54,397 nucleotides of DNA, from assembly GCA_001801685.1 (NCBI GenBank), contig MGYJ01000070.1, forward strand, positions 1 through 54,397. Direction: 5' to 3'. This document shows positions 1 to 54,397 of this stretch, piece by piece (the stretch's first letter is position 1; the number at the start of each line of letters is the position of its first letter). This DNA is from Gammaproteobacteria bacterium RIFCSPHIGHO2_12_FULL_63_22 (GTDB taxonomy: Bacteria > Pseudomonadota > Gammaproteobacteria > Xanthomonadales > Xanthomonadaceae). Below the pieces are notes generated by a model, which was not told where the DNA came from, did no database searches, and worked only from the letters and a program-made list of their open reading frames with translations. Made by a program: the position numbers and the translations under genes.

Positions 1-111
1 GGCGTGGACATGGCGCCCTTTCCGAACATCGAGCGCATCAACGCGGACTGCCTGGCGCTCGAGGCCTTCGACAAAGCCAGGCCTGAGCTTCAGCCCGACG
101 CTCCGAAGTAG
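1..111 (+). CDS. maiA: Maleylacetoacetate isomerase (zeta-class GST), C-terminal end only
   Basis: The window opens inside a reading frame that ends at a TAG (109-111). The 36 visible residues (GVDMAPFPNIERIN, then CLALEAFDKARPELQPDAPK) match the C-terminal helix region of zeta-class glutathione transferases, where a pattern like P-x-I-x-R-I-N, C-L-x-L-x-A-F and A-R-P-E-x-Q-P-D-A is typical. The enzyme isomerises maleylacetoacetate to fumarylacetoacetate with glutathione in the cytosol. It is the one tyrosine-catabolic step missing from the leftward hpd-hmgA-fahA cluster and faces that cluster tail to tail. The N-terminal thioredoxin domain lies outside the window. Confidence 0.8.
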   Translation, partial: GVDMAPFPNIERINADCLALEAFDKARPELQPDAPK

Positions 112-670
112 CTTCCCGAGAACTCGCTGTCCAGATTTAGCGCGCGTCGCCGGGTCAGGGCATGTTCGTCCGCGTCTTGGAAAAAACGTCCTGTTTTTTA
201 CAAGCCGCCGTTCATTGCGTCCTGCACCACTCGGACGAACATGCCCTGCCCCGACGTCGACCCAATCACGGCCGCACGTTTCAGGCTGAAAGCAAAAGCA
301 CTCGAGCCGCCTCCTCCTGACGGGAAAAAGCCGACGCTTCGCGCTCAATTCGAAGTAGCGCAACATCAAGGGGAGAGCACACGTGGCTCCACCACGTGAC
401 AAGCCGCGCTTGTACAGAGTAAGAACGGCACCGACGAGCCCATCGCGCATCCTCTCTGACCCTGCCATTCGCCGAGACGAAGTGGAAGCCTTGTATGGCT
501 GCCTGGTCGTGAGGACAGCAGGATAGAACTACGGATTGCGTATAGAAGCGGGGGGCGGTGTTTGCTTCGACAAAGTCGCGCGAGGGCCGACAGGCACGAG
601 TGCAGCGACTCGAAGTGAATACCGACCCCTGCCTCGCCGTAACGCGTAACCGCTAGTACGCTAATCCGCC
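112..670. other. Intergenic region maiA-fahA, no convincing gene
   Basis: About 560 bases between two convergent genes. It holds the long hairpin at 145-256 listed separately, and a short dyad CACGTGG/CCACGTG (380-386, 392-398). A GTG-started frame at 383-526 (47 codons) follows a GGGGAGAG that could be a ribosome binding site, but the peptide has no recognisable feature and I do not call it. No clear intrinsic terminator with a T-run is seen for either convergent gene. Confidence 0.5.
145..256. repeat. Long inverted repeat / nested hairpin
   Basis: CAGGGCATGTTCGTCCG (156-172) is perfectly inverted at 232-248, giving a 17-bp stem. The outer sequences CGTCG (145-149) and CGACG (252-256) plus GGG/CCC can extend it with bulges. 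Inside the 59-base loop sits a second symmetric hairpin, AAAAAAC (181-187) and GTTTTTT (193-199). The shape suits a MITE-like or REP-like repeat, a structured RNA, or a two-way terminator between the convergent genes. No flanking target duplication was identified. Confidence 0.55.
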
Positions 671-1666
671 TCAGGGCTTGGAGATCTTCTGCTCGATCGC
701 GCCAAAGATCGATTCGCCGGAACGGGAGAGCATTTCGATGCGCACCGTATCGCCGTACTTCATGAAAGGCGTACTCGGCTTGCCATCGCGAAGGGTCTCG
801 ACCGTGCGCAGTTCCGCGAAGCAGGATGCGCCGAGTGACGTATCCTCGTTGGCGACCGTGCCCGAGCCAACAATAGTGCCGGCCGACAGGGGTCGTGTTT
901 TCGCTGCGTGGGCGATCAACTGCGCGAAATCGAACTGCATGTCCACGCCGGCTTCCGGCGCGCCGAACCAGGCGCCGTTGATGTGCGTGAGCAGCGGCAG
1001 GTGCACCTTGTTGTCCTTCCAGGCGTCGCCGAGTTCGTCGGGCGTCACCAGCACGGGGCTGAGGGCCGAACGCGGCTTGGACTGCAGGAAGCCAAAGCCC
1101 TTGGCCAGTTCGCCGGGAATCAGGTTGCGCAGGGACACGTCGTTGATCAATCCGATCAACTGGATGTGCGACGCAGCCTGGTCCGGCGTTACCGCCATCG
1201 GCACGTCGTCGGTCACCACCACCACTTCAGCTTCCAGGTCGATGCCCTGCGCTTCGTCGGTGACGCGCACCGGGTCGCGTGGGCCGAGGAAGCCGGCACT
1301 CACGCCCTGGTACATCAGCGGGTCGGTGTAGAAACTTTCCGGCACTTCGGCGCCACGCGCCTTGCGTACGCGCGCGACGTGCGGCAGGTAGGCGCTACCA
1401 TCGACGAATTCGTAGGCGCGCGGCAGCGGCGAGGCCAGCGCGGCGAAATCCACCGCAAACACGGGCTCGCCGTTGATGGTTTCCGCCGGGCTGAGGTTCA
1501 GCACTTCGTAGATGGAATTCAATCGCGGCGCGGTCGATTCCCATTCTTCCAGCGCGCGCTGCATCGTCGGCGCGATGCCGGTCGCCTTGACGGCGCGCGA
1601 CAGGTCGCGGGAGACCACGATCAGCGTGCCGTCGCGGCCGCCTTCCTTCAGTGAACCAAGTTTCAT
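671..1666 (-). CDS. fahA: Fumarylacetoacetase
   Basis: Hydrolyses fumarylacetoacetate to fumarate and acetoacetate, the last step of tyrosine/homogentisate breakdown, in the cytosol. The 331-aa product has the bacterial FAH layout: an N-terminal domain (about 1-110) and a FAH catalytic domain with the metal-binding D-L-E-A-E-V stretch, then SLRNLIP and the glycine-rich GTIVGSGTVAN segment near the C-terminus. A longer frame runs upstream to 1720, but it would overlap hmgA by 50 bases. The ATG at 1666 (MKLGSLKEGG) matches the family N-terminus and lies 4 bases past the hmgA stop, so I chose it. It is the third gene of the leftward unit hpd-hmgA-fahA. Confidence 0.93.
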   Translation of the reverse strand: MKLGSLKEGGRDGTLIVVSRDLSRAVKATGIAPTMQRALEEWESTAPRLNSIYEVLNLSPAETINGEPVFAVDFAALASPLPRAYEFVDGSAYLPHVARVRKARGAEVPESFYTDPLMYQGVSAGFLGPRDPVRVTDEAQGIDLEAEVVVVTDDVPMAVTPDQAASHIQLIGLINDVSLRNLIPGELAKGFGFLQSKPRSALSPVLVTPDELGDAWKDNKVHLPLLTHINGAWFGAPEAGVDMQFDFAQLIAHAAKTRPLSAGTIVGSGTVANEDTSLGASCFAELRTVETLRDGKPSTPFMKYGDTVRIEMLSRSGESIFGAIEQKISKP

Positions 1667-1670
1667 CGAA

Positions 1671-2987
1671 TCATCCGTTGAAGTTGCGCTTGAGGCCCTT
1701 CCAGCAATCCTGGTAATCACGCTGGCGATGGATGGAATCCATGGCCTGGCGCGTCGGCTGGATCACCGCGCGGGTTTCGAACATGAAGGCCATCGTACCG
1801 GTGATGACGTCCGGACGGGACAGGTCGGCATTCGAGGCTTTCTCGAAGGTGGCCGCGTCCGGGCCATGGCCGCTCATGCAGTTGTGCAGCGATGCGCCGC
1901 CGGGCACGAAGCCTTCGGCCTTGGCGTCGTACACGCCGTGGATCAGTCCCATGAATTCGCTGGCCACGTTGCGATGGAACCACGGCGGCCGGAACGTGTC
2001 CTGCGCCACCAGCCAGCGCGGCGGGAAGATCGCGAAGTCCAGGTTGGCCGTGCCCGGGGTATCGGAGGCTGACGTGAGCACGGTGAAGATGGACGGATCC
2101 GGATGATCGTAGCTGATCGAGCCGATGGTGTTGAAGCGGCGCAGGTCGTACTTGTACGGCGCGTAGTTGCCATGCCAGCCGACAACATCCAGTGGCGAAT
2201 GACCGATGGCGGCGCGCCACAGGCGACCCTGGAACTTGGCCACGAGTTCGAACTCGCCCTCCACGTCTTCAAAGGCGGCGTGCGGCGTCAGGAAGTCGCG
2301 GGCGTTGGCCAGGCCGTTGGATCCGATCGGACCCAATTCGGGCAGGCGCAGCGCGGCGCCGAAGTTTTCGCAGACATAACCGTGCGCCACATGCGCATCG
2401 TCACCGTGGCCACCGACGCTGTCGGGCAGCTCCACGCGGAAGCGCACGCCACGCGGCAGCACGGCGATTTCCTGCGGCTCGACTTCAATCACGCCCATTT
2501 CCGTCAGCAGGCGCAGCCGCCCCTGCTGCGGCAGCACCAGCATTTCGGCGTCGGCGTTGTAGAAGTAGCGGCCGAGCATCGAACAGTTGGCCGCATAGAC
2601 ATGGATGCCCACGCCGGCCTGCTGCGCAGCGCCGCCGTTTCCGGCGATCGTAAACATTCCTTCGATGAAATCGGTCGGCACCAGCGGCGCCGGCATCGGG
2701 CTCCAGCGCAACTGGTTGGGCGTGGCGGGCATTTCATCAAAGCGGCCGTGGAAGCTGCCCTCTTCCAGCATTTCGAAGGGGCCGTGCATGGCCGCCGGAC
2801 GGATGCGATAGAGCCAGCTGCGCCGATTCTGGTGCCGCGGCGCGGTGAAGGCCGTGCCGGACAGTTGCTCGGCATACAACCCGTGCGCCACGCGCTGCGG
2901 GGAGTTGCGGCCTTCCGGCAAGGTTCCGGGCAATGCTTCGGTAGCGAATTCGTTGCCAAAACCCGACTGGTAGCCGCGCGTTTCCAT
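1671..2987 (-). CDS. hmgA: Homogentisate 1,2-dioxygenase
   Basis: Fe(II) enzyme that opens the homogentisate ring to maleylacetoacetate. The 438-aa product begins [21 protein letters not shown], the family N-terminus. Near the C-terminus are the metal-ligand segments [18 protein letters not shown] and [15 protein letters not shown]. The start is uncertain: an in-frame GTG (3020) overlapping the hpd stop and an ATG at 3017 would add 10-11 residues ([11 protein letters not shown]). The ATG at 2987 was preferred because an AGGGG precedes it at good spacing and the family usually has few residues before Y-x-S-G-F-G-N. It is coupled to hpd upstream and fahA downstream. Loss of this gene typically leads to pyomelanin. 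Confidence 0.93.
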
Positions 2988-3016
2988 CGCGTGCCCCTGC
3001 ATCACGCGCCCCGGCA

Positions 3017-4114
3017 TCACAGCACCCCGCGACGCATCTGGTCGCGTTCGATACTCTCGAACAGGGCCTGGAAGTTTCCTTCGCCGAAACCTTCATTGCC
3101 CTTGCGCTGGATGATCTCGAAGAAGATCGGGCCGACCGCGTTCTGGGTGAAGATCTGCAGCAGCTTGCGCTGCTTGGTTTCCAGGTCTGCGTCGATCAGG
3201 ATCTTGTTCTTGCGCAGGCGCGGCACGTCTTCGCCATGATTCGGCACGCGTTCATCGATCACGTCGAAATAGGTCGTGGGCGTATCCAGGAATTCCACGC
3301 CGGACGCGCGCATCGCTTCCACCGTGCCGTAGATGTCGTCGGTGAAGCAGGCAATGTGCTGGATGCCCTCGCCCTGGTAGGCGTTGAGGTATTCGTTGAT
3401 CTGCGATTTCGGGTCGTTGGATTCGTTCAAGGGGATGCGCACGACGCCATCCGGCGCGGTCATCGCCTTGGACACCAGGCCGGTCTTGACGCCCTTGATG
3501 TCGAAGTAGCGGATCTCGCGGAAGTTGAACAGACGCTCGTAATAGTCCGACCACTTCTGCATGTTGCCGAAGTAAAGATTGTGGGTGAGGTGGTCGATGA
3601 AGGTCAGGCCGAAGCCGACCGGGTTGGCGTCGGCGCCCGGAATCGGCAGGTAATCGCCGTCGAAGATGCTGCCCTTGTCGCCGTAGCGGTCCACGAGGTA
3701 CAGCATGCAATCGCCGATGCCTTTCACGACCGGCGCATTCACGGCCTTGCTGGCTTCCTTGTCGGTGATCTGCTCGCCGCCATTGGATACGACCGTGGCC
3801 AGCACTTCAGCCGCGGGCCGCTGGAAACGGATCGCGAATCCGCAGGCGCAGGGGCCGTGCGCGCGGGCGAAATCGGCCGCGAAGCTATCCGGGTCTTCAT
3901 TGACGACGAAATTGACGCCGCCCTGGCGGAACACGGTGATGGCACGCGACTTGTGCCGCAGCACCGCGCTGAAGCCCATGCGACGGAACAGTGCGTGCAG
4001 GGCTTCGCGGCTGGCGGCATCCGGGGCGGCGAATTCAACGAATTCGAAGCCGTCGATGCCCATCGGGTTGGCGAAGGTGGTCGGCTGCATGCCGAGATTG
4101 GGTTGCGCGCTCAT
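3017..4114 (-). CDS. hpd: 4-hydroxyphenylpyruvate dioxygenase
   Basis: Converts 4-hydroxyphenylpyruvate to homogentisate with Fe(II) and O2. The 365-aa protein has two VOC-type halves. The facial triad is visible as H in [15 protein letters not shown] in [13 protein letters not shown] and E in [18 protein letters not shown], and the C-terminal [10 protein letters not shown] helix is present. The ATG at 4114 follows AGGAG. It is the first gene of the hpd-hmgA-fahA transcript; its TGA overlaps a possible GTG start of hmgA. Its promoter contains a TATAAT (4158-4153 on this strand) and a MarR-type palindrome, so repression by the divergent regulator is likely. Confidence 0.95.
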
Positions 4115-4152
4115 GGGTGGCTCCTGGATCGGGGCTTGCGGTACGGTGCGCG

Positions 4153-4183
4153 ATTATATAGTTTCATATGAAACCAATGGCAA
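4153..4183 (-). promoter_or_regulatory. hpd promoter with MarR-type palindromic operator
   Basis: GTTTCATATGAAAC (4161-4174) is a perfect 14-bp palindrome in the divergent hpd/marR intergenic region. Reading leftward, TTGCCA (4183-4178) and a consensus TATAAT (4158-4153) form a candidate -35/-10 pair with a 19-bp spacer, and the palindrome fills most of that spacer. A protein bound there should block hpd transcription. Operator assignment is inferred from position, symmetry and the adjacent MarR gene. Confidence 0.65.
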
Positions 4184-4204
4184 GTATTCGTCCCGGATGA
4201 ACCG

Positions 4205-4675
4205 ATGAGCAACAAGTCCCACCCCGACCATGCCGTGCTGGAACTGGACCGGTTCCTGCCCTACCGCCTGTCGGTGCTGTCCAACCGCATCAGCCAGGAC
4301 ATCGCGGCGCTGTACGGCGAGCGCTTCGCCCTGAACGTGACGGAATGGCGGATCCTGGCGGTGCTGGGCCGTTATCCGGACCTGTCGGCGACCGAAGTGG
4401 CCGAGCGCACCGCGATGGACAAGGTCGCGGTGAGCCGCGCCGTCACGTCCCTGCTGGGAAGCGGCCGTTTGAAACGACGTTTGCATGGCGATGACCGCCG
4501 GCGCTCGGTGCTGCAGCTGTCGGCCAAGGGTTACCGGGTGTACGACGAGGTGGCGCCCCTGGCGCTGGAATACGAACGCCGCCTGATGGACGGACTGCTG
4601 CCGGATGAGCGCTCGGCGCTTGATCGACTGCTGACGCGCATGGAAGAACGCGAGCGCGCCACGCGCGACGGTTGA
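4205..4675 (+). CDS. MarR-family transcriptional regulator, probable hpd-hmgA-fahA repressor
   Basis: The 156-aa protein has the MarR winged-helix layout: N-terminal dimerisation helix (YRLSVLSNRISQDIA), HTH (LSATEVAERTAMDKVAVSRAVTSLL, about 62-86), wing (RRLHGDDRRRSVLQLS) and a C-terminal dimerisation helix. The D-x-R-R-x wing motif is typical. It is transcribed away from hpd, with a perfect 14-bp palindrome between the two genes. In other proteobacteria regulators next to homogentisate genes respond to homogentisate or a related acid, so that ligand is plausible here but not shown. The ATG at 4205 lies close behind GGATGAACCG, so the ribosome site is weak. Confidence 0.85.
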   Translation: MSNKSHPDHAVLELDRFLPYRLSVLSNRISQDIAALYGERFALNVTEWRILAVLGRYPDLSATEVAERTAMDKVAVSRAVTSLLGSGRLKRRLHGDDRRRSVLQLSAKGYRVYDEVAPLALEYERRLMDGLLPDERSALDRLLTRMEERERATRDG

Positions 4676-4710
4676 TCACGCCAGGCCTGTCCAGGGCCGG
4701 CATAGCCAGC

Positions 4711-4742
4711 GGAAAAGAAAACGGCGACCCGAAGGTCGCCGT
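4711..4742 (-). terminator. Intrinsic terminator of the POT transporter gene
   Basis: ACGGCGACC (4721-4729) and GGTCGCCGT (4734-4742) form a 9-bp GC-rich stem with a 4-base loop. On the minus strand the stem is followed by TTTTCTTTTCC. It lies about 40 bases past the transporter stop. Its stem could also slow rightward transcription from the marR gene. Confidence 0.75.
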
Positions 4743-4780
4743 CCAAACTGGAACAAGAGCATCGCTATCGAAGCTGCGCG

Positions 4781-6289
4781 TTATTTGACGCCGTGCATCA
4801 GCTTCTGGATCAGCGGGGCGATCAGGAACAGCAGCACGCCGCCGCCCAGCAACACCCAGAAGCCGAAGGTGTAACCCTCGAGTGCCGAGGCCGCGGTCAT
4901 GCCGGTCTCGCCGCTGACTTCGCTGGCGAAGATGCCGGACAGGTTGTTGCCGATGCCGGTGGACAGGAACCAGCCGCCCATGCCCAGTCCGACCAGGCGC
5001 AAAGGGGCCAGCTTGGTCACCATGGACAGGCCGATGGGCGACAGGCACAGCTCGCCGATGGACTGGATCACGTAGACCGCGAACAGGGTCCAGAACGGGA
5101 TCTGGCCAGCATCGTTGAGCATGCTGCCCAGCGCGACCATCAGCAGCAGGAAGGCCAGGCCGTTGAAGATAAGGCCCAGGCCGAACTTGCGCGGGATGCT
5201 CGGGTTGGCGCGGCCGAGCCGGATCCACAGCCAGGCCATGATCGGCGCGAAAGCGATGATCGCGATCGAGTTGACCGACTGGAACCAGCCAACCGGGAAG
5301 GCAAAGCCGAACACGTTCTTGTCGACGATCTTGTCGGCCAGGAAGGTGAAGGAACTGCCTGCCTGTTCGAAGAACATCCAGAACAGGATGTTGAATACGA
5401 AGATGATCAGCATGGCGATCGCACGGTCGCGGGCCACGGCGCCATCGCGGAAGCCCTCGATCATGATCATCGCGCACAGCAGCACGAACATCGGGAACAG
5501 GACGTAGTACTGCAGGCTCTTGGCGTTGATCGACAGCAGGAAGTAGATCAGCGGGATCGACAGCAACGCGCCGACCAACACGTACAGCACCTTCGCCTTC
5601 GAGTCGGACTCCACCGGCGGACGGCCAACCGTGCCGAGTTGGGCGCGACCAAACCAGAACCAGACCAGGCTGATCAGCATGCCGATGCCTGCGGTCAGGA
5701 ACACGACCTTGTAGGCAGGCATGTCGGGCGAACCGCCGAACATGCGCTCGGCCATGATGCCGGTCAGGATGGGCGCGATGAAGGCGCCGGCATTGATGCC
5801 CATGTAGAAGATCGTGAAGCCGGAGTCGCGACGCTCGTCGCCCTGCGTGTAAAGCTTGCCGACCATGGTCGAGATGTTGGGCTTGAACAAGCCATTGCCG
5901 GCGATGATGGTGGCGAGGCCGAACTTGAATACTTCCTCGTTCGGCATCGTGATCATGAACAGGCCGGCCGCCATGATGACCGCGCCGAGCAGGATGGATC
6001 GTTGGTAGCCCAGGACCTTGTCGGCGACGTAACCGCCGAAGATGGCTGCGGCATAAACCAGCGCGAGGTAGGCGCCATAGATCAGGTTGGCCGACTGCTC
6101 GCCGGTCGCGGAGCCAGCATGGAACTGCGCAACGATGTACAGCACCAGCGCCCAACGGATTCCGTAGAACGCGAAGCGCTCCCAGAATTCTGTCATGAAC
6201 AACATCCAGAGCGGGGCTGGATGGCCCATCACTTGCTTGAATTCTGGAATCGCGACCTCGGATCGAGGCGTGTCTGCAGCACCGCTCAT
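4781..6289 (-). CDS. POT/PTR2 family proton-coupled di/tripeptide transporter
   Basis: A 502-aa inner-membrane protein with many hydrophobic segments, of the size of bacterial DtpT/POT transporters (about 14 helices). FWERFAFYGIRWALVLYI in helix 1 carries the family E-x-x-E-R/F-x-Y-G-like proton/peptide motif, and FGGYVADKVLGYQRSILLG is the PTR2 signature loop. The ATG at 6289 follows GGGAGAAG. The frame opens further upstream, but those residues are unlike the family. A T-tailed hairpin follows the stop. It likely imports short peptides and so supplies amino acids to the flanking catabolic genes. Confidence 0.9.
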   Translation of the reverse strand: MSGAADTPRSEVAIPEFKQVMGHPAPLWMLFMTEFWERFAFYGIRWALVLYIVAQFHAGSATGEQSANLIYGAYLALVYAAAIFGGYVADKVLGYQRSILLGAVIMAAGLFMITMPNEEVFKFGLATIIAGNGLFKPNISTMVGKLYTQGDERRDSGFTIFYMGINAGAFIAPILTGIMAERMFGGSPDMPAYKVVFLTAGIGMLISLVWFWFGRAQLGTVGRPPVESDSKAKVLYVLVGALLSIPLIYFLLSINAKSLQYYVLFPMFVLLCAMIMIEGFRDGAVARDRAIAMLIIFVFNILFWMFFEQAGSSFTFLADKIVDKNVFGFAFPVGWFQSVNSIAIIAFAPIMAWLWIRLGRANPSIPRKFGLGLIFNGLAFLLLMVALGSMLNDAGQIPFWTLFAVYVIQSIGELCLSPIGLSMVTKLAPLRLVGLGMGGWFLSTGIGNNLSGIFASEVSGETGMTAASALEGYTFGFWVLLGGGVLLFLIAPLIQKLMHGVK

Positions 6290-6374
6290 GCGGCTTCTCC
6301 CTAGGTATTGACCCGCAAGATGTAACCGCAACCGGGCCGCCCGTCAAACATAAATGCCATGCTGCGTCGCAGCA

Positions 6375-7235
6375 TCAGCCTTTGGCGATCAGTACGGTGC
6401 GCACGTCGAGCAACTCCGGGAAGAAGGTCAACTCCAGGGCCTGCTTGAGGAAACCCACGCCCGAGCTGCCACCGGTGCCGCGCCGGAAACCGATGATGCG
6501 TTCGACCGTCTTCATGTGCCTGAACCGCCACAGCTGGAAGCTCTGTTCGATATCCAGCAATTGCTCGCACAGGGCGTAGGCCTCCCAGTTCGAGTCGATG
6601 TCTTCGTAGATGGCCTGGAAAACAGGAATCAACCGGTCGTCGCGCGCATGCGGAACGGTCCAGTCGCGCTGCACGCGATCAGCCGGGATCGCATGGCCGC
6701 GACGATGCAGGTAGCGCAGGAATTCGTCGTACAGCGAAGGCGACTCGAGCGTGCGAACCAGATCGGCCTGCGCTTCCGGGTCGTGTGCGAACACTGCCAC
6801 CATGTCCGCGTTCTTGTTGCCCAGCAGGAATTCGATCAGGCGGTATTGCAGGGACTGGAAGCCCGAGGCCGGACCGAGCACATGGCGAAATTCCAGATAC
6901 TCGTTCGGCGTCAGCGTTTCGAGCACGCCCCATTGTTCGAACAGCTGGCGCTGCACCTGCTTCACGCGCGCCAGTATTTTTTGAGTTGGCGCCAGTTCGT
7001 CGGCCTGCAGGTGCGCGAGGGCGGCACGCAATTCGTGGATCACCAGCTTCATCCACAACTCGGCCACCTGGTGCTGCACGATGAAAAGCAACTCATCGTG
7101 GTGCTGCGGATTCGACAGCGGGCGCTGCGCGGACAACAAGGTATCGAGCTGCAGGTAGCCGCCGTAGCTCAGCCGTTCGCCGAGATCGGTGGTGATGCCC
7201 TCTTCAAGGGGGCGCTGGTTCGGGGGCTGGGTCAT
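6375..7235 (-). CDS. kynA: Tryptophan 2,3-dioxygenase
   Basis: Heme enzyme that oxidises L-tryptophan to N-formylkynurenine, the first step of the kynurenine pathway. The 286-aa helical protein contains the hallmark [25 protein letters not shown] (heme/substrate pocket), [15 protein letters not shown], and near the C-terminus [23 protein letters not shown]. Length and sequence fit the tetrameric bacterial enzymes described from Xanthomonas. The ATG at 7235 ([13 protein letters not shown]) was chosen over the upstream extension. No clear Shine-Dalgarno sequence precedes it. No kynurenine formamidase or kynureninase is visible nearby, so later steps must be encoded elsewhere. Confidence 0.93.
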
Positions 7236-7399
7236 GGAGGTGGCAAAAATAATTGACGGGACGATCAAAGGGTAACGTATTGTGCGCCGCCACCGCCCCG
7301 CAATCGACAGATTGTCATGGAAACGTCGCGGGGCCTCGCATACCATGGCCCGTCATTTTGGGCGGCCCGCTTGGCCGCTCACTCACCGGGGGAGTTTCC

Positions 7400-10300
7400 A
7401 TGCGCCATCAGCGACGTCTGTCGTGGTTCGTCTGTGCCTTGTCCGTTTTGCTGGCCCTGCCCCTGCAGGCGCAGGTGCTCATCAGCCAGGTTTACGGCGG
7501 TGGCGGCAACTCTGGTGCGCAATACAAGAACGACTTCATCGAACTCTTCAACGCCGGCTCCAGCGCGGTGGACCTGAGCGGATGGTCGGTGCAATACGCA
7601 TCGTCTGCGGGCACGACCTGGGCCGTGACGCCGGTATCGGGCACGCTGCAACCGGGCCAGTACCTGCTGGTGCAGGAAGCCGCCGGAAGCAACACGCTGG
7701 CGACGCCGCTGCCGACGCCGGACAACACCGGCACCATCTCGATGTCCGGCACCGCCGGCAAGGTCGCGCTGCACAACGCGATCACCGCGCTGTCCGGCGC
7801 CTGTCCCGTTGCGCAGAATTTCGTGGCTTACGGCGGAGCCAACTGCCCGACGCCGACCGCAACCCTGTCCAACACCACGGCCGCCTTGCGCAAGACCAAC
7901 GGCTGCACCAACACCAATACCAATAGCGCCGATTTTTCGGCGCTCGCACCTGCCCCGCGCAACCGCGGTACGACCTTCAATCCCTGCGACGGCGGCGGTT
8001 TGCCCACCGATCCGACGGCCAGCGCATCGGTCACGCCTTCGAGCGTGCAGGCCGGTGATTCAGTGCTGCTGCGCGTAACCGTGGCGCCGGGCCAGAACCC
8101 GCTTTCCACCGGCATCGTGGTCATCGCCAACCTCAGCCCGATCGGCGGCTCCGCTGCCCAGGCACTGTTCAACGACGGCAGCAATGGCGACAGCGTCGCT
8201 GGCGACAATATCTACAGCTACTCGGCCACCGTGGACGCTGCGACCGCTCCGGGCCCGAAGGTCATCGGTATCGGCGTCGGTGACGACCAGCTGCGCAGTG
8301 CGTCGCTCACCGCGTCCATGTCGGTCGTGCCCTTCCTGACGATCAACCAGTTGCAGGGCAACGGCCTGCTGTCCCCGTACAACGGCCAGAGCGTGATCGT
8401 CGAAGGCATCGTCACGGCGCGCAAGAGCAATGGTTTCTTCCTGCAGACCGCCGATGGCGAAGAGGACGCTTCTGCAGCCACGTCGGAAGGCTTGCTCGTC
8501 TTCACCGGCAGCGCGCCTTCCGCCACCGCAAGCGTTGGCAATCGCGTTCGCGTGCTTGGCCTGGTTGCGGAATTCAAGTCGAGCAGCAATCCGCACCAGC
8601 TTACCGTCACCGAGATCACCGGCCCGAGCCTGACCCTGGTCAGCACGGGCAATGCATTGCCTGCTGCGAAGGAAATCACGCTGGCCCTGGCCAATCCGTC
8701 CAATCCGGTTGATGCGATGGAGCGCCTTGAAGGCATGCGCGTCAGCGTCGCGAGCTTGAACGTGGTCGCCCCGGTCGGCGCATTCATCACCGAGTCGAGC
8801 GCGGTTTCTCCGTCGAGCGGCGTGTTCTTCGGCGTGTTGCCGGGCGTGGCGCGTCCGTTCCGCGAACCCGGCGTCGGCGCGCTCGACACCACCGTGTTCC
8901 CGGGCGGCGTCAATCCGCCGGTGTTCGACACCAACCCCGAACGCATCCGCATCCAGAGCACCGGCCAGTCCGGTGCCACGGCGCTGGGCGCGGACGTGGG
9001 CGACGTTATCAACGGCCTGGTCGGCGTGCTTGATTACAGCAACGCCAACTACAGCCTGCTGCCCGATCCATCGGCTTCCATCTCGGTGGTCGCAGGCGCA
9101 ACGCCCACGCCCGTGTCGGTAAGGAAGACCAGCGAGATCACCATCGGTGGCTTCAACCTGCAGCGCTTCTTCGACGAGACGAATGCGCCCAGCGTCAGCG
9201 ATCCGGTGCTGACGCCGACGGCCCTGGCCAATCGCCTGAAGAAGACCGCCAACGCGATCTGCGGCTACGTGCGCGCGCCCGACATCCTGGGCGTGATCGA
9301 AGTCGAGAACCTCGACATCCTGCAGCGCCTCGCCGCCGGCATCAACGCGGGCAATACGCAGGACCCGGGCAGCTGCGAAAGCAATCCGCAGTACGCGGCC
9401 TACCTCGAGGAAGGCAATGACGTGGGCGGCATCGACGTCGGCTTCCTGATCACCGGCGTGGAAGTCGCGCCGGGCGTACCGCGCGTGCAGGTCCTGGAGA
9501 TCATCCAGGAAGGCAAGGCCGCCACGCTGGCCAATCCAAACGGCACCACCAGCCTGCTCAACGACCGTCCGTCGCTGACGCTGCGTGCGCGCATCAACCA
9601 GGCCAATGGCGCGCATTACGATGTCATCGTCATCAACAGCCACCTGCGTTCGCTCACCGACGTCAGCTCCACCGACCCGGGCAGCGACGGCTGGGCCACC
9701 GACGGCGCCCGTGTCCGCGCCAAGCGCGCGGCGCAGGCGAAGTACCTGGCCGACCTCGTGCATGCACGCCAGCTGGCCAACCCGGGCGAGCGCATCGTGT
9801 TGCTCGGCGACTTCAACGCGTTTGAATTCAACGACGGCTACACCGATTCGATGGGCATCATCACCGGCCGCGAAGCCGGGCCGACCGAAGTGCTGAACCA
9901 TGTGGACAGCCCGATCACCACGCCGCTGACCAACATGGCTGAGCTGTCGCCGGAAGCCGATCGTTATTCCTTCAGCTTCGATGGCAACGCGCAGTCGCTC
10001 GACCACATGGTCGTCAACCAGGCGCTGCTCGATTCCACCACCGGCGTGCGCGCCGAGCATGCGCGCATCAATGCCGACTTCGGTGAAGACAACTACGGCG
10101 ACTTCACGGTGCCGGTGCGCGTGTCCGACCATGACCCGGTGGTGCTGTTCCTCGATGAGGCCGCGTTCGCCACGGCCGACCTCGCGGCAACGGTGGTCGC
10201 CACGAACTCGTCCGTCGTCATCGGCCAGAACGTCGGCTTCGGCGTGGGCGTGGCCAACGGCGGTCCGGATGCCGCCGCCCCGGTGTCGCTGGAACTGCGC

Positions 10301-10990
10301 CTCGACCTGCCCAGCGCGGGAATGACGGTTCAGCCTGCCAATGGCTGGACCTGCAACGCGCCGGTCATTGATGCCACCGGAACCGATGTGCACTGCAGCA
10401 TTTCCAACTTCGCCTCGGGTGCGTCGGGCAGCTTCGTGATCGAGGTGCCGACCTCGCGTGACCTGGGCGGCCGCACGCTGACCCTGGGTGCGCAGGTCAG
10501 CTCGCCGATGACCGACCTGGCCCCGGCCAACAACAGCAGCAGCGATGCCACGCAGGTCACCGCGTCGGCCGACCTGCTGGCCCGGGTATTCGCGCCGAAG
10601 GGTCCGTTGAACAGCAAGAAACTGGTGGTCTTCGGCATCGGCATCGCCAATGCCGGCCCGCACGATGCGCGCAACGCCGTACTGGTGATCGCCGTGAATG
10701 CGCCGAAATCGGTGGTCACCGGCTTCACCGACGCGACCGGCAACGGCCTGGCCTGCAGCAATGCCAGCGACACCCCGACCCTCAGCACCTGGAACTGCCC
10801 GGTAGGTGAATGGTACGAGGCAGGCCGGTTCGACGGCCTGGGCGTGACCGTCAATCCCTTCTACACACAGCCCAGCAAGGTGCTGAGCGTCGGCGCCAGC
10901 TTCAATTCCACCACGACCGATCCGTCGCCGGGCAATAACAGCGCAGCAAAGGCCGTGAAAGTGGTTGGGGCGACAGCCACGCTACAATAG
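7400..10990 (+). CDS. Secreted multidomain nuclease, ExeM/NucH type
   Basis: The 1196-aa product starts with a signal peptide (MRHQRRLSWFVCALSVLLALPLQAQ, cut near 25). Domains in order: lamin-tail domain (about 26-165: LISQVYGGGGNSGAQYKNDF), Ig/fibronectin-like stretch (about 195-310), OB-fold (about 315-420: GQSVIVEGIVTARKSNGFF), endonuclease/exonuclease/phosphatase domain (about 570-925) and two C-terminal DUF11-type beta domains (about 930-1190). Catalytic motifs GGFNLQRFF, GVIEVENL, LLGDFNAF, SLDHM and VSDHDPV are present. The likely role is degradation of extracellular DNA for phosphate/nutrients or biofilm remodelling. The ATG at 7400 follows GGGGGAG. It is a single gene closed by a strong terminator. 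Confidence 0.88.
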   Translation: MRHQRRLSWFVCALSVLLALPLQAQVLISQVYGGGGNSGAQYKNDFIELFNAGSSAVDLSGWSVQYASSAGTTWAVTPVSGTLQPGQYLLVQEAAGSNTLATPLPTPDNTGTISMSGTAGKVALHNAITALSGACPVAQNFVAYGGANCPTPTATLSNTTAALRKTNGCTNTNTNSADFSALAPAPRNRGTTFNPCDGGGLPTDPTASASVTPSSVQAGDSVLLRVTVAPGQNPLSTGIVVIANLSPIGGSAAQALFNDGSNGDSVAGDNIYSYSATVDAATAPGPKVIGIGVGDDQLRSASLTASMSVVPFLTINQLQGNGLLSPYNGQSVIVEGIVTARKSNGFFLQTADGEEDASAATSEGLLVFTGSAPSATASVGNRVRVLGLVAEFKSSSNPHQLTVTEITGPSLTLVSTGNALPAAKEITLALANPSNPVDAMERLEGMRVSVASLNVVAPVGAFITESSAVSPSSGVFFGVLPGVARPFREPGVGALDTTVFPGGVNPPVFDTNPERIRIQSTGQSGATALGADVGDVINGLVGVLDYSNANYSLLPDPSASISVVAGATPTPVSVRKTSEITIGGFNLQRFFDETNAPSVSDPVLTPTALANRLKKTANAICGYVRAPDILGVIEVENLDILQRLAAGINAGNTQDPGSCESNPQYAAYLEEGNDVGGIDVGFLITGVEVAPGVPRVQVLEIIQEGKAATLANPNGTTSLLNDRPSLTLRARINQANGAHYDVIVINSHLRSLTDVSSTDPGSDGWATDGARVRAKRAAQAKYLADLVHARQLANPGERIVLLGDFNAFEFNDGYTDSMGIITGREAGPTEVLNHVDSPITTPLTNMAELSPEADRYSFSFDGNAQSLDHMVVNQALLDSTTGVRAEHARINADFGEDNYGDFTVPVRVSDHDPVVLFLDEAAFATADLAATVVATNSSVVIGQNVGFGVGVANGGPDAAAPVSLELRLDLPSAGMTVQPANGWTCNAPVIDATGTDVHCSISNFASGASGSFVIEVPTSRDLGGRTLTLGAQVSSPMTDLAPANNSSSDATQVTASADLLARVFAPKGPLNSKKLVVFGIGIANAGPHDARNAVLVIAVNAPKSVVTGFTDATGNGLACSNASDTPTLSTWNCPVGEWYEAGRFDGLGVTVNPFYTQPSKVLSVGASFNSTTTDPSPGNNSAAKAVKVVGATATLQ

Positions 10991-11010
10991 CGGCCTTGGC
11001 TGAACCGCAG

Positions 11011-11043
11011 AAAGCGCGGCTTCGGCCGCGCTTTTTTCGTTTT
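11011..11043 (+). terminator. Intrinsic terminator of the secreted nuclease gene
   Basis: AAAGCGCGGC (11011-11020), TTCG loop, GCCGCGCTTT (11025-11034), then TTTCGTTTT. This is a 10-bp stem closed by a C(UUCG)G tetraloop with a U-rich tail, 20 bases past the stop codon. It separates the nuclease from the downstream dehydrogenase operon. Confidence 0.9.
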
Positions 11044-11104
11044 GGGGCCGGCCTGCGTTGCGCAGCGCCGGCTTGTCGCCAAGATGGCCTGCCTGGGAGG
11101 GCTC

Positions 11105-12178
11105 ATGCCAACCGTTGCTACATTCGATATCGAATACATCCAGTACCTGGGCCCAGACGGAACCCTGGTACGCGACGACCTGCCTGAATTCGCCAACGAC
11201 CGGCAAGCGCTGGTCGAGTTGTTCAAGCAGATGTTGCTGGTGCGCAGCTTCGACACCAAGGCCGTCGCACTGCAACGCACCGGCAAGTTGGGCACGTACG
11301 CGTCCTGCCTCGGCCACGAGGCGACCCACATCGGCATCGGCAGCTCCATGCAGTACGACGACGTGCTGGCGCCGAGCTATCGCGAATACGGCGCGCAGTT
11401 CATGCGCGGCGTGAAACCGCGCGATGTCCTGATGTACTGGGGCGGCGACGAGCGCGGCAACGATTTCTCCGGCCCGGCGCACGATTACTCCTGGTGCGTT
11501 CCGATCGGTACGCAAAACCTGCATGCGGCAGGTGCGGCGCTGGCCTTCAAGCTGCGCGGCGAACCGCGCGTGGCCGTGGCCTGCGTCGGCGACGGCGGTT
11601 CGTCCAAGACCGACACCTATGCCGCCATCAACTCGGCCGGCGCGTTCACCCTGCCCTTCATCCAATGCATCATCAACAACGGCTGGGCGATTTCGGTGCC
11701 GCGCAAGGCGCAGACCGGCGCCAAGACCCTGGCCCAGAAAGGCATCGCCGGCGGCCTGGAGTGCGTGCAGGTGGACGGCAACGACATCATCGCGGTACGC
11801 GCCGCCATGGATTTTGCATTGAAGCGCGCGCGCAACGGCCACGGCGGCAGCTGCATCGAATTCGTCACCTATCGCCTGTCCGACCACACCACCGCCGACG
11901 ACGCACGTCGCTACCGCGAGGATGCGGAAGTGAAGGCCGGTTGGGAACGCGAACCCTTCCTGCGCCTGCGCAAATTCCTCACCAACGAAGGCGTGTGGAA
12001 CGAGCAGATGGAAAACGACTGGAAGGCAGAGTGCAACCGCCTGTCGGACATCGAGGTCAACGCGTACCTGGAGACCAAGGCACAGCCGGTCGAGGCGATG
12101 TTCGATTTCCTGTATGGCGAAATGCCGCATGACGTCGCCGCGCAACGCGCCGAAGCGCTGAAGTGGGAGAAGCGCTGA
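11105..12178 (+). CDS. pdhA: 2-oxoacid dehydrogenase E1 alpha subunit (pyruvate or branched-chain)
   Basis: Thiamine-diphosphate-dependent decarboxylase subunit of an alpha2beta2 E1. The ThDP motif is clear: CVGDGGSSKTDTY followed 26-30 residues later by IINNGWAIS. The phosphorylation-loop-like Y-R-L-S-D-H-T-T-A-D-D region and SYREYGAQFMRG are typical of this family. The 357-aa protein starts at an ATG (11105) after GGGAGGG. It is followed by E1 beta with a TGATG overlap, so the subunits are translationally coupled. Sequence alone does not settle pyruvate versus branched-chain 2-oxoacids. Xanthomonads need branched-chain acyl-CoA primers for iso-fatty acids, so the second option deserves weight. 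No E3 gene is in the window. Confidence 0.85.
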   Translation: MPTVATFDIEYIQYLGPDGTLVRDDLPEFANDRQALVELFKQMLLVRSFDTKAVALQRTGKLGTYASCLGHEATHIGIGSSMQYDDVLAPSYREYGAQFMRGVKPRDVLMYWGGDERGNDFSGPAHDYSWCVPIGTQNLHAAGAALAFKLRGEPRVAVACVGDGGSSKTDTYAAINSAGAFTLPFIQCIINNGWAISVPRKAQTGAKTLAQKGIAGGLECVQVDGNDIIAVRAAMDFALKRARNGHGGSCIEFVTYRLSDHTTADDARRYREDAEVKAGWEREPFLRLRKFLTNEGVWNEQMENDWKAECNRLSDIEVNAYLETKAQPVEAMFDFLYGEMPHDVAAQRAEALKWEKR

Positions 12179-13158
12179 TGGCTGCCATCACCTTGATCGA
12201 AGCGATCACCCAGGCCCTGGCCTGGGAACTCAAGCACGATGAAACCGTGGTCGTGCTGGGCGAAGACGTAGGCGTTAACGGCGGCGTCTTCCGCGCCACC
12301 GCCGGCTTGCAGCAGACGTTCGGGTCCGAGCGCGTGATTGATACGCCGCTGGACGAAACCACCATCGCCGGATTGACGGTGGGCTTGGCCACGCAAGGCA
12401 TGCGTCCCATTGCAGAGGCGCAGTTCGACGGATTCATGTATCCGATGGTGGACCACATCATCTGCCATGCCGCGCGCTTCCGTTACCGCACCCGCGGCCG
12501 CATGACCTGCCCGATGGTGCTGCGCGTGCCCTGGGGCGGCGGCATCCGCGCGCCGGAACATCATTCCGAAGCCAACGAAGCCATCTTCACCAACGTGCCG
12601 GGTTTGCGCGTGGTCATGCCCTCATCGCCGCAGCGTGCCTATGGCTTGTTGCTGGCCGCCATCCGCGATCCCGATCCGGTGATCTTCTTCGAACCCAAGC
12701 GCATCTATCGCCAGTACAAGGAAGAAGTGCCCGACGACGGCGAGGCCTTGCCGCTGGACGTGTGCTTCGTGCTGCGTGATGGCGCGGACGTGACCCTGGT
12801 GACCTGGGGCGCGCAAGTGAAGGAAACGCTCGAGGCCGCCGAAGCACTGGAGAAAGAAGGCATCAGCGCCGAAGTGATCGACGTCGCCACGCTGAAGCCG
12901 CTGGACTTCGACACCATCCACGAATCGGTGAAGAAGACCGGCCGTTGCGTGATCGTGCACGAAGCGCCGCGCACCGCGGGCTTCGGCGCCGAAATTGCCG
13001 CGCAGCTGGCCGAGAAGGCGATGTTCGACCTGGTCGCACCGGTCGAGCGCGTCACCGGCTACGACACGCACATCCCCTTGTTCCGCCTGGAAATGAAGTA
13101 CCTGCCCAGCGTGGAAAAAATCATCGCTGCCACCAAGCGCACCCTGGCTTCCAGCTGA
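12178..13158 (+). CDS. pdhB: 2-oxoacid dehydrogenase E1 beta subunit
   Basis: Partner of the preceding alpha subunit; supplies the second half of the ThDP site and the E2 contact. The 326-aa protein has the transketolase pyrimidine-binding domain (VLGEDVGVNGGVFRAT; TPLDETTIAGLTVGLA; PWGGGIRAPEHHSE) and the C-terminal transketolase domain (DVTLVTWGAQVKETLEAA; EVIDVATLKPLDFDT; HEAPRTAGFGAEIAA). The ATG at 12178 shares its A with the alpha-subunit TGA and is preceded by GGGAGAAG. It is followed after 19 bases by the E2 gene. Confidence 0.9.
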   Translation: MAAITLIEAITQALAWELKHDETVVVLGEDVGVNGGVFRATAGLQQTFGSERVIDTPLDETTIAGLTVGLATQGMRPIAEAQFDGFMYPMVDHIICHAARFRYRTRGRMTCPMVLRVPWGGGIRAPEHHSEANEAIFTNVPGLRVVMPSSPQRAYGLLLAAIRDPDPVIFFEPKRIYRQYKEEVPDDGEALPLDVCFVLRDGADVTLVTWGAQVKETLEAAEALEKEGISAEVIDVATLKPLDFDTIHESVKKTGRCVIVHEAPRTAGFGAEIAAQLAEKAMFDLVAPVERVTGYDTHIPLFRLEMKYLPSVEKIIAATKRTLASS

Positions 13159-13177
13159 GGCGGCACGGAGAACCATC

Positions 13178-14584
13178 ATGACCAACAAGACATTTTTCCT
13201 GCCCGACCTGGGTGAAGGCCTGCCCGATGCCGAAATCGTCGAGTGGATGGTGAAGGTCGGCGATACGATCAAGCTCGACGAGCCCCTGGTTTCGATGGAG
13301 ACCGCCAAGGCCGTCGTGGAATTGCCCTCGCCGTATTCGGGCAAGTTGTTGCGCGTCGCTGGCGGTCCCGGGGATGTGATCACCACCGGCGCGTGGCTGG
13401 TGGAAATGGAACTCGACATGAGCCTGCCGCAGCGTGCCGAGGCCCAGGACACCGGGCACGCGCATGGCGCCGGCCATGCGCCGCCGCCGGCCGCAACTGT
13501 GGGAGCGACCTCGGTCGCGCTTCCCGACACCTCGGGACAGTCGATCGCGGCCGAGGCCGCTCCCACAAGAGCGGCTCCCGCCGATGCGGGAACCGTGGTC
13601 GGCGCGATGCAGACCAGTGATGCCGTGCGCAGCGAAACGGCCATCGCCATCGGTGGCGTGAAGGCCATGCCGGCCGTGCGCGCCTTGGCCAAGAAACTCG
13701 GCGTCGACCTCAACCGCGTCAATCCCACCGGCGCCGATGGCGTGGTGACGCTGGGCGACGTGAAGCAGGCCGCGGAATCGGGCAGCGCGCGCGCCGGCAC
13801 GGCCGCCACCACTGCCCCCGCTCGCGCATCGGCCGCCAGCTACAGCGCGCCAGCACCGACGGCACGCGCCACCGTGCCCACCACGCGCCCGGCCGCAGCC
13901 CCCTCGCCGATGCGCAACGATTCGATGCCACGCTCGACCGCCGCGATGGACAGCGACGAACCCATCCGCGGCGTCCGTCGCAACATGGTGCGGGTGATGA
14001 GCCAGGCCCATGCCGAAGTCGTGCCGACCACGCTGATGGACGACGCCGACCTGCACGCCTGGTCGCACGGCGAAGACATCATGGCCCGCCTGATTCGCGC
14101 GCTGGTGCACGCCGCTGCCGCCGAGCCTGCGCTCAACGCATGGTTGAATGCGAAGGAAGGCACGCTGCGTCGCCATTCGCGCGTGGACGTGGGCATTGCG
14201 GTGGATTCGCCCGAAGGCTTGTTCGTGCCGGCGCTGCGCAACTGCGACCAACTCGATCCCGGCCAGGTGCGCAGCGAGCTCAATCGTCTTCGCGATGGCG
14301 TGAAAAATCGCAGCCTGCCGCCGGACGACCTGACCGGTTACACCGTGATGCTGTCGAACTTTGGTGTGTTCGCGGGCAAGTACGCCACGCCGATCGTCGT
14401 GCCGCCCTGCGTGTGCATCGTCGGCGCCGGTCGCCTGCACCATGCCATCGTGCCGGTGCTGGGCGGCATGGAAACCCACCGCATGATGCCGCTGTCGCTG
14501 ACCTTCGACCATCGCGCCGCCACCGGTGGCGAAGCCGCGCGCTTCCTGCGCGTGATGATCGACGACTTGCAGCGCCCGCACTGA
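13178..14584 (+). CDS. pdhC: Dihydrolipoamide acyltransferase (E2) of the 2-oxoacid dehydrogenase complex
   Basis: Core acyltransferase that moves the acyl group from E1 to CoA through a swinging lipoyl arm. Domains: one lipoyl domain (about 1-80, lysine in METAKAVVEL), an Ala/Pro-rich linker (about 85-155), a peripheral-subunit-binding domain (about 165-200: AMPAVRALAKKLGVDLNRVNPTG), a second flexible linker, and the catalytic domain (about 255-468) ending in TFDHRAATGGEAARF with the active-site histidine. The ATG at 13178 follows CGGAGAACC. Oddity: the first linker is partly encoded by an inverted pair of REP-like palindromes read in frame (13499-13567). Confidence 0.9.
   Translation: MTNKTFFLPDLGEGLPDAEIVEWMVKVGDTIKLDEPLVSMETAKAVVELPSPYSGKLLRVAGGPGDVITTGAWLVEMELDMSLPQRAEAQDTGHAHGAGHAPPPAATVGATSVALPDTSGQSIAAEAAPTRAAPADAGTVVGAMQTSDAVRSETAIAIGGVKAMPAVRALAKKLGVDLNRVNPTGADGVVTLGDVKQAAESGSARAGTAATTAPARASAASYSAPAPTARATVPTTRPAAAPSPMRNDSMPRSTAAMDSDEPIRGVRRNMVRVMSQAHAEVVPTTLMDDADLHAWSHGEDIMARLIRALVHAAAAEPALNAWLNAKEGTLRRHSRVDVGIAVDSPEGLFVPALRNCDQLDPGQVRSELNRLRDGVKNRSLPPDDLTGYTVMLSNFGVFAGKYATPIVVPPCVCIVGAGRLHHAIVPVLGGMETHRMMPLSLTFDHRAATGGEAARFLRVMIDDLQRPH
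13499..13567. repeat. Inverted REP pair (BIME-like) inside the E2 coding sequence
   Basis: Two 22-base units, 13499-13520 and the reverse complement of 13546-13567, agree at 20 of 22 positions. Each starts TGTGGGAGCG and contains its own small dyad (GCGACC/GGTCGC and GCGGCC/GGCCGC). This is the head and core of REP elements common between genes in xanthomonads and pseudomonads. A further GAGCGGCTCCCG (13570-13581) resembles a degraded unit. The pair adds about 23 codons to the linker without a stop or frameshift. Confidence 0.75.
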
Positions 14585-14609
14585 CGGCAACTCCACCGCG
14601 GAGCATCCC

Positions 14610-15377
14610 ATGGCGCGCCGACTCGCCGGCTTCATGATCGATTGCCAGGATTCGAAACTGGCGATGGCTCGCAAGTTCTGGAGCGGCGCGCTGGGACTGC
14701 CGGTGGTGGATGCAAACGAAGGCGGCGAAGGCCGCTACGCATTGCTGGGCACCGCCGCCGGGCACTGGCATGTGGAAGTGCAGGTCGTGGACCACCCGTC
14801 GCGCCTGCACCTGGACATCGAAGCCGACGACATCGAGGTCGAGGCCGATCGCCTGGAAGCACTCGGCGCGAAAAAAATCTCCAATCCACGCGGTCGCTGG
14901 TGGGTGATGCAGGCGCCGACCGGCCATCGCTTCTGCGTGGTGCGCTGGCGCGGCGATCGCGATGCGGTTACGCCGCCGGTAAAACAGCGTGGCGCGAAAC
15001 ACCGCAGCGGACTGGTCGCGCTGGTGCTCGACTGCCAGGTGGAGTCACTGGATATCGCGATCGATTTCTGGAGCCAGGCCCTGCACCGCGGCGTGGCCAG
15101 CCGCGACCAGGATGGCGACGGCAAATACGGCGAGATCGAGACGTCGGACGACGAGCCCTACCTGTTGCTCCAGCGCGTCGATCACGAGCCACGCGCGCAC
15201 CTGGACCTGCAGACCGATGACCTGGACGCAGAAGTCGCGCGACTGGAAGCGCTGGGCGCGACCCGCGTGAAATTCATCAAGCGCTGGTGGGTGATGCAGG
15301 CGCCAACCGGGCATCGCTTCTGCGTGGTGCGCCAACAACCCAACAAGCCAGGCTTGCCGCAAAACGCCTGGACTTGA
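14610..15377 (+). CDS. Tandem two-domain VOC (glyoxalase-like) protein
   Basis: A 255-aa protein made of two related halves, about 1-118 and 130-245. Each half follows the same scheme: a D-C-Q-x-S/E start, F-W-S-x-A-L, a paired acidic stretch (LHLDIEADDIEVEADRLEALGA; HLDLQTDDLDAEVARLEALGA), and an identical ending WWVMQAPTGHRFCVVR. It resembles the glyoxalase-like/bleomycin-resistance VOC family, which includes many uncharacterised members. The substrate is unknown. The ATG at 14610 lies 26 bases past the E2 stop with GCGGAG in front, so it may ride on the dehydrogenase transcript. It converges on trpS with 4 bases between stops. Confidence 0.75.
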   Translation: MARRLAGFMIDCQDSKLAMARKFWSGALGLPVVDANEGGEGRYALLGTAAGHWHVEVQVVDHPSRLHLDIEADDIEVEADRLEALGAKKISNPRGRWWVMQAPTGHRFCVVRWRGDRDAVTPPVKQRGAKHRSGLVALVLDCQVESLDIAIDFWSQALHRGVASRDQDGDGKYGEIETSDDEPYLLLQRVDHEPRAHLDLQTDDLDAEVARLEALGATRVKFIKRWWVMQAPTGHRFCVVRQQPNKPGLPQNAWT

Positions 15378-15381
15378 GCTC

Positions 15382-16710
15382 CTAGGGCGTCGCTTCGGCC
15401 AGGCCTGCCAGAGCGCCTGCCACTTCCTCGACGGCGACATCGGCAGCCAACTCGCCCAGTATTTCTTCGCCCAGGTGCAAGCCAAGATTCTCGACGTGTC
15501 GTAGCCCCTCTCCGGCGCTGGCGCGCAAGCGGCCGATCAATTGGCCGACATCACGCGCGGACGCGTGGCCGACGCTTTGCAGCAACAGCCGGCCTTCCGC
15601 ATCGATCAGCTTGAAGAAAAACCGGCCATCCGCCTCGCGGTACTGCTTGAAGCTGGCCTGCTTGCGCACGACCGGCGCAACCTTCTTCGTCGACGCCGCA
15701 CCATCGCGCAAATCCCGCAGCCCCACCGCATGCCTCAGCTCGGCGATGAAGGGCGTGGCGATGCGACGCGCCTTGATCGCGCCTTCGTGCAGCACCGCTT
15801 CGATCTCGATAGGCCGCGACATCAGGTCTTCGTAGCGCTCGCGCATCGGTGCGACGGTGCCGTCGATCAATTCGAACAAGGCCTGCTTGGCATCGCCCCA
15901 GCCGATGCCATCGGCATAGGACTGGCGCATCGCCGCGGCCTGTTCTTCACTCGCAAAGGCCTGGTACAACTGGAACAGCGCCGAGCCTTCGCTGCGCTTG
16001 CGCGCGCCGGGTGGCAACGAGTCGGTGACGATGCTGAAAATCAGCTTGCGCATCTGGTCGCTGGGTGCGAACAGCGGAATGGTGTTGTCGTAGCTCTTGC
16101 TCATCTTGCGGCCGTCCAGGCCCGGCAAGGTGGCGACCGACTCATCGATCACCGCCGACGGCATGACGAAGTGATCGCCATAAAGATGGTTGAAGCGCGC
16201 CGCGAAATCGCGCGCCATCTCGATGTGCTGAACCTGGTCGCGACCGACCGGCACCTGGTGCGCGCCGAACATCAGGATGTCGGCCGCCATCAAGACTGGA
16301 TACATGAAAAGGCCGGCATTCACGCCGGCATCCGGGTCCTCGCCTTCGGCCACGTTGCGGTCCACCGCGGCCTTGTAGGCATGCGCGCGATTGAGGATGC
16401 CCTTGCCGGCAACGCAGGTCAGCAGCCAGGTCAGCTCGGGAATTTCCGGAATATCGGATTGGCGATAGAACCAGACCTTGTTCGGGTCCAGCCCGGCAGC
16501 CAGCCAGCTGGCGGCGATCTCCAGCGTGGAGCGCTGCACGCGCAATGGATCCTGCACCTTCACCAGTGCGTGGTAGTCGGCCAGGAAGTAGAAACTTTCC
16601 ACGCCAGCGCGATGGCTGGCGGCGATGGCCGGGCGGATCGCACCGGCGTAGTTGCCCAGGTGCGGAGTGCCCGAGGTGGTGATGCCGGTGAGTACGCGTT
16701 GTGTGTCCAT
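15382..16710 (-). CDS. trpS: Tryptophanyl-tRNA synthetase with C-terminal extension
   Basis: Class I synthetase charging tRNA-Trp. The 442-aa product begins MDTQRVLTGITTSGTPHLGNY, with the HIGH-equivalent PHLGN, and has KMSKSYDN in the Rossmann core; VGRDQVQHIEMARDFAARFN is typical. The usual enzyme is about 330-350 aa. Here about 105 residues follow, starting near STKKVAPVVRKQ, with a compact FKQYREADGRFFFKLIDAEGRLLLQS beta unit and an acidic helical tail. The extension is probably lineage-specific and its role is unknown. The ATG at 16710 begins the first recognisable family residues. The gene diverges from the lipoprotein gene at 16802. Confidence 0.92.
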   Translation of the reverse strand: MDTQRVLTGITTSGTPHLGNYAGAIRPAIAASHRAGVESFYFLADYHALVKVQDPLRVQRSTLEIAASWLAAGLDPNKVWFYRQSDIPEIPELTWLLTCVAGKGILNRAHAYKAAVDRNVAEGEDPDAGVNAGLFMYPVLMAADILMFGAHQVPVGRDQVQHIEMARDFAARFNHLYGDHFVMPSAVIDESVATLPGLDGRKMSKSYDNTIPLFAPSDQMRKLIFSIVTDSLPPGARKRSEGSALFQLYQAFASEEQAAAMRQSYADGIGWGDAKQALFELIDGTVAPMRERYEDLMSRPIEIEAVLHEGAIKARRIATPFIAELRHAVGLRDLRDGAASTKKVAPVVRKQASFKQYREADGRFFFKLIDAEGRLLLQSVGHASARDVGQLIGRLRASAGEGLRHVENLGLHLGEEILGELAADVAVEEVAGALAGLAEATP

Positions 16711-16801
16711 GTTCGACCCGAGACTGACCGGCCTAGTTTAGCGGTTAACCCCATTTGGCTGGGTGGTGCGTTTTTCCCACTACCCAACACGGAGACCCGC
16801 C

Positions 16802-17629
16802 ATGAAACGCCGCCTGCCCGCCCTGACCGGAATTCCGCATGCCCTGGCCCTGACCCTGGCCTTGTGCCTGCCCCTGAGCGCCTGCGCGCGCGAGGAAACC
16901 CTGCTCGACGTGTCCATCGTGGACGTGGACCAGGGCGAACAACTCAGCCCCATCGCGCATCGCGGCCGCGACTACATTGCCGGCCATCCGGGCCATCGTT
17001 TTGCGGTAACGATGCAGAACCTGTCCGGCGAACGCGTGCTCGCGGTGCTGTCGGTGGACGGCGTGAATGCCATCAGCGGCCAGACGGCGGGCGCGTCGCA
17101 GGCGGGCTACGTGCTCGAGCCCTGGCAGCGCGTGGAGATTCGCGGTTGGCGAAAGAGTTATGCCGACATCGCCGAGTTCTATTTCACCGACCTTCCCGAT
17201 AGTTACGCGGCGCGTACCGGGCGTCCCGACAATGTGGGCGTGATCGGCGTGGCCGCATTCCGGGAGCGGCGCCTGCAAGCCATGCCCTACTCGCCGCCCG
17301 CGCCGATGATCGGTGAAGCCGGCAAGGCAATGGCAGAGCGATCTTCGGCAGATGCAGCGGGTGCCGGTAACGAGTCCCGCGCGCGCCGCCAGGACAGCGC
17401 GAGCGCACCCTCGGCGATGGCCCAGCAAATCGGCACGGGCCATGGCCAGCGTCGTTACGATCCGGTCGCGCAGACGCAATTCGAACGCGACAGCGCGCGA
17501 CCCAACCAGCGGATCGCCTTGTTCTACGATTCGTTCGAGGCACTGGCGGCGCGCGGCATCATCCGCGCGCGCAACTATGGCCAACAGCCCGAGCCGTTTC
17601 CGCTTGGCTTCGTCCCCGATCCGTACTGA
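16802..17629 (+). CDS. Hypothetical lipoprotein
   Basis: 275 aa with a lipoprotein signal: MKRRLPALTGIPHALALTLALCLPLSAC, lipobox LSAC at 25-28. The mature part has a beta-rich N-terminal region (HRFAVTMQNLSGERVLAVLSVDGVNAISG, then VLEPWQRVEIRGWRKS; about 60-130) resembling a small secreted domain that ends near RLQAMPYSPP. A low-complexity charged linker follows, then a C-terminal stretch with PNQRIALFYDSFEALAARGII. No known enzyme motif is seen. The ATG at 16802 follows GGAGACCCGCC. Function unknown; it is probably anchored in the periplasm/outer membrane. Confidence 0.75.
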   Translation: MKRRLPALTGIPHALALTLALCLPLSACAREETLLDVSIVDVDQGEQLSPIAHRGRDYIAGHPGHRFAVTMQNLSGERVLAVLSVDGVNAISGQTAGASQAGYVLEPWQRVEIRGWRKSYADIAEFYFTDLPDSYAARTGRPDNVGVIGVAAFRERRLQAMPYSPPAPMIGEAGKAMAERSSADAAGAGNESRARRQDSASAPSAMAQQIGTGHGQRRYDPVAQTQFERDSARPNQRIALFYDSFEALAARGIIRARNYGQQPEPFPLGFVPDPY

Positions 17630-17654
17630 GTTATCCGTACCGGGTGGGGCAGGA

Positions 17655-17786
17655 TCAGCGGTTGCCCGCGTCCTCGATCGCCCCGCCGGCGGACTTGATG
17701 TCCTTGCCCATGCCTTCAACCGTATGGCAGGCCGACAGGGACAGCAGGACAAGTGCTGAGATCAGGGCAAGGCGGATGCGGCTCAT
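17655..17786 (-). CDS. Entericidin-like small lipoprotein (first copy)
   Basis: 43 aa: MSRIRLALISALVLLSLSAC signal with lipobox LSAC, then HTVEGMGKDIKSAGGAIEDA. The G-x-G-K-D-I-x-x-G-G-x-A-I-E motif is the entericidin (EcnA/EcnB) signature. Entericidins are small membrane lipoproteins with toxin/antidote roles described in enterobacteria; no such role is proven here. The ATG at 17786 follows CTGGAG. A second paralogue lies directly upstream in the same orientation. Confidence 0.8.
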   Translation of the reverse strand: MSRIRLALISALVLLSLSACHTVEGMGKDIKSAGGAIEDAGNR

Positions 17787-17824
17787 GGCAGGCTCCAGGC
17801 GAAGGTGGCCGTAGTCTAGCCATG

Positions 17825-17852
17825 GAAACTGAACAGCCGCAAGTTCAGTTTC
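17825..17852. repeat. Perfect 10-bp inverted repeat upstream of the first entericidin-like gene
   Basis: GAAACTGAAC (17825-17834) and GTTCAGTTTC (17843-17852), 8 bases apart. It lies 39 bases ahead of the first entericidin-like gene and just past the terminator of the second. The AT-rich stem has no T-run, so an operator is more likely than a terminator. On the minus strand TTGCGG at 17842-17837 and CTAGAC at 17819-17814 could be a promoter spaced 17 bp, overlapping the repeat. Confidence 0.45.
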
Positions 17853-17865
17853 AGCCGCCCACAAA

Positions 17866-17897
17866 CGAACAGGCCGGGCATAAGCCCGGCCTGTTCG
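17866..17897 (-). terminator. Terminator after the second entericidin-like gene
   Basis: CGAACAGGCCGGGC (17866-17879) and GCCCGGCCTGTTCG (17884-17897) form a perfect 14-bp stem with loop ATAA. On the minus strand TTTGTGGG follows. It lies 26 bases past the stop of the 45-aa gene and upstream of the 43-aa gene, so the two paralogues appear to be separate transcripts. Confidence 0.8.
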
Positions 17898-17923
17898 TGG
17901 AATTCGACAAGCTGCGAAAGGGA

Positions 17924-18061
17924 TTACTGTCCCTTTGCGGTCTCTTCAACTTCCTCGCCCACTTCCTTCACGTCCTTGCCGACGCCTTCCATCGTGTGGC
18001 AGGCGGTGACGAATACGGTGCTGAAGCTGAGCAAGAGCAAACTGAATACGAAACGCTTCAT
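17924..18061 (-). CDS. Entericidin-like small lipoprotein (second copy)
   Basis: 45 aa: signal MKRFVFSLLLLSFSTVFVTAC with lipobox VTAC, then HTMEGVGKDVKEVGEEVEET. It is clearly a paralogue of the 43-aa gene (C-H-T-x-E-G-x-G-K-D-x-K) but with an acidic tail in place of the GGAIEDA end. The ATG at 18061 follows GGAGGTCAAC, a strong ribosome site. A perfect 14-bp terminator lies downstream. A neutral/acidic pair is reminiscent of the EcnA/EcnB antidote/toxin pair, but which is which cannot be told from sequence. Confidence 0.8.
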   Translation of the reverse strand: MKRFVFSLLLLSFSTVFVTACHTMEGVGKDVKEVGEEVEETAKGQ

Positions 18062-18180
18062 GTTGACCTCCAATGATTGGGTACGGCAGATGATTGTTAC
18101 TGCCAGCCAACTGTACGTGGAATTGCATGAACGCGGCGTGGCCCGGCCAGCGGCCGTCCGGGCTTGGTTCAGGTTGGGGC

Positions 18181-19110
18181 TCAGTCACGCATCAGGGTGG
18201 ATTTGCCGAACAGGCTCTCCACCAGGTCCACGGCGAGGATGGCGGTCTTGTTGTGTTCGTCGAAGGCGGGGTTGAGCTCGACGATGTCCACCGAGCCCAG
18301 GCTGCCGGCGTCGGCGATCATCTCCATCACCAATTGCGCCTCGCGATAGTTGGGGCCGCCGGGTACGGTCGTGCCGACACCCGGGGCAATGGCCGGGTCG
18401 AGGAAGTCCACGTCGAAGCTGACATGCACGTGGGTGTCGGCATCAATGCCCTCGAGCGCTTCTTCCATCGCCCGCTTCATGCCGATCTCGTCGATGTAGC
18501 GCATGTCGTAGATGTCGAGCCCATGTTCCTTGACCAGGCGTTTCTCGCCGGCATCCACCGATCGGATGCCGATCTGGCGGATGTCGGCCGCGGCCATGGC
18601 AGGCGCGGGCCCGCCAAGTTCGGTCAGCGCCTTCGGGCCGACGCCGCACAGGCAGGCCACGGGCATGCCATGCACGTTGCCGGACGGGGTGACCTCATGC
18701 GTATTGAAGTCGGCATGCGCGTCCAGCCACAGGACGCGCAGCTTCTTGCCACGCTCACGGCAATGGCGCGCAACCGCCGTGATCGAGCCGACGCCGAGGC
18801 AATGGTCGCCGCCCAGCAGGATTGGCAATTCGCCGGCCTGCAAGCTGGCGTAAACCGCATCCATCACGGCGACGTTCCAGGCTACAACTTCCTTGATATG
18901 CCGATAGCCGTCCACCGGCGGCAGCCAGGGATTGATCGGGCCGACCAGGTTGCCCTTGTCATGCACCTGCAGGCCGCGTTCGCGCAGCGCCTGCGCCAGG
19001 CCGGCGACGCGCAACGCTTCGGGGCCCATGGAAGCGCCGCGATGGCCCGCGCCAATGTCCGTGGGCGCGCCGATGAGCGCGATCGTAGGGGGTTTTTCCT
19101 GTGGGGTCAT
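18181..19110 (-). CDS. rocF: Arginase
   Basis: Hydrolyses L-arginine to ornithine and urea with a binuclear Mn centre. The 309-aa protein has all metal motifs: GGDHCLGVGS, WLDAHADFNT and SFDVDFLDP, plus the substrate-side GNVHGMPV. The N-terminus ALIGAPTDIGAGHRGASMGPEALR and SVDIVELNPAFDEHNKTAILAV near the end are arginase-type (not agmatinase). The ATG at 19110 follows GAGAGACTGC. It stands alone, with no ornithine pathway gene alongside, though a citrulline-type hydrolase lies further on (31057). Confidence 0.92.
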   Translation of the reverse strand: MTPQEKPPTIALIGAPTDIGAGHRGASMGPEALRVAGLAQALRERGLQVHDKGNLVGPINPWLPPVDGYRHIKEVVAWNVAVMDAVYASLQAGELPILLGGDHCLGVGSITAVARHCRERGKKLRVLWLDAHADFNTHEVTPSGNVHGMPVACLCGVGPKALTELGGPAPAMAAADIRQIGIRSVDAGEKRLVKEHGLDIYDMRYIDEIGMKRAMEEALEGIDADTHVHVSFDVDFLDPAIAPGVGTTVPGGPNYREAQLVMEMIADAGSLGSVDIVELNPAFDEHNKTAILAVDLVESLFGKSTLMRD

Positions 19111-19194
19111 GCAGTCTCTCCGAGGGACCGAAGGTTAGCAGACCGGGCGCCCACGCGAACCCGCGCCGACGCCCATGACCCGTGACTCCCCGAC

Positions 19195-19794
19195 TCAGGG
19201 CTTGAGCGTGAAGCTGGTGCTCGCGGTGCCGCCGGTAATGGTGACCGTCTGCGCCTTGCCGGAGATCTTGCTGCAGGTGACCTGGAAGGTGGTCATGCCG
19301 CCCGTCTTCGAATTCCAGGCGAGGTCCACCGACGCGGGGACTTTGCAGGCGGAATGGGACGAAGACAGTGGGATGGTCTCGGTGCCGGAGGTCTCTGGCG
19401 CGTCATCGGACCCCACCACCACTGACACGGTGATCGGCTGCGAGTTGTTGGAGTTCATCCAGCTGTTCTGGGCCGACAGGCTGATGGCCAGGGGAGCCGC
19501 CGTCATCACGATGGCGTCGGTGCCGGTACCCGTGCCGGTATTGCCGATGGATTCGGTACCGGTGCCGGTACCCGTGTTGCCTACGGAGTCGGTTACCGTC
19601 CCGGTGCCGGTATTGCCCACCGAGTCTGTGCCGGTGCCGGTGCCGGTATTGCCGACCTCGTCGGTGGGCGTGGGCTCTTCCGGCGCAGGTGCGGGCGCCG
19701 GTGCAGGGGCAGGCGCGGGTGCTTCTTGTGCCTGCACTTGCAGGGGGATGGCCCCGAGCAGGGCGAGAGCGATGATTATCGGTGTGGCTTTCAT
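19195..19794 (-). CDS. Secreted protein with four 12-residue GNTGTGTGTDS repeats
   Basis: 199 aa. Signal peptide MKATPIIIALALLGAIPLQVQAQ (cut near 23), then an alternating Ala-Pro stretch (24-41) that could span a wall or periplasm, then four tandem 12-residue units (47-94) of the type VGNTGTGTGTDS. A C-terminal domain (about 97-199) resembles a beta-sandwich with two cysteines (HSACKVP, VTCSK) that could pair. Function unknown. The ATG at 19794 follows TAGGAGCCCAAG. The repeat tract is nearly perfect at DNA level and could change length by slippage. Confidence 0.7.
   Translation of the reverse strand: MKATPIIIALALLGAIPLQVQAQEAPAPAPAPAPAPAPEEPTPTDEVGNTGTGTGTDSVGNTGTGTVTDSVGNTGTGTGTESIGNTGTGTGTDAIVMTAAPLAISLSAQNSWMNSNNSQPITVSVVVGSDDAPETSGTETIPLSSSHSACKVPASVDLAWNSKTGGMTTFQVTCSKISGKAQTVTITGGTASTSFTLKP
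19513..19656 (-). repeat. Four tandem 36-bp units inside the secreted-protein gene
   Basis: Units of 36 bases encode VGNTGTGTGTDS, VGNTGTGTVTDS, VGNTGTGTGTES and IGNTGTGTGTDA without spacers. Since the unit is a multiple of three, gain or loss of units keeps frame. They are coding repeats, not a CRISPR array. Confidence 0.85.
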
Positions 19795-19983
19795 CTTGGG
19801 CTCCTAAGCGGCATTGCTTCCAGCCAGGAAACGGGCAGCGCATGGCGACCCGGGCGGCAAATATTGGCACAAGCCGGGAACTGCCGCTTGACATGCCCGG
19901 AGAACCATACGGATGAAGGCTTCCGGGGCAGGCTGGTACACTCGGCGCTGCAGGCTCGGCATCAACGCCGTGGGGAGCATGCG

Positions 19984-22512
19984 ATGCAGGACGTTCCGGG
20001 ATACGAGTTCATTCGAGAGCTCGGGCGCGGAGGAATGGCGGTTGTCTACCTGGCGACGCAGAAGTCGCTGAAGCGGCCCGTGGCGCTGAAGCTGCTCGAC
20101 CGAAACGTGCCGGGCTATTCCGAACTTGCGCAACGTTTCATCAACGAAGCCCACACCCTGGCCGGCTTGCGGCATCGCAACATCGTGACCGTCTATGACG
20201 TGGTGGAGTCGTCGCAGGGCGATTTCATCAGCATGGAATACCTCGAGGACGGCAGCCTGGCCGATCGCCTGGCGGTCGGCCTGAGCGTGCAGCAAAGCCT
20301 GTCCATCCTGGCGCAGTTGGGTTCCGCGCTGGACGCCGCGCATGCGCGGGGCATCGTCCATCGCGACATCAAGCCCGACAACGTGCTGTTCCGCGATGCC
20401 GATACGCCGGTGCTCACCGACTTCGGCATCGCGCGGCTGATCGATCCCGAATCGCAGCGCATGACGCAAGCGGGACTCGCGGTCGGAACACCGAGTTACA
20501 TGTCGCCGGAACAGATTTCCGGCGATCCCATCGACGGCCGCGCCGACCAGTACAGCCTGGGGGCAATGTGGTTCCAGATGCTGACCGGCCACCTGCCCTA
20601 CACGGCAGACAACACGTCCGATCTTCTGGTCGCCCATCTGGCGCGACCGATTCCCAGCTTGCCGGCGGCGCTAGCCGCGCTGCAGCCGGTGATCGACCGC
20701 ATGCTGGCCAAGCAACCGGCGGCGCGTTACTCGAACATGGCGGCGATGCTGGTGGACGTGGGTCGCCACCTGCTGCGCGCGCCGGAATTGTTGCGCGCGC
20801 CGCCCGGCACCGCCCAGGTAAGTCCGACCGAACGATTGCACCAGTTGGGCTTCCCCACGACCGGCGTGCAACACACGCTGACCACCAGCCAGACCCGATT
20901 GCTCGATACACCGCGCGAGTTGTCCCAGCCTGCCCTGCCCGTCATGAAGGGAAAGCGCTTTCGCATCGTCGTGATGTCGGTGGTCGTCGTTGCCCTTGCG
21001 CTCGCTGTGGGCGGCTTGCTGTATCGCGATCGCGATCGCGGCGCGACGGCGGCCGACAACGCTGCGGTGTCGACAGCTTCGTCCGCGACGACGGATGCGC
21101 CCTCGGCCGAAGCGACTTCGGCGCGATCCATTGCCGTGCTCCCGTTCGCCGACCTCAGCCAGGAAAAAGACCAGGCCTACATGTCCGACGGCCTGGCCGA
21201 AGAACTGTTGAACCTGCTGACGAAAGTCCCGCGCCTGCGCGTGATTGCGCGCACGTCCTCGTTTTCGTTCCAGGACAAGTCGGTGGATGTGGCTACCATT
21301 GCCAAGGCCCTGGACGTGGACCACGTATTGCAAGGCTCGGTGCGTCGTTCCGGCAAGCGCATCCGCATCAGCGCGCAGTTGATCCGCGCGCAGGACAGCG
21401 CGCAGGTGTGGTCGGAAACCTACGACCGCGACGACAACGACGTGTTCGCCGTGCAGGATGAAATCGCCGCCGCGGTGGTCGGGCAGCTGAAGATAAAGCT
21501 GATGGGCGAACCGCCGCACACGCAGAAGACCGATCCCCAGGCATACGCCTTGTTCCTGAAAGCGCGCCAGGCCGGACGCCGCGGTGATGCGCAGGGCCTC
21601 GAACAGGCAGTGACTCTCTATCGCCAGGCCATCGACATCGATCCCGCCTACGCGCCCGCGTGGGTGGGCCTGTCGTCGAACTATGCCAACCAGGCCAACA
21701 GTGGCTTGCGGCCGATGGATGAAGGCTTCCGCCTGGCGCGCGAAGCCGTGGACAAGGCGCTGGAAATCGATCCCGAATTCGCCCGCGCACATGCGCAGAT
21801 GGGCTATATCGCGATGAGCCACATCGGCGACCTGCAATTGGCCGCCGTGCACCTGCAGCGCGCACTGGTGCTGGCGCCGGACGATACCGGCGTCATCCTC
21901 AACGCCGCGCGGCTGGCGCAGGCCCTGGCCCGCGTGGACCAGGCGACGTCGTTCGACCAACTGGTGATCGCGCGCGACCCGGTGAATGCCCGCGCGCACT
22001 ACAACCTGGGCGTGGACTACCTGTATTCGAATCGCGTGGACGAAGCGATTGCCAGCTGGCAAACGACCATCGCGCTCAGCCCCGGCTTCATCGGCGCCTG
22101 GTACAACATCGGCACCGCGCAACTCGCGCGCGGCCAGAGCGAGTTGGCGCTGGCGTCCTTCCAGAAGGAACCGTCGGAAGTCTGGCGCCTGATCGGCCTG
22201 CCCATGGCCTACCACGCGCTCGGCAAGAAGGCCGAATCCGACGCGGCCCTATCCAGGCTGATCGCGGAACACGCCACCGATTCGGCCTACAACATTGCCT
22301 ACGTGCAGGCCTTCCGCGGCGAGCACGACCAGGCCTTCCAGTGGCTTGAACGAGCCATCGCCTACAAGGACACCGGTTTGTCGGATGTCGCGTTCGAGCC
22401 TGCCTTCGACGGCATGCGCAAGGATCCGCGTTGGGCGCAAATGCTGCGCAAGCTTGGCAAGTCGCCGGAACAACTGGCGGCGGTGAAGTTCGACGTGAAG
22501 CTTCCCGAATAG
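19984..22512 (+). CDS. Transmembrane Ser/Thr protein kinase with TolB-like and TPR domains
   Basis: 842 aa. The N-terminal Hanks-type kinase (about 7-262) has the G-loop ELGRGGMAVVY (12-22), VALK with Lys36, HRDIKPDNVL (126-135), DFGIARL (146-152) and GTPSYMSPEQ (168-177), so it should be active. One transmembrane helix (about 327-347) follows a cytoplasmic linker. The external part starts with a TolB/FlgO-like domain (SIAVLPFADLSQEKDQAYMS, about 381-500) and goes on with tetratricopeptide repeats (about 510-800). The layout suits signalling across the inner membrane with protein binding outside. The ATG at 19984 follows GTGGGGAGC. Its substrate is unknown; it is a single gene convergent with yedK. 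Confidence 0.88.
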   Translation: MQDVPGYEFIRELGRGGMAVVYLATQKSLKRPVALKLLDRNVPGYSELAQRFINEAHTLAGLRHRNIVTVYDVVESSQGDFISMEYLEDGSLADRLAVGLSVQQSLSILAQLGSALDAAHARGIVHRDIKPDNVLFRDADTPVLTDFGIARLIDPESQRMTQAGLAVGTPSYMSPEQISGDPIDGRADQYSLGAMWFQMLTGHLPYTADNTSDLLVAHLARPIPSLPAALAALQPVIDRMLAKQPAARYSNMAAMLVDVGRHLLRAPELLRAPPGTAQVSPTERLHQLGFPTTGVQHTLTTSQTRLLDTPRELSQPALPVMKGKRFRIVVMSVVVVALALAVGGLLYRDRDRGATAADNAAVSTASSATTDAPSAEATSARSIAVLPFADLSQEKDQAYMSDGLAEELLNLLTKVPRLRVIARTSSFSFQDKSVDVATIAKALDVDHVLQGSVRRSGKRIRISAQLIRAQDSAQVWSETYDRDDNDVFAVQDEIAAAVVGQLKIKLMGEPPHTQKTDPQAYALFLKARQAGRRGDAQGLEQAVTLYRQAIDIDPAYAPAWVGLSSNYANQANSGLRPMDEGFRLAREAVDKALEIDPEFARAHAQMGYIAMSHIGDLQLAAVHLQRALVLAPDDTGVILNAARLAQALARVDQATSFDQLVIARDPVNARAHYNLGVDYLYSNRVDEAIASWQTTIALSPGFIGAWYNIGTAQLARGQSELALASFQKEPSEVWRLIGLPMAYHALGKKAESDAALSRLIAEHATDSAYNIAYVQAFRGEHDQAFQWLERAIAYKDTGLSDVAFEPAFDGMRKDPRWAQMLRKLGKSPEQLAAVKFDVKLPE

Positions 22513-23181
22513 TCAGGCGATCGGCTGGATCAATTGCGGACCGTTGCTGCGCGGGTTGCCCACCGCGCGGCTGACCGGATGCCAGGCCAAGGCCGGCAAG
22601 GGCGCGCTCAACGCGATGGCCATCGCTTCGTCGCCTCCGGCATGCAACCAGGCGTGCAGCACCTCGCCCGACAACATCAGCGGCGTGCGGTCGTGCAGTT
22701 CGACCATGTCGTCGCCGGCGGCCGTGGTGATGATGGCAAAGCTGCGCAGCCACTCGCCTTCGGGCGTCTTCCAGTTTTCCCAGATGCCGCCGAACAGGAT
22801 CATCGGCCGCTCGGAATCATGGATCCAGTAGGGCTGCTTGATGCCGTCTTCAGGGCGCCATTCGTAATAGCCGCTCGCCGGCACGATGCAGCGACGCGCC
22901 TTCCACGCGCTTCGGAAAGAGGGTTTCTCGGCGACGGTTTCGATGCGCGCATTGATCAATGCCGCGCCGGCCTTGATGTCGCGCGCCCAACTCGGCACCA
23001 GGCCCCAGCGAAGTTGTTGCGCGAGGGCGCCTTTCCCCTCACCCAGGATCGTCCAGACCGATTGCGTGGGCGCGATGTTGAAGGAAGGCTGCGGCTCGAC
23101 ATCGGGCACGACCAAGTCGAGCCCTTGCGAAAAGGCGTGGACCTGGGCCCAGGTCATGTCTTGCGAGAATCGGCCGCACAT
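22513..23181 (-). CDS. yedK: SOS-response-associated protein of the YedK/HMCES family
   Basis: Forms a stable thiazolidine cross-link to abasic sites in single-stranded DNA through Cys2 and so shields them. The 222-aa protein starts MCGRFSQ, so removal of Met exposes the catalytic cysteine. The other active-site residues are seen as N in ALINARIET, E in GYYEWRP and H in ELHDRTPLML. The length is typical. The ATG at 23181 is fixed by the required MCGRF start. The stop abuts the stop of the kinase gene. No LexA box is obvious upstream. Confidence 0.93.
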   Translation of the reverse strand: MCGRFSQDMTWAQVHAFSQGLDLVVPDVEPQPSFNIAPTQSVWTILGEGKGALAQQLRWGLVPSWARDIKAGAALINARIETVAEKPSFRSAWKARRCIVPASGYYEWRPEDGIKQPYWIHDSERPMILFGGIWENWKTPEGEWLRSFAIITTAAGDDMVELHDRTPLMLSGEVLHAWLHAGGDEAMAIALSAPLPALAWHPVSRAVGNPRSNGPQLIQPIA

Positions 23182-23230
23182 GGCCGGAGTTTAATCCCGA
23201 CGGTGGCGGGAAAGGAGTTGCGGGAGAGTG

Positions 23231-23306
23231 TGGTGCCGACACCCGGATTCGAACTGGGGACCTACCGCTTACAAGGCGGTTGCTCTACCAACTGAGCTAT
23301 GCCGGC
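23231..23306 (-). tRNA. tRNA-Thr (anticodon TGT)
   Basis: A 76-base gene on the minus strand starting GCCGGCATAGCTCAG. The acceptor stem pairs GCCGGCA with TGTCGGC. The D-arm is GCTC-AGTTGGTAGA-GAGC-like, the anticodon stem is ACCGC/GCGGT with loop CTTGTAA, and the T-arm contains GTTCGAATC. The anticodon TGT reads ACA threonine codons. CCA is encoded. Its 5' end lies just upstream, and so in transcription downstream, of the SPOR gene stop at 23354; it may share that transcript. Confidence 0.95.
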
Positions 23307-23353
23307 ATGGCGTGGATTCTACCGGTGCGGGGCGGGAATTCGAAATGCCGCGT

Positions 23354-24007
23354 TCAGTTGCACGGTGCGGCTTGGGCCTGAAGCGCGGGATCGGGCAAGG
23401 TGGTTTTCCAGTCGAGCCCGGGCAGCGCCGCCACGTCGATCCACCATTGCGCCACCTGTTCGGTGCGCGGCTCTATCACCGGGCTGTAGCCCAGCGCCGC
23501 CACGGCCTCGCGCCGCTGCGTGGCGTTGTCCAACTCGCGGAAGATGCCCAGCGACACGGTGTTCTCGTCGTCGCCGGCGGTCACCACGTAGTAGTCGGCG
23601 ATGCCCTTGGCGGAAAGCGCGCGCGCGGTTTGCAGCGCTTCGGCGCGGTTCGCGGCCGGCGGCAGGTAGACCCGGTAACCACGCAGCGCGACGGCCGGCA
23701 CCTCCCGAAACTGGATGCGCTCGACACGCGGCAACATCAGGTCCATCGCCAGGCGCAATTCCGCTGGCGTTCCGAACGGGCCGATGCTCAGGCAAACCGC
23801 ATCGGGGCTGAGCTCGGTAGGCGCTTCGGCGAGTTCTGCAGAATCAACCACCGGCTTGCGCTCGGCTTCACTCAGCAAAACCAGCGAGGGCACGTCCTTG
23901 TCAGTCGCGGGCACGGTAGCGGCCACTGGTTCGCGATGGCTGGCCCACCACACGGCGACGCCCACATTCATGCACAGCAACAGTAGGATCAATGCACGCA
24001 GCAGCAT
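23354..24007 (-). CDS. Membrane-anchored SPOR-domain-like protein
   Basis: 217 aa with an N-terminal membrane anchor (MLLRALILLLLCMNVGVAVWW). A linker follows, then a SPOR-like fold (about 70-160: CLSIGPFGTPAELRLAMDLM, GYRVYLPPAANRAEALQTARAL, KGIADYYVVTAGDDENTVSLGIF). SPOR domains bind denuded septal peptidoglycan, so a role in cell division or wall metabolism is likely. The start codon directly follows the coaX stop, the last step in the fak-plsY-birA-coaX run. Confidence 0.75.
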   Translation of the reverse strand: MLLRALILLLLCMNVGVAVWWASHREPVAATVPATDKDVPSLVLLSEAERKPVVDSAELAEAPTELSPDAVCLSIGPFGTPAELRLAMDLMLPRVERIQFREVPAVALRGYRVYLPPAANRAEALQTARALSAKGIADYYVVTAGDDENTVSLGIFRELDNATQRREAVAALGYSPVIEPRTEQVAQWWIDVAALPGLDWKTTLPDPALQAQAAPCN

Positions 24008-24766
24008 TCAGCGCTCCTGGGCATGCACGTAAATCGCCAGGCCGTCGACCACCAGCGCGGGCAGGTGCATCACTGGCGCGTATTCCACATCCGCCAGCAG
24101 CGTTGCGCCACCACCACCCACCAGCAGCGTCGGAATCGTGCCCAGCCGTTCGCGTGCCTTGCGCAGGCTGCGCTCCACCAGGCCCAGCGCGGCGCCGCGA
24201 CAACCTGAGGCGATGGCATCGGCGGTGTCTGCCGCAAAATCCGTGGCCTGGCCTTCGGCCAGGTCGAGTTGCTTGAAGCCGGCGGCCAGCGCGGCGCGCA
24301 TGCGCGCGGGCATCGGCGCGATCGACCCGCCCAGGTGCCGTCCATCTTCGGCAAGCAGGTCGATGGTCAGCGCGCTGCCCGCCGACACCAGCAACCACGG
24401 GCCATCGTCGCGTTCGCTGGCGGCAACCATGGCAAGGAATCGATCCACGCCCAGGTTCGCAGGCTCCGCATAGGCGATGCGCAGCTTGCCGAATTCCGAT
24501 TGGGTCTGGACGCGATGCACGCGAAGCCCGTGTTGTTCAAGCGCGGCAACCAGCACCGCCGTCCGCTCTGTCGATGCCACCGATGCGAGCCATAGCTCGT
24601 CGCTGCTTCCGGCCACGCCAAAATGTTGCATCAGCATCGGCAAGGCGTTGGGCTGGTCGTGGCCGATGGCAAGGATCTCGCCGCGCCGGCCCTGTGCGTC
24701 GAGCAGGGCGCATTTCAGGCGGGAATTGCCCAGGTCGATCAGCCAGCGTTTGCGAACGGTCTTCAT
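24008..24766 (-). CDS. coaX: Type III pantothenate kinase
   Basis: Phosphorylates pantothenate, the first committed step of CoA synthesis, with K+ or NH4+ dependence and no CoA feedback in this type. The 252-aa protein has the ASKHA fold markers: LIDLGNSRLKCALLD (phosphate 1), NLGVDRFLAMVAA, VSAGSALTIDLL (phosphate 2 region) and LLVGGGGATLL (adenosine). G-V-D-R is the usual pantothenate-binding signature. Its ATG overlaps the birA stop (ATGA). Pairing with birA is common in proteobacteria. Confidence 0.93.
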   Translation of the reverse strand: MKTVRKRWLIDLGNSRLKCALLDAQGRRGEILAIGHDQPNALPMLMQHFGVAGSSDELWLASVASTERTAVLVAALEQHGLRVHRVQTQSEFGKLRIAYAEPANLGVDRFLAMVAASERDDGPWLLVSAGSALTIDLLAEDGRHLGGSIAPMPARMRAALAAGFKQLDLAEGQATDFAADTADAIASGCRGAALGLVERSLRKARERLGTIPTLLVGGGGATLLADVEYAPVMHLPALVVDGLAIYVHAQER

Positions 24767-25584
24767 GCCGGTCGAAGGCTGACTTCGCCCCCGTGAAAAC
24801 TGCGTTCATGCCCGTCTTCGCCGCGCAGGCGCAGGGCGCCGTCGGCGTTTATGCCAAGACTCATCCCCTCGAACTGCTGCACCCCGTCCGTTACCCGCAC
24901 CGCCGCGCCGCGCAGCGCATCCAATGCGTGCCAGCGCGGCAGGAAGGGCGCGAGGCCTTCATCGTCGAAACATTGCAGCGCTGGCAGCAGCGCGCCAAGC
25001 AGGCGCGCCGCAACTTCGTTTCGCGATACATCGCCAGCGCCCAGCTGCGACAGGTCGCACCAGGCCTGGTCGATGCGGCGCGCAGCGTCATCGGGCATGC
25101 GCACGTTCAATCCCATGCCGATGATGGCGCTGCAACCGGGCGGATCATTGCGCAACTGCACCAGGATGCCACCGAGCTTGCGCGCGTCCACCCACAGGTC
25201 GTTCGGCCATTTCAGTCGCACGCCGCCGAAGCCCATGGCGTGCAGGGCCTCGGCCGCGGCCACGCCGACCACCAGGCTCAGCCCGGACATCGTAGCCAGC
25301 GATCGCGAGAATCGGCGCGACACGCTGAAGTAAAGATTGGCCGATGCCGGCGATGCCCACGGCCGACCATTGCGCCCGACCCCGCCGCTTTGATACTCGG
25401 CGAAGAAAACGGCGCAGCCCTGCGCAGGCGCGCCCGCCGATGCCGCATCGATCTGCGTGGAAACCGTTTCGCGGGCAATGGACAACGACGACAATTGCGA
25501 CAACGCGTCGCCGCCCAGCGAACTGCGGACGAACGCCGCATCGAGCAACTCGACATCATTGCGTTCAAGCGCGCGCGGCTTCAT
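24763..25584 (-). CDS. birA: Biotin--[acetyl-CoA-carboxylase] ligase lacking a full DNA-binding domain
   Basis: Activates biotin to biotinyl-AMP and transfers it to the carboxyl carrier protein. The 273-aa protein has AEYQSGGVGRNGRPWASP (ligase loop), LKWPNDLWV and KLGGILVQL, and a C-terminal SH3-like domain (VRVTDGVQQFEGMSLGINADGALRL). Two departures from E. coli BirA: the winged-helix repressor domain is missing (only about 35 residues precede the catalytic core), so it is probably not a repressor; and the nucleotide loop reads GVGRNGR where E. coli has GRGRRGR, keeping the arginine equivalent to R118. Its start overlaps the plsY stop and its stop overlaps the coaX start. Confidence 0.88.
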   Translation of the reverse strand: MKPRALERNDVELLDAAFVRSSLGGDALSQLSSLSIARETVSTQIDAASAGAPAQGCAVFFAEYQSGGVGRNGRPWASPASANLYFSVSRRFSRSLATMSGLSLVVGVAAAEALHAMGFGGVRLKWPNDLWVDARKLGGILVQLRNDPPGCSAIIGMGLNVRMPDDAARRIDQAWCDLSQLGAGDVSRNEVAARLLGALLPALQCFDDEGLAPFLPRWHALDALRGAAVRVTDGVQQFEGMSLGINADGALRLRGEDGHERSFHGGEVSLRPA

Positions 25585-26213
25585 GCGCTTTTCTTCGACA
25601 GCCAGCGGCCCAGCACGCGCACGCGCTCGAAGCGCGATTCGGTGCCGGCGCGCAGGCGGGCGATATTGCTGCGATGGGTGAACACCAGCAGCGCGGCGGC
25701 GGCCACGCAGAAGCCAAGGCGGATGGCGTCGCTGCCTTCAACCAGCGCCACCAACACCAGGCTGACGCCGGCGAGCATGGTGGCGAGGCCGACATAGCCA
25801 CCCCAGGCCAGACTGACCACCCACACCAGGAATACGGGCAACAGGACCTGCGGCCAGACGACTGCCAGGCCGCCGACCAGCGTGGCCGCGCCCTTGCCAC
25901 CGCGGAAGCCATGGAAGATCGGCCAGACGTGCCCCGCGACCGCGGCGAGTACGCAGCCATACAACCAGGCCGGCGACAGCCCGGCCGGCAGGAATCGCCA
26001 TGCCAGCCAGGTGGCAAGCGCGCCTTTGCCGATATCCACCAGCACGGTGCCGAGTGCGAATTTCAGGCCCTGCGTGCGCAGGGCATTGGTGCCGCCGGCA
26101 TTGCCGCTGCCAATGGTGCGGATATCAATACCGCGTAGTTTTCCCAACAGCAGGCTGCCCGATATCGAACCGAGCAGGTAAGCGGCCAACAACAGCGCGA
26201 GGGCAATCCACAT
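25581..26213 (-). CDS. plsY: Acyl-phosphate:glycerol-3-phosphate acyltransferase
   Basis: Integral membrane enzyme that makes lysophosphatidic acid from acyl-phosphate and glycerol-3-phosphate. 210 aa with about five to seven membrane segments. The three PlsY motifs are visible: LLGSISGSLLLGKLRGIDIRTIGSGNAGGTNALR, KGALATWLA with GHVWPIFHGFRGGKGAATLVG, and a later FTHRSNIARL. The ATG at 26213 lies 7 bases past the stop of the fatty acid kinase fusion, whose product (acyl-phosphate) is its substrate. Overlap with birA by 4 bases indicates one transcript. No plsX is in the window. Confidence 0.95.
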   Translation of the reverse strand: MWIALALLLAAYLLGSISGSLLLGKLRGIDIRTIGSGNAGGTNALRTQGLKFALGTVLVDIGKGALATWLAWRFLPAGLSPAWLYGCVLAAVAGHVWPIFHGFRGGKGAATLVGGLAVVWPQVLLPVFLVWVVSLAWGGYVGLATMLAGVSLVLVALVEGSDAIRLGFCVAAAALLVFTHRSNIARLRAGTESRFERVRVLGRWLSKKSA

Positions 26214-26220
26214 GCGCCGA

Positions 26221-28041
26221 TTATGGCGCGATTACCGGCTGCAAGCTGATGACGAGCGCGCCCGGCCCGGCGTGTGCGCCCACCGCAGGACCCGTCTCGG
26301 CCAGCCAGGCGTCCTGGCAGTCGATCGAGGATTTCAGCCGCGACAGCAGCAGTTCGCCGTCGGCCGGCGCGTCGCAATGGCCGACGATCACGCGATAGCG
26401 CTGGCCCGCTTGCACGCGACGGGCGACGTAACGGGCGAATCGTTCCGGAACATTCTTCTTGCCCATCAACGCGCCAACCAGGCTGAGCTTGCCGATAGGC
26501 GTCACCTTGGCGATCGGCGTCAGGCCCAGGCCCTGCACCAGCGGCTTGCCCCACGCGGGAATGCGGCCACCACGCACGGCCAGCGTCAGGTCGCGGGTCA
26601 CCGCCCAGGTCAGCGTTTGCGAGCGCAGGCGTTCGACCAGCGCCACGATGCTGGCCGCGTCGTCGCCACGCTGCGCGGCTTCCGCTGCGGCGATCGTCAG
26701 CAGGGCCAGGCCACCGGCGGCGTTGGCGCTGTCGAAGATGAAGGTTCGATCGGGATGGCCGCGCTGAGCCGCCGTTTCTGCCGACTGGATCGTGCCGGAC
26801 ACGGCGCGCGCCACGCCGAGGTAAACCAGGGACGGATGATGCGACAACAGGAATTCGAACTGCCGGCGGAAATCGCCGGGCGAGGGTTGGCTGGTGCGCG
26901 GCAAGACGATTTCTTCGCGCAGCTTCCGGTAGAACTCGGCCGGCGTCAGGCCGATCTTGTCCAGGTAATCCTGGTCGCCGAAGTTCAGGCGCAGCGGCAC
27001 GACATGGATATTCAGTTGCTCGGCGATGCCCTCGGGCAAGTCGGCCGAACTGTCGGTGATGATGGCGACGCTGCTGCCGCCGGCTGCGGTGCGCGCCTGC
27101 GCGCGCATGTCGTCGGCCTTGGTCGATTCCACTCGGCCGAAGCGCGCGGCGATGTCGAACAAAGCCTGGGGATCGGCCACGTGCGCATGCAGGCGGATGC
27201 GCGAGTGCGAGCCCGCGACGACCACGCAGGACGCGCCGAGGTCGCTGACAGCCGCGCGCAAGCCGGCGCGGTCCAGCCCTTCGCCCAGCAACAGGCATTC
27301 GCTGCACCAGCGATGCGCGGGATCGGCATCGATGACCTCCTGATGCGCTTGCGCGGCTTCCAGGTCGGCCTCGGATTCGGTTTCCAGCGTCTCGGCATCG
27401 ATCTGGCCGTTGCTGAGGTAGTCGCCGATGCCTTCCAGCAAATCCACGAAACCCTGCGCGCCGGCATCAACCACGCCAGCACTTTTCAACACCGGCAACT
27501 GTTGCGGGGTATAGGCAAGCGCTCGACGTGCTTTTTCGAGTGCGGGCGCAAACCAGCCACGCAGGTCGTCGACCCGTCGGTCCGGGTCGAAGGAGTCGGC
27601 AAAGGCGCTGATGACGCTGAGGATGGTGCCCTCGCGCGGCTCGGCCAGCGCCTGCCGCGCGGACAGGGAACCGGCGCGGATGGCGCGCGCCATGATGCCG
27701 GGCTCGATGGCGGCGCGGTTGCCGATGCTCTCGGCCACGCCGGTGAAGAACTGGGCCAGGATGGCGCCAGAATTTCCGCGCGCGCCGTCGATGGCGTCTT
27801 CCCCTACCCGGCGCATCAACTCGCCGGCGCCGGCGGTGCGTCGGCTCAGTGCGCCGGTCAGCACACTACCCAGGGTGAAGGCGAGATTGCTGCCGGTATC
27901 GCCGTCCGGCACCGGGAACACATTGATCTTGTTGAGGACATCGCGGTCGGCGATGACCCGGCGGGCGCCCGCGATCAGGGCCCTCCGAAGGGCGGGGCCG
28001 CGGATGCGGAGTCTCGGTGCTTGCAGGGCAATGGCATTCAT
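26221..28041 (-). CDS. FakA-FakB-like fatty acid kinase fusion (DhaL/DAK2 - middle - DegV)
   Basis: 606 aa. N-terminal DhaL/DAK2 nucleotide domain (about 12-208) with the Mg-binding NVFPVPDGDTGSN (41-52) and GARGNSGAILAQF. A FakA-type middle domain (about 240-315: HRWCSECLLL, then a G-S-H-S-R-I-R-L-H stretch). A complete DegV/FakB-like lipid-binding domain (about 323-606: VAIITDSSADLP, LPRTSQPSPGDF, GVARAVSGTIQSA). In Firmicutes FakA (kinase) and FakB (fatty acid carrier) are separate and together make acyl-phosphate. Here one chain appears to hold both. It is the first gene before plsY, which uses acyl-phosphate. The ATG at 28041 is the only good start. Confidence 0.85.
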   Translation of the reverse strand: MNAIALQAPRLRIRGPALRRALIAGARRVIADRDVLNKINVFPVPDGDTGSNLAFTLGSVLTGALSRRTAGAGELMRRVGEDAIDGARGNSGAILAQFFTGVAESIGNRAAIEPGIMARAIRAGSLSARQALAEPREGTILSVISAFADSFDPDRRVDDLRGWFAPALEKARRALAYTPQQLPVLKSAGVVDAGAQGFVDLLEGIGDYLSNGQIDAETLETESEADLEAAQAHQEVIDADPAHRWCSECLLLGEGLDRAGLRAAVSDLGASCVVVAGSHSRIRLHAHVADPQALFDIAARFGRVESTKADDMRAQARTAAGGSSVAIITDSSADLPEGIAEQLNIHVVPLRLNFGDQDYLDKIGLTPAEFYRKLREEIVLPRTSQPSPGDFRRQFEFLLSHHPSLVYLGVARAVSGTIQSAETAAQRGHPDRTFIFDSANAAGGLALLTIAAAEAAQRGDDAASIVALVERLRSQTLTWAVTRDLTLAVRGGRIPAWGKPLVQGLGLTPIAKVTPIGKLSLVGALMGKKNVPERFARYVARRVQAGQRYRVIVGHCDAPADGELLLSRLKSSIDCQDAWLAETGPAVGAHAGPGALVISLQPVIAP

Positions 28042-28193
28042 CGTCGCGAAGTCTGCCGCATGCCGCGTGAAGCGCCATGCTGCGCTGCATCATGGCGCTG
28101 CGGAAGTCGCAGGTTCCAGCTACACTTGGCCAATGCAACTATTTGCCCATTCGGCGCATCTGACCTTGCATGACCCGCCATGAGACCGCCGAA

Positions 28194-28427
28194 ATGTCCC
28201 GTTTGCTGCTGGCCCTGAGTCTGTTCGCCTTTGCCGCGATTGCGTTGGCCAACGAGCCCACTGCAACCGACGACACGCCCTCGGCCAAGCCGGGCAAACC
28301 GGCTGCGACCGCCAGCAGCGAATCCGAAGCACCGGCGGCACCGGCTGCGCCCGCGCCTGCACGCAGCAGCACCACGCGCCCCGCGCTTCCGCGCTGGCAC
28401 AGCCTGCTTCCGGGAATGATCCGCTAG
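28194..28427 (+). CDS. Small secreted hypothetical protein
   Basis: 77 aa. Signal peptide MSRLLLALSLFAFAAIALA (cut near 19), then an Ala/Pro/Ser-rich low-complexity linker, and a distinct end TTRPALPRWHSLLPGMIR. A short Trp/Pro/Gly-rich C-terminal motif after a disordered linker suggests a surface or membrane contact. An ATG at 28170 would add 8 residues without a better ribosome site. It converges on phoQ with one base between the stops. Function unknown. Confidence 0.55.
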   Translation: MSRLLLALSLFAFAAIALANEPTATDDTPSAKPGKPAATASSESEAPAAPAAPAPARSSTTRPALPRWHSLLPGMIR

Positions 28428-28428
28428 T

Positions 28429-29898
28429 TCAGAACAGTGGCGGGAAATGCACGGTGAAGCGTGCGCCACCCAGTTCAGTCGAACGCTCGACCTTCAACTC
28501 GCCACGATAGGCGCGAACGATGTCCTGCACGATCGCCAGGCCGATGCCATGGCCGTGTACGCGTTCGTCGCCACGCACGCCGCGTTGCAGCAGGTGGTCC
28601 ACATTTTCGGCCGGAATGCCCGGGCCATCGTCTTCAATCGCGAAGAACACACCCGGCCGGCGATTGCCGTTGGCCGGCTCGACCTTCACGGTCAGCAACA
28701 CGCGTTGCTTGGCCCACTTGAAGGCGTTCTCGAGCAGGTTGCCCAGCAGTTCCTGCAAGTCGCCGATCTCGCCATAGAAGCTGGCGTCGGCATCCACTTC
28801 GAATTCGCAGAACACGCCCTTGCCGATATAGACCTTTTCCAGGCTGGCGACGATTTCCTCGGCGCGCGGCTCGATGCTGATCGGCGCGGAGAACAAGGCA
28901 TGGCCGCTGCGCGCCGCGCGCGACAACTGGTAGGACACGATTTCATTCATGCGCTGGATCTGCGCGGCCACTTCACTACGAAGCTCGGCTTCGTCCGCGC
29001 CGGAATCCAGGCGCGAACGCATCACGGCCAACGGCGTCTTCAAGCTATGCGCCAGGTCGGCCAGCGTATTGCGGCTCTGGTCGAGGTGCGTGTATTCGCT
29101 TTCGATCAGGCCGTTGATGCTGTCGGTGATCTGCTGCAGTTCCGGCGGATGCCGTCCCGACAATCGGTCGGCGACGCCGCGGCGCACGCGGGACAATTCA
29201 CTTTCCAGCACGCGAAGGGGTTGCAGGCTCCAACGAAGCACCAGCATCTGCACCAGCAACAGCAACACCGCGGCCATGCCCAGGTAGCCCCACAAGGACG
29301 CGCGGAACACGCCGACCTGGCGGTCAAGTTGTTCGGCGTCTTCGTAGATGGCGATGGTGAAGCGGGTGATGGTGCCTTCCTGCCCGGTCTCGCCCTGTTC
29401 CCAGGCAACGCCCGTGCTGAAGCGGTAGTACTTGTGCGCGATGCCCTTGTCGTCGACAAAGCCTTCAAGCTCCGGCTCGAAGCGTTGCTCGCCCGCCTTC
29501 AACAGTTCCGGCTCGGGCAGGTTGCGGCCGAGTACCGAGGGCGAATTCCAGTGCAGGGTCTTGCCGCGCACCACCGCATACAGGCCGCTGCCCGGCTGGC
29601 GGAAACGCGCATCCGGCGCCTGCCCTTCGGGCGGCTCGATCAACTGGCTGTCGCGGGTGAATTCGAACGCGCCCAGATAGGCATACGCGTCGTTCTGCAG
29701 GCGTTCCTGCAGGTTGCTGATGGCCGTGCGCTGGAAGGCCTGGTCCAGGGCAATACCGGTCAGCCCCAGAAAGGCAACAAGGCCAAGGCTCGCCGCAAGC
29801 AGCTGGCGGGCATGCAGTGAAAGTGCACGCCTCGCCACTCGCGGGGCCTTCGCGACCTTATTCGCTACGCGGGATAGCGAACCGATAACCGCGGCCAC
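28429..29898 (-). CDS. phoQ: PhoQ-like sensor histidine kinase
   Basis: 489 aa. Two membrane helices (about 31-50 and 200-222) flank a periplasmic sensor region. Then a HAMP-like linker, H-box LADLAHSLKTPLAVM (His about 284), N-box LLGNLLENAFKWAK, G1 EDDGPGIP and G2 HGHGIGLAIVQDI. The periplasmic domain is rich in acidic residues, as in Mg/peptide-sensing PhoQ. The first possible start is a GTG at 29898, overlapping the phoP stop by about 40 bases; a start closer to LSLHARQLLAASLG is also possible. It pairs with the adjacent PhoP. Confidence 0.88.
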   Translation of the reverse strand: MAAVIGSLSRVANKVAKAPRVARRALSLHARQLLAASLGLVAFLGLTGIALDQAFQRTAISNLQERLQNDAYAYLGAFEFTRDSQLIEPPEGQAPDARFRQPGSGLYAVVRGKTLHWNSPSVLGRNLPEPELLKAGEQRFEPELEGFVDDKGIAHKYYRFSTGVAWEQGETGQEGTITRFTIAIYEDAEQLDRQVGVFRASLWGYLGMAAVLLLLVQMLVLRWSLQPLRVLESELSRVRRGVADRLSGRHPPELQQITDSINGLIESEYTHLDQSRNTLADLAHSLKTPLAVMRSRLDSGADEAELRSEVAAQIQRMNEIVSYQLSRAARSGHALFSAPISIEPRAEEIVASLEKVYIGKGVFCEFEVDADASFYGEIGDLQELLGNLLENAFKWAKQRVLLTVKVEPANGNRRPGVFFAIEDDGPGIPAENVDHLLQRGVRGDERVHGHGIGLAIVQDIVRAYRGELKVERSTELGGARFTVHFPPLF

Positions 29899-30538
29899 GG
29901 ACCGTCTCGATCGGCTTCAATTCGCCTTCCGGATCGAGCTTCTTGCGCAGGCGGCCGATGAAGACCTCCAGCACATTGGAATCACGATCGAAATCCTGCT
30001 GGTAAATGTGCTCGGTCAGGTCGGCCTTGGACACCAGCTCGCCGGCATGCAGCATCAGGTACTCGAGCACCTTGTATTCGTAGCTGGTCAAATCCACGCC
30101 GGCGCCATTGACGCTGACCGTCTGCGCGGAGAGGTCGAGGCTGACCGGACCGCAATCGAGCGCCGGCTTGCTCCAGCCTGCGGCGCGACGCAGCAAGGCA
30201 TTGATGCGGGCAAGCAGTTCTTCCACATGGAAGGGCTTGACCAGGTAATCGTCGGCGCCGGCCTTCAGGCCTTCCACCTTGTCCTGCCAGCTCGAACGCG
30301 CGGTCAGGATCAGGATCGGGAATTTCTTGCCTTCCGAACGCAGGTTGCGAACCAGGTCCATGCCCGACATCTTGGGCAGGCCAAGGTCGATCACGGCGAC
30401 GTCGAACGGAAGTTCGCGACCGTGGTACAGGCCTTCTTCGCCATCGGCTGCGGCATCAACGGCAAACCCTTCCCGCTTGAGGCGGGCGGTTAGCGTTTCC
30501 CGGAGCGGGGCTTCGTCTTCGACCAGCAAAATACGCAT
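29858..30538 (-). CDS. phoP: PhoP-like response regulator (OmpR family)
   Basis: 226 aa. Receiver domain (1-120) with acidic pocket EDE, phosphoacceptor Asp in AVIDLGLPKMSG (about 51), Thr in LTARSSW and Lys in VKPFH. An OmpR-type winged helix follows (about 130-222: LTSYEYKVLEYLM, SNVLEVFIGRLRKKL, IETVRGRGYRF). The ATG at 30538 starts the family MRILLVEDE. The stop lies inside the 5' end of phoQ, so the pair is co-translated. The PepSY-like gene lies 40 bases upstream on the same strand and is probably in the same operon. Confidence 0.93.
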   Translation of the reverse strand: MRILLVEDEAPLRETLTARLKREGFAVDAAADGEEGLYHGRELPFDVAVIDLGLPKMSGMDLVRNLRSEGKKFPILILTARSSWQDKVEGLKAGADDYLVKPFHVEELLARINALLRRAAGWSKPALDCGPVSLDLSAQTVSVNGAGVDLTSYEYKVLEYLMLHAGELVSKADLTEHIYQQDFDRDSNVLEVFIGRLRKKLDPEGELKPIETVRGRGYRFAIPRSE

Positions 30539-30578
30539 GTCGTCTCCTCGGGTGGATCCGGCTGCGAGCCAGATCCGA

Positions 30579-30956
30579 TTACTGTGGCGGGTCTTCGTCC
30601 GAATCGCTGGACGATTGTTTTTGCTTGTCCCTGCCTTTGGCAGGGCGATCCCTGGTCGGTGGATTGCTGGGGTCGTCCTGCACGACGCGCACACGGCCGT
30701 CTGCAGTCAGGACCTTCAGGCGATACACCTCGCGCCCGTCACGTTGCATAGGTTCGGCCCGAAGGACCTCACCGCCAGTCTGCCGTTCCACCCGCCGGAC
30801 GGAGTCCGGCAGGGAGCCACGGTTACCCTTCGCCGGCGCCTGGGCAGGGCCCTGGGACGGCGGGTCGGTTGGCGGGGATTGCGCCCAAACGCTGCCCGTT
30901 CCGACCAGAATGGCCGCAACAAACAGGGTTTTGACACTTCGAGAGAAGCTAAACAT
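30579..30956 (-). CDS. Secreted PepSY-like protein upstream of phoPQ
   Basis: 125 aa. Signal peptide MFSFSRSVKTLFVAAILVGTGSVWAQ (cut near 26), then a Pro/Gln-rich stretch. A short PepSY-type unit follows (about 50-98: SLPDSVRRVERQTGGEVLRAEPMQ, REVYRLKVLTADGRVRVVQDD), and then a charged tail. PepSY proteins bind or inhibit proteases in the periplasm and often accompany PhoPQ-type systems. A role in modulating PhoQ is an inference. The ATG at 30956 begins the signal peptide. Confidence 0.7.
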   Translation of the reverse strand: MFSFSRSVKTLFVAAILVGTGSVWAQSPPTDPPSQGPAQAPAKGNRGSLPDSVRRVERQTGGEVLRAEPMQRDGREVYRLKVLTADGRVRVVQDDPSNPPTRDRPAKGRDKQKQSSSDSDEDPPQ

Positions 30957-31056
30957 GCGCCGGGATGGTATCCGATGAAAGTGAACAAGCCAAAGCTTGA
31001 TGGGCGGAGTTTGGGGCTCAGGCGATGAATTCGGTCTGAACCTGAACGGGCAAGGT

Positions 31057-31964
31057 TCAGTAAACCTCGGCCACGCAGCAGCGCAGGGAGCCGCCGGCCT
31101 TCTCAATTTCGCTCATGTCCACGGACTGCAGGGTGAACCCGGCCGAGGCCAGGATGGCGCGATTACTGGGGCTGAGCGCCCGGGCGCCGGCCTGGCTCAT
31201 CCAGACGGTGTCCTCGGACAGGGCCAGGCAGTTGCCGGCGAAGGCGGTCTTCTCGGCGTCACTCAGGCGCAGGGCCTGGCGCGGGTACAACTCGGCGATG
31301 GCCTGGGCAACGGCCGGATCGGCGAAGCCATCGTCGGCGATGACGGCCGCCCTGCCGGCCAGGATGCTGAGCACGACATTGCTGTGGTACTCGTGCGGGG
31401 CCAGGTCGAACATCAGCGTGGCGCGCAGGCCGAAGGCCTCGTGCATCGCGGCGGCGCCTGTCGCATCGCAGCGCTCCGACAGGCCGCAGAAACCCAGGCC
31501 GCGGCGATGGTCGATGACCAGCGAGCCGGTGAGTTCACAAATGCCCGATTGCTTGCGCAAGTCCACTTCCTCGTAGCGCAAGACATCACGGAAGAAGCCG
31601 CGGATGTCGGCGCGATCCACTTCCGCCTGCCGCACCGGATGGCGCATATGGCCGAGGATGAGTTTGCCGCGCGCGGTGGCGAACACATTGTTGGGAAATT
31701 GCGCGTCGGGCGTTTTTTCATTGCCGGGAAAGCAGATCGTCGGAAGTGATTGCGACAGTGCGCGGTGCAGCTCGCGATGCTGCTGCAGCGCGAGTTGCGG
31801 ATCCACTGAAACGCGCAGGTCCATGTACAAGTTGTCGCTGGCCGATTGTTCGGCGAGGGAAAAACCTTCCGGCGCAATCAGGAATGCCGCCTTTGCCGTG
31901 GCCGGGCCAAAATCGGTTGGCGCATTGCGGGCGAAGTCGCTGAATTTGCCGATGTCGCGAGTGA

Positions 31965-31968
<4 letters not shown>
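31057..31968 (-). CDS. ctlX: Arginine-deiminase-related amidinohydrolase (CtlX type)
   Basis: 303 aa of the guanidino-group-modifying superfamily. The catalytic Cys lies in GGSLRCCVAEVY at the C-terminus. Asp/His-bearing segments include PDAQFPNNVF near 85, GICELTGSLVIDH and DLAPHEYHSNVVLSI, as in CtlX/citrulline-utilisation hydrolases. The likely substrate is citrulline, arginine or a methylated form. The first start is GTG at 31968, preceded by GGAGCAAGC, and overlaps the dusA stop as GTGA. A longer frame upstream lies inside dusA and is not used. It could work with the arginase elsewhere in the window. Confidence 0.8.
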
Positions 31969-32945
<977 letters not shown>

Positions 32946-32970
32946 CGACTTGCCGCCTGAATCAGTGGGT

Positions 32971-33025
32971 TAGCGTTCCCGGCCATGCCCGGTTATTCCC
33001 GGCCTTTCCCGTTGCTTCCCGTCGC
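32971..33025. repeat. Five helically phased TTCCCGG-like repeats at the attachment end
   Basis: Read in tens from 32971, the sequence gives units ending TTCCC, TGCCC, TTCCC, TTCCC and TTCCC at 32980, 32990, 33000, 33010 and 33020, each followed by GG or GT. The exact 10-bp period puts all sites on one DNA face. They lie between the dusA start and the integrase start, where integrase arm sites are expected. They are candidate arm-type binding sites; binding is inferred. Confidence 0.65.
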
Positions 33026-33085
33026 GTTGTGCCGCTATTGTGCCGACCAGGGGCCGCGTGGGGCGGTTCGGGGAGTTCCGGCACA

Positions 33086-34072
33086 ATGGCGACGATCACA
33101 CCCCGCGATGGCGGCTGGCGGGCGCAGGTTCGCAGGAAAGGGCACAAGGCTATCAGCAAGCAGTTCCGCACGAAAGCGGCGGCTGAACGCTGGGCGCGAG
33201 GCGTAGAGGATGCCGTAGCGGCAGGGGAGTCGCCCGAGGCGCTGGCCCTGACCGTGGTGCAGGCCGTTGACCGCTTCCAGAAGGAAACGGAAAAGGACAA
33301 GCCGATCAGCGCGACCAAGGCCGGGAACCTGAAACAGTGGCGGAACGGGACAGCGGGGGAGGTTTTGCTCGGGGCGCTAGAGGCCCGGCACATCATCGGC
33401 CACGCTCAGGCTCGGACATGCGGCCCGGCGACGATGGCGATGGAATTGCAGTTCCTGCATGAAGTCTTGGAGTACGCCCGCCATGCGTGGAGCATGAAAC
33501 TAGGCGACCCGATCAAGGATGCGTGGCCTGTGTTGAAGCGTAGCAAGCTGGTGGCGAGGTCGAAGGAACGGGACCGCCGACCCACGGACGATGAACTGGC
33601 ACGGCTTCGCGTGTACCTGTCCGCGAACAAGCGGATGCCGATGGCTGACCTGATGGACTTCGCCATAGCGTCAGCGATGCGGCTGGGGGAAGTGACGCGG
33701 ATTGCGTGGGCCGATCTGGACGCGGCCAAGTCGCTGATACTCGTTCGCCAGCGAAAGCACCCGGTCACGAAAAAGGACGAATGGGTGCCACTGCTGACCG
33801 AGGCGCGGGCGATTGTAGAGCGCCAGGAGCGCAAGTCGCCGCGTATCTGGCCCCATCACTCGGACAGCGTGAGCCGTGCGTTCCAAGCGGCCTGTGATGC
33901 GCTAGGCATCGTTGACCTGCATTGGCACGACTTCCGGCACGAAGGCATCAGCCGATTGTTTGAGGCAGGTTACCGGATAGAACAGGTCGCGCTGATTTCA
34001 GGGCATCGGGATTGGAAGTCGCTCAAGCGATACACGAACCTGCGGCCCGAATCGCTGACTATGCTCGGTTAG
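33086..34072 (+). CDS. int: Tyrosine-recombinase integrase of the dusA-targeting type
   Basis: 328 aa. An N-terminal arm-binding region (MATITPRDGGWRAQVRRKGHK, short beta type) is followed by a core-binding SAM-like domain (about 60-160) and the catalytic domain (about 165-325). Catalytic residues: R in SAMRLGEVTRIAW, H-x-x-R in HWHDFRHEG, H in SGHRDWKSL and Y in KRYTNLRPE. The ATG at 33086 follows GGGGAG. The frame is open further upstream, but those residues lie in the repeat region. It reads away from dusA into the prophage, converging with the late operon. Likely role: integration at, and with an excisionase excision from, dusA. Confidence 0.92.
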   Translation: MATITPRDGGWRAQVRRKGHKAISKQFRTKAAAERWARGVEDAVAAGESPEALALTVVQAVDRFQKETEKDKPISATKAGNLKQWRNGTAGEVLLGALEARHIIGHAQARTCGPATMAMELQFLHEVLEYARHAWSMKLGDPIKDAWPVLKRSKLVARSKERDRRPTDDELARLRVYLSANKRMPMADLMDFAIASAMRLGEVTRIAWADLDAAKSLILVRQRKHPVTKKDEWVPLLTEARAIVERQERKSPRIWPHHSDSVSRAFQAACDALGIVDLHWHDFRHEGISRLFEAGYRIEQVALISGHRDWKSLKRYTNLRPESLTMLG

Positions 34073-34096
34073 GCCTTCAACGTATTCGCCGCCGAC

Positions 34097-34489
34097 TCAA
34101 GCCGCGCCGTCCAGTTTCTTCAATACCAGCCGAATCAGCCCGATCAGAACCCGGGCCGCCAGCTTCATGAACGCCTTGTCTTGGGCCGTGGTCGTGGTCG
34201 CTCGGTCGCGGTAGATGCGCAAGTCCACTAGCGCCGCTTCGGCTTGCTGGCGCAGGGGCAGGTCGTTACCGGTGGCCGCAGCTTCCGCCGCCTTCTCCGC
34301 GCTCAGCGTCCAGTCGAACGCCGCGACAATGGCCGCGCCTTGGGTCTTTTGCGCTGCGGTGGCGAACGGCGCGTAGGCCACAACGACAGCGCCCACGTTG
34401 CCGCTGACTGACTCCACCGGAACACCGGCATCGTTCAGGCGATTGGCGAGCACTTCAAAGGCTGCGCGGGGCTGGGATAGGTCGGTCAT
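34097..34489 (-). CDS. Phage protein of unknown function, last gene of the late operon
   Basis: 130 aa, helical and Ala-rich (MTDLSQPRAAFEVLANRLNDAG, AQKTQGAAIVAAFDWTLSAEKAAEAAATG), ending in a short basic/hydrophobic helix KLAARVLIGLIRLVLKKL that could be amphipathic. No recognised domain. The ATG at 34489 overlaps the last codon and stop of the fibre gene. Its position after the fibre genes suggests a virion-associated or chaperone role, but nothing proves it. Confidence 0.65.
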   Translation of the reverse strand: MTDLSQPRAAFEVLANRLNDAGVPVESVSGNVGAVVVAYAPFATAAQKTQGAAIVAAFDWTLSAEKAAEAAATGNDLPLRQQAEAALVDLRIYRDRATTTTAQDKAFMKLAARVLIGLIRLVLKKLDGAA

Positions 34490-35496
34490 GGGATGATTTC
34501 TCGCGCCCACAGGGTGTACTTCGGGAACAGGTTGCCGGGGGTGCTGGTCTTCGTGAACACGGGATAGACCACGCGGGCGGTGGAATCGAGCGCGACGTTC
34601 AGCGTCACATCGTTGCGAATGTCTTGGTTGGCCGCCTGCGAAATGGTGGAGGCCGTGCCGAGCGAGCCGCCAATTTGTACTTCTGCGGCGGTGAATTGGT
34701 ACAGGTTGAACGTCCAGTACTGTGTACCGCTGCTAGTGGTCAGGACGTACATCACCAGCGACATGCGCGTGAGGTAGAGGTTCGCCAGCGAAGGGACGGG
34801 CCAGCGCACCGGGGCCGTGGCCGTGGACGAGTACGCGGGGTTGGTGTAATTGGTGCCAGGAACCGGAAACTCCGCGACAGTCATCCACGCCGACGCGGCC
34901 GAGTTGTAGAAAATCAGCTTGTCTAGATCGGTGCGGTAGAACAGGTCGTTATCGGACGGGCTGCCGGGGTTGCTGGTGCCGGTGCTGATGCCAGAGCCTC
35001 CCGAGCCATTCGCCGCCGCCGTGATGCGGCCCTTCGCGTCCACGGTAATGTCGGCGCTGGTGTACGAGCCTGCCGCGACCGCTGTATTCGCCAAGGTCGC
35101 CGCCACCGAGCCGGAACCCGACGCGGTTACATCGCCGGTTAGGGCGGTGATGCCGCCACCCGCAGACTGCGGAACTATCGGCCAGGATTCTTCGTAGTGG
35201 TCTTCGTAGATGACAACGGTCTGCCCGCCACGGTCAGGCAGCGCGGCTTCGTTGACCTCCAGCGTGTAGCCGGTATCAGGGTCGCCAAACACGTTGATCG
35301 AGCCGCTGGGATGGATAACCGTGGGGTCGTTGTCGGGAATCGCGGCTACGGCCTCGCTGGCGGCTGTGGCGGTGGCTTCGGTGGCGACGAGGCGCGTATG
35401 CACACGGCGGAACCAGTCATACCACCAGCGCGTAGGCCGGAAATCAGGCGTGACTAGCTCGCCGTGTTGGCCCGGCAGGTTGGGGTCAACGCTCAT
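34486..35496 (-). CDS. Probable tail fibre protein
   Basis: 336 aa. An N-terminal section (about 1-110) starting MSVDPNLPGQHGELVTPDFRP with a helical Ala-rich stretch. A repeat-like shaft (GGGITALTGDVTASGSGSVAATLANTAVAAGSYTSAD, ITVDAKGRITAAANGSGG), as is common in phage fibres, and a beta-rich C-terminal part (about 190-336) that may bind the host. ATG shares its A with the stop of the preceding gene (TAATG). The receptor-binding role is inferred from shaft motifs and position. Confidence 0.7.
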   Translation of the reverse strand: MSVDPNLPGQHGELVTPDFRPTRWWYDWFRRVHTRLVATEATATAASEAVAAIPDNDPTVIHPSGSINVFGDPDTGYTLEVNEAALPDRGGQTVVIYEDHYEESWPIVPQSAGGGITALTGDVTASGSGSVAATLANTAVAAGSYTSADITVDAKGRITAAANGSGGSGISTGTSNPGSPSDNDLFYRTDLDKLIFYNSAASAWMTVAEFPVPGTNYTNPAYSSTATAPVRWPVPSLANLYLTRMSLVMYVLTTSSGTQYWTFNLYQFTAAEVQIGGSLGTASTISQAANQDIRNDVTLNVALDSTARVVYPVFTKTSTPGNLFPKYTLWAREIIP

Positions 35497-35861
35497 TAGC
35501 CAGCTACGCCTATCTCGCCTTCGCCTTGAATTACCAACGAGGTCGTTGCGCTTGCGACGCCGGTAAAGAAGTCGGCAGCGTCAAGGCGCACGGAGCCGTA
35601 CCAGTCCACGTAGCTATTGGCCGCAACGCTCAGGCCGGTTCCTAGGAATTCCGTGCCCGCCGCACTCGCGCCCGTCGCGCCGATGTAGCCCGAGAACGTG
35701 ACCGCACCTGCGGTTTTGTTCACGATGCGGATATGCCGCAGGATGATGTATTGCGATGAACTGCCCGCGTTCGTGCCGCCAGTAGCGGTGGGCGGGTTCA
35801 GGAGATTGCCGACCGCGTTAGCGACCGCGACCGGGCCGAAGCGGAAAACTTTGTTCTGCAT
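35496..35861 (-). CDS. Small beta-rich phage virion protein
   Basis: 121 aa, Gly/Ala/Thr/Ser-rich with alternating strands (YIILRHIRIVNKTAGAVTFSGYIG; VAANSYVDWYGSVRLDAADFF; SLVIQGEGEIGVAG). No signal or membrane segment. It sits between two fibre genes in the late operon, so a fibre tip, adaptor or fibre-associated protein is likely. Family not recognised. Confidence 0.65.
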   Translation of the reverse strand: MQNKVFRFGPVAVANAVGNLLNPPTATGGTNAGSSSQYIILRHIRIVNKTAGAVTFSGYIGATGASAAGTEFLGTGLSVAANSYVDWYGSVRLDAADFFTGVASATTSLVIQGEGEIGVAG

Positions 35862-35876
35862 GGGGCTTCCTAGTGA

Positions 35877-36713
35877 TTAAACCGGCCCAATCGCCAGCCA
35901 CGTAAACGCGACGGTGCTGGTAATGTCCGTGGACCCGCTGCCCTCGTCTTCCGCGCCTGCGAAAAGTGAGGCGGTGAAGCCCGTGGTATTCGCGCTGAGT
36001 GCTTGCGCCGAGCAACGCGCAGCTGGAGTGTCGGAGGTAACGCCACCAGAAGTCGGGGTGACTTGCACGGTGTAGGGCGTGCCGGAAAATGCAACGCCGA
36101 ACGTGACGGCTTTCGTGGTCACAACAGACGCGGCGGTAGGCGCGGTATCGCTACCCCATTGCACGCGGATATTGCCGAACGTGAAGCCGCCGGCTGATGT
36201 GTTGGTCTGCGTGAAGCTGCCCGGAAGCGTGTCCTCGTCATAGACCGTCGCCGCAGGAAACGCCGTCCACGAAACCGTGGTGCCGTCCGTGCCTACGTAC
36301 TTGCCGCTGTTGCCGGTGGGGTCGGGGACTTCGCGGATGGCTCGCCACGATGCCGTGACACCATCGGTTCCATACACATCGTCTTCGTTGCCGGTGGATG
36401 GGTCTAGCGGAGTGATGCCTCCCGCCTCCTGGCCCTGCACATCATCGCGGGACCAGACAAGCGCACCATCAACGCCGCCGCCCGTGTAGAGCCGAACGCG
36501 ATATACGCCGTCGAGCCATACGTCATCCTCTGCACGGCCCGATGCGTCCAGCGTGACCGTGGAGCCGAGCGAGGGGGACAGGTCGGCCCCGTCATAGACG
36601 TTCTTCGGCGTGGTCGTGTTGTTCTCAAAAAATCTCAACTCACCGGCGGCAGCCACAGTGCCGTCATCGAGCCTGTACTGAGTATTTTGATCGAGTAAGC
36701 GGAATCCAGACAT
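35877..36713 (-). CDS. Tail fibre/spike protein with phage head-binding N-terminus
   Basis: 278 aa. The N-terminus (1-95: QNTQYRLDDGTVAAAGELRFFENNTTTPKNVYDGADLSPSLGS then TLDASGRAEDDVWLDGVYRVRLY) follows the virion-anchoring domain seen at the start of many podovirus fibres and spikes: Y-x-N-G/T-T-T-P-K-x-V-Y-x-D and L-D-A-S-G-R-x-x-D-x-W-L-D-G-x-Y-R. A shaft and a beta C-terminus (GNIRVQWGSDTAPTAAS; TWLAIG) resembling fibre tip domains follow. It probably attaches the receptor-binding complex to the tail. A terminator lies between it and the HNH gene upstream. Confidence 0.75.
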   Translation of the reverse strand: MSGFRLLDQNTQYRLDDGTVAAAGELRFFENNTTTPKNVYDGADLSPSLGSTVTLDASGRAEDDVWLDGVYRVRLYTGGGVDGALVWSRDDVQGQEAGGITPLDPSTGNEDDVYGTDGVTASWRAIREVPDPTGNSGKYVGTDGTTVSWTAFPAATVYDEDTLPGSFTQTNTSAGGFTFGNIRVQWGSDTAPTAASVVTTKAVTFGVAFSGTPYTVQVTPTSGGVTSDTPAARCSAQALSANTTGFTASLFAGAEDEGSGSTDITSTVAFTWLAIGPV

Positions 36714-36726
36714 TTATTTCGTCCAT

Positions 36727-36751
36727 GAAAAAGCCCGCACTAGGCGGGCTT
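36727..36751 (-). terminator. Intrinsic terminator downstream of the HNH gene
   Basis: AAGCCCGC (36731-36738) and GCGGGCTT (36744-36751) with a 5-base loop. On the minus strand the stem ends in TTTTTC (36732-36727). It stands between the HNH-AP2 gene and the fibre gene. Confidence 0.8.
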
Positions 36752-36775
36752 GGGTGGGGCTTTGTCTCGGGGCGA

Positions 36776-37306
36776 TTAGCTCGACCGAGCGAACTCGCCA
36801 AAGTGTCGTCGTCTTGCTTCTGATGCAATCAGTGCGGCGAGGTCAACGTCCTCGTGTACGCCAAGATGTATCCGCTTGTAGTCAACGGTGATATATGCCT
36901 GCCATTTGCCAGAGCATCCGTTCCAGTAAACGCCTCGTGCGCCACTGGAATTTTTGGTTGACTTGCAGCTATTCCGAACGTTCTGTGCAGCAGACGCTTC
37001 CCGCAGATTGGCTGGGCGATTGTCCGCCCTGTCCCCGTTTATATGGTCAAGGTGGCCGACCGGCTCTCTGCCGTGAAACAAAGCGAACACGATGCGGTGG
37101 GCGCGGTAACGCTTAGAGTCAACGGACAGCGACCGATAGCCATACGCGCTATGCCCGCCTGCAATTGCCCCCGCCTTTGCTCGTGACCAGCTCCTATATT
37201 CGCCACATGGCCGATCCTGCCTCCAGCGAAGCTCCCCGGTCGCGGGGTCAAGAGAAAGCAGTTCTTTTAGCCGGTCTATATGGGGCAGATTAATGGCTTG
37301 CTTCAT
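36776..37306 (-). CDS. HNH endonuclease with AP2-like domain (homing type)
   Basis: 176 aa. HNH core (about 70-115: YRAHRIVFALFHGREPVGHLDHINGDRADNRPANLREA, with H-L-D-H-x-N-G-D-R-x-D-N-R), then N-V-R-N and an AP2-type DNA-binding unit (SGARGVYWNGCSGKWQAYITVDYKRIHLGVHE). This pairing is typical of freestanding phage HNH homing nucleases, which cut DNA lacking the gene and spread by repair. No Shine-Dalgarno precedes the ATG at 37306, and TAAAAT (37317-37312) is only 7 bases upstream, so a leaderless message is possible. It is bracketed by terminators on both sides. Confidence 0.85.
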   Translation of the reverse strand: MKQAINLPHIDRLKELLSLDPATGELRWRQDRPCGEYRSWSRAKAGAIAGGHSAYGYRSLSVDSKRYRAHRIVFALFHGREPVGHLDHINGDRADNRPANLREASAAQNVRNSCKSTKNSSGARGVYWNGCSGKWQAYITVDYKRIHLGVHEDVDLAALIASEARRRHFGEFARSS

Positions 37307-37323
37307 GCGCGCGATTTTAGCAT

Positions 37324-37345
37324 AAAACCCGCCACTTGGGCGGGT
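37324..37345 (-). terminator. Terminator upstream of the HNH gene
   Basis: ACCCGCC (37327-37333) and GGCGGGT (37339-37345) with loop ACTTG. On the minus strand TTTTATG follows. It would stop leftward late transcripts before the HNH gene, or act on read-through. With the terminator at 36727-36751 it isolates the HNH gene. Confidence 0.65.
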
Positions 37346-37371
37346 CGGGGATTTGTGTTAAAAGGGGGGCT

Positions 37372-37569
37372 ATGGACAGAGGAACAATGATTGCGATTGC
37401 CCTAGCGCCCATCGTCGGGCCGGTGATCTGGTGGGCCTTAACCCGTCCCGGTTTGGCCCTGCATAACTGGCTCTGGAAGCGCCTGCCCGATGGAAGGCTT
37501 CGGCGCATCCTGTTGGGCAAGGTCAGCGATAACTGGCTGCCCCACGGCGGGAAAGACCCGAACCCTTAG
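37372..37569 (+). CDS. Small rightward membrane protein in the late region (moron candidate)
   Basis: 65 aa: an N-terminal membrane helix (MDRGTMIAIALAPIVGPVIWWAL), then a basic amphipathic stretch (NWLWKRLPDGRLRRILLG) and a polar tail. The ATG at 37372 has an excellent ribosome site (AAAGGGGGGCT). It is the only rightward gene in the late region except int, and its stop overlaps the stop of the ejection-protein gene by 4 bases. Orientation, size and a membrane helix fit a lysogenic-conversion gene such as superinfection exclusion; function unproven. Confidence 0.6.
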   Translation: MDRGTMIAIALAPIVGPVIWWALTRPGLALHNWLWKRLPDGRLRRILLGKVSDNWLPHGGKDPNP

Positions 37570-39275
37570 CGGTTTTCGTCCCGCATCAGCGGAAGCAATC
37601 CGGCAGGCAGTACGCGCTGCGGCTGCGACTTTTCAGCCAGCCTTGCAAGCCCCGTCAGCACATTACCGCGCCCTTCGCGCATCATCAGTTGCGCCAGGAA
37701 GTCACTGTTGGCAGCGCGTCCCGCTGTTGCGCCTCCCGCAACACGCCCGGCCATGATCGGCCACGCCAGCGGGTTCAGCGATTGCGCGGCCAGCATCCGT
37801 TCTGCGGTTCCCGATGATGGCGGTTCCTTGATGCGCTGACCGATGCGGGCAAGCTCACCCAAGCCGCCACGGCTGCCGGTCGCCATTGCTTCCTTGCCGT
37901 AGTTGTTGGCAGTCACGCGACTCATCAGCGCAGCCGGTGAAAGCTCGCCGCCGTCGCCCTTGGCTACAAGGTCACGAATCGTCTTGCGGTTGCCGTACTG
38001 ACGGCGCAGCGCATCCCACGCCGTCTTGTCCTTTGGCGAAATGCTGGCGTCCATCGCCTCACGAATCGCGTTCTTAACGTTGCCCACGAAATGCGCCGTA
38101 GTGTCGCCGCGCTTGGTCACTTGCCCGAGCGATGAATCAAGCGCCTGATACGCCTTGCCGGGGACGAATACGCCGCCCTGCCCGGTCTGTGCTGCGTCAT
38201 AGAATCGCTGCACGGCAGAGCGCACGGCAGAGCCTACTTCCGGCCCTGCGGAGTCGGCTTCTGCAACCGCATCCTCTAGCCGCTTCACAACGTCCGGGGT
38301 AACTTTCAGGTCATTGCGCGAGGTCAGCGTTTCAAACTGTTTCGATTGCAGCGCCTTCACCTTGGCGTAAACGTCAGGCGTGACAACGGGCGCGTCTGAG
38401 CCAATTTCCTTGGCGACTTCGCGGTTGAACGCCGCCGACTGTTGCGCGGCATGGCCCTTCGCACCGGAGCCGGGAAGCCCCTGCAACGTGGAGGCCATGA
38501 ACTTCATAAAGCGCGAGTCAGACAACTGCGCCGGGGTCAAAGTGATGCCGCGAGCCTTGGCCGCTTCGTACAAAGCGCGAACTTCGGGCTTGATCGCTTC
38601 CGCAGCCCGAGCGCCCGCCTTCTGCAATGCCGGGGCTATCTTCGCGCCGACGCCGCCAAGTGCCGCGCCGATAGCGGTGTTCCCTAGGCGCGTTTCACCC
38701 GTGGCTACTGGCTGCGATGCAGCGAACGGAACGGCAGCGGCAGCGCCCTTCAGCACCGTCGAACCCCTGCCGCCATAGCTAACGAGCTTGGCCGCGTTCG
38801 CGCCAGGAGTCAGGACTTGGGTGACCGCGCCCGCAGTATTGCCCACGATGCCCGCAGGCGTGTTCATCAGCGCGTCGTCCACCTTCCGGCGTTCGTCAAT
38901 GCGGCCCTGAATCTCTGCGCTGCGGCTGTTGTCCTGCCCGGTAATCAGCCCACTCATGGTCTGCGGACGCGGGGCCACCTTGTCGGCCACGTTCGCATAG
39001 ATTTGCGCCAATCCCTGCCCGGTGTCCACGAAGGATTTGCCGAACGCAGCAACACCCGTACCGAACGCGCCCATATCGTTCGTGACGGGGTTGCGGTCGC
39101 GGTATTCGGCGGCTTGGCTTTGCAGCAGTTCGGCGCTGCGCTTCTTGGGCTGCCACGCATCCGGCTTCTGATAGTTGGCCTGCGCATAGGCGAGAACGTC
39201 CGATTCACTCGCCCCTTCGGGCGCGTTGATTTCGTAGCTCTTGCCGTCAGGCGCGGTGATTCGGTACTTGGGCAT
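37566..39275 (-). CDS. Phage ejection (DNA-transfer) protein, large
   Basis: 569 aa. An N-terminal short beta unit (PKYRITAPDGKSYEINAPEGASESDVLAYAQ) is followed by long Ala/Gly-rich helical regions (GNTAGAVTQVLTPGANAAKLV; TAIGAALGGVGAKIAPALQ) with hydrophobic stretches, and a helical C-terminal domain with charged ends. Position (third of three Gln/Ala-rich genes after the tail hub), length and composition match the P22 gp7/gp20/gp16-type proteins that leave the head and bridge the envelope for DNA entry. The N-terminal unit also occurs in other phage internal proteins. ATG overlaps the preceding stop. Confidence 0.7.
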   Translation of the reverse strand: MPKYRITAPDGKSYEINAPEGASESDVLAYAQANYQKPDAWQPKKRSAELLQSQAAEYRDRNPVTNDMGAFGTGVAAFGKSFVDTGQGLAQIYANVADKVAPRPQTMSGLITGQDNSRSAEIQGRIDERRKVDDALMNTPAGIVGNTAGAVTQVLTPGANAAKLVSYGGRGSTVLKGAAAAVPFAASQPVATGETRLGNTAIGAALGGVGAKIAPALQKAGARAAEAIKPEVRALYEAAKARGITLTPAQLSDSRFMKFMASTLQGLPGSGAKGHAAQQSAAFNREVAKEIGSDAPVVTPDVYAKVKALQSKQFETLTSRNDLKVTPDVVKRLEDAVAEADSAGPEVGSAVRSAVQRFYDAAQTGQGGVFVPGKAYQALDSSLGQVTKRGDTTAHFVGNVKNAIREAMDASISPKDKTAWDALRRQYGNRKTIRDLVAKGDGGELSPAALMSRVTANNYGKEAMATGSRGGLGELARIGQRIKEPPSSGTAERMLAAQSLNPLAWPIMAGRVAGGATAGRAANSDFLAQLMMREGRGNVLTGLARLAEKSQPQRVLPAGLLPLMRDENR

Positions 39276-40627
39276 CAGTCAACCGCCTTGATAGACCAGC
39301 CAGTGTTTGCAGGCGCAGCAGTCGGGGCCGATTGCTGACCACCGATGTTCTGATAAGCCGCCTTCAAGTCGGCCATGTATTCGCGCAACGCCTTGACAGC
39401 CGCCTTGTTCACTTCCGGCGCGAGGCGCGAGCTGGGCAGTTGCAGGCTCGCCAAGCGGGACTCAAGGTCGGACTGTGCGCCCACACCAGGAACACGGGTA
39501 AGCGCGGTCAGGACCGGCAGAATCGCTGCCGCCGACTGCTCCAACTCTTGCCCCTGCGGCGTGAGGTTGATTGCGTACTGATCGGCAGGGCCGCCGTCAA
39601 AGATGCGGTTTCCGGCGATGCTCTGCGCGGCCTTGTCCAGCCGGTCAATCTGGCGCTGCACCGTGTCGAGCTGCGCCATTTTGATGCGATTGCCCTGCCC
39701 GGTTTTCTGCGCTTGCGCGTTGCCGGACTGGCCGCCGCCCACGACGAGCCGCTTAATTTCCTCTGGAGTCGCGCCCATCTGGCGGGCCATTTCGACTCGG
39801 CGCTGCAACTCGGTCGGAGCCTGTGCGGCTTGCGGCTTCGGCGCACTACGCAACTGCTGACCGCCGCCAAACTGCGACGGGGCCACGTTGCGCGGCGGCA
39901 AAGTGACTTGCGACTGATTGCCGCCGTTCGCCATATCCATCATGGCTGCCTCGCGCTGTTCCGGCGAAAGGTCATCACTCAAGCGCACGATGCCCTGCGG
40001 GGTTTGGTACATGCCCGGCTGAGGCGCTTGTGGGGCCGCAGGGGCCGTTTGCGGGCCTTGGCCGACCATGACAGGTGCGGCGGACAGATTGCCCTTGTTG
40101 ACCCCGTAGAAGCCGTTGCCGGTGTCAATGATCTGGTTGTTCGGCGCGTTCTGGCCAAGCTCGCGCACGGAACCGTCGCGCATGATCGCCATGCGTCGGC
40201 CCTGTGCATCCACGAACGAGGATTGGACGCCAGCGGCTTGGCCCTTTGCGCCGCCATAAACCTGCGCGATCTGCTGCGCCATGCCGTCAATTTCCGGCGA
40301 GTACTCGGGCGGGGCTTCGGGGATTAGCTGCGAAAGCTGCGGGTGCATTTGCTTGTAAAGGCCGGGCCGCATGGACGCAGGCGCATTGACCAGCAAGCTA
40401 GCAAACTGGCCCAACTGCTCGCGCTTGCGGTCTTCCTGGCCCTGCATGTCGTTACGCACGGCAAGCGCGTTTCCGCCATTGGCCTGAATGCCGCGCAAGT
40501 CGGGTGCGCCGCCTGCCGCGTAGTCGCCCATCAGTCCGGCGAGGCCTTGCGCCTGCTTCTGCTCTCGCGCCTGCCCGAAGGCTCTCTGCGAATCGCCGTA
40601 GTAGTCGAACATTTTCAAGCCCTGCAT
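39275..40627 (-). CDS. Phage ejection (DNA-transfer) protein, middle
   Basis: 450 aa. The ATG at 40627 (MQGLKMFDYYGDSQRAFGQAREQKQAQ) shares a base with the preceding stop (TAATG); a longer open frame upstream lies in another gene. Long Gln/Ala-rich helices, a proline-rich middle (TAPAAPQAPQPGMYQTPQG) and coiled-coil-like C-terminus (TVQRQIDRLDKAAQSI, REYMADLKAAYQNIGG). No known enzyme motif. Composition and order mark it as one of three internal virion proteins ejected with the DNA. Confidence 0.65.
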   Translation of the reverse strand: MQGLKMFDYYGDSQRAFGQAREQKQAQGLAGLMGDYAAGGAPDLRGIQANGGNALAVRNDMQGQEDRKREQLGQFASLLVNAPASMRPGLYKQMHPQLSQLIPEAPPEYSPEIDGMAQQIAQVYGGAKGQAAGVQSSFVDAQGRRMAIMRDGSVRELGQNAPNNQIIDTGNGFYGVNKGNLSAAPVMVGQGPQTAPAAPQAPQPGMYQTPQGIVRLSDDLSPEQREAAMMDMANGGNQSQVTLPPRNVAPSQFGGGQQLRSAPKPQAAQAPTELQRRVEMARQMGATPEEIKRLVVGGGQSGNAQAQKTGQGNRIKMAQLDTVQRQIDRLDKAAQSIAGNRIFDGGPADQYAINLTPQGQELEQSAAAILPVLTALTRVPGVGAQSDLESRLASLQLPSSRLAPEVNKAAVKALREYMADLKAAYQNIGGQQSAPTAAPANTGWSIKAVD

Positions 40628-41223
40628 TACCGGCTCCCGAAGTACGAGCTGAGGCCTTGTGACAAGCCACTCAGCCCCGTTCCCCATGCGTTGCCACGGT
40701 CGTATGCGCCCTGTGCACCCGCCTGCCCCATCTGGCCGTAGGCTCCGCTGATTTGGTTGGCCGTGTTCGCGCCCAACTGACCCACGCCCGCCGCAGCGTT
40801 CTGGCCGAGGTTTGCACCCCACTGGAGCGCGCCACGATAGTTGCCGAGGTTCTGACTGGCGAGGCCGTTCAAGCCCTGCGCCAAGTCCATCGCGTAGCCT
40901 CCCGATTGCAGGCGGCCCCGTGCGGATGCGCTGTGGTCTTGGCCGTAAATCATCTGTTCACGGGCGTACTTGTAATCGGGCGAGTTTTCAAAGCCCGAGT
41001 AGTCACCGGACATAAGCGACTGCAAGCCACCAAGCCCGCCCGCACCCGTGCCGTAGCCCACGAAGGGCTGTTGGTCTGCGCGGCTCTGGTCGTACTGACG
41101 GCGCTGCTCGGCAATCGCGGCTTCCGATGCCTGCGTCTGCGCGTCCTGCGCGTCCCCTGCGGCTCGGTTCTGCAAATAGCCGCCCAACAGGCTCGCGCCC
41201 GCACCAATCGCTGCTCCAGGCAT
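40627..41223 (-). CDS. Phage ejection protein, small (P22 gp7-like)
   Basis: 198 aa. The N-terminus is a hydrophobic glycine-rich helix (MPGAAIGAGASLLGGYLQN) followed by a Gln/Ala-rich coil (DAQDAQTQASEAAIAEQRRQYDQSRADQQPF), then Gly/Ala/Gln-rich segments. This is the usual look of short-tailed phage DNA-transfer proteins, the N-terminal helix being suited to membrane insertion. The ATG at 41223 was chosen over an upstream TTG (41229); it lies 2 bases past the GNAT stop. Confidence 0.7.
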   Translation of the reverse strand: MPGAAIGAGASLLGGYLQNRAAGDAQDAQTQASEAAIAEQRRQYDQSRADQQPFVGYGTGAGGLGGLQSLMSGDYSGFENSPDYKYAREQMIYGQDHSASARGRLQSGGYAMDLAQGLNGLASQNLGNYRGALQWGANLGQNAAAGVGQLGANTANQISGAYGQMGQAGAQGAYDRGNAWGTGLSGLSQGLSSYFGSR

Positions 41224-41225
41224 CG

Positions 41226-41654
41226 TCAAAGTTCCTTGATGTAAAAAATCACGTCCATGTGCCGACCGCCCTTTTTGGCAGCGTTCGGAATCGTTGCGGA
41301 TGCCACAAAGCCCAGCCGTTCCACATACCGGCGAGCCGGTGCGTTTTCAGCGTTCAGCAGGCCAATCACGGCCCGCGCATCGGTGTTCAGTCGCAGCCAT
41401 GCAAGGGCTTCCACGCCCAAGGTCACGCCCCGCGCCCGATGCTCTGGCAGCACGGCCAAGTGGCCCTCCACCATCACGCCACTGTGGCGGTTGAATACGA
41501 AGCAGGCCGCGTCATCGTCGGGCATCAGGTACACGCACGAAGGCGAAGGCATTGGCTGCCAGTCGTCCGGCGTTGAATCGTCGCTAACGTGCGGCCAAAT
41601 CGCAGGGTGTTTCAGCACCTTGCAGATTCGGTCGGCATCCGTAACGGGTTTCAC
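41226..41654 (-). CDS. Phage-encoded GNAT-family N-acetyltransferase
   Basis: 142 aa. GNAT core visible: ACFVFNRHSGVMVEGHLAVLPEHRARGVTLGVEALAWL, with the acetyl-CoA-binding R-A-R-G-V-T-L-G (Q/R-x-x-G-x-G/A), and the closing NAPARRYVERLGFV motif. Such acetyltransferases recur in podovirus tail/ejection blocks; their target is unknown. The start is GTG (41654) overlapping the preceding TGA (GTGA). A role in modifying a virion or host protein is possible. Confidence 0.8.
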   Translation of the reverse strand: MKPVTDADRICKVLKHPAIWPHVSDDSTPDDWQPMPSPSCVYLMPDDDAACFVFNRHSGVMVEGHLAVLPEHRARGVTLGVEALAWLRLNTDARAVIGLLNAENAPARRYVERLGFVASATIPNAAKKGGRHMDVIFYIKEL

Positions 41655-41881
41655 TCCCCGTCAATATCCGCAGAGGCCGCAATCAGCGTCACGGCGACGG
41701 GTGAGGTACATTCCAGCTTCACGACATGATGCCGACCCTGCCCGCAGCGTTTGCGCGTGATGCGCTTCTTGAAGTCGCCGGTCTCCGGCAAGTCGTGGAA
41801 GGTCGGGTCGCCAAACGTATGCCCGCCGTTTCGGCTGAGGCTGATTTGCAGAATCCGGTCTGCGGTGTGGTCGTCGCTCAT
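41651..41881 (-). CDS. Detached C-terminal module of the gp10-like tail hub
   Basis: 76 aa. The stretch ILQISLSRNGGHTFGDPTFHDLP, TGDFKKRITRKRCGQ and VKLECTSPVAVTLIAA follows the pattern S-x-D/N-G-G-x-T-W/F, G-x-Y/F-x-x-R-x-x-x-R-x-G, S-D/S-P-V that ends P22 gp10-like proteins. In most relatives this is part of the same chain as the propeller. Here it is an independent gene overlapping the hub gene by ATGA. It probably completes the hub in trans. The assignment rests on recognised pattern, not on alignment. Confidence 0.6.
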   Translation of the reverse strand: MSDDHTADRILQISLSRNGGHTFGDPTFHDLPETGDFKKRITRKRCGQGRHHVVKLECTSPVAVTLIAASADIDGE

Positions 41882-44334
41882 GGCAGGGCCGCAAAGTAGG
41901 TGGCATCGGTCGCAATGTCAGCGTCCGAAACCGCTTGGTCATAGAGGATGCAGTCGGACAGCGGGCCAGCCCATGATGTATTCGGATTGAACGGCGCTGC
42001 ACCGTTGCCGAAATAGATGCCATCGGACCCGGCATAGAACGCGCCGAGGTAGGGCGACGGGATGGCTTGGCGGTCCACTTCCGTGCCGTCCAGATACAGG
42101 ATGATGTCGTAACCGCCCGCGCCGTCAGACTCGCGCTTCAAGCAGGCGCGATGCTTGGCGTTTAGTGCGATGGGCGTGGCGTAGATGGCGGTTCGCGTGC
42201 CACCTGAAACGCTATAGGTGCCGGTCAGCGTATCGGTCGCTGACAGGGACAGTTCCCAGTTCACCCGCCCAAGGCTAAAGTCATTGCCATTGCCGACGAT
42301 GCGCTTCTTGATCGCACCCGCCGAGCCGTTGGTGAATTGGAACGTGCAGAACACCGTCCACTCACCGATGCCGGTCGCCACATCAAAGACAGCGTTAGCC
42401 GCAACCTGTCCACCCGAGCCGTTGCAAGTCAGCGAGCCATCCGAATTGGCAGAGATTGCCGCCGAGTAGGCCGCAACCGTGGAGCCGCCGACGCTGGCCG
42501 AGTGCGAGCCGTTGCGAGCCGCCACGGAATCCACCAGCGTGGTCCCGCTGCCTTCGTCCAGCTTCCACCATGCAATCGGCGCGAGGCTGATGACAAACTC
42601 CTGAATGTTGACCGTGTATTCCTTGGTCTGCGTGACCCCTGCGGCATCGGTCATCGTGACCGAGAAGGTGAACAAGGCCTCCACCGTCGCCGTGCCGGAC
42701 AGAACGCCCGCAGACGACAGCGTGAGGCTGGTCGGCAGCGTGCCGAGGGTCTTGGCGAAGGTGTAAGGCGCGGTTCCCATTGAACCGCTTACGGAGTCAC
42801 TGTAAGCCTGCGTGGTGTTGCCGTCCGCGAAGTCGCCGATCATGTCCATGACGTACTGCGCTTCCACCTTCGTGGCCGTTGCGCCAAGCGCATCAGTCGC
42901 GGTCACGGTCCAGGCGTTGTTGTTGGCCGCCGTGGTGTACGTTCCGGTAATCGCGCCCGTGGCCGCGTTGAGCGTCGTTCCCGCAGGCAGCGTTCCCGAG
43001 GTAACGGCAAACGTTATGGGCGAAACGCCGCCGATGGTCGCGTATTGAAAGTTGACCGCATCGCCCACAGCAGCGTCAGGCAAGCCGCCGCCAATGGTCA
43101 GCGCGCCGACCACTTCCTGCGTGTCGTCGAAGATGAGCGAGAACACGGAACTGGCCGTAGTCGCCTCGCCTACCGCCTCCACCACCGGCTCAAACTCATT
43201 CAGCGTGACGCGGTTCTGATTGTCGTGGAGTACGCCGGAAATACACAGCCGCGTGATGCGGTCTGCGCCTTCCAAGTGGTAATCCCAGTCCAGACGGAAG
43301 ATGCGGCCACTGTTGTATTCGCCGCCGTACCAAGCGCCGTTCCACGGTTGCAGCCACGCCAAGCGCCAGCGGTTCATGCCGGACGACTGGCGACGATGCC
43401 ACTTGCGGGTAGCGAGGTCGAAGCCCCATGTGTGGCCGCCATCGGGAAAGGTGACGTACCAAACCTTGTGGCCCTTGTCCTCCCACACGAAGGAAAAGGC
43501 TTTGGACAGGTCGTGTTCCGACCATGCCTGCTCAATCGCGTGCGTGGTGATGCGCTTGAAGGAATAGCCGCGCTTCTCGTAGCCGCTGCCGTCATTGCCG
43601 ACGAGAAACACGGCCTCGTCCAGCAGGCTAATCGCGTGGGCCGAAGCCGCACCGCGATCAATGGAAATCAGCTTGTTCTGGAAAAGGGCGTTAGTCTCGC
43701 CCGTGTACTGGAAGTGATCGGTGGAGCGTTCGCCAAACAGGATGTACTCACCGTTTGCGACCTTGTGACCCACGATCAAATCAGGCTTGCTCTCGCCCTG
43801 ATAGGTTTCCAGCGCGTTCCAGTTCAGCCCGTCATTCAGGGCGCTGTTCTGCGCATACCGACGGGACGGTTCGATGATGAGGAACAGGTTGCTGATGTAC
43901 TCGGCCAGGATGCCACCGGGGAAGCCCGTGTCCGTGATCTGCGTCAGCGTGTCCAGCGTCCAGTCGTAGATGTAGCCCGCCGACCCGTTGACGATCAGAA
44001 GCTCAGTCACGCCGTTATGCGCGAAGGAGCACCGACCACGGCCAGGAATCGTCCCTTTCAGGCGCAGGGAGCCGTTCGGCATGACCTGATACAGCGAGGT
44101 ATCCACCACAGCGAACAAGCGACCTTCGGCCACGTAGCCGCCGCGCTGGCGGGTCGCATCGGGAACCGTGGCGAACTCTTGCAAGCCCGGCACAGTGATA
44201 GCGATTTCGTTGGAGCGCGTGCCCGGACCTTCGGCGGCGACGGGCAGCCAGTTACACAGGTCTTGGATAGTCCACGGGGCGCAGTCGTCGCTGTAGGCAG
44301 ACGATACGATGGGGACGGCGCGTTTCTTGCCCAT
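41878..44334 (-). CDS. P22 gp10-like tail hub with added Ig-like and LamG-like domains
   Basis: 818 aa. Residues 1-395 form a beta-propeller-like core with the motifs of P22 gp10 packaged-DNA-stabilisation proteins: CNWLPVAAEGPGTRSNEI, TVPGL, NGVTELLIVNGSAGYIYD, QNSALNDGLNWNALE. After about residue 400 come two Ig-like He_PIG-type repeats (about 415-585: SGTLPAGTTLNAATGAITGT; LGTLPTSLTLSSAGVLSGT) and a concanavalin/LamG-like domain (about 590-818: IAWWKLDEGSGTTLVDSVAARNG; IILYLDGTEV). The usual C-terminal module is missing and appears as the next gene. The hub seals DNA in the head, and the added domains suggest cell-surface binding. Confidence 0.8.
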   Translation of the reverse strand: MGKKRAVPIVSSAYSDDCAPWTIQDLCNWLPVAAEGPGTRSNEIAITVPGLQEFATVPDATRQRGGYVAEGRLFAVVDTSLYQVMPNGSLRLKGTIPGRGRCSFAHNGVTELLIVNGSAGYIYDWTLDTLTQITDTGFPGGILAEYISNLFLIIEPSRRYAQNSALNDGLNWNALETYQGESKPDLIVGHKVANGEYILFGERSTDHFQYTGETNALFQNKLISIDRGAASAHAISLLDEAVFLVGNDGSGYEKRGYSFKRITTHAIEQAWSEHDLSKAFSFVWEDKGHKVWYVTFPDGGHTWGFDLATRKWHRRQSSGMNRWRLAWLQPWNGAWYGGEYNSGRIFRLDWDYHLEGADRITRLCISGVLHDNQNRVTLNEFEPVVEAVGEATTASSVFSLIFDDTQEVVGALTIGGGLPDAAVGDAVNFQYATIGGVSPITFAVTSGTLPAGTTLNAATGAITGTYTTAANNNAWTVTATDALGATATKVEAQYVMDMIGDFADGNTTQAYSDSVSGSMGTAPYTFAKTLGTLPTSLTLSSAGVLSGTATVEALFTFSVTMTDAAGVTQTKEYTVNIQEFVISLAPIAWWKLDEGSGTTLVDSVAARNGSHSASVGGSTVAAYSAAISANSDGSLTCNGSGGQVAANAVFDVATGIGEWTVFCTFQFTNGSAGAIKKRIVGNGNDFSLGRVNWELSLSATDTLTGTYSVSGGTRTAIYATPIALNAKHRACLKRESDGAGGYDIILYLDGTEVDRQAIPSPYLGAFYAGSDGIYFGNGAAPFNPNTSWAGPLSDCILYDQAVSDADIATDATYFAALP

Positions 44335-44975
44335 CAGCGAACACGAATCCGCAGCGGGGAGCCGCCATACACGCGGAGTTGTTCGTCCGCATGAGCGCGA
44401 GCAACGGCGCGGGTGTACTGGCGCTCGTAAATCTCAGGGCTTGAGGCCGTGGACACGAACGGGAACATTTCGGCCAGCGCAGCGAACAGGAACACTTCGG
44501 GATAGCGGGCGAAGGTGGTCTGCGCGGCCCAAGTGGTTTCGTCTTTCAGGTCAAGCGTGGGCCGTGCGTAGTAGCTGCCCAGCACGTTAGCGGTGGCAGA
44601 CGGCCAGAACTCCAGCTTGTCGCCGTTCTGTGCGGCATACACGGTGTGGCCCGCGTAACTGCCGTCAGCCTGGAGCTTGCGGATTTTGTCCAGCGGGACG
44701 ATTTCAACAGGGGCATCGCCGCTGAAATACAACTCTTTCAGTTCGACAAGGCGCGAAGGCAGGGTGTAAACCGTGGACACGGGCGCGAGGTTAAGCGCCG
44801 TGACCATCGTGGAGGCGCGGAGGTCGTGGTAAACGCGGTTCTCTCCAAGGCCGATAATCAGGTCAGCCGTGGTCGGGCTGAAGCTCGCCTGCGATACGTC
44901 ATCGCCATCAGCAAGCTGCATGAAGTTGACGCGGAAGGCGTCATAGTTGGCGAAGTTCACAGGCGGCCCTGCCAC
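44334..44975 (-). CDS. Head-tail adaptor (tail accessory factor)
   Basis: 213 aa. The strand-helix pattern with RLVELKELYFSGDAPVEIVPLDKIRKLQ and LEFWPSATANVLGSYYARPTLDLKDETTW, where W-P-x-A-x-x-x-x-x-x-x-Y-x-x-x-P is typical, and a C-terminal helix (FARYPEVFLFAALAEMFPFV) matches P22 gp4/T7 gp11-type adaptor proteins found next to gp10-like hubs. It should bridge portal and hub. ATG at 44975 lies within the end of the preceding gene; its stop overlaps the hub start (TGATG). Confidence 0.72.
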   Translation of the reverse strand: MAGPPVNFANYDAFRVNFMQLADGDDVSQASFSPTTADLIIGLGENRVYHDLRASTMVTALNLAPVSTVYTLPSRLVELKELYFSGDAPVEIVPLDKIRKLQADGSYAGHTVYAAQNGDKLEFWPSATANVLGSYYARPTLDLKDETTWAAQTTFARYPEVFLFAALAEMFPFVSTASSPEIYERQYTRAVARAHADEQLRVYGGSPLRIRVR

Positions 44976-45247
44976 ACACGGAACGCAGCAAGCGCGGGGT
45001 CGGCCAGGAAGCGGTCAACGTGCTTGGGTTCGCGCATGAACTCGGCAAAGGTCACGCCGTTGTCGTTCAGGTACTTCTGCACGAAGATGGCAGGCACACT
45101 CGCCGCCAGCTTCATGTCTTTTGAGCCGGTGTCACCGATGGCGCGAAGGTTCGCGCAATGGTCGGCCACGGCCTGCAAGTCGGAGTGATTCGCAGAATGG
45201 ACGCTGACCACATGGTCGCGGTCCAAGGTTTCAAGCTGGAAATCCAT
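44957..45247 (-). CDS. Phage protein of unknown function
   Basis: 96 aa, mixed helical, with FQLETLDRDHVVSVHSANHSDLQAVADHCANLRAIG and FAEFMREPKHVDRFLADPALAAFRVW. The ATG at 45247 has GGAGGGG in front; a GTG one codon earlier is less well spaced. It lies just after the capsid terminator and ahead of the adaptor gene, with a 19-base overlap into the latter. Conserved position, no recognised domain. Confidence 0.65.
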   Translation of the reverse strand: MDFQLETLDRDHVVSVHSANHSDLQAVADHCANLRAIGDTGSKDMKLAASVPAIFVQKYLNDNGVTFAEFMREPKHVDRFLADPALAAFRVWQGRL

Positions 45248-45260
45248 CACCCCTCCAAAG

Positions 45261-45290
45261 AAAAGGGGCGGCCCTTTCGGAACCGCCCCT
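45261..45290 (-). terminator. Terminator after the major capsid gene
   Basis: AGGGGCGG (45264-45271) and CCGCCCCT (45283-45290) with an 11-base loop. On the minus strand TTTTCTTTGG follows. Placed 26 bases past the capsid stop, it can limit transcription of the downstream minor proteins relative to capsid. Confidence 0.8.
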
Positions 45291-45316
45291 GTGTCACTTC
45301 CATGTGACTAAAGCGA

Positions 45317-46279
45317 TTACGCGCCGGAAACGGTGCAATCGCGGATGGCGTACATCGGCTTCTCATCGCCCAGCCACAGCGAGGATTCCGTGCGGACCTG
45401 CCAGTTTTTGGCATCGCCCACGGTCGCCAACTGCTCGGACTCGAAGCCGCGCAGAACTGCGAGTTCGATCTTGTCCGGGTCGATGATGTAGACGGTGTTG
45501 CGGAGACCCGCGACAGCCACCGCCTGCACGCGGTTCGGCACGATCTTGGTCACGCCGAAGTCGCTGCGGTAGAAGTCGTAAGCCGCATTCAGGACAGCCG
45601 CCTGCTTGTTGCCGACTTCGTTGGTGCGCTGCACGCCGCCAGTGAAGCCCGAGATACGGACCTTGTGGGCAGGCGAGCAAAGGACAACCGAGCCGTCGCC
45701 GCCGAACTCGTAGCAGGACTGGATACCGGCCTTCAGTTCGTCTTCACCGAACGCGGTCAGAGCGCCAGCCACAGGCGCGGTGTTCGTGGTCGGGTCGGGC
45801 GAGGTGCCGATCACGCGGTCTTTGGTCAGGAAGCCGTACAGGCCGCGCTGCTTCGGAGCCACGGCATCGGTGCCGGTGACGGTTGCGCCGGAACCCAGGC
45901 AGGCCGCTTCCTGGTTGCGCTTGAGTTCGATCATCTTCTTCATCCGCAGGCGCTTGGCCTCGGAATCTCGACCGTACTTCTTGACGCGCTCAGCGGTGTT
46001 GGACACCGAGACCGTATCTTGGAAAATCTGGGTACGGTTGTTCAGCAGGGTCGGTTCGGTCTGCGCGGCGTAGGTCGCGTCAGCGCCTTCAATCGCGCCA
46101 GCGGTGCCGTCCGGGGTGGCGTAGGTATCGCGCTGCCACTCAAAGTAGTTGTTGTCCACGCTGCGGCGGCCAATCATGGACAGCAGCGGGGCATCGGACG
46201 GGTTGAAGTTGTAAATCTTGTCGGCCACATCCTCAGCGATCTTGACGACGCTGGGGGTAATCAGGGTGTTGGTAGGCAT
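45317..46279 (-). CDS. Major capsid protein
   Basis: 320 aa. N-terminus MPTNTLITPSVVKIAEDVADKIYNFNPSDAPLLSMIGR, then FEWQRDTYATP, EPTLLNNRTQIFQDTVSVSNTAERVKKYG and a C-terminal VYIIDPDKIELAVLRGF - NWQVRTESSLWLGDEKPMYAIRDCTVS. This is the pattern of the SU10/DUF5309 group of HK97-fold capsid proteins. Position just after the scaffold gene supports it. The ATG at 46279 follows AAGGACTCTG. A terminator follows directly, as is common for capsid genes. Confidence 0.85.
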   Translation of the reverse strand: MPTNTLITPSVVKIAEDVADKIYNFNPSDAPLLSMIGRRSVDNNYFEWQRDTYATPDGTAGAIEGADATYAAQTEPTLLNNRTQIFQDTVSVSNTAERVKKYGRDSEAKRLRMKKMIELKRNQEAACLGSGATVTGTDAVAPKQRGLYGFLTKDRVIGTSPDPTTNTAPVAGALTAFGEDELKAGIQSCYEFGGDGSVVLCSPAHKVRISGFTGGVQRTNEVGNKQAAVLNAAYDFYRSDFGVTKIVPNRVQAVAVAGLRNTVYIIDPDKIELAVLRGFESEQLATVGDAKNWQVRTESSLWLGDEKPMYAIRDCTVSGA

Positions 46280-46291
46280 GGAACAGAGTCC

Positions 46292-47215
46292 TTAAATGAG
46301 GTCGGCAAGCGTGTTCAGGGATGGGTTGGCGTTATGCCGCTTCATCGCGTCCTGACGCTTAGCCAGTTGAGGGGGTTGGTTGTTGGTGGAAGGCTTGATG
46401 ACCTTCGCCAACGTGGACACTGGTTTCATTTTGGCTTTCTCAGCCATGAGGCCGTCATAGGCTTTCGCCTTGTGGGCCATCGTCCAGAAACCGCTTTTCC
46501 AGAACGCCATATCCGCGTCTTTCGGATTGAGGCCTTGCTCGCCCACGTAGGCGGCGAGTTCTTCCTCTTTGGCGGTGTTCCAGTCCGGCAGGGTGTCTTT
46601 CAGTGCGGCTTGCGTCTCCAGAATCTGCTGCTGGATAGCGGATTGCCTCGAAAGGTTCCGTTCCTGCTCGACTCGGTGAAGTGCTTGCTGCGCCTTCTCT
46701 AACTGGCCCTTGCGTGACTCGTACAACTCTTTCTGTGCGATGTAATAGCCCGCGTCCTGACTCGCCCATTCCACGGGCGGCGGGTCGCCAAGCTGTTCCT
46801 GCATGAAGCTGACAATGGCGGTCAGTCGGCCCTGCGACTCAGTGAGCGCGGACTCGTTCTGCTGCCGCAGCGTTTCGACTTGGGCCTTGATCGGCTCCAA
46901 TGCCTTGCGCTGCTCGGCTACTGCCATTGCTTTATTCGTGTAGTCAAAGCCCTTCTGGGCCAGCTCGATCACTTCCGATTGCTTGAGGGTTACGTCCTTG
47001 CCGTCATGTTTGATCGTGACGGTGGCTTCTTCCTCGCCTTCCTCGGGCTGCTCGTCCGGCTCGTCGCCTTCAACTTCTGGTAGTTCGGATTCCTCGGGGG
47101 CATCGCCACCCTCCGACTCGTCCGGCGTCTCGCTGGGTTCCATCTGGTTAGCCAGGGAGTCCAGCGATTCAACGCCTTCGCCCGGCTGGCTTTCGCCTTG
47201 GCCTTGCATTGTCAT
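46292..47215 (-). CDS. Scaffold protein
   Basis: 307 aa. Very acidic N-terminus (MEPSETPDESEGGDAPEES), the stretch VTIKHDGKDVTLKQSEVIELAQKGFDYTNKAM seen in many phage scaffold proteins, long coiled coils (KAQVETLRQQNESALTES; SRKGQLEKAQQALHRVEQER) and a basic C-terminus (KPSTNNQPPQLAKRQDAMKRH) suited to capsid binding. Located directly upstream of the capsid gene in the transcript. The ATG at 47215 with AGGAAG in front is preferred over a GTG at 47239. Confidence 0.8.
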   Translation of the reverse strand: MTMQGQGESQPGEGVESLDSLANQMEPSETPDESEGGDAPEESELPEVEGDEPDEQPEEGEEEATVTIKHDGKDVTLKQSEVIELAQKGFDYTNKAMAVAEQRKALEPIKAQVETLRQQNESALTESQGRLTAIVSFMQEQLGDPPPVEWASQDAGYYIAQKELYESRKGQLEKAQQALHRVEQERNLSRQSAIQQQILETQAALKDTLPDWNTAKEEELAAYVGEQGLNPKDADMAFWKSGFWTMAHKAKAYDGLMAEKAKMKPVSTLAKVIKPSTNNQPPQLAKRQDAMKRHNANPSLNTLADLI

Positions 47216-47276
47216 GGTCACTTCCTTGTGAAACGACACATCGCTTCCTAGCGATGCGATTGCCCCGAAGGGCTAA

Positions 47277-47570
47277 TTACTGCGCCTTGCGCTTCCAAGC
47301 AGCGTCGGCCATACGCTCGGCCTGCGACTTCTGCTGGCGAATCTTGTCCTCGGCAAGCTGGCCCGTCCGCATGACGGACTCCAGCAGGTTTTTCACCTTG
47401 TCCAGCATCAGCAGCTTCTGGTGGATTTCCTCGCGCTCGCTTGGGTCGCGTGAATCACGCCATGCGCGAGTCAGGCCACCTTCAATCAGCGCGTAGCTGT
47501 CCGCATAGACAGCGTTATCCAGAACGGACTGCGCCATTTGGCCGCGCTGGGCCTCGTCGAAGTCGCTCAT
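47277..47570 (-). CDS. Small helical phage protein
   Basis: 97 aa, nearly all helical and highly charged (RDPSEREEIHQKLLMLDKVKNLLESVM; EDKIRQQKSQAERMADAAWKRKAQ), probably a coiled coil. Starts at an ATG overlapping the preceding stop (TGATG). Its place between decoration and scaffold genes suggests a head-assembly role. No family recognised. Confidence 0.65.
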   Translation of the reverse strand: MSDFDEAQRGQMAQSVLDNAVYADSYALIEGGLTRAWRDSRDPSEREEIHQKLLMLDKVKNLLESVMRTGQLAEDKIRQQKSQAERMADAAWKRKAQ

Positions 47571-48190
47571 CAGGTCTCCGAGAACACGCCCAGAACCACA
47601 TCAGACGCGCCCAGCGCCACCGGACGGACGACGCGGAACGTACCGGGGCCGACCAGCTTCATCACTGGTTCCTGCCCGCTTAGGCTGCCGATGAACAGGT
47701 CATTGCCCGGCGTGTCCTGATAGACCTTGCGATGCTGACTGCCGGGGATGCCAGCAGCGTCAGCGGTGAAAATGCCGACGTTGACATGCGCGGCAGCGGC
47801 CACCGCAACGTCACTGGAAACGCCAGCGCCGCCACCCGTGGTATTGGCTACCGGCAACGCGCCAGCCGGGGTAACTGCGCCAGTGTCGATGTAGGTCAGC
47901 ACCGCACCCACAGTCGCAATCAGCAGCTCAGCGCCCGTGCTGCGGCCATAGACCTTGTAGCCCGTGGCGTTGGAGACAGCCGCCCAATTCACCGTGACGG
48001 TGTTGGTATTCGTGCCTGCGCCGACCACTTGGCTGGTCTCGGTCGATGCCAGGGTTTCGCCCACGGCATTGATCGCGCTGACGCGGTAATAGTAGGTAGC
48101 CGGAACCAGTGTGCCGCCCGTGGAGTCCGTGGAAAACGCCGCATTGACCGGCGTGGATAGCGTGGTGGCGAGGATCGTGGACTGAGCCAT
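47570..48190 (-). CDS. Capsid decoration/head protein with Fn3-like domain
   Basis: 206 aa. A fibronectin-III-like unit (about 18-105: GTLVPATYYYRVSAINAVGETLASTETSQV, NTVTVNWAAVSNATGYKVYGRS) followed by a Gly/Ala/Val-rich beta region (TGGGAGVSSDVAVAAAAHVNVGIFTADAAG; GTFRVVRPVALGASDVVLGVF). The C-terminal part resembles proteins of the DUF2190/decoration type found between portal and capsid. ATG overlaps the portal stop (TAATG). Surface decoration is inferred from domain and place. Confidence 0.65.
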   Translation of the reverse strand: MAQSTILATTLSTPVNAAFSTDSTGGTLVPATYYYRVSAINAVGETLASTETSQVVGAGTNTNTVTVNWAAVSNATGYKVYGRSTGAELLIATVGAVLTYIDTGAVTPAGALPVANTTGGGAGVSSDVAVAAAAHVNVGIFTADAAGIPGSQHRKVYQDTPGNDLFIGSLSGQEPVMKLVGPGTFRVVRPVALGASDVVLGVFSET

Positions 48191-50316
48191 TATTGTTCCT
48201 GTGTCGGTTGGGATGCAGCCTTCTCGGCCATCTGTGCGTTGTGTGATGCCACGGCGGCGTCTAGTTCAAACTGGCGCTGCGCCTCAGCTTCCTTGACTCC
48301 GACAGCCATGCGCTTCGTCACGGCGTCAAATTCCTGCACGCGCAACTTGGCCCACTCGATGCTGTTGTCCTGTGGGGCGTCGGGCTGCTCGGGCTTCATG
48401 GCGATCTGCGCTTTAAGCTGCAAATCGGCGGCCTTCAACTGCTGGTCGCCCTGCTTATCGGCCACTTGCTGCTGCAACTGCTGGTTCTGCTGGGTCAGTT
48501 CCTGAAGCTGCTGGCCCATCTTCGCCATCTGTTCCTTGGCCTGCCCTTCCATCATCTTGAATTGCTCCAAGGTGGCGGGCATACCGGTCGGCTCAGGGTC
48601 CACGAACCGCTGCGGATTCTTGTATTCCTGCGCCTCCACATACAGGCGAATGGACTCGGCAATGTGCTTGGGCTGGACTACGCCAGCTTGTGCGCCCATC
48701 TGCTGAACCTGCATCAGCGCCATGATTCGCGCCGCCTGCTGCTCCTTGGTTCCCGTGCCCAGCCCGACATTGATCTTCGTGCGGAACTGGTTGCGGAACT
48801 CGCTCGGGTTGATCGGCACGAACTCGCCGTTAATGGCGATGATTTCCGGCATGTTCTGGTGCTGGACGCTGAGTTTCAGCATCTTCGCCATGAGCTTGCG
48901 CATACCGACCGCGAAGTGACGAGCCATCAGGCCCGTCCGCATGTCGGCCTTGGCGGTCAGCAACTCCACGCCGCCCTTGGTCTTGTTGATCGCGTTGGCA
49001 TCCGTGCCCGCGCTGTAACGGTTGTAACCCGTCCGCGTCTCGGCCCAGGAGGCAATGTATTCGTTGAACTGGTAGGCCGGCGCGCCAAGGCTCGGCTGCA
49101 TGATCGGCTGGATGGCATCACCCGCAGGGCCACGGCCACGAATCACGCCACCGGCACGAGAGTCCAGCACGTCGCTGATATTCACTTCCGCAGCGGTATT
49201 GACGTACATGCGCTGATTGACGCTCAGCAGCATATTGTCCTGAATGGCGCGGACGGTGTTGGTGCGAATCTTCTGCGGCTGGTAGGCGAAGTCTGCCGGG
49301 CAATCACCGAAGAACGAATGCGGCCTCGGGTTCGGGCAAATCCAGACGTAGGGATGCCCGTCCACCTGCTCAATCGGCTTGCTGCCGTCCGTCATCTTGG
49401 CCAGCGCATCTTCCATGAGGCAGACTTTCAGCCACTCGGCAACGCCATCGCCGTCAGCATCCAGCTTCATGTAGATTTCCGACCCTTCGATCAGGTCATG
49501 GCTTTCATGCGCCACGCCGGAAGTCAGGTCGCTGCCACGGTCTAGCAGGGCTTGGCTCTCCATATCGGACGGGCCAGTCGTTCCCGCGCCAATGTCCGAT
49601 GTGTCGTAACCGTCCTGTTCCCACTCAAAGCGGCGGCGGTAGAACTTCTGGCCGATCACCGCAGGCTCAGCATCCCACTGTGCGTTCACGTCAACGCGCA
49701 TCTCGCCAGGGGCCACTACCGCGACCTTGACGGACTTGGAGCGCGATTCCTTGCGCACAGTGAAGCTGATGCCCGTCTCGTCCTGTTCCGGCTCGCCGTC
49801 CAACTGCCAGCCATCTTGGACCAGCATGATTAGCTGCTCTTGGGTGCTGCCCTCGTACTTCTGCTTGGAGTCGTCGGCGTCTTCCTCCACCCACACCTTG
49901 ACGAACCCGACCTTCTGGACGAGCGCATCCCAGAACCAGTCATGCACGATGGACACGCCATCGTTGCGGACATAGAACAGGTGGTTGATGTAAGCGGTCG
50001 CCAGCTTGGCTTCCTGCTCGCTGCCCTCCTGGCCGCGTCCCTCGAACTCCACCGCGTCATCGCTAGACACGAACATCTGCATGACTTGGGGCAGGAGGCC
50101 GTTGACCGTATCGGCCACGTCTGTTGCCACGAAGTCGGAACGGTCCAGCACTTCGGGCGGGGCAAACTCGCCCACCGGCTCAGCGTTGTAGGCCTCGATA
50201 TTGCGCAGGCGAATCGCGCCGATTTCACTGTCAGGTGCGCCCAGCGACGAGCGCATGGCCTCAAGGGCCGCTGACTCAATATCCTCGTCAGTCAGCTTGC
50301 GCTTAGCGTCGGCCAT
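48190..50316 (-). CDS. Portal protein (P22-like)
   Basis: 708 aa. N-terminus with EVLDRSDFVATDVADTVNGLLPQVMQMF, typical of the P22-type podovirus portals, then a wing/stem region (YINHLFYVRNDGVSIVHDWFWDALVQKVGFVKVWVEED), HPYVWICPNPRPHSFFGDCPADF and GVELLTAKADMRTGLMARHFA. The C-terminus has a long Gln-rich coil (AKEQMAKMGQQLQELTQQNQQLQQQVADKQGD) that may form the barrel inside the capsid. It forms the dodecameric DNA gate. The ATG at 50316 overlaps the terminase stop by 14 bases. Confidence 0.88.
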   Translation of the reverse strand: MADAKRKLTDEDIESAALEAMRSSLGAPDSEIGAIRLRNIEAYNAEPVGEFAPPEVLDRSDFVATDVADTVNGLLPQVMQMFVSSDDAVEFEGRGQEGSEQEAKLATAYINHLFYVRNDGVSIVHDWFWDALVQKVGFVKVWVEEDADDSKQKYEGSTQEQLIMLVQDGWQLDGEPEQDETGISFTVRKESRSKSVKVAVVAPGEMRVDVNAQWDAEPAVIGQKFYRRRFEWEQDGYDTSDIGAGTTGPSDMESQALLDRGSDLTSGVAHESHDLIEGSEIYMKLDADGDGVAEWLKVCLMEDALAKMTDGSKPIEQVDGHPYVWICPNPRPHSFFGDCPADFAYQPQKIRTNTVRAIQDNMLLSVNQRMYVNTAAEVNISDVLDSRAGGVIRGRGPAGDAIQPIMQPSLGAPAYQFNEYIASWAETRTGYNRYSAGTDANAINKTKGGVELLTAKADMRTGLMARHFAVGMRKLMAKMLKLSVQHQNMPEIIAINGEFVPINPSEFRNQFRTKINVGLGTGTKEQQAARIMALMQVQQMGAQAGVVQPKHIAESIRLYVEAQEYKNPQRFVDPEPTGMPATLEQFKMMEGQAKEQMAKMGQQLQELTQQNQQLQQQVADKQGDQQLKAADLQLKAQIAMKPEQPDAPQDNSIEWAKLRVQEFDAVTKRMAVGVKEAEAQRQFELDAAVASHNAQMAEKAASQPTQEQ

Positions 50317-51625
50317 TAGCGGTCAATCTCGGGTAATTAAGGGGGGCGTTGCTTGCCGTGGTCGGCTGGTCGGCGTGGTCAATAGCCATCAGCCCATAGG
50401 CATCCGCGCCATGACTCGCCCAATCGTGCTCAGGGCCAAGGCCAATGCCTCGCGCCTCGTCTTTCTTTTCGTGATACCAGCCGAGCGCATCGCGCCCTGC
50501 TTCCGTGGTGTCAGCGTTGAAGCGGATGGACGGGAACAGGCGGCGAACCGCCTCCACGCGCTTGCTAGCGGCCCCAGCGCCCATGTTCGGGATCACCTTG
50601 ACCTTGTATCCCATCGCCCTAAAGGCGCTCTCGTAGCTGACCGCGTGAACCTTGTCGTTCGTGCTGCCATCGTGCGGCAGGACAATTGTGGCTCGGTCGG
50701 GAGTGTAGCCCCTAGACCGCAACCAGTGGGCATGAGCCTCGATGGGCTGGCCCACCGCTTCGTAATAGTCCAGCGTTCGGACTTCCACGCCCACGAACTG
50801 ATTGGCCCACATCGTGAAGGCATCGGACTTCGCGCCCGTGCCGCCAATGTCGCAATGAATCCGAAGCGTTAGCAGCGGGTCGGCAGCAACAAAACCGATG
50901 CGGCCCTCGGCCTTGGCCGTCGCTAGCTGCTTGGCGAAGTACGCGCCCTCTGCCAGCGTGATGTATTCGCCTTCCCAAATATGGCCGTACTGGTCAGGCT
51001 GCATACGCAGGCAGTCCAGTCGCTCCTGGTCAAGCTGGGCATTGCGGAACGGGTTGTCGCGCCAGTTGGCCTCAACCACTACCGCGCCCGTGGGCTTCTC
51101 TGGCCCTCTAAGCATCTTGTCCACCGGGTCGGTCTTGCGGCGGGCGTTCCAGCTAAACCACAGCTCGGCAAAGTCCAATCGCATGATGGTCGGCTTGAGT
51201 AGGCCCAGGGAGTGCGCGGTTGCCGTCTGCGCCTCTTCCCACCATGCCCGCTTGAAGCCTTCCAGCGACTTCACAGACTCAGCCGTGTAGTCGTTCATGC
51301 CCTTGAATATCATCAGCCCGTCGCCGGGCGTCTGAATCACGTCACGGAACACCTTGAACCCGTCACGTTCGCCTAGGCGGAAATCGGACAGTTTGGCCTC
51401 GATCAGCGCCTTGGACGATTGCGCCAAGTCCTTCTGCACCTCTCGGATACAGACCGACCGAAGACCAGCACCGAAATCACCCGGCTCAGCTAGCGAATCC
51501 TCGATCAGCTTGCCACCGAAGAAATGTGACTTGCCGGAACCTCGCCCACCCCATGCGCCCTTGTACGGGGCCGGGGCTAACAGTGGCTCAAAGACCTCTG
51601 CGGTCTTAATCCTTAGTACGGACAA
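50303..51625 (-). CDS. terL: Terminase large subunit
   Basis: 440 aa ATPase-nuclease that packages DNA. Walker A GGRGSGKSHFFGG (26-38), Walker B/catalytic RAWWEEAQTA (about 126), a coupling-type SWNARRKTDPV, and the RNase-H-like nuclease with first Asp in IHCDIGGTGAKSDAF, IVLPHDGSTND and a late DWASHGADAYG. The only start upstream of the conserved part is TTG (51625), which overlaps the small-subunit stop by about 20 bases; a weak GAG lies in front. Overlap with portal downstream. Confidence 0.9.
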   Translation of the reverse strand: MSVLRIKTAEVFEPLLAPAPYKGAWGGRGSGKSHFFGGKLIEDSLAEPGDFGAGLRSVCIREVQKDLAQSSKALIEAKLSDFRLGERDGFKVFRDVIQTPGDGLMIFKGMNDYTAESVKSLEGFKRAWWEEAQTATAHSLGLLKPTIMRLDFAELWFSWNARRKTDPVDKMLRGPEKPTGAVVVEANWRDNPFRNAQLDQERLDCLRMQPDQYGHIWEGEYITLAEGAYFAKQLATAKAEGRIGFVAADPLLTLRIHCDIGGTGAKSDAFTMWANQFVGVEVRTLDYYEAVGQPIEAHAHWLRSRGYTPDRATIVLPHDGSTNDKVHAVSYESAFRAMGYKVKVIPNMGAGAASKRVEAVRRLFPSIRFNADTTEAGRDALGWYHEKKDEARGIGLGPEHDWASHGADAYGLMAIDHADQPTTASNAPLNYPRLTANGRR

Positions 51626-51905
51626 TCTCGCGCTCGATGCGCTGGAATGTCAGCGGGTTATCAGCATCGCCAGCCACGGTGAACGGCAGCAGTTTCGGGT
51701 AGATGCTCGACCAGAATGCCCGTTCGTTCTCGGGCGCTTCCTTGCACCAAGTAAGCAAACGGTCAGCGCCGCCCAAGTCCTCTGCCGCCTTGGCAATCAC
51801 ATCCTTAGCGGCTTTCGTGGTCTTGTTGACCGACCCTTTAGGGCGACCGGGGCCGGGCGTGCCATCCCCTACTCTCGGTTTGTCGTCCGTTTGTTTATCG
51901 GTCAT
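51606..51905 (-). CDS. Probable terminase small subunit
   Basis: 99 aa. GPGRPKGSVNKTTKAAKDVIAKAAEDLGGADRLLTWC: the G-R-P-K-G-S-x-N-K motif followed by an HTH-like helix pair is typical of small DNA-binding proteins just ahead of TerL. The gene overlaps TerL, giving the standard small-large order. The ATG at 51905 has no strong ribosome site (AGAGAGCAATC). Assignment rests on motif plus position. Confidence 0.7.
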   Translation of the reverse strand: MTDKQTDDKPRVGDGTPGPGRPKGSVNKTTKAAKDVIAKAAEDLGGADRLLTWCKEAPENERAFWSSIYPKLLPFTVAGDADNPLTFQRIEREIVRTKD

Positions 51906-51939
51906 GATTGCTCTCTAGGGCTGGCCGAAGCCTTGGCCG

Positions 51940-52407
51940 TTACTTGTGCTTGTCTAAATAGGCGGCGAGCGATCGAAGGCGCTCTGCGTTGTCCCGCCCA
52001 TGCCCCAAGGCAAGGTTGCAGGACGAGCAAAGGAGGTCGCGGACCTTCCCGGTTTCGTGGTTGTGGTCTAGGTACGCTTCAGGCAGAGAGGCAAAGGGCT
52101 GACCGCACCCCTCAATCGCACAACGCCCTAGCTGGGCGTCAAACATCGCCTGCTTGTCGGCAAGGGTTATCCCATACCGCTTCAACAGGCCCCGGTTTGC
52201 CGTGTAGTCCTTCCTGGCCTCGGTGGCGTTTCGCCGCCTGTCATTTTCCCTGAGCGTGGCCCGGTATTCTTCCGGCCTTTCGGCCAGAGCTTTCCTCCTG
52301 GACCTCATCGCGTCATCGGCAAGGCGACGTGAGTACAGCGGGTCGGCGGCGATGCGCCTAAGCCGGTACTCCCGCTTGTAGGCGCGCTCCGCGTCAGTCA
52401 GTGGCAT
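51940..52407 (-). CDS. Endonuclease VII-type HNH nuclease
   Basis: 155 aa. A charged helical N-terminus (MPLTDAERAYKREYRLRRIA). The C-terminal domain holds YGITLADKQAMFDAQLGRCAIEG, LDHNHETGKVRDLLCSSCNLALG: two CxxC zinc-type pairs and the D-H-N-H-E-T-G-K-V-R core of recombination endonuclease VII. It could resolve branched DNA before packaging, since HNH nucleases next to terminases often assist packaging, or be a homing nuclease. The ATG at 52407 shares a base with the preceding stop (TAATG). Confidence 0.85.
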   Translation of the reverse strand: MPLTDAERAYKREYRLRRIAADPLYSRRLADDAMRSRRKALAERPEEYRATLRENDRRRNATEARKDYTANRGLLKRYGITLADKQAMFDAQLGRCAIEGCGQPFASLPEAYLDHNHETGKVRDLLCSSCNLALGHGRDNAERLRSLAAYLDKHK

Positions 52408-52715
52408 TAGGCAGAAGTCACAAGGCCCCAAATCGGCTCAGCTTTCGTCCCTTTGTTGACATGCCACTTGCCCGTATCCAAACGGATACACGCCGAGCCG
52501 ATGCCAGCCTCACCTTCGCCAGTCGCAACCGGGTCGCCGTCCGTGTAGTCCACCGGAGCGCCAGCCGTGGCATAAATCCAAACGTCGCCGTGAAGGTGCA
52601 TCTTGGCGTCCTGGAACTTGGCAACGCCAGCGGACGTTACCAGCGAGGCCTTGCCGTTGATCTTGCCGACCGAAGATGCCGTGCTGACTTCCAACACCTG
52701 TGATTCATTCGCCAT
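52407..52715 (-). CDS. Small beta-rich phage protein
   Basis: 102 aa, strand-rich (MANESQVLEVSTASSVGKINGKASLVTSAGVAKFQDAKMHLHGDVWIYA; IRLDTGKWHVNKGTKAEPIWGLV). No signal or membrane part. It overlaps the 54-aa gene before it and the nuclease after it. Its place before the terminase does not reveal a function; family not recognised. Confidence 0.6.
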   Translation of the reverse strand: MANESQVLEVSTASSVGKINGKASLVTSAGVAKFQDAKMHLHGDVWIYATAGAPVDYTDGDPVATGEGEAGIGSACIRLDTGKWHVNKGTKAEPIWGLVTSA

Positions 52716-52869
52716 CGTCTTGTTCCTTGGGTTCGGGCGTCTTGCCCTGGTTGAAGTTGTCCTGTTCCGCCTTGTGGGCTTCGGACGCCTGAAAGATTGC
52801 CGCCCATCGCTGGGCTAGTTCGTCATCGCTGATTGCTTGTGGCCTGCGGCCTGAACCTTTGCCCGACAT
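52705..52869 (-). CDS. Very small phage protein (54 aa)
   Basis: MSGKGSGRRPQAISDDELAQ, then RWAAIFQASEAHKAEQDNFN and QGKTPEPKEQDDGE. Basic start, helical middle, acidic tail. ATG at 52869 has GAGGTAAGC in front, and the stop overlaps the next gene's start by 11 bases. Coupled overlaps on both sides support a true gene; function unknown. Confidence 0.6.
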   Translation of the reverse strand: MSGKGSGRRPQAISDDELAQRWAAIFQASEAHKAEQDNFNQGKTPEPKEQDDGE

Positions 52870-52871
52870 GC

Positions 52872-53009
52872 TTACCTCGGCGGCTTCTTGGCTGGCTTGG
52901 CAGCAGGCTTAGGCGCTGGCTTGCCCTTCTCGGCCTCTTTCAGCTTGTCGTCCAGCTTCTTTGCCTTGGTCTTGGCATCGTCGCCCATGAAAAACCGCTT
53001 GATCGCCAT
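52872..53009 (-). CDS. Very small Lys/Ala/Pro-rich phage protein (45 aa)
   Basis: MAIKRFFMGDDAKTKAKKLD, DKLKEAEKGK, PAPKPAAKPAKKPPR. A charged coil followed by a histone-like KPA tail, which would bind nucleic acid or membranes. The ATG overlaps the stop of the protease-like gene (TAATG) and is preceded by GGCAGGACTCTA; the stop lies 2 bases ahead of the next start. Confidence 0.6.
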   Translation of the reverse strand: MAIKRFFMGDDAKTKAKKLDDKLKEAEKGKPAPKPAAKPAKKPPR

Positions 53010-53497
53010 TAGAGTCCTGCCGCCTTGAGTTGTGCTGTCGAAAATGCGAGGGGAAATGTACCCATCAGCGCAATGTGCCGATTGCCTGCCACCCGCCCGA
53101 AGCGCAGCAGGTCGGTGAAGTCCAGCGGGCTGCCGAACATGAAGACCTTGGTGCCGAGTGCTGGCGTTCTGCCTGCCTTAGCGCCCTTGCCCAGTTCTGC
53201 CACCGCCTTGAACTCGCAGCTAACCGTCAGCAGCGCGTGGTCGTTGCCGTCATCCACGGCCTTCCAAATCTCGCACAGCCTGCCGTTAGCGGTCAGCGTG
53301 GCGAACCTGTCCGGCTTGCCTACGTGTCCGGCAATGCAATGTGTCGCGGTCAGAATCGTGTAGCGCCCTACGGCAGTTCCCGAACATCCGCTATTGCCGA
53401 TCTTGAGCGTCAGCGTGGATGCGTGAACATGCTCGTATTGCGGCGCGGCTTCGCAGCCCATCATTCCCAGCAGGGCGATCAGGGCGAGGCTGCGCAT
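53009..53497 (-). CDS. Trypsin-like secreted lipoprotein lacking the serine region
   Basis: 162 aa. Lipoprotein-like signal MRSLALIALLGMMGCEAAP (Cys15). Trypsin-fold markers: SGCSGTAVGRYTILTATHCIAG with the catalytic-type His, and DDGNDHALLTVSC for the Asp. After FMFGSPLDFTDLLRFGRVAG the chain ends at FSTAQLKAAGL, before any G-x-S-G nucleophile motif. Either the gene is truncated or it is a non-catalytic relative. The stop is coupled to the next gene, so the truncation looks stable. It lies near the lysis genes; role unknown. Confidence 0.65.
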   Translation of the reverse strand: MRSLALIALLGMMGCEAAPQYEHVHASTLTLKIGNSGCSGTAVGRYTILTATHCIAGHVGKPDRFATLTANGRLCEIWKAVDDGNDHALLTVSCEFKAVAELGKGAKAGRTPALGTKVFMFGSPLDFTDLLRFGRVAGNRHIALMGTFPLAFSTAQLKAAGL

Positions 53498-53507
53498 GGT
53501 GGTGGCC

Positions 53508-53669
53508 TTAGTCGTCGTTCTTCCAAGCCCGCTTATGGACGCGCTTGTTGTTTTGCATGTGTTGAATCGGCCTGATTGCCTCGTAAAGCCAGCGGATCAC
53601 GCCATTGGGCTTGCCGCTGTACTTTCGGTCAATTGCGACCCATCGCTTAACCGCTCGCGGCGCTTTCAC
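53508..53669 (-). CDS. Very small basic phage protein (53 aa)
   Basis: GTG start at 53669 with AAAGG in front: MKAPRAVKRWVAIDRKYSGK, PNGVIRWLYEAIRPIQHMQN, NKRVHKRAWKNDD. Strongly basic with several Trp and Tyr residues and no signal. The frame is closed upstream by a stop 18 bases before the GTG. It could be nucleic-acid binding. Its TAA lies 11 bases ahead of the lipoprotein gene start, in keeping with tight phage packing. Confidence 0.5.
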   Translation of the reverse strand: MKAPRAVKRWVAIDRKYSGKPNGVIRWLYEAIRPIQHMQNNKRVHKRAWKNDD

Positions 53670-53846
53670 TGCATTACCTTTGCATTACCTGTTTTTACCG
53701 CAGCAGGGCCGTAAGGCCGTCGCGGGGTTCCGGCGCTGGCGTGAGGCCCCAGCCATGCTTGCCCTTAGGATCGCTACGCGGGGTTGTGCGTCGTCCCTTG
53801 GTAACCTTCGTGCGCCGCCTGCGAGCTGTGTCGCCCGCAGGACTTC
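53670..53846 (-). other. Gap between Rz and the 53-aa gene; open frame without a normal start
   Basis: A minus-strand frame ending CTG CGG TAA (stop near 53693) reads KVTKGRRTTPRSDPKGKHG then WGLTPAPEPRDGLTALLR. It runs up into the Rz end but has no ATG, GTG or TTG. It may be a decayed gene or use a rare start. Two copies of GGTAATGCA lie side by side (53672-53691), one just in front of the 53-aa gene. No other feature seen. Confidence 0.3.
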
Positions 53847-54353
53847 TTACTTCGCCACCGCCTGCTGCTCTCTAATCCAGTCCTGCAAGGCAATCACTTG
53901 CCCTGCGGTTTCGGCGCACGTTCCATAGTTGGAGACAACGGTTTCGGCAGCGTCTTGAGCTGGGACGGGGGCCGCATCAGCAATTCGGGCGGGGTCGGGA
54001 ATGACGCCTTGGGCGGCGGCATCGTGGAGCACCCTATACCCAGCAGGAAGGTCAGCAGTACCAGTCGGCACATATACGGGAACCTCTCGGATAATCGTTT
54101 GCGTCCGGCCTGCCACTACCTTCACGCGGTCGATGTACTTCGTGACTACGCGCTCGGATGCTTTGGCGCTCTCTACTGCACGTTCCAGCGCGGCCTTGTC
54201 AGCCTTCAATGCAACGACCTCGGCCTCCAGGCGCTCAATCTTCCGCCCATCCCACCAGTCGCTAATCTTGTCTTGGAAGTGCCAGCCTGCCAGCGCGATC
54301 GTTAGCGCAATGGCGGCGGCGTATAGGGGGCGGGCTATCAGCCAAGCGAGCAT
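53847..54353 (-). CDS. i-spanin (Rz-like lysis protein)
   Basis: 168 aa. N-terminal membrane helix (RPLYAAAIALTIALAGWHF), a coiled coil (WDGRKIERLEAEVVALKADKAALERAVESAKASE) and a C-terminal part ending VSNYGTCAETAGQVIALQDWIREQQAVAK, the usual end of podovirus Rz proteins. As the inner-membrane spanin it links to the outer-membrane Rz1 and fuses the membranes in the last lysis step. The o-spanin gene is embedded inside it. Starts at ATG overlapping the upstream stop (TGATG). Confidence 0.85.
   Translation of the reverse strand: MLAWLIARPLYAAAIALTIALAGWHFQDKISDWWDGRKIERLEAEVVALKADKAALERAVESAKASERVVTKYIDRVKVVAGRTQTIIREVPVYVPTGTADLPAGYRVLHDAAAQGVIPDPARIADAAPVPAQDAAETVVSNYGTCAETAGQVIALQDWIREQQAVAK
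53894..54073 (-). CDS. o-spanin (Rz1-like lipoprotein) embedded within Rz
   Basis: 59 aa in an alternative frame fully inside the Rz gene. Signal MCRLVLLTFLLGIGC with lipobox LGIGC (Cys15), then a proline-rich mature part: STMPPPKASFPTPPELLMRP, PSQLKTLPKPLSPTM. Short proline-rich outer-membrane lipoprotein in an overlapping frame is the lambda Rz/Rz1 layout. The ATG at 54073 and TGA at 53894-53896 were read from the sequence. It is easily missed by gene callers. Confidence 0.85.
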   Translation of the reverse strand: MCRLVLLTFLLGIGCSTMPPPKASFPTPPELLMRPPSQLKTLPKPLSPTMERAPKPQGK

Positions 54354-54397
54354 CAGCCAATCCCCTGTGCCGCTGGCGCAACCCGCAGCGCGTAGTC
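54353..54397 (-). CDS. C-terminal end of the gene upstream of Rz (probably endolysin), partial
   Basis: Fourteen residues (DYALRVAPAAQGIG) and a TGA whose A overlaps the Rz ATG. An endolysin usually precedes Rz, so this is a likely identity, but nothing in these residues proves it. Confidence 0.45.
   Translation of the reverse strand, partial: DYALRVAPAAQGIG

What the first reader, a model, noticed from the sequence alone, without database searches (positions are those of the whole stretch)
25581..28041. Fatty acid kinase fusion (FakA+FakB-like) co-encoded with PlsY
A single 606-aa chain carries a DhaL/DAK2 kinase domain (PVPDGDTGSN), a FakA-type middle domain and a complete DegV/FakB-like fatty-acid-binding domain. 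The next gene, 7 bases on, is plsY, whose substrate is acyl-phosphate, the product of the Fak reaction. In Firmicutes the two Fak parts are separate and not tied to plsY. The arrangement suggests a one-protein route from exogenous fatty acid to lysophosphatidic acid that skips acyl-CoA and acyl-ACP. birA and coaX (biotin for acetyl-CoA carboxylase, CoA) follow in the same run, so the operon as a whole is lipid-supply oriented.
Basis: partly seen in the sequence, partly recalled or inferred. Interest (0 to 1): 0.72.

Follow-up and report, generated by a model that had tools for sequence, protein, structure and literature searches.

The report
One-chain fatty acid kinase with PlsY
A bacterium related to Lysobacter seems to activate free fatty acids with one fused enzyme, instead of the usual two proteins, and to pass the product to the next gene's enzyme for making membrane lipids, although it has lost the usual supplier of that product.

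Summary
One intact 606-aa ORF (26221-28041, minus strand) joins a FakA kinase domain, a FakA middle domain and a complete FakB/DegV domain; plsY follows after 7 bases, then birA and coaX. All FakA catalytic residues tested are present, and most FakB ones. The FakA C-terminal docking domain is missing, and FakB's docking arginine (Arg205) is methionine here and non-arginine in 75 of 83 distinct fused domains.

In 61 genomes of the order, fusion and PlsY occur together in 48 and are both missing in 10. The fused enzyme is the only recognisable acyl-phosphate source for PlsY here.

The fusion is not unique: it recurs in many phyla, some Firmicutes included, and lies beside plsY in Neomarinimicrobiota, Calditrichota and Bipolaricaulota too.

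Against: independent joint losses are few; 14 of 369 class genomes have PlsY with neither PlsX nor a Fak match; most fusion holders elsewhere keep PlsX; activity is untested. I found no description of the fusion in the papers searched.

The parts
26221..28041 (-). fused single-chain fatty acid kinase ('FakAB'), 606 aa
   Evidence: ORF and translation; Pfam and NCBIfam domains; AlphaFold model pLDDT 89.1, pTM 0.86
27427..27915 (-). DhaL/Dak2 (FakA_N) kinase domain, residues 43-205; N40 (just outside the Pfam limits), D46 D48 T49 N90 D192 correspond to S. aureus FakA N32 D38 D40 T41 N82 D185
   Evidence: Pfam PF02734; PDB alignment; residue roles from PMC9136124; invariant in 81 of 81 fused kinases
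27091..27312 (-). FakA_L/middle domain, residues 244-317, with C246, H285, H287 (S. aureus C240, H282, H284)
   Evidence: Pfam PF21645; invariant in 81 of 81 fused kinases; roles from PMC9136124
26239..27069 (-). complete DegV/FakB domain, residues 325-601, in the place of FakA_C; T383, S415, H590, R493 kept; docking Arg205 is M526
   Evidence: Pfam PF02645; alignments; column counts; fold match
25581..26213 (-). plsY, acyl-phosphate:glycerol-3-phosphate acyltransferase, 210 aa; by my own count S36, R46, K107, H180, N183 match aaPlsY S35, R45, K104, H177, N180
   Evidence: PF02660 and TIGR00023; aaPlsY residues from PMC5700162 passages
24763..25584 (-). birA, biotin protein ligase; best family match begins at position 61 of 319, so apparently without the N-terminal repressor part
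   Evidence: PF03099, PF02237; TIGR00121, NF008848
24008..24766 (-). coaX, type III pantothenate kinase
   Evidence: PF03309; TIGR00671
23354..24007 (-). SPOR-domain protein, last gene of the run
   Evidence: PF05036; abuts coaX

Best explanation
The gene encodes a single-chain fatty acid kinase. Its C-terminal FakB domain takes a free fatty acid from the membrane, the N-terminal DhaL domain holds ATP-Mg2, and the middle domain supplies the Cys-His-His set and, by analogy, dimerisation. The fatty acid is phosphorylated in cis, or within the dimer. The covalent tether replaces the docking between FakA_C and FakB Arg205 that brings the two proteins together in S. aureus. Acyl-phosphate is then used by PlsY, encoded by the next gene, to form lysophosphatidic acid. 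The lineage has lost PlsX, so this kinase is the only recognisable acyl-phosphate source; PlsB serves the de novo route. Shown by sequence: the fusion, catalytic residues, missing FakA_C, replaced Arg205, gene layout, no PlsX match and an empty plsX slot. Inferred: activity, cis catalysis, hand-over to PlsY, co-transcription, and whether the fatty acids are exogenous or recycled.
For: Domains and residues. Model and folds. S. aureus FakA_N+L without FakA_C is active but its Km for FakB1 rises from 0.09 to 0.99 uM (PMC9136124), so a tethered FakB could do without FakA_C. PlsX is absent in 37 of 37 genomes of the family, this one included; the own cluster reads yceD-rpmF-fabH-fabD-fabG-acpP-fabF without plsX, against E. 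coli K-12 with plsX. PlsB present in 59 of 61. Fusion and PlsY: both in 48, neither in 10, fusion only 1, PlsY only 2, of 61. Adjacent in 45 of 48. The own genome has one DegV, one Dak2 and one PlsY match. Purified B. subtilis FakA/B plus PlsY make lysophosphatidic acid in vitro without PlsX (PMC13400652 passages).
Against: No activity data. FakB1 Arg205 and Ser171 are not conserved here (M526, G491). In the class sample 18 of 369 genomes have PlsY and no PlsX, and 14 of those have no Fak match; 6 of the 14 are under 90% complete and in 6 a sampled congener has PlsX, but G171 and G288, of one genus, both lack it. PlsYs of G171, G288, G338 and G041, all without the fusion, lie in the same PlsY clade as the window's, so this PlsY type may have another acyl donor; acyl-ACP use is reported for S. 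pneumoniae PlsY and suggested for E. coli PlsY (PMC1950310 passages). One fusion holder, Woeseiaceae MAG L062/G433, shows neither PlsX nor PlsY. Most fusion holders elsewhere keep PlsX: 10 of 13 full-length holders of the class sample and 22 of 33 genomes behind L056-L088. Joint losses are few: 2 pairs on well-supported branches, 5 on the best tree, sign test not significant; the genes are neighbours, so one deletion can remove both.
Confidence: 0.74

Rival explanations
1. The fused kinase recycles the cell's own free fatty acids (from lipid turnover or thioesterases) and is not an uptake route; PlsY uses the product. The chemistry is the same, the physiology is not.
For: S. aureus FakB1 activates fatty acids from phospholipid turnover (PMC8892158 passages). 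E. faecalis Fak recycles fatty acids (PMC12594616 passages). The five genes of the run are a kinase, plsY, birA, coaX and a SPOR gene, with no transporter or lipase among them.
Against: Nothing here separates the two sources; uptake genes in this genome were not searched.
Confidence: 0.4
2. PlsY of this lineage works on acyl-ACP or acyl-CoA and does not need the kinase; the two genes are linked by descent and operon structure, and the fused kinase feeds something else.
For: Four genomes with the same PlsY type show neither PlsX nor the fusion; S. pneumoniae PlsY is reported to use acyl-ACP too (PMC1950310 passages). One fusion holder shows no PlsY (L062/G433). In two other gammaproteobacteria looked at (L060, L213) the fusion sits by type II secretion gene gspB, without plsY.
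Against: Adjacency recurs in three other phyla; in family f12, where the two genes are on different contigs in the holder G047, the other sampled genome G056 lacks both. Two of the four exceptions have a sampled congener with PlsX (G041 with G051; G338 with G230).
Confidence: 0.15
3. The chain binds and phosphorylates another hydrophobic carboxylic acid (branched, hydroxy or ring-modified), as a dedicated salvage enzyme.
For: Fused chains in Enterococcus, Vagococcus and one gammaproteobacterium (G088) sit beside DUF1295 membrane-protein genes of unknown function, in three loci also DUF2177; Xanthomonadaceae make much iso-branched fatty acid (recalled, no call).
Against: Carboxylate-binding residues are mostly those of ordinary FakB; no modifying gene is among the five genes of the run.
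Confidence: 0.1

Closest known systems
FakA (YloV/VfrB), fatty acid kinase catalytic subunit of Firmicutes (PDB 7w7h, 7rm7, 8vip)
   Same: DhaL domain with the ATP/Mg residues and middle domain with Cys-His-His; 34% identity and target TM 0.92 for the N domain of 8vip
   Different: FakA_C (the FakB-docking domain) is absent and a FakB-type domain sits there; below the YloV and FakA_VfrB cut-offs (250.9 against 396.1; 157.6 against 975 bits); 26 of 27 canonical rows form one supported clade without it in a quick kinase tree
FakB1/FakB2, DegV-family fatty acid binding proteins
   Same: Full-length DegV fold, Arg173 and Thr62/Ser95/His270 equivalents, target TM 0.83-0.90 among the listed matches
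   Different: Covalently joined to its kinase; docking Arg205 replaced by Met, and non-Arg in 75 of 83 fused domains against R in 9 of 11 stand-alone ones; Ser171 is Gly491
PlsX-PlsY acyl-phosphate pathway
   Same: PlsY with acyl-phosphate as the presumed donor
   Different: No PlsX match in this genome nor in the other 36 sampled genomes of the family
PlsY-DegV fusions of Chloroflexi (Bellilinea, Thermanaerothrix), noted in PMC5700162
   Same: Physical linking of a FakB-type domain with the route to PlsY
   Different: There the DegV domain is fused to PlsY; here it is fused to the kinase and PlsY is the next gene (passage read)

Membership tests
FakA-type fatty acid kinase | DhaL domain with the two-Mg/ATP residues (Asn32, Asp38, Asp40, Thr41, Asn82, Asp185) | tested here: met
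   N40 D46 D48 T49 N90 D192; invariant in 81 of 81 fused and in 47 or 48 of 48 canonical kinases; roles from PMC9136124
FakA-type fatty acid kinase | Middle domain with Cys240, His282, His284 | tested here: met
   C246 H285 H287, 81 of 81 fused
FakA-type fatty acid kinase | C-terminal FakA_C domain that docks FakB | tested here: not met
   YloV and FakA models match only to positions 302 of 530 and 313 of 549; the DegV match starts at residue 325, 7 residues after the end of the middle-domain match at 317
FakA-type fatty acid kinase | ATP-dependent acyl-phosphate formation | not testable with these tools
   needs an enzyme assay
FakB fatty acid binding subunit | Full DegV domain with the three FakB-only segments that roof the fatty acid tunnel | tested here: met
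   Alignment to FakB1 runs through residues 27-62, 164-185 and 264-273 with only a one-residue gap in the first (segments from PMC9136124); target TM 0.83-0.90
FakB fatty acid binding subunit | Carboxylate network Thr62, Ser95, Ser171, His270 | tested here: inconclusive
   T383, S415, H590 kept; Ser171 is G491 (G in 70 of 83 fused and in 8 of 12 stand-alone domains)
FakB fatty acid binding subunit | Catalytic Arg173 | tested here: met
   R493; R in 83 of 83 fused
FakB fatty acid binding subunit | Arg205, FakA docking and membrane encounter | tested here: not met
   M526; R in 8 of 83 fused, 9 of 11 stand-alone after leaving out one broken fused copy, L145
PlsY | PlsY family model and active-site residues | tested here: met
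   TIGR00023 over cut-off; S36 R46 K107 H180 N183 by my count against residues in PMC5700162; Ser142 not placed
PlsX-PlsY pathway | PlsX present | tested here: not met
   No PF02504 match in the own genome, 8 of 14 control genomes ring; no plsX between rpmF and fabH

The most novel reading that the evidence does not exclude
An ancient second class of fatty acid kinase in which FakB is a permanent domain of the kinase. Docking has been replaced by tethering and Arg205 turned mostly hydrophobic, so the chain may stay at the membrane and hand acyl-phosphate straight to PlsY. In the Lysobacter family, with PlsX lost, acyl-phosphate would report free fatty acids and no longer acyl-ACP. If acyl-phosphate also restrains LpxC, as proposed for E. 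coli (PMC13060810 passages), these bacteria would tune LPS synthesis to free fatty acid.
Probability: 0.25. Interest if true: 0.8.

Novelty: new variant of a known kind. Interest (0 to 1): 0.62.

Why it matters
[quoted passage not shown] Here a Gram-negative lineage appears to depend on a one-chain Fak for acyl-phosphate. Why gammaproteobacteria that have PlsB keep the PlsX/PlsY route is still discussed (PMC13060810 passages). A lineage with PlsY but no PlsX, in which PlsY mostly comes and goes with a kinase, offers a natural experiment on it. A single chain could also ease study of the assembled Fak active site, which PMC9136124 (2022) said had not been seen; a S. suis FakA-FakB2 complex (7w7h) was released later that year.

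Tried and rejected
Chance or mis-joined ORF: rejected, because the chain is intact and conserved across families and phyla. FakA_C mistaken for FakB: rejected, because the C-terminal domain is a full DegV match with the tunnel segments. A hidden second Fak in the genome: one Dak2 and one DegV match only. PlsX missed by a draft gap: rejected for its usual place; the family search covered the whole assembly, but sequence missing from the assembly cannot be excluded. Transfer of a kinase-plsY cassette between phyla: the PlsY tree is unresolved at its base, left open. Statistical proof of co-loss: too few independent events. The first PlsB tree used wrong reading frames for many rows and was thrown away; one search replaces it. 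A paper remembered as noting DegV-DhaL fusions (Kinch and others 2005, recalled) is not held, so a prior mention of the fusion cannot be excluded. Neighbours of fusions away from plsY were scanned with Pfam, a few genes each, in eight loci only (L060, L080, L081, L082, L086, L213, L219, L220); apart from DUF1295/DUF2177 in one subgroup and a glycerophosphate-oxidase-like gene in L220 they gave no shared lipid context.
Full report
What is there. The minus-strand ORF 26221-28041 encodes 606 aa. Pfam places Dak2 at 43-205, FakA-like_M at 244-317 and DegV at 325-601. NCBIfam shows the first 302 of 530 positions of YloV and the whole DegV domain; of the kinase and binding-protein models only the DegV domain model passes its cut-off, not YloV, FakA_VfrB or FakB1, so these models alone would not name it a fatty acid kinase. 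plsY starts 7 bases downstream; birA, coaX and a SPOR-domain gene follow with 4-base overlaps or none. Upstream lies a divergent small ORF without Pfam match and a histidine kinase gene.

Residues. Against S. aureus FakA (PDB 7rm7 and 8vip, aligned; roles read in sections of PMC9136124) N40, D46, D48, T49, N90 and D192 are the Mg/ATP residues, and C246, H285 and H287 the Cys-His-His set. All nine are invariant in 81 of 81 fused kinases aligned. Against S. aureus FakB1 (PDB 6nyu, numbered by my count; roles from passages of PMC8892158) T383, S415, H590 and R493 match Thr62, Ser95, His270 and Arg173. Two FakB features are not met: Ser171 is G491, and Arg205, which that paper calls completely conserved and the key residue for binding FakA, is M526.

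A signature of tethering. In 83 distinct fused DegV domains (the window's own included) the Arg205 column holds R in 8 and F 43, L 12, V 4, W 4, I 3, M 3, T 3, P 2, A 1 in the other 75; in stand-alone DegV domains R is found in 9 of 12, or 9 of 11 after leaving out L145, which is part of a broken fused gene. Fisher p is about 1e-6, but rows are related and this is not a phylogenetic test. Among 29 fused rows from named genomes R is in 2; among 27 rows of the wider order and class it is in 5. Catalytic Arg173 is kept in 83 of 83. FakA_C, the partner of Arg205 in S. aureus, is missing from the window's chain. S. aureus FakA_N+L without FakA_C is active with an about 11-fold higher Km for FakB1 (PMC9136124). 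So tether for docking is a consistent reading; it is an inference.

Structure. AlphaFold2 with 32 fused sequences (A2) gives mean pLDDT 89.1 and pTM 0.86; the parts under 50 are residues 1-10 and 219-236, the latter the linker between kinase and middle domain. Foldseek's best hit is the S. suis FakA-FakB2 complex; among the 50 matches listed the C-terminal half matches DegV/FakB structures at target TM 0.83-0.90 and the N-terminal half S. aureus FakA_N at 0.91-0.92.

PlsX is gone. PF02504 finds no PlsX in this genome, nor in any of the other 36 sampled genomes of its family; 9 of 61 genomes of the order sample have it. The E. coli control rings. The own fab cluster reads yceD, rpmF, fabH, fabD, fabG, acpP, fabF, with 140 bases between rpmF and fabH; E. 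coli K-12 has plsX there. Only this one genome's slot was inspected. PlsB is present in 59 of 61. The four records L056-L059 (Lysobacter, Pseudoxanthomonas, Lysobacterales) also lack PlsX.

Co-occurrence. In the 61 genomes the fusion matches in 49 and PlsY in 50: both in 48, fusion only in G024 (a fragment of 152 residues), PlsY only in G041 and G053, neither in 10. G053 has PlsX; in G041 none is found, but its congener G051, with a very similar PlsB, has it. Some fusion matches are partial, split or carry internal stops (G003, G011, G015, G024). In 45 of the 48 the genes are adjacent with at most 175 bases between matches; G045 and G047 have them on different contigs, and in G060 they lie near the ends of two contigs. 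Six of the 49 fusion holders also have PlsX. On a PlsB tree of 40 rows the fusion changes state 5 times and PlsY 6 times; only 2 independent pairs rest on well-supported branches, none going the opposite way, which cannot reach significance. Since the genes are neighbours, one deletion can remove both; the pair G047/G056 in family f12, where the genes are unlinked in G047 and both missing in G056, is the one case that escapes this.

Class-wide check. Of 369 class genomes 22 match the fusion query: 13 full-length chains, 3 cut at contig ends, 1 with separate FakA and DegV (G128), and 5 weak single-domain matches. PlsX matches in 332 and PlsY in 327. Comparing these lists I count 18 genomes with PlsY but no PlsX; 4 have a Fak match (G000, G047, G065, G128) and 14 have none. 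Of the 14, 6 are under 90% complete and 6 have a sampled congener with PlsX (G203, G212, G297, G338, G377, G399), but G171 and G288, of one genus, both lack it. Of the 13 full-length holders 10 have PlsX. Behind the named loci L056-L088, 22 of 33 genomes have PlsX, and of 14 of them tested for PlsY 13 have it; L062 (Woeseiaceae MAG) has neither PlsX nor PlsY. So 'PlsY needs PlsX or Fak' is a strong tendency in the window's order and not a rule of the class, and the fusion does not replace PlsX everywhere. The PlsY tree puts PlsYs of the order's fusion holders and of some other gammaproteobacterial holders in one clade (support 89/96, not starred) apart from ordinary gammaproteobacterial PlsY (97/92), but that clade also holds the no-fusion genomes G041, G171, G288 and G338; seven other fusion holders have the ordinary type.

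The fused ones come from Gammaproteobacteria, Neomarinimicrobiota, Calditrichota, Aminicenantota, Bipolaricaulota, Spirochaetota, Bacillota and others. plsY is directly downstream in 9 of 33: three Lysobacterales, four Neomarinimicrobiota, one Calditrichota, one Bipolaricaulota. In the order the run fusion-plsY-birA is seen in families f1, f3, f4, f5, f7, f9 and f11, with coaX following in f1, f4, f5 and f9 (the stretches of f3 are too short to show coaX). A quick kinase tree of 83 rows (56 fused; 27 of 48 canonical kept) puts 26 canonical rows in one starred clade; the odd one, L097, is a very long branch. The root is unknown, so whether fusion or separation came first is open.

Literature. 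Nine searches of the held papers showed no description of a FakA-FakB fusion; I read abstracts, passages or sections, no whole paper. PMC5700162 (passages) reports PlsY-DegV fusions in two Chloroflexi and proposes hand-over of acyl-phosphate from FakB to PlsY. PMC13060810 (passages) proposes acyl-phosphate as an LpxC inhibitor in E. coli. PMC1950310 (passages) discusses PlsY using acyl-ACP, which is the main rival.

Verdict. An authentic, widespread but apparently undescribed variant of a known system, with a strong functional context in a lineage without PlsX. Activity, cis catalysis and channelling remain to be tested.

Noticed in passing
L080, L081, L082, L086, L220: A subgroup of fused kinases in Vagococcus, Enterococcus, Salisediminibacterium and one gammaproteobacterium (G088) sits beside a DUF1295 gene; DUF2177 is seen as well in L081, L082 and L220 (not looked for exhaustively in L080 and L086). 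In L220 a glycerol-3-phosphate oxidase-type gene precedes the fusion.
   Followed up: partly
L221 (G128): A gammaproteobacterium without a PlsX match has a canonical-type FakA followed directly by a DegV gene; its kinase groups with canonical FakA in the kinase tree.
   Followed up: partly
L247, L252, L250, L275: PlsYs of genomes with neither PlsX nor a fused kinase found (G171, G288, G338, G041) fall in the fusion-associated PlsY clade; their acyl donor is unexplained.
   Followed up: partly
L062 (G433): Woeseiaceae MAG with the fused kinase but no PlsX and no PlsY match; completeness unknown.
   Followed up: no
window 28429-30694: A histidine kinase gene (Pfam HATPase_c) and an overlapping ORF that reads like a response regulator (not scanned) lie upstream of the operon on the same strand.
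   Followed up: no
window 28170-28427, plus strand: Small ORF (85 aa) with a signal-peptide-like start and a Pro/Ala-rich rest, divergent from the fused gene; no Pfam match.
   Followed up: no
window 24763-25584: BirA apparently without the N-terminal repressor part: the best family match starts at position 61 of 319.
   Followed up: no
G003:C1:1140102-1141904 and G011:C266:2443-4252 (L145): Fused-gene copies in two genomes of the same genus with internal stops or a split frame; possibly draft errors.
   Followed up: no
window 19726-22512, plus strand: Long ORF that reads like a serine/threonine kinase followed by a TPR-type region; judged from the translation only.
   Followed up: no
L060 and L213: In these two gammaproteobacteria the fused gene directly follows a type II secretion gspB gene, itself preceded by a gspA-like ATPase gene.
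   Followed up: partly
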